From Planctomycetota bacterium (GTDB taxonomy: Bacteria > Planctomycetota > PUPC01 > DSUN01): a stretch of 16,492 nt of DNA. The notes under the pieces were generated by a model, which made no database searches, was not told the origin of the DNA, and saw only the letters and a program-made list of their open reading frames with translations. The translations under genes were made by a program, and so were the position numbers. Below, in pieces: positions 1-16,492 of this stretch; the stretch's first letter is position 1; every line of letters begins with the position of its first letter. The DNA is taken from NCBI GenBank assembly GCA_016872875.1, contig VGYW01000170.1, positions 1-16,492 of the forward strand, written 5' to 3'.

Positions 1-1
1 G

Positions 2-1651
2 CACGGGACGGATTGGCTGAACGAGGCGACGGCTGAGTGCTACGTTCCGCTGCTCAACGCCTTCAATCGTCTCGCCGACGAGGGCCTGTCGGCAAACGTG
101 ACGATGAACATCACGCCGATCCTCCTCGAGCAACTGGCCGACGAGGGGTTCAAGGACGACTTCCTGGCCTACTGCGACCACCGCATCCTCTTCGCCGAGC
201 AGAATGAGAAGGAGTTCCACGACACTGGCCGCCGCCATCTCGAGGGCCTGGCGAAGATGTGGCTGGGCCATTTTGAGGGGGTTCGCAACGACTTCGTCGA
301 GCGCTACGGGAGGAATCTGGTGGGCGCGTTCCGCAGGCTCCAGGACGCCGGGCACATCGAGCTGATGACCTGTTGTGCCACGCACGGCTACCTGCCGCTG
401 CTGGGGCGCGACGAGTGCGTGCAAGCCCAGGTGCGGACCGCGGTTGCGACGTATCGGCGGCGCTTCGGGCGCCCACCGCGCGGCATCTGGCTCCCCGAGT
501 GCGCCTACCGCCCCCGCTACGAATGGCGCTCGCCCCTGGATAAGGATGGGAGGACCCCGCCAACCGAGCGGGCCGGGGTCGAGGAGGTGCTCCACGAGGC
601 TGGCATACGCTACTTCGTGGTGGATTCGCACCTGCTCAAGGGTGGGAAGCCGATTGGGGTGTACCTGGACCGCTTCGAGGCCCTCAAGCGGCTCTGGGGG
701 CAGTTCAGCGAACACTACGTGGCCAGGGCCGAAATCACAGAGCGTTCGCCCCACAGGACTTACATCGTGTGCCCCGACCCTTCGGCGGAGCGGAGCACGG
801 CCATCTTCGTCCGCGATCCAACGTCTGCCCTCCAGGTCTGGAGCGGCGAGCACGGCTATCCGGGGGATGGCTGGTATCTCGACTTCCACAAGAAGCACTA
901 CCCCGGCGGCCACAGGTATTGGCGGGTTACGGACTGCAAGGCCGACCTGGGGGACAAGCAGGAGTACGACCCCGGGTGGATTGAGGGCCGCCTGGAATCG
1001 CACGCACACCACTTTACTAGCCTCTTGGAACGCATCCTGGACGAGGACAAGCTGGTGGCTCCCGGCCAAGGGGTGGTTTGCGCGCCCTTCGACGCCGAGC
1101 TCTTCGGCCACTGGTGGTTCGAAGGGCCGCGGTGGATCGAGAAGATCATCCGCAGGCTCCACGCCTCAAATGCCGTGCGGCCAATAACTTGCAGCGAGTA
1201 CCTCGCCGAGCAGCCCCCCGCGGGCGTCGTCGCCCTCCCGGAAGGCTCCTGGGGCGAAGGCGGCTTCCACTGGATCTGGCTGAACGACTGGACCGAGTGG
1301 ACCTGGCGGCACATCTACGAGTGCGAGGATCGCTTCCTCGCCCTCCTGGCCGCACACCGCCACGGGGGCGATGCCACGATGGCCGAGCTTCTGAAGCACT
1401 CCGCACGCGAACTGCTCCTCCTTGAGAGTTCCGACTGGCAGTTCCTCATCAGCACCTGGTCGGCCAGGGACTACGGACAGAGCCGTATCTCGGTCCATTA
1501 CAACGACTTGCGGCGGCTCCTGGACACGGTGGAGGCCTACGCGGCGAACCCAGCCTTGTCGGGCGAGGACAGGAATTTCCTGGCCAAGCTCGCCCAGCGC
1601 GACGCCGTGTTCCCGGACCTCGACCTGAACGCTTGGAGTGCCCAGTTGTAA
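2..1651 (+). CDS. GH57 1,4-alpha-glucan branching enzyme (5' end outside window)
   Basis: The frame is open from base 2 and reads HGTDWLNEATAECYVPLL before the first possible start (GTG at 98), so the gene begins upstream and that GTG is internal. 549 residues are visible. Two GH57 hallmarks are present: GIWLPECAYRP, whose Glu (visible residue 166) is the expected nucleophile, and FDAELFGHWWFEG, whose Asp (visible residue 364) is the expected acid/base. The helical C-terminal part (GGFHWIWLNDWTEWTW, then SSDWQFLISTWSARDYGQ) matches GH57/DUF1957 branching enzymes. In that family the enzyme cuts an alpha-1,4-glucan and rejoins it by an alpha-1,6 bond in cytoplasmic glycogen synthesis. Seen: the motifs. 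Known: the family role. Inferred: branching rather than amylase or 4-alpha-glucanotransferase activity. The next gene follows after 83 bases on the same strand. Confidence 0.87.
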   Translation, partial: HGTDWLNEATAECYVPLLNAFNRLADEGLSANVTMNITPILLEQLADEGFKDDFLAYCDHRILFAEQNEKEFHDTGRRHLEGLAKMWLGHFEGVRNDFVERYGRNLVGAFRRLQDAGHIELMTCCATHGYLPLLGRDECVQAQVRTAVATYRRRFGRPPRGIWLPECAYRPRYEWRSPLDKDGRTPPTERAGVEEVLHEAGIRYFVVDSHLLKGGKPIGVYLDRFEALKRLWGQFSEHYVARAEITERSPHRTYIVCPDPSAERSTAIFVRDPTSALQVWSGEHGYPGDGWYLDFHKKHYPGGHRYWRVTDCKADLGDKQEYDPGWIEGRLESHAHHFTSLLERILDEDKLVAPGQGVVCAPFDAELFGHWWFEGPRWIEKIIRRLHASNAVRPITCSEYLAEQPPAGVVALPEGSWGEGGFHWIWLNDWTEWTWRHIYECEDRFLALLAAHRHGGDATMAELLKHSARELLLLESSDWQFLISTWSARDYGQSRISVHYNDLRRLLDTVEAYAANPALSGEDRNFLAKLAQRDAVFPDLDLNAWSAQL

Positions 1652-1734
1652 AACGTTGTGAACCGTGAAGCAGCGTCGCCACGTGCGCGACTAAGAGACC
1701 GGAGGGGGTGAAGAGGCGCAAGGAGGAAAGTGGA

Positions 1735-3255
1735 ATGGTCACGCGCATTCTGTCGTTCGTGGCGGCATTAGGGTCCCTGCTCGGGCCGGGGGCGTCGTGG
1801 GGCGGGGAGCGGCCGCTCTCGGACACGATCCGCGCCGCAGCCGACGCCGTGCGGCCGGCCGTGGTGAGCATTGAGGTGAAAGGGCGACGCGAGGCCGGCC
1901 CGCGCGAGCTGCCCGAGTGGCCCTTCGGCCGCGGCAGGCAGGGCGTGCCACGGGAGTGGCGCTTCGAGTGGCAGTGGCCCCCACGCGAGGGCCAGCCGCG
2001 CGTTCTCCCATTCCCCTTCGGGGGCGAAGACCTGCCCTTCCTCCAGCAGCTCCCGGCACACAGGCCGGCAGAGGGAAGCGGGCTGATCCTCGAAGTCGAG
2101 GGGGACCGCGCCCTTGTGGCGGCCCCGCGGGGTCTCGTGGCCGACGCCGACGCTGTGACGGTGAAACTGTCTGAGGGGCGACAACTCGCGGCGAAGCTGC
2201 TCGGAACCGATCAGGCGACCGGGCTTGCCTGCCTGGAAGTCAAAGACCCCAAGCTTGTGGCGGCGAAGGCGGCGAAGCCCGACGCCGTGCAAGTGGGCGA
2301 CTGGGTGCTCGCGATCGGCGGCCCGGAGGCCGACGGCGCCGTGACCATCGGCATCGTGAGCACAGGCAAGCGCCCAGGCCAGGGCGAGTTGGCGGGCGTC
2401 CAGCTCTTCTACGCGGACATCACGCTGACCTCGGGCATGGCAGGCAGCCCGCTCGTGAACCTCAATGGCGAAGTGGTCGGCACGGCCGTCGTCCCACGTC
2501 AGATGCGACAGGGCAGGGAGCTGGCGGCATTCGTCCCCTTCGACACGGTCCAGTCCACTGCCCGCGCGCTCGCCAAGGAGGGCAAGGTCCGCCGCGCTTT
2601 CCTTGGCATCAGCTTCGAGCCGGTCGACCGGGAAGACCAGAAGCGGCTGGGCATTGACCACGGCGTCCTGGTCACGGCGGTCTATGACGGCTACCCCGCC
2701 TCGAAGGCCGGAATGAAGATGAACGACGTGATCCTGGAGTTCGACGGCAGGAAGGTGAATGACCCGAACGCCTTCCAAGCCATGGTCGCTGGGAAGAGGG
2801 CCGGCGAACTGGTGACGTTGAAGCTGAACCGAGGCGGCAAGGAGACGATCGTGGAGGTGACACTGGCCGAGGCCCCGCCGGAGGACCAGACTCTCCACGC
2901 GCCCGAGGCCCGAGGCAGAGCCTGGGGCGAACCCCAGGAGCTCGTCGGGGAGAAGCTCGACTTTGGGCTCTCCGTCCAGCCTTTGACGCCGGACCTTGCC
3001 GCCGCCTTCGGCTTCGAGGGGGACAAGGGGCTCCTGGTGAGCGACGTGGCCCCCGACAGCCCGGCGGCCAAGGCGCGGCCAAACCCAATCGCGCGCGGTG
3101 ACCTCCTCAAGGAGGTCGCACGCAAGCCCGTCGCCACGGTCGCCGACGCCAAGGCGGCAATCGAGGAGGCGCGGAAGTCCAAAGAGAAAACCGTCCTCAT
3201 GCTCGTCCGAAGCAAGGACGGCGCGCGATACGTGGTCGTGGACCTCGCGCAATGA
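1735..3255 (+). CDS. HtrA/DegP-like protein with two PDZ domains, catalytically dead (pseudoprotease)
   Basis: The ATG at 1735 is chosen because AGGAGG (1721-1726) lies 8 bases upstream; a GTG at 1708 is in frame but lacks such a site. The 506-residue product begins with a signal peptide (VTRILSFVAALGSLLG, cleavage near ASWG-GE). It has a trypsin-like domain (about 28-270) and two PDZ domains (about 285-375 and 405-505). Aligned by eye with the next gene, the TNSHV His region reads AAPRGLV (no His), TDIAV reads TGLAC (Asp to Gly163), and GNSGGP reads GMAGSP (Ser to Ala236). All three catalytic residues are therefore lost, while the fold-defining segments VKLSEGRQL and PLVNLNGEVVG remain. It is probably periplasmic and may act as a chaperone, adaptor or regulatory partner of the active HtrA 153 bases downstream. 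The frame is intact over 1.5 kb, so this is not a decaying pseudogene. Confidence 0.88.
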   Translation: MVTRILSFVAALGSLLGPGASWGGERPLSDTIRAAADAVRPAVVSIEVKGRREAGPRELPEWPFGRGRQGVPREWRFEWQWPPREGQPRVLPFPFGGEDLPFLQQLPAHRPAEGSGLILEVEGDRALVAAPRGLVADADAVTVKLSEGRQLAAKLLGTDQATGLACLEVKDPKLVAAKAAKPDAVQVGDWVLAIGGPEADGAVTIGIVSTGKRPGQGELAGVQLFYADITLTSGMAGSPLVNLNGEVVGTAVVPRQMRQGRELAAFVPFDTVQSTARALAKEGKVRRAFLGISFEPVDREDQKRLGIDHGVLVTAVYDGYPASKAGMKMNDVILEFDGRKVNDPNAFQAMVAGKRAGELVTLKLNRGGKETIVEVTLAEAPPEDQTLHAPEARGRAWGEPQELVGEKLDFGLSVQPLTPDLAAAFGFEGDKGLLVSDVAPDSPAAKARPNPIARGDLLKEVARKPVATVADAKAAIEEARKSKEKTVLMLVRSKDGARYVVVDLAQ

Positions 3256-3259
3256 CAGG

Positions 3260-3380
3260 AAGGGAAAGTGAGAGGGAAAGGGAAAGTGAAGAACGCCGAG
3301 TGATAAGTGGTGAGTGATTGGTGAGAGACCAGGCTGGCTTCTCTTCCCTTTCACTTTCCCTTTCACTTTCCTTTTCACTC
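3260..3380. repeat. Imperfect inverted repeat built of GGGAAAGTGA-type units
   Basis: The gap between the two HtrA genes has a left arm at 3260-3290 rich in GGGAAAGTGA and GGGAAAGGG. A right arm at 3341-3380 carries the complementary TTTCACTTTCCC units. The middle (3301-3330) carries further GTGA/GTGG repeats. The arms can pair in several registers, giving a large hairpin in DNA or transcript. It ends just before the AAGGAAGGAG ribosome binding site of the second gene, so it could attenuate or separate expression of the pair. No U-run follows, so a classical terminator is not claimed. Confidence 0.75.
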
Positions 3381-3408
3381 ATCCCTCTCGCAAGGAAGGA
3401 GATTGCCA

Positions 3409-4893
3409 ATGTGGAGAGAGCGTTCGAGGGTGATCCTCGCCCTCCTGATGGGCGTGGTGGTGGGGCTTGGGATTTCGGTGTCGCTCGACAGGGTGCAGGA
3501 GCTGCCCGCGGCGCCCAAGATGAGCGAGGAGGAGGTGAACAAGGAGCTCGACGCGCTGGAGCGTCAGTCCCAGGCCCTCGCCGCGCTCGCGGCGAGGGTG
3601 AAGCCCGCGGTGGTGACGGTCTACACGATGAAGATCGTGCGGATGAGCGAGCACCCGGAGTTCGACCCGTTCGATTTCCTGTTCCCAGACATGCCGCGCC
3701 AGTTCCGCGAGCACCCGCGCGAGTTCCAGAGGCCGGGGCAGGGCTCCGGCGTCATCGTCCGCGTCGAGGGCAAGGCCGGCATCATCCTCACCAACTCGCA
3801 CGTGGCGAGCGGGCAGGACAAGCTGAAGGTGAAGCTGAGCGACGGGCGCGAGTTCGACGCCAAGCTCCGCGGCTCGGACCCCAAGACCGACATCGCGGTG
3901 CTTGAGATCGCCGACGGCAACCTGCCGGCCGTGAAGCTGGGCAACTCGGAGGTCGTGCAGCCGGGCGAGATGTGCCTCGCCATCGGCAGCCCCTTCGGGC
4001 TCGAGCAGACCGTGACCGTGGGCCACATCTCAGCGAAGGGGCGCCGCGGCTTCCAGCGCGACAAGTACGAGAACTACATCCAGACCGACGCGGCGATCAA
4101 CCCCGGCAACTCCGGCGGCCCGCTCATCAACCTCAAGGGCGAGGTCATCGGCATCAACACCATGATCGTCACGCCCAGCGGCGTCTTCTCAGGCGTCGGC
4201 CTCTCCATCCCCATCAACATGGCAAAGGCCGTCATGGATGAGCTGCTCGAGAAGGGCAAAGTCACCCGCGCCTGGCTCGGGATCGAGTTCGGCCCCCTCG
4301 ACAAAGAGGTCGCCGAGGCCCTCAAGCTCGACCACGGCCTCCAGGTCAGCCAGGTCGCGCTGGATGGGCCAGCCGACAAGGGTGGGATCAAGGACGGGGA
4401 CATCCTGCTGGAGTTCAGCGGGCAGAAGGTGAGCGACACGGAGAAGTTCCGCGAGATCGTGGCCAAGGCCAAGCCGGGCAGCACAGTGGTTGTGAAGGTC
4501 ATGCGCGGCAAGGAGACATTGAACCTGAAGGTCGCCCTCGGCGAGCAGCCCGAGGACATGTCGGCGTCCATGAGGCCACGCGGCGCGCTCAACCGCCAGC
4601 TCGGCCTCACCGTGCAGGACCTCTCCCCCGCCGTTGCCGATGAGCTCGGCCACAAGGGCGAGCGAGGCGTCGTGGTGACGCAGGTGGACCCGGCCGGCCC
4701 CGCGGCGAACGCCCGGCCCACGCCAATCGCCCAGGGCGACCTCATCCAGGAGGTCGCGCACCAGCCGACAGAGAACCTTGCCGCCTTCAACAGGGCGCTC
4801 GCAAGGGCCGACGCCACCAAGGGCATCCTCCTGCTCGTCCGCAAGCGCGACGGCGGAAAGCACTACGTCGTCCTCAAGCCCCGCGCGCGATAG
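3409..4893 (+). CDS. HtrA/DegP-family serine protease with two PDZ domains (active)
   Basis: The start ATG at 3409 lies 7 bases after AAGGAAGGAG (3392-3401); a TTG at 3403 is less likely. The 494-residue product has an N-terminal hydrophobic segment (about 7-25, VILALLMGVVVGLGISV) that may be a membrane anchor or signal peptide. A Ser/Glu/Ala-rich, possibly coiled stretch and the trypsin-like domain follow. The triad is complete: His131 in TNSHVAS, Asp161 in KTDIAVLEI and Ser235 in PGNSGGPLIN. PDZ1 spans about 288-380 and PDZ2 about 398-491, the usual two-PDZ DegP/DegQ layout. The family degrades or refolds damaged envelope proteins. It is the close paralogue of the upstream gene, which lacks the triad. 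The 3' end converges with the CBM9-like gene. Confidence 0.93.
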   Translation: MWRERSRVILALLMGVVVGLGISVSLDRVQELPAAPKMSEEEVNKELDALERQSQALAALAARVKPAVVTVYTMKIVRMSEHPEFDPFDFLFPDMPRQFREHPREFQRPGQGSGVIVRVEGKAGIILTNSHVASGQDKLKVKLSDGREFDAKLRGSDPKTDIAVLEIADGNLPAVKLGNSEVVQPGEMCLAIGSPFGLEQTVTVGHISAKGRRGFQRDKYENYIQTDAAINPGNSGGPLINLKGEVIGINTMIVTPSGVFSGVGLSIPINMAKAVMDELLEKGKVTRAWLGIEFGPLDKEVAEALKLDHGLQVSQVALDGPADKGGIKDGDILLEFSGQKVSDTEKFREIVAKAKPGSTVVVKVMRGKETLNLKVALGEQPEDMSASMRPRGALNRQLGLTVQDLSPAVADELGHKGERGVVVTQVDPAGPAANARPTPIAQGDLIQEVAHQPTENLAAFNRALARADATKGILLLVRKRDGGKHYVVLKPRAR

Positions 4894-4926
4894 GAGGGCG
4901 AGAGGGACGACGGAGGAGCACGGAGG

Positions 4927-4952
4927 AGGCGATGCAACGGAGAGCATCGCCT
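4927..4952. terminator. Hairpin between convergent genes, possible terminator
   Basis: AGGCGATGC and GCATCGCCT form a perfect 9-bp stem with an 8-base loop. It sits 34 bases after the htrA stop and 54 bases from the stop of the convergent CBM9-like gene. It has no T-tract on either side, so intrinsic termination is only a possibility. Confidence 0.4.
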
Positions 4953-5006
4953 GCGTCGCCGCGCCTGTGGCAACGCTTCCTCTCTGAAGGCGCAACGCGG
5001 CGCCAC

Positions 5007-6149
5007 TCAGATCCCCTTCAGGAGCGCCGCGAGGCGGGCGTCCCAGACGAGCTCGCGGACGGCGGCGGCCAACTGGGTGAGCTTGAGGCTCAGACGGGTC
5101 CACTCCGCGGCGTCGAGGGACTTGGCGTTGCGCAAGGTGGCCCGGAACGGCTCGGCCTGGGTGCGAACCACGTCGAGGCGGTCGGCGATCTCCTTGCGGA
5201 AGTCGGCCGCAAGCTCGTTGCCCGCTCCCGCGGCGATGGCCTCCATCTGGGCGTCAAGCTCCTTGAGCGCCTCGCGGGCCATGGCGAGGTAGGCGCGCCC
5301 CGCCTCGCCCTCGCTTGTGAAGATGAGGACCGGCCCGCGGCGTCCCCCCTTGCGGACCTCGGGCGCCAGCTTGCCAAGCATCTCCTCCGTGGGCGAGAGG
5401 ATGAGGTGCCCGAAGCGGGCAACGTCGTGGAAGTTCCCCATCGTCTGCGGCCAGTTCGACCACTCGCGGTCGCCCCCCGCGTAGCGGTCGCGGCAGACGT
5501 TCAGGCCCAGCACCACCCCCGGCTTCGGGGACTCGATGCCGAGGTCCTTCCACGGCACAGCCAGCTCAAGCTCCCAGCCCCTCTCGGCCACCTTCGTCGC
5601 CAGCTTCGTCGCGCTGTTCCACGAAGTATCCTCCTTGTGGGCGTCGAAGAAGGAGCCTGCGAGGTTCACGGCGAGCTGATAGTAGTCGCTGTGGCTGTGC
5701 GTGGGATCAATGAAGACCTCGATGGTCTCGCCTCGGAAGCAGCCGTGGCTGTCGCGTCCCGCGGCAGCGGGGACCAGTTTCGCGGCGTTCGGCTCGTCGC
5801 AGTGGACACCGAGGTAGAGGCAGGCGTCGTCGTAGCCGGCGCGGAACGAGGTCTGGACCTCCATCAGCTTGGGCTTGTTGTAGAGCGTGAAGCCGCTCAC
5901 CAGCGGCGCCTTCGCCCAGCAGGGGTCGTTGAGCTGCCCGTCAACCGCCGGCGCCGCCTCCAGCCGCGGGCAGGGATACACCTTGATCGGATACTCGTCC
6001 GCAAACGCGATCGCGGCGGCAAGAAGGGTCAGGCCCAGCAGGTCGAAGGCAAGCCCTCCTCGTTCCCACGCTCCGCGTGGGAACGCAGGTCTCGGGACGC
6101 TCTGCGTCCACTTCCAGCGACGCGGAGCGTCCGCCACTTGCGCTCCCAC
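5007..6149 (-). CDS. Secreted CBM9-like (carbohydrate-binding family 9-type) protein; start uncertain, N-terminus inside a repeat
   Basis: The native-looking part begins with a hydrophobic stretch, LAFDLLGLTLLAAAIAFA, followed by DEYPIKVYPCP, which looks like the core of a signal peptide. A CBM9-like beta-sandwich follows: AAPAVDGQLNDPCWAKAPLV, FRAGYDDACLYLGVHC, ETIEVFIDP, YYQLAVNLAGSFFD and WELELAVPW. The C-terminal 130 residues look alpha-helical. No ATG, GTG or TTG lies in frame between the hydrophobic stretch and the repeat at 6062. Any usual start, such as GTG at 6149 or 6137, is therefore inside repeat sequence and adds about 30 residues (PRRWKWTQ, FPRGAWERGG). Either the repeat supplied a new start and a basic n-region, or the original 5' end was lost. 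The family usually binds glycans or forms a module of secreted enzymes; no catalytic domain is seen here. It lies downstream of the UroD-like gene on the same strand. Confidence 0.75.
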   Translation of the reverse strand: MGAQVADAPRRWKWTQSVPRPAFPRGAWERGGLAFDLLGLTLLAAAIAFADEYPIKVYPCPRLEAAPAVDGQLNDPCWAKAPLVSGFTLYNKPKLMEVQTSFRAGYDDACLYLGVHCDEPNAAKLVPAAAGRDSHGCFRGETIEVFIDPTHSHSDYYQLAVNLAGSFFDAHKEDTSWNSATKLATKVAERGWELELAVPWKDLGIESPKPGVVLGLNVCRDRYAGGDREWSNWPQTMGNFHDVARFGHLILSPTEEMLGKLAPEVRKGGRRGPVLIFTSEGEAGRAYLAMAREALKELDAQMEAIAAGAGNELAADFRKEIADRLDVVRTQAEPFRATLRNAKSLDAAEWTRLSLKLTQLAAAVRELVWDARLAALLKGI

Positions 6150-6452
6150 GCAGAGCGTGGGAGCGAGAGAGCCTCATGCGATTCCAGGTGTACCCTTCTC
6201 GTTCCCACGCTCCGCGTGGGAACGCAGGTCTCGGGACGCTCTGCGTGCCATTCCAGCGACGCGGAGCGTCCGCCACTTGCGCTCCCACGCAGAGCGTGGG
6301 AGCGAGAGAGCCTCATGCGATTCCAGGTGTACCCTTCTCGTTCCCACGCTCCGCGTGGGAACGCGGGTCTCGGGACGCTCCGCGTCCACTTCCGCCGACG
6401 CGGAGCGTCGGCCACTTGCGCTCCCACGCAGAGCGTGGGAGCGAGAGAGGGA
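6062..6452. repeat. Three tandem 139-bp copies of a REP-like multi-hairpin element
   Basis: Copies start at 6062, 6201 and 6340 (period 139). Each holds three hairpins: GTTCCCACGC/GCGTGGGAAC with loop TCC; GACGCTCTGCGTC paired with GACGCGGAGCGTC; and GCTCCCACGC/GCGTGGGAGC with loop AGA. The first and third are near-inverted copies, so each unit is roughly an inverted repeat overall. Where they differ, a T-A pair in the first becomes a C-G pair in the third, so the stem is kept. The linker CCTCATGCGATTCCAGGTGT is identical after copies 1 and 2, suggesting recent tandem duplication. Copy 1 abuts and enters the CBM9-like reading frame; copy 3 ends 36 bases from the UroD-like stop. No transposase lies nearby. 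Open frames through it (for example FPRSAWER) are by-products of the repeat. Confidence 0.9.
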
Positions 6453-6487
6453 AGGCGCGTCGCTTGAATCGCAATCGCGACTGCGGG

Positions 6488-7570
6488 TCACGTGTTCGTA
6501 ACGAACCACTTCAGGAGCTGTTCGGCCTCGGCCTGGGTCCTGGTGGAGGTGGAGTAGAAGGCCTTTTCGGGGCGGAGCTGGCGGTGCATGGCCTTGAGCT
6601 GGTCGGGCGTGCCCGAGGCCTGGACTGCTTTGCCGCCGGCCTGGACCCGTTTGAGGAGGTCGAGGTGGTCAATGTGGCTGCCGCGGCCGGCGCCGGGAAC
6701 GTAGGAGAGGGTGTGGAGGCCGCGGCTGGCACACAGGTCGGCGGTGTGGACGACCGCCCCGGGGCCGTCCCAATGATAGAGGGCGTGCCTGGCGATGGCC
6801 GCCTCTTCTTCGAGGGCGGGGAGGACCCAGCGGCGGAACATGGCCGGGCTGATCATGCACGAGAAATCGCACTGAAGACAGGTCGCGCCCTCCATCGAGT
6901 AGAAGCCGTGGACGTAGCCGAGCTCGTCCATGCGGCCCGCCTCGCGGCAGGCGTCCCAGAGGACGGGGAAGACTGCTCTGGCTTCGGCCATCGCGCGGTC
7001 AATGGCCTCGGGCCGCTCGATGCAGTCGAGGCAGAGGCGCTGCGGGCCGCGGAGGGCGGCCAACAGGTCCATGTTGGTGTGCAGGTCGGGCATGGTGAGG
7101 AGCATCTTGCCTGCCATGCGCTCGGCGCCGCGGCGGTAGAGCGCCAGGAGCCGCTGCCAGAGGGGGTGGTCTTCGCGGAGGCGGATGGGCGGGGCGGCGT
7201 CCCAGTCGTCAATGCAGGGCACCGACCAGTTGGTGTCGGGCGATTCGTCGCTCCATCTGAGCTCCGCTCCGCAGAAGACGGCGATTTCGTCGGGGCCGAA
7301 GCTGGCGAAGAAGGCAGGAATGGCCTCGCCGCCGAAGAAGGTGCCCTCGGCGTTTGAGATGGCCGTTGCGACAACGTCGTCGAGGTCGCCGAAGACGTGC
7401 TCCTTGTAGCTCCGCGCCTTCGCGGGCGGGAAGCCCTCGCGCGGCGCGGTCACGGCCACCAGCGGGCGGTCAATGATGTCGCCCGCATAGAATGCCTTGA
7501 ACCGCCTGTCCGCCTCCTCGATGTCGGGCTTGAAGGCCAGGGGTGCGGGGGATGATGCCTGTGTCGCCAA
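6488..7570 (-). CDS. Uroporphyrinogen decarboxylase (URO-D) superfamily protein
   Basis: The start is taken as TTG at 7570, preceded by CGGAG 7 bases upstream. The open frame continues to 7708, but its upstream part is encoded by the ACGGAC repeat and looks unlike protein. The 360-residue length fits the superfamily. Family-like segments are DHPLWQRLLALYRRGAERMAGK, MPDLHTNMDLLAALRGPQ, YVHGFYSMEG, CDFSCMISPAMFRRWVLPALEEE and ALYHWDGPGAVVHTADLC, followed by HIDHLDLLKRVQAGGK. This is the divergent branch related to corrinoid methyltransferases (MtaA/CmuA-like) and uncharacterised URO-D proteins, not haem-pathway HemE, whose N-terminal signatures are absent. Substrate unknown. It sits between a sorbitol-dehydrogenase-type gene and a CBM9-like gene on the same strand, hinting at carbohydrate or methyl-group metabolism. 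Confidence 0.8.
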   Translation of the reverse strand: MATQASSPAPLAFKPDIEEADRRFKAFYAGDIIDRPLVAVTAPREGFPPAKARSYKEHVFGDLDDVVATAISNAEGTFFGGEAIPAFFASFGPDEIAVFCGAELRWSDESPDTNWSVPCIDDWDAAPPIRLREDHPLWQRLLALYRRGAERMAGKMLLTMPDLHTNMDLLAALRGPQRLCLDCIERPEAIDRAMAEARAVFPVLWDACREAGRMDELGYVHGFYSMEGATCLQCDFSCMISPAMFRRWVLPALEEEAAIARHALYHWDGPGAVVHTADLCASRGLHTLSYVPGAGRGSHIDHLDLLKRVQAGGKAVQASGTPDQLKAMHRQLRPEKAFYSTSTRTQAEAEQLLKWFVTNT

Positions 7571-7604
7571 GGTCGTCTCCGTTCTGAAGGGTGTTGTGAA
7601 GCAA

Positions 7605-7690
7605 CCACACGGACAGACATGGACAAACACGGACAGGCAGGTATCACCCTCTGGGGCATGTGTCCGTGTCAGTCCGTGTGGGTCCGTGTC
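7605..7690. repeat. Inverted/direct repeat of ACACGGACA units
   Basis: Left arm 7605-7638 has ACACGGACAGACATGGAC-type units; right arm 7660-7690 has the complements (GTCCGTGTCAGTCCGTGTG). The arms can fold into a long imperfect hairpin with a loop of about 20 bases. It begins at the stop of the dehydrogenase gene and fills most of the 118-base gap to the UroD-like start, so it would lie in the mRNA between the two if they are co-transcribed. Confidence 0.75.
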
Positions 7691-8732
7691 ATCCGCCCAC
7701 CCGCACAAGCACTTTCAGTCCAACCTTCTGCTTCATGGTCTCGATCCCGTCGAGTATGCGTTCGAGGGGCACTTCGTGGGTGATCAGCTTATCCGCATCA
7801 ACAGCCCCGCTTTCCAGCAATCGAAGCGCCTCACGCCCCTGGGCGGCGGTGGAGTCGGAGCAACCGACGACGGAGAGCTGGCCGTAGTGGACCACGCGGC
7901 TGTCGAGCGTGATGTCGGAGGCGCCTTTCGGGAGGCTGGCGAAGAGGCTGACGACGCCGCCCTTGGCGGCAAGGTGGACCGATTGCTCCTGGGCCGCGCG
8001 GTCGGGGGCGCACACGATGACGCGCTCGGCCCCGCGGCCGCCCGTGAGGGCCCTCACCCGCGCGACGACATCTTCATCCTCCGAGCAGATGACGGCGTCA
8101 ACGTCGAACTTGCCTGCCAGCTCGCAGCGTGCCTTGGAGCGCTGGACGACGATGACCTTTGCGGCGCCGCGCGCGCGGGTGACCTGGATGTGCATGCAGC
8201 CGAGCGGCCCCGCGCCCACCACCACGACGCTCATCCCCTTGCCGACCTGGGCGATCTCCTGGGCATTGACCACACAGCTCAGCGGCTCCGTGAGCGCCGC
8301 GGCGCGGCTGGAGAGCTTCTGCGGCACCTTCAGCACGTTGCCCATGCGAATGGCGTGGGCGGCAATCGGGAGCAGCTCGGCGAACGCCCCCTGGTAGGCG
8401 GCGCCCACGCACTTGGCCGTGGGGCAGAGGTTGGGCAGGCCGTGCCCGCAAAGGTAGCAGGCCCCGCAGGGCACCGTGGTCGCCATCGTCACGCGGTCGC
8501 CCACGCGAAAGCCCCCTGCTTCGCCACTCGCCTCGATCACCGCCCCTACGAACTCGTGGCCGAGGATCGAGCCTGGCGGGAAGCGCGGGTTCTCGGTGAA
8601 GAAGAGCTTGTAGTCGGTGCCGCAGATGCCGCAGGCCTCCACGCGGGTGAGGAGTCCGCCGGGCTCGGGGCGGGGGTCGGGCACGTCGCGGAGCTCGAAC
8701 CGCCCCGGCCCGCCGTAGACAATCGCTCTCAT
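7689..8732 (-). CDS. Zinc-dependent medium-chain dehydrogenase (sorbitol/threonine dehydrogenase type)
   Basis: 347 residues with the usual MDR layout. The N-terminal GroES-like catalytic domain has catalytic-zinc ligands Cys37 (EACGICGTD) and His59-Glu60 (GHEF). The structural-zinc cysteines are 89, 92, 95 and 103 (CGACYLCGHGLPNLC). The Rossmann NAD(P) domain carries VVVVGAGPLGCMH. Such enzymes oxidise polyols or secondary alcohols to ketones with NAD(P)+. The exact substrate cannot be read from the sequence; L-iditol/sorbitol, threonine and galactitol dehydrogenases all look like this. The ATG at 8732 follows GGGGGTAAGG, a weak ribosome binding site, and a sigma-70-type promoter lies at 8783-8811. 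It is the first gene of a possible dehydrogenase, UroD-like, CBM9-like transcription unit. Confidence 0.93.
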   Translation of the reverse strand: MRAIVYGGPGRFELRDVPDPRPEPGGLLTRVEACGICGTDYKLFFTENPRFPPGSILGHEFVGAVIEASGEAGGFRVGDRVTMATTVPCGACYLCGHGLPNLCPTAKCVGAAYQGAFAELLPIAAHAIRMGNVLKVPQKLSSRAAALTEPLSCVVNAQEIAQVGKGMSVVVVGAGPLGCMHIQVTRARGAAKVIVVQRSKARCELAGKFDVDAVICSEDEDVVARVRALTGGRGAERVIVCAPDRAAQEQSVHLAAKGGVVSLFASLPKGASDITLDSRVVHYGQLSVVGCSDSTAAQGREALRLLESGAVDADKLITHEVPLERILDGIETMKQKVGLKVLVRVGG

Positions 8733-8782
8733 TGCCTTACCCCCAGAGGGGTCGGTCTGGCGAATCGCGAACGCCGGCCGGG

Positions 8783-8811
8783 ATTCTACGCTCCGGCCTC
8801 TCGCGGATCAA
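8783..8811 (-). promoter_or_regulatory. Sigma-70-type promoter for the MDR dehydrogenase
   Basis: On the minus strand, TTGATC (8811-8806) and TAGAAT (8788-8783) are separated by 17 bases. The -10 lies about 50 bases upstream of the dehydrogenase ATG, leaving a leader of about 40 bases. Confidence 0.6.
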
Positions 8812-9039
8812 GGCACAATGCCGCCGGGCCAGCCGTAGTCGGGCGCGCAGGCCTCTACAATCACCCTCCACTCTTCCCCCCAAGGTCGGACGATCGGCGG
8901 CGAGCACGGAGGCACCTGGGTGCGATGGCGGATGCACCCGCCACGGATCGCCTCCGCCGAGTTTGCCGCGGCGGGGCGATGGTTGGCCGCCGCGCCGCGC
9001 CCATCACAGTTCGGCATCAGCGCCTGTCCACGGTGGGGT
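8812..9039. other. Gene-free stretch
   Basis: I see no gene in this stretch between the dehydrogenase promoter and the first large palindrome. A small possible hairpin, GGGTGC/GCACCC, lies near 8929-8950. GC-rich inverted segments around 8950-9000 may be a worn copy of the repeat unit that follows. Open frames here lack homologous-looking content. Confidence 0.4.
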
Positions 9040-9077
9040 ACGATATTCAAACATTCTATAGAATGTTTGAACATCGT
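9040..9077. repeat. AT-rich long palindrome, copy 1
   Basis: A 38-bp palindrome with one mismatch (9045/9072), centred at 9058.5. Each half ends in CAAACATTCTA, so the 22-bp core is only 27% GC in a GC-rich setting. The two positions flanking the core on each side are TT on the left and AA on the right, where copies 2 and 3 have CT and AG, a compensatory change. Confidence 0.93.
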
Positions 9078-9204
9078 TCATCCCCCCCCTGACACCTCGT
9101 CAGGCGCACCTCCGAACCACGAGTACGATGGTCCTGTAGAATGCTAGGCCATTACACGCGGGATCTCACCCCACAATTCAGTCTCAGTGGTTGCACAGGG
9201 CGGG

Positions 9205-9246
9205 GCGCGATGCTCAAACATTCTATAGAATGTTTGAGCATCGCGC
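9205..9246. repeat. AT-rich long palindrome, copy 2
   Basis: A 42-bp perfect palindrome centred at 9225.5, with half-site GCGCGATGCTCAAACATTCT plus A. It shares its 22-bp core with copies 1 and 3. The outer arm GCGATG/CATCGC corresponds to GTGATG/CATCAC in copy 3, a paired C-G to T-A difference. Confidence 0.95.
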
Positions 9247-9382
9247 AGACACCCTCGCCCGATGACTCGCCAGCTACGCCGCGCACCGCCAGGTACGGTG
9301 GGCCAACATCGTGGAGGAGACTGGACTATCACAGGGCAGGCCGCATGACACGCCCGCTTTGCATGTCAGAGTCGTGTGGTGG

Positions 9383-9420
9383 GTGATGCTCAAACATTCT
9401 ATAGAATGTTTGAGCATCAC
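9383..9420. repeat. AT-rich long palindrome, copy 3
   Basis: A 38-bp perfect palindrome centred at 9401.5, 176 bp after copy 2, which is 167 bp after copy 1. It is followed by about 60 bp (GGAGACGCTCTCGCCCGACG and onwards) that resembles the sequence after copy 2 (CAGACACCCTCGCCCGATGA). The repeated unit is therefore longer than the palindrome. Confidence 0.95.
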
Positions 9421-9471
9421 GGAGACGCTCTCGCCCGACGGCTCGCCCGCCGCGCGTGCGGACCACGAGGC

Positions 9472-9508
9472 ACGATGATCTGACATTCCACGAATGTTGG
9501 ACCATCGT
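9472..9508. repeat. Degenerate palindrome, copy 4
   Basis: ACGATGATC, TGACATTC and a CAC loop are followed by GAATGTTGG and ACCATCGT. This gives a stem of up to 17 positions with one clear mismatch and two G-T pairs, centred at 9490. It matches copy 1 in its outer ACGAT/ATCGT and inner ACATTC/GAATGT, so it looks like a diverged member. A weaker one (ATGG...CCAT, containing GTAGAATGC) is centred near 9140, so strong palindrome, about 60-bp spacer, weak palindrome may be the true unit. Confidence 0.7.
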
Positions 9509-9665
9509 TCAGGCTGCGTCGTGGCTACATGGCGGCCTATTGGTTCCCTGGGGCAGTGAGGATTCTTGCAGCGTGGGACGGTGCTGCGGAGGCGAGGGCA
9601 CCGGAAGCGACCAGTGGACTCGCTGGCGCGCAGGCGGGCTATTGCACCCCAGGGCCATTGCGGGC
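9509..9665. other. Gene-free stretch before the nagB promoter
   Basis: No gene, RNA or clear repeat is seen. Sequence between the last palindrome and the promoter is of ordinary composition and could hold operator sites that I cannot recognise. Confidence 0.35.
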
Positions 9666-9693
9666 TTGACTGAATCCCGGCTTTCTGGATAAT
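9666..9693 (+). promoter_or_regulatory. Sigma-70-type promoter for the nagB-pta-ackA cluster
   Basis: TTGACT (9666-9671) and GATAAT (9688-9693) with a 16-base spacer. The leader to the nagB ATG is about 60 bases. It is the only good promoter-like match I found upstream of this five-gene run. Confidence 0.65.
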
Positions 9694-9758
9694 AACGGGC
9701 TAGCCGCCGTTTGGCCGGGCGAGGGGCATCTTCACAGGTTGCCTTGAGGAGACGCAGG

Positions 9759-10502
9759 ATGCGAGTGATCGTGGTGAAGTCGCCGGAGGAGATGGGTCGG
9801 GAGGCGGGCGCCATCGTGGCGGCCGGGATGCGGGCGAAACCGCACTACGTGCTGGGCCTCGCCACCGGCAGCACGCCCATCCCGCTCTACCGCGAGCTGA
9901 TTCGCCTGAACAAGGAGGAGGACCTGGACTTTTCGACGACGGTGAGCTTCAACCTCGACGAGTACATCGGCATCTCGCCCACCCACGACCAGAGCTACCG
10001 CTACTTCATGGACCACGAGCTCTTCAACCACGTGAGCATCGTGAAGGCGAACACCCACGTGCCCGACGGCATGACGGACGACGTGGACACCCACTGCATG
10101 GTCTACGAGGCGATGATCGAGGACGTTGGCGGCATTGATTGCCAGGTGCTGGGCATCGGGCGCAACGGCCACATCGGCTTCAACGAGCCCGGCTCCTCGC
10201 TCGCCTCGCGCACGCGCGCGGTGGACCTGACGGAGGACACGATCCAGGCGAACGCGCGGTTCTTCGCGAGCGTGGACGACGTGCCGAAGCGCGCCATCAC
10301 GATGGGCATCGGCACCATACTTGAGTCCGAGAAGATCATCATGCTCGCCACCGGCGCCAACAAGGCCAACGCCGTCACCGCCGCGCTCGAAGGCCCCGTG
10401 TCGGTCAAGTGCCCCGCCAGCGCGCTTCAACTGCACCCCGACGTGACCTATGTGGTCACCGAGGACGCGGCGGCGGGCCTGACCCTCAAGTTCCGGCGCT
10501 GA
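9759..10502 (+). CDS. nagB: Glucosamine-6-phosphate deaminase
   Basis: The start ATG at 9759 follows TTGAGGAG (9743-9750) by about 8 bases; the frame runs back to 9711 but the extra residues are not family-like. 247 residues, usual for compact NagB enzymes. Motifs: GLATGSTPIPLY (phosphate-binding loop), FNLDEYIG (Asp67, the expected proton-transfer residue) and GIGRNGHIGFNEPGSS (His138, Glu143). Asn136 stands where E. coli has Asp141; Asn is common there in shorter NagB proteins. The enzyme converts glucosamine-6-phosphate to fructose-6-phosphate and ammonia in the cytoplasm. It is first in a same-strand run with pta, ackA, a GlmU-like gene and acp, and a promoter lies just upstream. No nagA is in the window. 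Confidence 0.95.
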   Translation: MRVIVVKSPEEMGREAGAIVAAGMRAKPHYVLGLATGSTPIPLYRELIRLNKEEDLDFSTTVSFNLDEYIGISPTHDQSYRYFMDHELFNHVSIVKANTHVPDGMTDDVDTHCMVYEAMIEDVGGIDCQVLGIGRNGHIGFNEPGSSLASRTRAVDLTEDTIQANARFFASVDDVPKRAITMGIGTILESEKIIMLATGANKANAVTAALEGPVSVKCPASALQLHPDVTYVVTEDAAAGLTLKFRR

Positions 10503-10541
10503 GGCGGGCGATTCAATCCCTCGATAGTGGACGGGCCGGTC

Positions 10542-11543
10542 ATGGGAATGGACGTAGCCGAGCGCTTCCGCGCGCTCGCCTCTGAGACCCCGAAGCGAAT
10601 TGTGTTCCCCGAGGGCGGCGACGTGCGCGTGCTCGAGGCCGCCGCCACCTGCGCCCGCGAGCGGATATGCGAGCCCATCGTCCTGGGCGTCCCCGACGAG
10701 TTAGCCGCGGCGGCCAGGCAGGCGGGGATTCACCTCGACGGAGTTGAGGTGCGCAACCCCGCCGAACAGCTCGCCCTGGACCGCTACGCCCGGGCCTACG
10801 CGGAGCGGCGGCCCAACGTGGACCCCGCGACCGCGCACCGCGTGCTGCGGCGCACCCTGCTCTTCGGCGCAATGATCGTCGCCACAGGGGACGCCGACGG
10901 CCTGGTGGCCGGCGCCACCTGCCCCAGCGCGCGCGTCATCGAGGTCGGCGGCCTCGCCCTCGGGCTTGCGCCCGGCGTGTCCGTGCCCTCGAGCATCTTC
11001 GTGATGGTGCTGCCCGACTGCTGGCCCCAGGAGGAGCGCGTGCTGGTCTACGCGGACGCGAGCGTGAACGTGGACCCGACGGCGGAGCAGCTCGCCGAGA
11101 TCGCCGTGACCACGGCCCGCACCGCCCAGCACACCCTCGGCATGGAGCCCAGGGTCGCGCTCCTCTCCTGCTCCACCAAGGGCAGCGCCGTGCACCCGCG
11201 CATCGAGCGGGTGGTGGAGGCCACGAGGCTCGCGCAAGCGAAGGCGCCCGACCTCCTGATTGACGGCGAGCTCCAGGCCGACGCCGCCCTCGTGCCGCGC
11301 GTGGCGGCCTACAAGTGCCCGGACAGCGAGCTCGCGGGACGCGCGAACGTGTTGATCTTCCCCGACCTCGACTCGGCGAACATCGCCTACAAGCTCACGC
11401 AGTACCACGGGCGGGCCAGGGCCTACGGGCCGCTCCTCCAGGGCTTCGCCAAGCCGATCTCCGACCTCTCGCGCGGCGCAACCGCCGACGACATCGTCAC
11501 GGTCGCCGCATTCATTGGCGTCTCGGCGCAAGCCGCGCATTGA
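10542..11543 (+). CDS. pta: Phosphate acetyltransferase (short, single-domain)
   Basis: Motifs of the PTA/PTB family: [11 protein letters not shown] near the N-terminus, [63 protein letters not shown], and [19 protein letters not shown] at the C-terminus. About 333 residues, so it lacks the extra N-terminal domains of long Pta proteins. The start is ambiguous: ATG at 10542 or 10548 and GTG at 10527 are all in frame, and none has a clear ribosome binding site. The ATG at 10548 gives the most family-like start ([10 protein letters not shown]). It interconverts acetyl-CoA and acetyl phosphate. It is 39 bases after nagB, with ackA next, the standard Pta-AckA pairing. Confidence 0.93.
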
Positions 11544-11552
11544 CAGTTTGGA

Positions 11553-11616
11553 CATTCGACTCATTCGACTCATTCGAATCATTCGAATCAATCGACTCAT
11601 TCGAATTCGTCGACTC
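11553..11616. repeat. Tandem CATTCGACT/CATTCGAAT repeats
   Basis: About seven imperfect 9-10-bp units (CATTCGACT, CATTCGAAT, CAATCGACT) fill most of the 91-base gap between pta and ackA. Units with TTCGAA are self-complementary, so weak hairpins are possible. Four of the six gap repeats are inverted; this one is mainly direct. Confidence 0.85.
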
Positions 11617-11634
11617 AAGCAGAGCAGGCACACA

Positions 11635-12876
11635 ATGAGAATCCTCGTCATCAACTGCGGCTCGTCGTCGGTGAAGTACCAGCTCTTCGACATGGCGAAC
11701 GAGAGCCTGCTGGCGAAGGGGATCGTGGAGAAGATCGGCGAGGGGGCCTCGGCGGTCAAGCACTCGGCCCGCGGGAGGGATGTCCGCTACGAGGCGGCCA
11801 TCGCCAACCACGAGGCGGCCTTCGGCCACATCCGCAGGGCGCTCATGGACCCCGCAACGGGCGCAGTTCGCTCCGCGGACGACATTGACGCCATCGGGCA
11901 CCGCGTGGTCCACGGCGGCGAGACCTTCGTCCAGTCCACCCTCATCAACGCCGAGGTCATCGCCACGCTCGAGGAGTATTCGGCCCTGGCCCCGCTCCAC
12001 AACCCGCCGAACCTGGTGGGCATCCGCTGCGCGGACAAGGCCTTCCCGGGGAAGCCCCACGTCGCCGTCTTCGACACCGCGTTCCACCAGACGATGCCGC
12101 GGCACGCCTTCGTCTACGCCCTGCCCTACGAGCTATACGAGAAGGGCCGCATCCGCCGCTACGGCTTCCACGGCACCTCGCACCGCTTCGTCACGATGCG
12201 GGCCGCGCAGTTCCTCGCCATCCCGCTGGAGCGCTTCAACGCCATCACGTGCCACCTGGGCAACGGCTGCTCGATGGCGGCGGTGGCCTGCGGCCGCTCG
12301 GTGGACACCACGATGGGCCTCACGCCCCTCGAGGGGCTGGTGATGGGCACGCGGAGCGGCGACCTTGACCCTGCCATCATCTTCCACCTCGCGCGCACCA
12401 ACGGGTGGGACCTCGATTCGATTGACGCCCTCCTGAACAAGAAGAGCGGCCTGCTGGGGCTGTCGGGCCTCAGCAACGACTGCCGCACCCTTGTGGACGC
12501 GGCTCCCACAGATGAGCGAGCGAAGCTGGCTCTCGACGTCTTCTGCTACCGCATCCGCAAGTACATCGGCGCCTATCTCGCCGTGCTCGGCCGCACCGAC
12601 GCGGTCATCTTCACCGGCGGCATTGGCGAGAACAGCGTCCCGCTCCGCCGTCAAGTCCTCGAAGGGCTCGATACCCTCGGCATCGAGCTCGATCCCGAAG
12701 CCAACGAGGGGCGGGCGCGTGTGGCTCAGCCGCCCTCGGCTGAGTCCTCACAGGCGGGGGCGCCTGTGCCACACATCATCAGCAAGCCGGCCTCGCGCGT
12801 GCGAGTCCTGGTCGTTCCAACCAATGAGGAGCTGTTGATCGCCAGGGACACCGCGGCGATTGCAGGTGGAGGGTGA
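11635..12876 (+). CDS. ackA: Acetate kinase
   Basis: The ATG at 11635 begins MRILVINCGSSSVKYQLF, the family N-terminus; the longer frame from 11515 is repeat-encoded. Motifs: AIGHRVVHGGE, VAVFDTAFHQTMP, YGFHGTSHRFV, CHLGNGCSMAAV, DTTMGLTPLEGLVMGTRSGD, FTGGIGENS and PTNEELLIARDT. At 413 residues it is near or slightly above the usual length. Near the C-terminus, about 18 residues (from Val363, VAQPPSAESSQAGAPVPH) are encoded by a palindromic element and interrupt the stretch between DPEANEGRAR and ISKPASRVRVLVVP. The frame stays open and all key motifs remain, so activity is likely. It interconverts acetyl phosphate and acetate with ADP/ATP. Confidence 0.96.
   Translation: MRILVINCGSSSVKYQLFDMANESLLAKGIVEKIGEGASAVKHSARGRDVRYEAAIANHEAAFGHIRRALMDPATGAVRSADDIDAIGHRVVHGGETFVQSTLINAEVIATLEEYSALAPLHNPPNLVGIRCADKAFPGKPHVAVFDTAFHQTMPRHAFVYALPYELYEKGRIRRYGFHGTSHRFVTMRAAQFLAIPLERFNAITCHLGNGCSMAAVACGRSVDTTMGLTPLEGLVMGTRSGDLDPAIIFHLARTNGWDLDSIDALLNKKSGLLGLSGLSNDCRTLVDAAPTDERAKLALDVFCYRIRKYIGAYLAVLGRTDAVIFTGGIGENSVPLRRQVLEGLDTLGIELDPEANEGRARVAQPPSAESSQAGAPVPHIISKPASRVRVLVVPTNEELLIARDTAAIAGGG
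12721..12772. repeat. Double-hairpin palindromic element inside ackA
   Basis: 52 bp bounded by GTGG and CCAC. It contains CTCAGCCG-CCCT-CGGCTGAG and CACAGGCG-GGGG-CGCCTGTG, two perfect 8-bp stems each with a 4-base loop, which with the outer pair can form a three-way junction. It lies wholly within the ackA coding frame and is read through in frame. The encoded residues are Ala/Pro/Ser-rich, unlike the surrounding protein. Confidence 0.88.
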
Positions 12877-12908
12877 GCGGATTAGTGGATGGATAGGTGG
12901 ATGAATGG

Positions 12909-12973
12909 ATGGGTGGATGAATGGATGAATGAAAGAGGTCCCTTCTCTGGCATTCATCCAATCATCCACCCAT
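12909..12973. repeat. Long hairpin of GGATGAAT units between ackA and the GlmU-like gene
   Basis: A 23-base arm (12909-12931) pairs with 12951-12973 with one mismatch around a 19-base loop. Further GGATGG and CCATCC units extend each side (12886-12990). It lies in the 137-base gap upstream of the ribosome binding site CGGAGG (12997-13002) of the next gene. It has no T-run, so it may act on mRNA processing or translation rather than as a terminator. Confidence 0.85.
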
Positions 12974-13013
12974 CCAACCATCCCCTCCCAGTCTCACGGA
13001 GGCCTGGTCTTCA

Positions 13014-14300
13014 ATGCGGCTGATCATCTACGAGGACGACACATTCGGCAATTTCTACCCGCTGACCTACCTGCGGGCCGTCTTCGAGCTGCGGTGCGGG
13101 GCGACGACGCTCGCCGAGAAGCTGCGCCGCGTGGCCCCCTGGTGGCCCGTGGCCTACTTCGCGCGCGACGCCCTCGCCACCGTGCTCCGCGAGCGGCTGG
13201 ACGCCCTCGTGAACGACCCTGCAAGCATCGTGGGCGACGACCTCCTGCTGGTGAACGGCCGCCTGCTGCTGCTCGACGCCGCGCAGTTCCCCGCGGAGGG
13301 TGCCGAAGAGACCCTTTCCTGCGGCGGAACCATCGTCGGGGCGCGCGTCCGCAGGGCCACCGCCGAAGCCGCCGCGGCCCAGACCCCCGCTGAGCTCCTC
13401 GCCGCCGTGCGTGGCGTCCTCCCCACCCGCGAGCTCAAGGGCACCGTCCTGTCGTTCCTCTGGGAGCTCATCCACCACAATCCGGCGGCCATCGTGGCCG
13501 ACTTCAAGGCCGCGGGCAAGGCCGGCATCGTCGGCACCTTCTCCGACCACGCAGCAGTCTGGGGCAGCAAGGAGCAGGTCTACGTGGCCCCCACCGCGGA
13601 GGTCCAGCCCTTCGTCTGCATAGACACCACCCACGGCCCAGTGACCATTGATGAGGGAGCAGTGATCAACCCGCACACGCGGATCGAGGGGCCGGGCTAC
13701 ATCGGGCCGGGCACCATGATCGTCGGCGGCAAGATACGCGAGGGCTGCTCCATCGGGCCGGTCTGCCGCGTCGGCGGCGAGGTCGAGGAGTCCATCATCC
13801 ACGGCTACTCGAACAAGTACCACGACGGCTTCCTCGGCCACGCCTACGTCTGCGAGTGGGTCAACCTCGGCGCACTCACCACCAACAGCGACCTCAAGAA
13901 CGACTACTCGACCGTCCAGGTCTACCTCAACGGCGAGCTGGTGGACACGGGCGACACGAAGGTGGGCTGCTTCATCGGCGACCACACGAAGACCAGCATC
14001 GGCACCATCATCAACACCGGCACCGTCGTCGGCGTCATGTGCAACGTCATGGCCTCGGGCGGCGTCACGCCGAAGTTCATCCCCTCCTTCACGATGTTCC
14101 TGGACAACAAGATGTACAACATCGCCTTCCGGAACACGCTCGAGACGGCGCGGAAGGCGATGAGCCGGCGGAAGCGCGAGCTTAGCGAGGCGGACGTGGC
14201 GCTCCTGGAGGCGGCGCTCAAGCTCACCAAGCCGGAACGCGACGAGCTGGTCCGCCGCTCCCGCAAGATGCTCGCCCGCGAGCGTGGCCTGAGCGAATGA
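13014..14300 (+). CDS. GlmU-like bifunctional protein (nucleotidyltransferase plus left-handed beta-helix acetyltransferase)
   Basis: The ATG at 13014 follows CGGAGG by 11 bases. The N-terminus MRLIIYEDDTFGNFYPLTYLR and FELRCGATTLAEKL matches the alternative GlmU family (UDP-GlcNAc diphosphorylase/GlcN-1-P acetyltransferase) known from Bacteroidetes and others, not the LAAGKGTRM motif of classical GlmU. From about residue 195 a left-handed beta-helix with hexapeptide repeats follows: VTIDEGAVINPHTRIEG, YIGPGTMIVGG, EGCSIGPVCRVGGEV, EWVNLGALTTNSDLKNDY and TSIGTIINTGTVVGVMCNV. 428 residues. Expected reactions: acetylation of glucosamine-1-phosphate and uridylylation to UDP-GlcNAc, or one of these on another sugar phosphate. 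Its place after nagB, pta and ackA supports amino-sugar and acetyl-group metabolism. Dual activity is inferred from the family. Confidence 0.88.
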   Translation: MRLIIYEDDTFGNFYPLTYLRAVFELRCGATTLAEKLRRVAPWWPVAYFARDALATVLRERLDALVNDPASIVGDDLLLVNGRLLLLDAAQFPAEGAEETLSCGGTIVGARVRRATAEAAAAQTPAELLAAVRGVLPTRELKGTVLSFLWELIHHNPAAIVADFKAAGKAGIVGTFSDHAAVWGSKEQVYVAPTAEVQPFVCIDTTHGPVTIDEGAVINPHTRIEGPGYIGPGTMIVGGKIREGCSIGPVCRVGGEVEESIIHGYSNKYHDGFLGHAYVCEWVNLGALTTNSDLKNDYSTVQVYLNGELVDTGDTKVGCFIGDHTKTSIGTIINTGTVVGVMCNVMASGGVTPKFIPSFTMFLDNKMYNIAFRNTLETARKAMSRRKRELSEADVALLEAALKLTKPERDELVRRSRKMLARERGLSE

Positions 14301-14303
14301 AAC

Positions 14304-14333
14304 CCAGATTCCAGATTCCACATTCCAGATTCA
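14304..14333. repeat. CAGATTC/CATTCCAGATTC direct repeats
   Basis: Three to four near-identical ATTCCAGATTCCA-type units lie in the 56-base gap between the GlmU-like gene and acp, just before a purine-rich run that includes the acp ribosome binding site. Confidence 0.7.
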
Positions 14334-14356
14334 AGACAGAAGAAGAGGAGAAGAAG

Positions 14357-14605
14357 ATGAGCGATGTGGCGGAGCGAGTGAGGAAGGTCACGGCCAGACT
14401 GCTCAAGGTTGACGCGGCGGACGTCAAGCCCGAGTCGCACTTCGTCCGCGACCTCGGCGCCGAGTCCATTCAGAGCATCGAGCTCGTCGCCGCCTTCGAG
14501 GAGGAGTTCGACATCGAGATGGACCAGGACGAGGCGCTGGCCGTGCAAACGGTGGGCGACGCGGTGCGGTTCATCGAGAAGGTCATTGCCCAGCAGCGCG
14601 CCTGA
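14357..14605 (+). CDS. acpP: Acyl carrier protein
   Basis: The ATG at 14357 follows GAGGAG (14345-14350) by 6 bases; an upstream GTG/ATG extension is repeat-encoded. 82 acidic residues, the usual ACP length. The phosphopantetheine attachment Ser37 is in LGAESIQSIELV, so the usual DSL motif is ESI; the following IELVAAFEEEFDIEMD helix is typical. It carries acyl chains as thioesters for fatty-acid or related synthesis. No fatty-acid synthesis gene (fabD, fabG, fabF) is in view, and it follows an amino-sugar gene. It could therefore be a housekeeping ACP or a dedicated carrier, for instance for lipid A-like or sugar acylation; the latter is speculation. Confidence 0.92.
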   Translation: MSDVAERVRKVTARLLKVDAADVKPESHFVRDLGAESIQSIELVAAFEEEFDIEMDQDEALAVQTVGDAVRFIEKVIAQQRA

Positions 14606-14651
14606 AGGCCTTCCGCCGCGCTGCGGTAACCAGTCGGTTGCCTCATCGTAA

Positions 14652-14723
14652 TCGTCCCTCGTCCTCGTCCTTCGCCCTCGATTCTCCTGGCATAGGGGGA
14701 GAAGAGTCGAGGACGAGGGACGA
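14652..14723. terminator. Hairpin of GTCCTCG/CGAGGAC units between convergent genes
   Basis: 14652-14667 pairs perfectly with 14708-14723 (16 bp, TCGTCCCTCGTCCTCG), with a 40-base loop; more GAGGAC units follow to 14737. It lies between the 3' ends of acp (+) and the kinase gene (-), where a bidirectional terminator would be useful. There is no T-tract. It is also one of the short-period repeat hairpins seen in other gaps. Confidence 0.6.
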
Positions 14724-14787
14724 GGACGAGGACGAGGATGATTGGACAAGGATCAGGGCAACACAACCGCCGGGGGCCATGCTTGAG

Positions 14788-15933
14788 TTAGAGGGAGCGG
14801 CAGAGGAGCACCAGTCCGACCCCTGCGGCGATGAGAAGGAAGACCAGGACGACGATGAGGGGCCACTTCCTCCGCCGCGCCGCTGGGAGTGTCGTGCGGC
14901 CGTCCAGGAAGTCCAGCAGCTCGCGGACGCTTCGGAAGCGCGCCCTCGGATTCTTCGCCATCATCCGGTGGACGGCGGCCCGCAGCACGGGGGGAAGGTG
15001 CGGGGCCACCAGGTCCAGCGATGGCGGCTCGTGCTCCAGTTGCTTCATGAGCACCTGGGCGAGCGTGGGCGCGTCGAACGGGCATCGCCCAGTCGCAAGG
15101 TGGTAGAAGGTCACGCCCAGCGAATAGATGTCGCTGAGGGCATCCGCCTCCTCCCCCATCGCGACCTCCGGCGACACGTATTCCGGCGTGCCGATGACCC
15201 GGCCGGTGGCCGTCACGCTCACGTCCACGCCGGTCCGCTTGGCCAGGCCGAAGTCGGCCACCTTCACCATGCCGTTGGGCATGAGAAGGATGTTGGACGG
15301 CTTGACGTCGCGGTGGATGATGTCGAGGTCGTGTGCGGCGGCGAGCGCGGAGGCCGTCTGCCGGAGCACGCCCATCAACAGGTCGGGTCGGAGCACCCGC
15401 TCGCGTCGAAGGAGGGCGCTGAGCGACTCGCCCTGGACGTATTCCATGGCGATGAAGTGGTGCCCCTTGTCGTGGCCCACCTCGATCACGCGGATCACGT
15501 TGGGGTGGTTGATGGCGCTGGCGCCGCGCGACTCGCGCGCGAAGCGCTCGAGCGAGCTCGCCTTACGCGCGAGGTCCTGGGGCAGTATCTTGACGGCGAA
15601 CACGGCGTCGGTCGCCAGGTGACGCGCCCTGTAGACGACCCCCATCGAGCCCCGGCCAATCACGTCCTGAAGTTCGTACATCCCGAGCGTCTGGCCCACC
15701 AGTGGGTCGCGTTCGCGCGGCGGCGGCTCGGGCGGGCGCGGCGCCGGCGGCGGCGGCGGCTGGGGTGGGCGCGGCGCCGGCGGTGGTTCTGGCGGACGCG
15801 CGGCGGGCGGCGCCTCGCTCGGCCTCATGCGCAGCTTCGCCCCGCACCCCGGGCAGACCACCTCCGTGCCGTCGGTGGGCATGTGGGCGAGCAAACACTG
15901 GCACCTTGGGCACTTCGCAACGCGCTGCGCCAC
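14788..15933 (-). CDS. Ser/Thr protein kinase with zinc ribbon and C-terminal membrane anchor
   Basis: 381 residues, GTG start at 15933 about 25 bases after the predicted transcription start. Domains: a zinc ribbon with Cys8-Cys11 and Cys27-Cys30 (CPRC...CPGCG); a Pro-rich linker (about 38-74, PPEPPPAPRPPQPPPPP); and a Hanks-type kinase (about 86-350). The kinase has GRGSMGVVYRA, Lys115 in FAVKIL, Glu134, HRDVKPSN (Asp209), DFG (Asp227) and GTPEYVSPE. A single membrane segment (about 358-378, LIVVLVFLLIAAGVGLVLL) leaves only a few residues beyond it. All catalytic residues are present, so it should be active and membrane-tethered, with its domains in the cytoplasm. No extracellular PASTA or similar sensor exists, so the signal may be read by the zinc ribbon. 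Targets unknown. Confidence 0.94.
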   Translation of the reverse strand: MAQRVAKCPRCQCLLAHMPTDGTEVVCPGCGAKLRMRPSEAPPAARPPEPPPAPRPPQPPPPPAPRPPEPPPRERDPLVGQTLGMYELQDVIGRGSMGVVYRARHLATDAVFAVKILPQDLARKASSLERFARESRGASAINHPNVIRVIEVGHDKGHHFIAMEYVQGESLSALLRRERVLRPDLLMGVLRQTASALAAAHDLDIIHRDVKPSNILLMPNGMVKVADFGLAKRTGVDVSVTATGRVIGTPEYVSPEVAMGEEADALSDIYSLGVTFYHLATGRCPFDAPTLAQVLMKQLEHEPPSLDLVAPHLPPVLRAAVHRMMAKNPRARFRSVRELLDFLDGRTTLPAARRRKWPLIVVLVFLLIAAGVGLVLLCRSL

Positions 15934-15964
15934 GCCAGAGCTCTCTCAGAAGGCTTGAGCGTGG

Positions 15965-15993
15965 ATTATAGGCCCCAGGCATCGCGCTGTCAA
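15965..15993 (-). promoter_or_regulatory. Consensus sigma-70-type promoter for the kinase gene
   Basis: On the minus strand, TTGACA (15993-15988) and TATAAT (15970-15965) are separated by exactly 17 bases, matching the bacterial housekeeping consensus at every position. The -10 ends 31 bases before the GTG start, so the leader is about 25 bases. It lies between the ftsY stop and the kinase start. Confidence 0.8.
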
Positions 15994-16053
15994 GCACCAC
16001 GCGCGACATGGAGCGGCCCGTGATACCTGCTATGGGCCACGGCCCTTGGCGGG

Positions 16054-16491
16054 TCAGGCGAAGAGGGCTTCGACGAAGGTGTCGGGGTCGAAGGGCTGGA
16101 TGTCGGTCGGCTTCTCGCCGATGCCGATGAACTTGACGGGGATGCCGAGCTGGTCCTTGACGGCGACGACGATGCCGCCCTTGGCCGTGCCGTCGAGCTT
16201 GGCGAGGAAGATGCCCGTGACTCTGATGGCGGCCTGGAACTGCCTGGCCTGCGAGATGGCGTTCTGGCCCGTGGTGGCGTCGAGGACCAGGATGACTTCG
16301 TGGGGCGCGCCGGGGACCTTCTTCTCGATGACGCGGCGGATTTTCTCGAGCTCCTTCATCAGGTTGGCCTGGGTGTGCAGGCGGCCGGCGGTGTCCACGA
16401 TCAACACGTCGGTGCCGCGGGCGAGGGCGGCGTCGCAGGCGTCGTAGGCCACTGCCCCCGGGTCGCCGCCACGCTGGTGGCGCACGATGTC
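16054..16491 (-). CDS. ftsY: Signal recognition particle receptor FtsY, C-terminal part (5' end outside window)
   Basis: 145 residues of the GTPase (NG) domain are visible, with the frame open to the window edge. SRP-GTPase motifs: VLIVDTAGRLHTQANLMKEL (G3), LDATTGQNA, AKLDGTAKGG (G4) and GIGEKPTDIQPFDPDTFVEALF (C-terminal signature). FtsY docks the SRP-ribosome complex at the membrane for co-translational insertion. The DIQPF tail and the RHQRGGDPGAVAYDAC segment favour FtsY over Ffh, which has an M domain after this point. The stop is followed by 60 bases up to the kinase promoter, so the kinase gene has its own start site. Confidence 0.95.
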   Translation of the reverse strand, partial: DIVRHQRGGDPGAVAYDACDAALARGTDVLIVDTAGRLHTQANLMKELEKIRRVIEKKVPGAPHEVILVLDATTGQNAISQARQFQAAIRVTGIFLAKLDGTAKGGIVVAVKDQLGIPVKFIGIGEKPTDIQPFDPDTFVEALFA

Positions 16492-16492
16492 C

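Follow-up and report, generated by a model that had tools for sequence, protein, structure and literature searches.

The palindromes at positions 9040-9508 of the window (the whole 16,492-nt stretch of DNA analysed) were read, with slightly better than even confidence, as solitary, non-coding copies (about 34-42 bp) of a mobile palindrome family that has an ArsR-type winged-helix (wHTH) partner. The presence of the array in the window and its absence from this place in the relative G154, together with copies that bracket a small ArsR-type gene in several distant bacterial groups, suggest a family of mobile palindromes that has a partner protein of its own and no transposase. In relatives, the full unit consists of a palindrome, an ArsR-type winged-helix gene (about 88-100 aa) and a second palindrome, roughly 340 bp in all. 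No description of a palindrome family with an ArsR-type HTH was found in the open-access literature searched. To our knowledge, no answer has been given on how palindromic repeats that insert in frame and lack a known transposase are spread. The features of the locus are as follows.

9040..9077, first palindrome (copy 1), 38 bp with one mismatch between the arms; RNA fold -17.9 kcal/mol, z -6.0
9205..9246, second palindrome (copy 2), 42 bp with fully matched arms; RNA fold -34.5 kcal/mol, z -9.2
9383..9420, third palindrome (copy 3), 38 bp with fully matched arms; RNA fold -27.4 kcal/mol, z -7.6
9476..9508, degenerate fourth palindrome, GATGATCTGACATTC...GAATGTTGGACCATC; RNA fold -18.3 kcal/mol, z -4.3
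9035..9455, plus strand, tandemly related units, each a palindrome with its flanks (78 nt in the alignment), repeating at 167 and 176 bp
7689..8732, minus strand, zinc-dependent alcohol dehydrogenase (ADH) family gene, left neighbour of the array, with synteny in G154
9760..10502, plus strand, nagB-like glucosamine-6-phosphate isomerase gene, right neighbour of the array, with synteny in G154 (start picked by eye; the listed ORF starts at 9711)
9666..9693, plus strand, promoter-like TTGACT-N16-GATAAT upstream of nagB, kept in G154
8816..9655, about 840 bp of extra DNA with the whole array, absent from the G154 gap by alignment (approximate limits, by eye)

The arms of copy 2 (9205-9225/9226-9246) and copy 3 (9383-9401/9402-9420) are perfectly complementary, and those of copy 1 (9040-9058/9059-9077) are 95% complementary, with a single mismatched pair. 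The first-pass annotation had given palindromes of 38, 42 and 38 bp, correct in position and length, but had not mentioned the mismatched pair; the identical 22-bp core that it described is indeed shared, but the core common to copies 1-3 is 24 bp (TCAAACATTCTATAGAATGTTTGA). Its other observations on the array were confirmed. The 27% GC of the named 22-bp core and the paired arm changes (T-A to C-G, C-G to T-A) were both read directly, the spacing put at about 170 bp measured 167 and 176 bp, and the following 60 bp said to be repeated extend to 78 nt, over which copies 2 and 3 agree at 85% and copies 1 and 2 at 65%. The degenerate fourth palindrome folds better than its shuffles and, by eye, is like the palindrome upstream of the HTH paralogue on G154 contig C749. 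Using a 32-position pattern (core and near arms) with up to 3 mismatches, 3 matches were found in the window versus 0 in 200 shuffles. A fifth candidate, within 9118-9165, did not outperform its shuffles in folding (z -0.96) and was excluded from the array. Copies 1-3 are intergenic and carry stops. The Rfam scan gave no family at the gathering score for the array. As the annotation had also held, neither a tRNA nor a CRISPR was found: no tRNA was detected in the array, its three units are separated by related intervening DNA, and no Cas family was present among the ten window proteins scanned.

The array sits in a gap of about 1 kb between the minus-strand zinc ADH gene and nagB, in agreement with its earlier placement in gene-free DNA. 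G154 (Planctomycetota) is a close relative (AckA 88% identical), and the two genomes keep the ADH and nagB-pta-ackA blocks collinear. The aligned ADH and nagB blocks are 997 bp apart in the window versus 147 bp in G154, and the extra DNA, which holds all the palindromes, is upstream of the promoter-like site of nagB conserved in G154. Because the gap differs in this way and the nagB promoter is kept, the array could be an insertion in the window lineage or a deletion in G154; the G154 gap is too diverged from the window for junctions to be placed or a target duplication to be read. In the favoured course of events, the array would have arrived with the extra DNA, leaving the nagB promoter downstream of it unchanged, and would then have been enlarged by local duplication. 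The extra DNA also contains a second GC-rich hairpin repeat at 8948-8993 (ATCGCCTCCGCCGAGTTTGCCGCGGCGGGGCGATGGTTGGC), a related copy of which is found at C131:9259-9301 in G154.

The first-pass annotation had proposed counting the core across the genome and its relatives, and this was answered in part by G154, where dispersed copies were found: 15 matches to the window's 24-bp core when up to 2 mismatches were allowed, in the sole matching genome among 392 Planctomycetota searched. A looser pattern gave 20 palindromes in G154, a count in which C378 and C436, at contig ends and identical in sequence, may be one site. The core matches are mainly TCAATCATTCTATAGAATGATTGA or have that substitution in one arm, with both arms substituted in 9/20 (looser pattern), and the palindromes form local clusters. 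In 16 G154 sites, information beyond about 17 bp per side was at most 1.0 bit, on which a larger conserved unit around the palindrome was rejected; weak flank similarity may exist, and three DNA matches extend about 20-40 bp past a palindrome at 76-79% identity.

A wider scan with the pattern TCNAACATTCNNNNGAATGTTNGA over a genome collection of 84,980 species (by its description) gave at least 118 stretches, most of which share one extended palindrome, AACATTCYAACATTCTNNAGAATGTTRGAATGTT. Since the pattern was derived from the window with 18 bases fixed, those shared letters were set by selection and prove little alone; the window is tied to the wider family because the layout and the partner gene are shared in G154. 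The matches listed are mainly from Patescibacteria, with records also from Verrucomicrobia, Kiritimatiellota, Lentisphaerae, Phycisphaerae and Rickettsiales. Carriers have few copies (1-20 per genome), and presence is patchy (13/192 Patescibacteria genomes); in the complete 680-kb genome G401, 4/7 sites lie within 41 kb, and two of those 4 flank the HTH. Viral carriage was rejected: two viral contigs matched the palindrome pattern, in one common stretch of poor symmetry, and were judged chance matches. One viral contig has the HTH adjoining a TspO gene, with a degenerate palindrome.

Palindrome pairs 310-350 bp apart bracket a small ArsR-type ORF; a four-helix-bundle (S23) partner was considered for these pairs and rejected, the enclosed ORF being an ArsR-type HTH instead. 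In the units read, only a small ArsR-type or profile-matching wHTH ORF lies between the palindromes, with no transposase. The HTH profile (A1) was made from 20 proteins from loci chosen for palindromes, so that closeness within that set is biased; 17/20 members matched PF01022 (HTH_5) at 0.001. The predicted HTH structure gave Foldseek matches to SmtB, CzrA and CadC (ArsR/SmtB fold) with E about 1e-5, and the partner protein is classed as ArsR-type on its HTH_5 domain and predicted ArsR/SmtB fold. In G154, the HTH at C710:1109-1381 (93 aa, ArsR-type winged helix) lies between palindromes at 1039 and 1429. The three HTH paralogues of this genome (C710, C15, C749) are each flanked on both sides by palindromes whose sequences differ between paralogues, and at C749 the two flanking palindromes differ from one another. 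PF01022 is matched by the G406 protein and, in G154, by that of C710; for the proteins of C15 and C749 no Pfam family was hit at 0.01, and both match the HTH profile.

The same palindrome-HTH-palindrome layout was found in genomes outside the profile (G154, G006, G401, G404, G407, G449, G591) and in genomes that fed it (G007, G008, G009, G402, G405). It recurs in Patescibacteria, in one Kiritimatiellota and in one Rickettsiales genome (G406), where the pair brackets a diverged ArsR-type ORF found by Pfam and unlisted by the profile. Among 48 HTH ORFs, a set that takes in weak and near-duplicate members, palindromes are present on both flanks in 19, one of them (L007) via a chance AT-rich palindrome. 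In 14/48, the end of the stop codon falls within 7 bp of the midpoint of the downstream family palindrome, and the upstream palindrome is 51-101 bp ahead of the conserved codons in 27/48, with a sequence that varies between HTH subgroups (by eye). A partner gene bracketed by repeats, with its stop codon inside one of them in 14 cases, offers a concrete protein-DNA pair, and a protein-binding role would fit such a bracketed ArsR-type gene. The wHTH protein would bind the palindrome as a homodimer and may control its own promoter through the upstream copy; the genome of the window organism is predicted to carry a palindrome-HTH-palindrome unit with the CAAACATTCTA half-site. More distant ArsR-type genes (L210, L214, L219) have a different palindrome type 23-76 bp downstream (ATTCGC...GCGAAT in L210).

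In the 192 Patescibacteria genomes (palindrome in 13, HTH in 6, both in 5), the palindrome was present in 5/6 HTH genomes versus 8/186 others (p=3.6e-6; p=4.4e-5 without the centre genome); this draw is fairer than the profile set, with a centre genome chosen for palindromes. The HTH at E<=1e-20 was missing from 8/13 palindrome-bearing genomes of this set, and G571 has the HTH with no palindrome. In G001-G005, with 1-19 palindromes each, no profile match was found near the palindromes and none at all in G004; the best match (2.7e-18, G005) is on a contig other than that of its palindromes. By protein comparison, 29/40 HTH loci have no similar neighbour common to another locus, and 11/40 share one, in six clusters of 2-3 loci, the largest being 3. 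TspO was rejected as a conserved operon partner, since tblastn placed it within 2.5 kb of only 1/40 HTH loci; a second TspO-like neighbour was seen at L005 by protein comparison.

Symmetry between the arms was compared in 127 sites among the matches listed. Arms agree at position 10 in 95% within a site versus 57% between sites, and at position 18 in 52% versus 29%; arms of at least 18 were found in 55/127 sites versus 8.4 expected. Because the arms of one site agree where the family varies, we infer copying via a folded strand, and new copies would then arise through a folded-back single strand; the symmetry would suit this better than loose dimer binding. Position 10 is unmixed in 124/130 sites among the matches listed. 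The origin of solitary copies by recombination between flanking palindromes (solo-LTR model) was disfavoured and rejected because C-type upstream and T-type downstream palindromes predict many chimeras, and only 6/130 of these sites are mixed at position 10. The covariation check proposed earlier had a divided outcome for the window and G154, where related rows may exceed shuffles without structure: the score was above all 500 shuffles, and the observed numbers of pair types, paired cells and cells changed on both sides were reached by 1, 2 and 12 of them, but pairs changed on both sides were not in excess (7 versus a shuffle mean of 5.8, reached by 139/500).

Among the matches listed, 102 sites are solitary, with 32 inside ORFs, 38 in tandem gaps, 16 in convergent gaps, 5 in divergent gaps and 11 at contig edges; ORFs were called with a simple longest-first script, and these gene contexts are approximate. 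ORFs of at least 250 aa hold 24 of the 32 in-ORF solitary sites. Convergent and divergent gaps stand at 16:5 versus 76:94 among 475 background gaps (p=0.004). Of 36 in-ORF sites, 28 were translated (left out were L030, L048, L049, L050, L070, L087, L109 and L117, mostly short or doubtful ORFs), and 22/28 among the matches listed use one common frame (p=1.2e-6), giving xHSNILxNVxM-like peptides.

The palindrome peptide is carried by an aldolase and TspO, both identified by search, and by enzymes that we take, from reading their translations, to be PGK, TrmD, PurL, MnmA and MurC. Homologue alignments covered 24 aldolases and 21 TspO proteins, out of 120 listed in each case, and in both families the loop is shorter in some of the homologues that lack the peptide. 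In the nearest aldolase homologues the loop is filled by other peptides, one homologue at 74% identity has the palindrome peptide, and the loop varies anyway in length and filling. In several of the aldolase homologues P0002-P0009, other repeat-like peptides fill the permissive loop where the palindrome peptide is absent. The TspO insert looks old, inherited and decaying in a clade; therefore some copies are not recent. In the TspO homologue P0126, a second repeat-like peptide, PPSHKATAGQG, lies inside the palindrome-derived peptide as a nested insertion. The peptide is found in the same protein of several lineages, in L036, L099, L106 and L113 (MnmA, by reading; three of these share a loop position, by eye) and in the TspO of L060, L104 and L234; these recurrences represent either hot spots or old inserts.

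The possible main rivals are an operator role and a chromosome-organising role. As an operator array, the palindromes would be sites of an ArsR-type repressor that form a regulon, here for nagB or the ADH gene, and mobility would not be needed. The ArsR/SmtB fold of the partner, the upstream palindrome at 51-101 bp in 27/48 HTH ORFs and its variation by HTH subgroup agree with such a role, as do G154 sites such as L138 and L139, shortly before a long ORF (mechanically called). This reading is nevertheless considered unlikely, at about one chance in five in our judgement, since about 160-620 bp separate the array from a downstream promoter-like site that G154 retains in its absence, divergent gaps hold only 5/59 intergenic solitary sites (among the matches listed) versus 94/475 background gaps, and many solitary sites are inside ORFs, mostly long ones. 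Scattered binding sites of chromosome-organising proteins are known from parS and matS, and the wHTH could likewise be a nucleoid or segregation protein with the palindromes as its sites; in-gene positions would be tolerated and 1-20 copies per genome would be suitable. The clustering in G401, with two sites flanking the HTH, the local clusters in G154 and the patchy presence in Patescibacteria make this improbable.

An element that has no protein partner, either a structured RNA or a 3'-end hairpin, was given still less weight. The hairpins are very stable, and tandem-gap solitary sites (among the matches listed) are a median of 49 bp from the upstream stop versus 101 bp to the downstream start, but no terminator-like site was found in 8600-10000, the HTH gene is bracketed by palindromes and the covariation is mixed. 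Spread of an ordinary REP/REPIN by a RAYT (Y1 transposase), an option that had been raised in the first-pass annotation, is the least probable of the readings and was dropped. Y1 matches (PF01797) are present in 11/18 carriers, with 19 in G154, and CGTC is found at one end only in 6/18 G154 sites and at both ends in 2/18. Set against this, RAYT is disfavoured for the family because 7/18 palindrome-bearing genomes, including the complete genome G401, have no Y1 match, and both GTAG and CGTC are absent from the ends of the window copies. A CGTC end tag is described for one class of palindromic repeats (PMC3733652).

Of the three options put forward earlier (protein-binding array, structured RNA or mobile palindromic element), the mobile element is thus favoured by the dispersed copies, the relative without the array and the in-frame inserts; the wHTH fold, with no evident nuclease, counts against it. 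Mobility and binding are compatible, and both may hold. A tentative extension, to which we assign a rather low probability, is that this is transposase-free mobile DNA, present in several phyla and consisting of an ArsR-type protein and the palindromic sites to which it binds; where a palindrome is folded, the protein would direct replication or repair enzymes of the host to make copies, peptide inserts in essential enzymes among them. More generally, a partner pair of this kind would account for the recurrent peptide inserts in Patescibacteria core enzymes and would place the ArsR fold in an apparent genome-parasite setting.

RAYT genes are flanked by REP palindromes, and the family resembles REP/REPIN in its dispersed short palindromes and palindrome-flanked partner gene, but the partner here is a wHTH rather than a Y1 transposase and the window copies lack GTAG. 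Like MITEs, it has small gene-less inverted repeats beside a larger unit; unlike them, the larger unit is without a transposase and the arms enclose no unique centre. The fold and the palindrome upstream of the gene recall ArsR/SmtB regulators with palindromic operators (SmtB, CzrA, CadC, NolR), whereas a second palindrome stands at the 3' end of the gene (holding the stop codon in 14/48 ORFs), solitary copies are dispersed and also occur within genes, and there is no widely conserved neighbour. Rickettsia palindromic elements (RPEs) are described as short palindromes that have entered unrelated genes in frame (PMC3733652, PMC10969869), with a length of about 150 bp (PMC10969869). The wider family shares the in-frame gene inserts, with the window copies being intergenic; it differs in its palindromes of 34-42 bp, a distinction drawn from description with no RPE sequence aligned, in full units that carry an ArsR-type gene between two palindromes, and in records of several phyla.

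Other repeats were observed in the window. Three 139-bp tandem units at 6054-6470, of which units 2 and 3 are 97% and 83% identical to unit 1, hold GC-rich hairpins (CTCGTTCCCACGCTCCGCGTGGGAACGC), and positions 5840-6002 match G154 C217:310-472 at 94%. A tandem 9-bp repeat (CATTCGACT) is located between pta and ackA at 11553-11617, and TGGA-type short tandem repeats with an inverted counterpart are located at 12886-12983, between ackA and a sugar nucleotidyl transferase gene.
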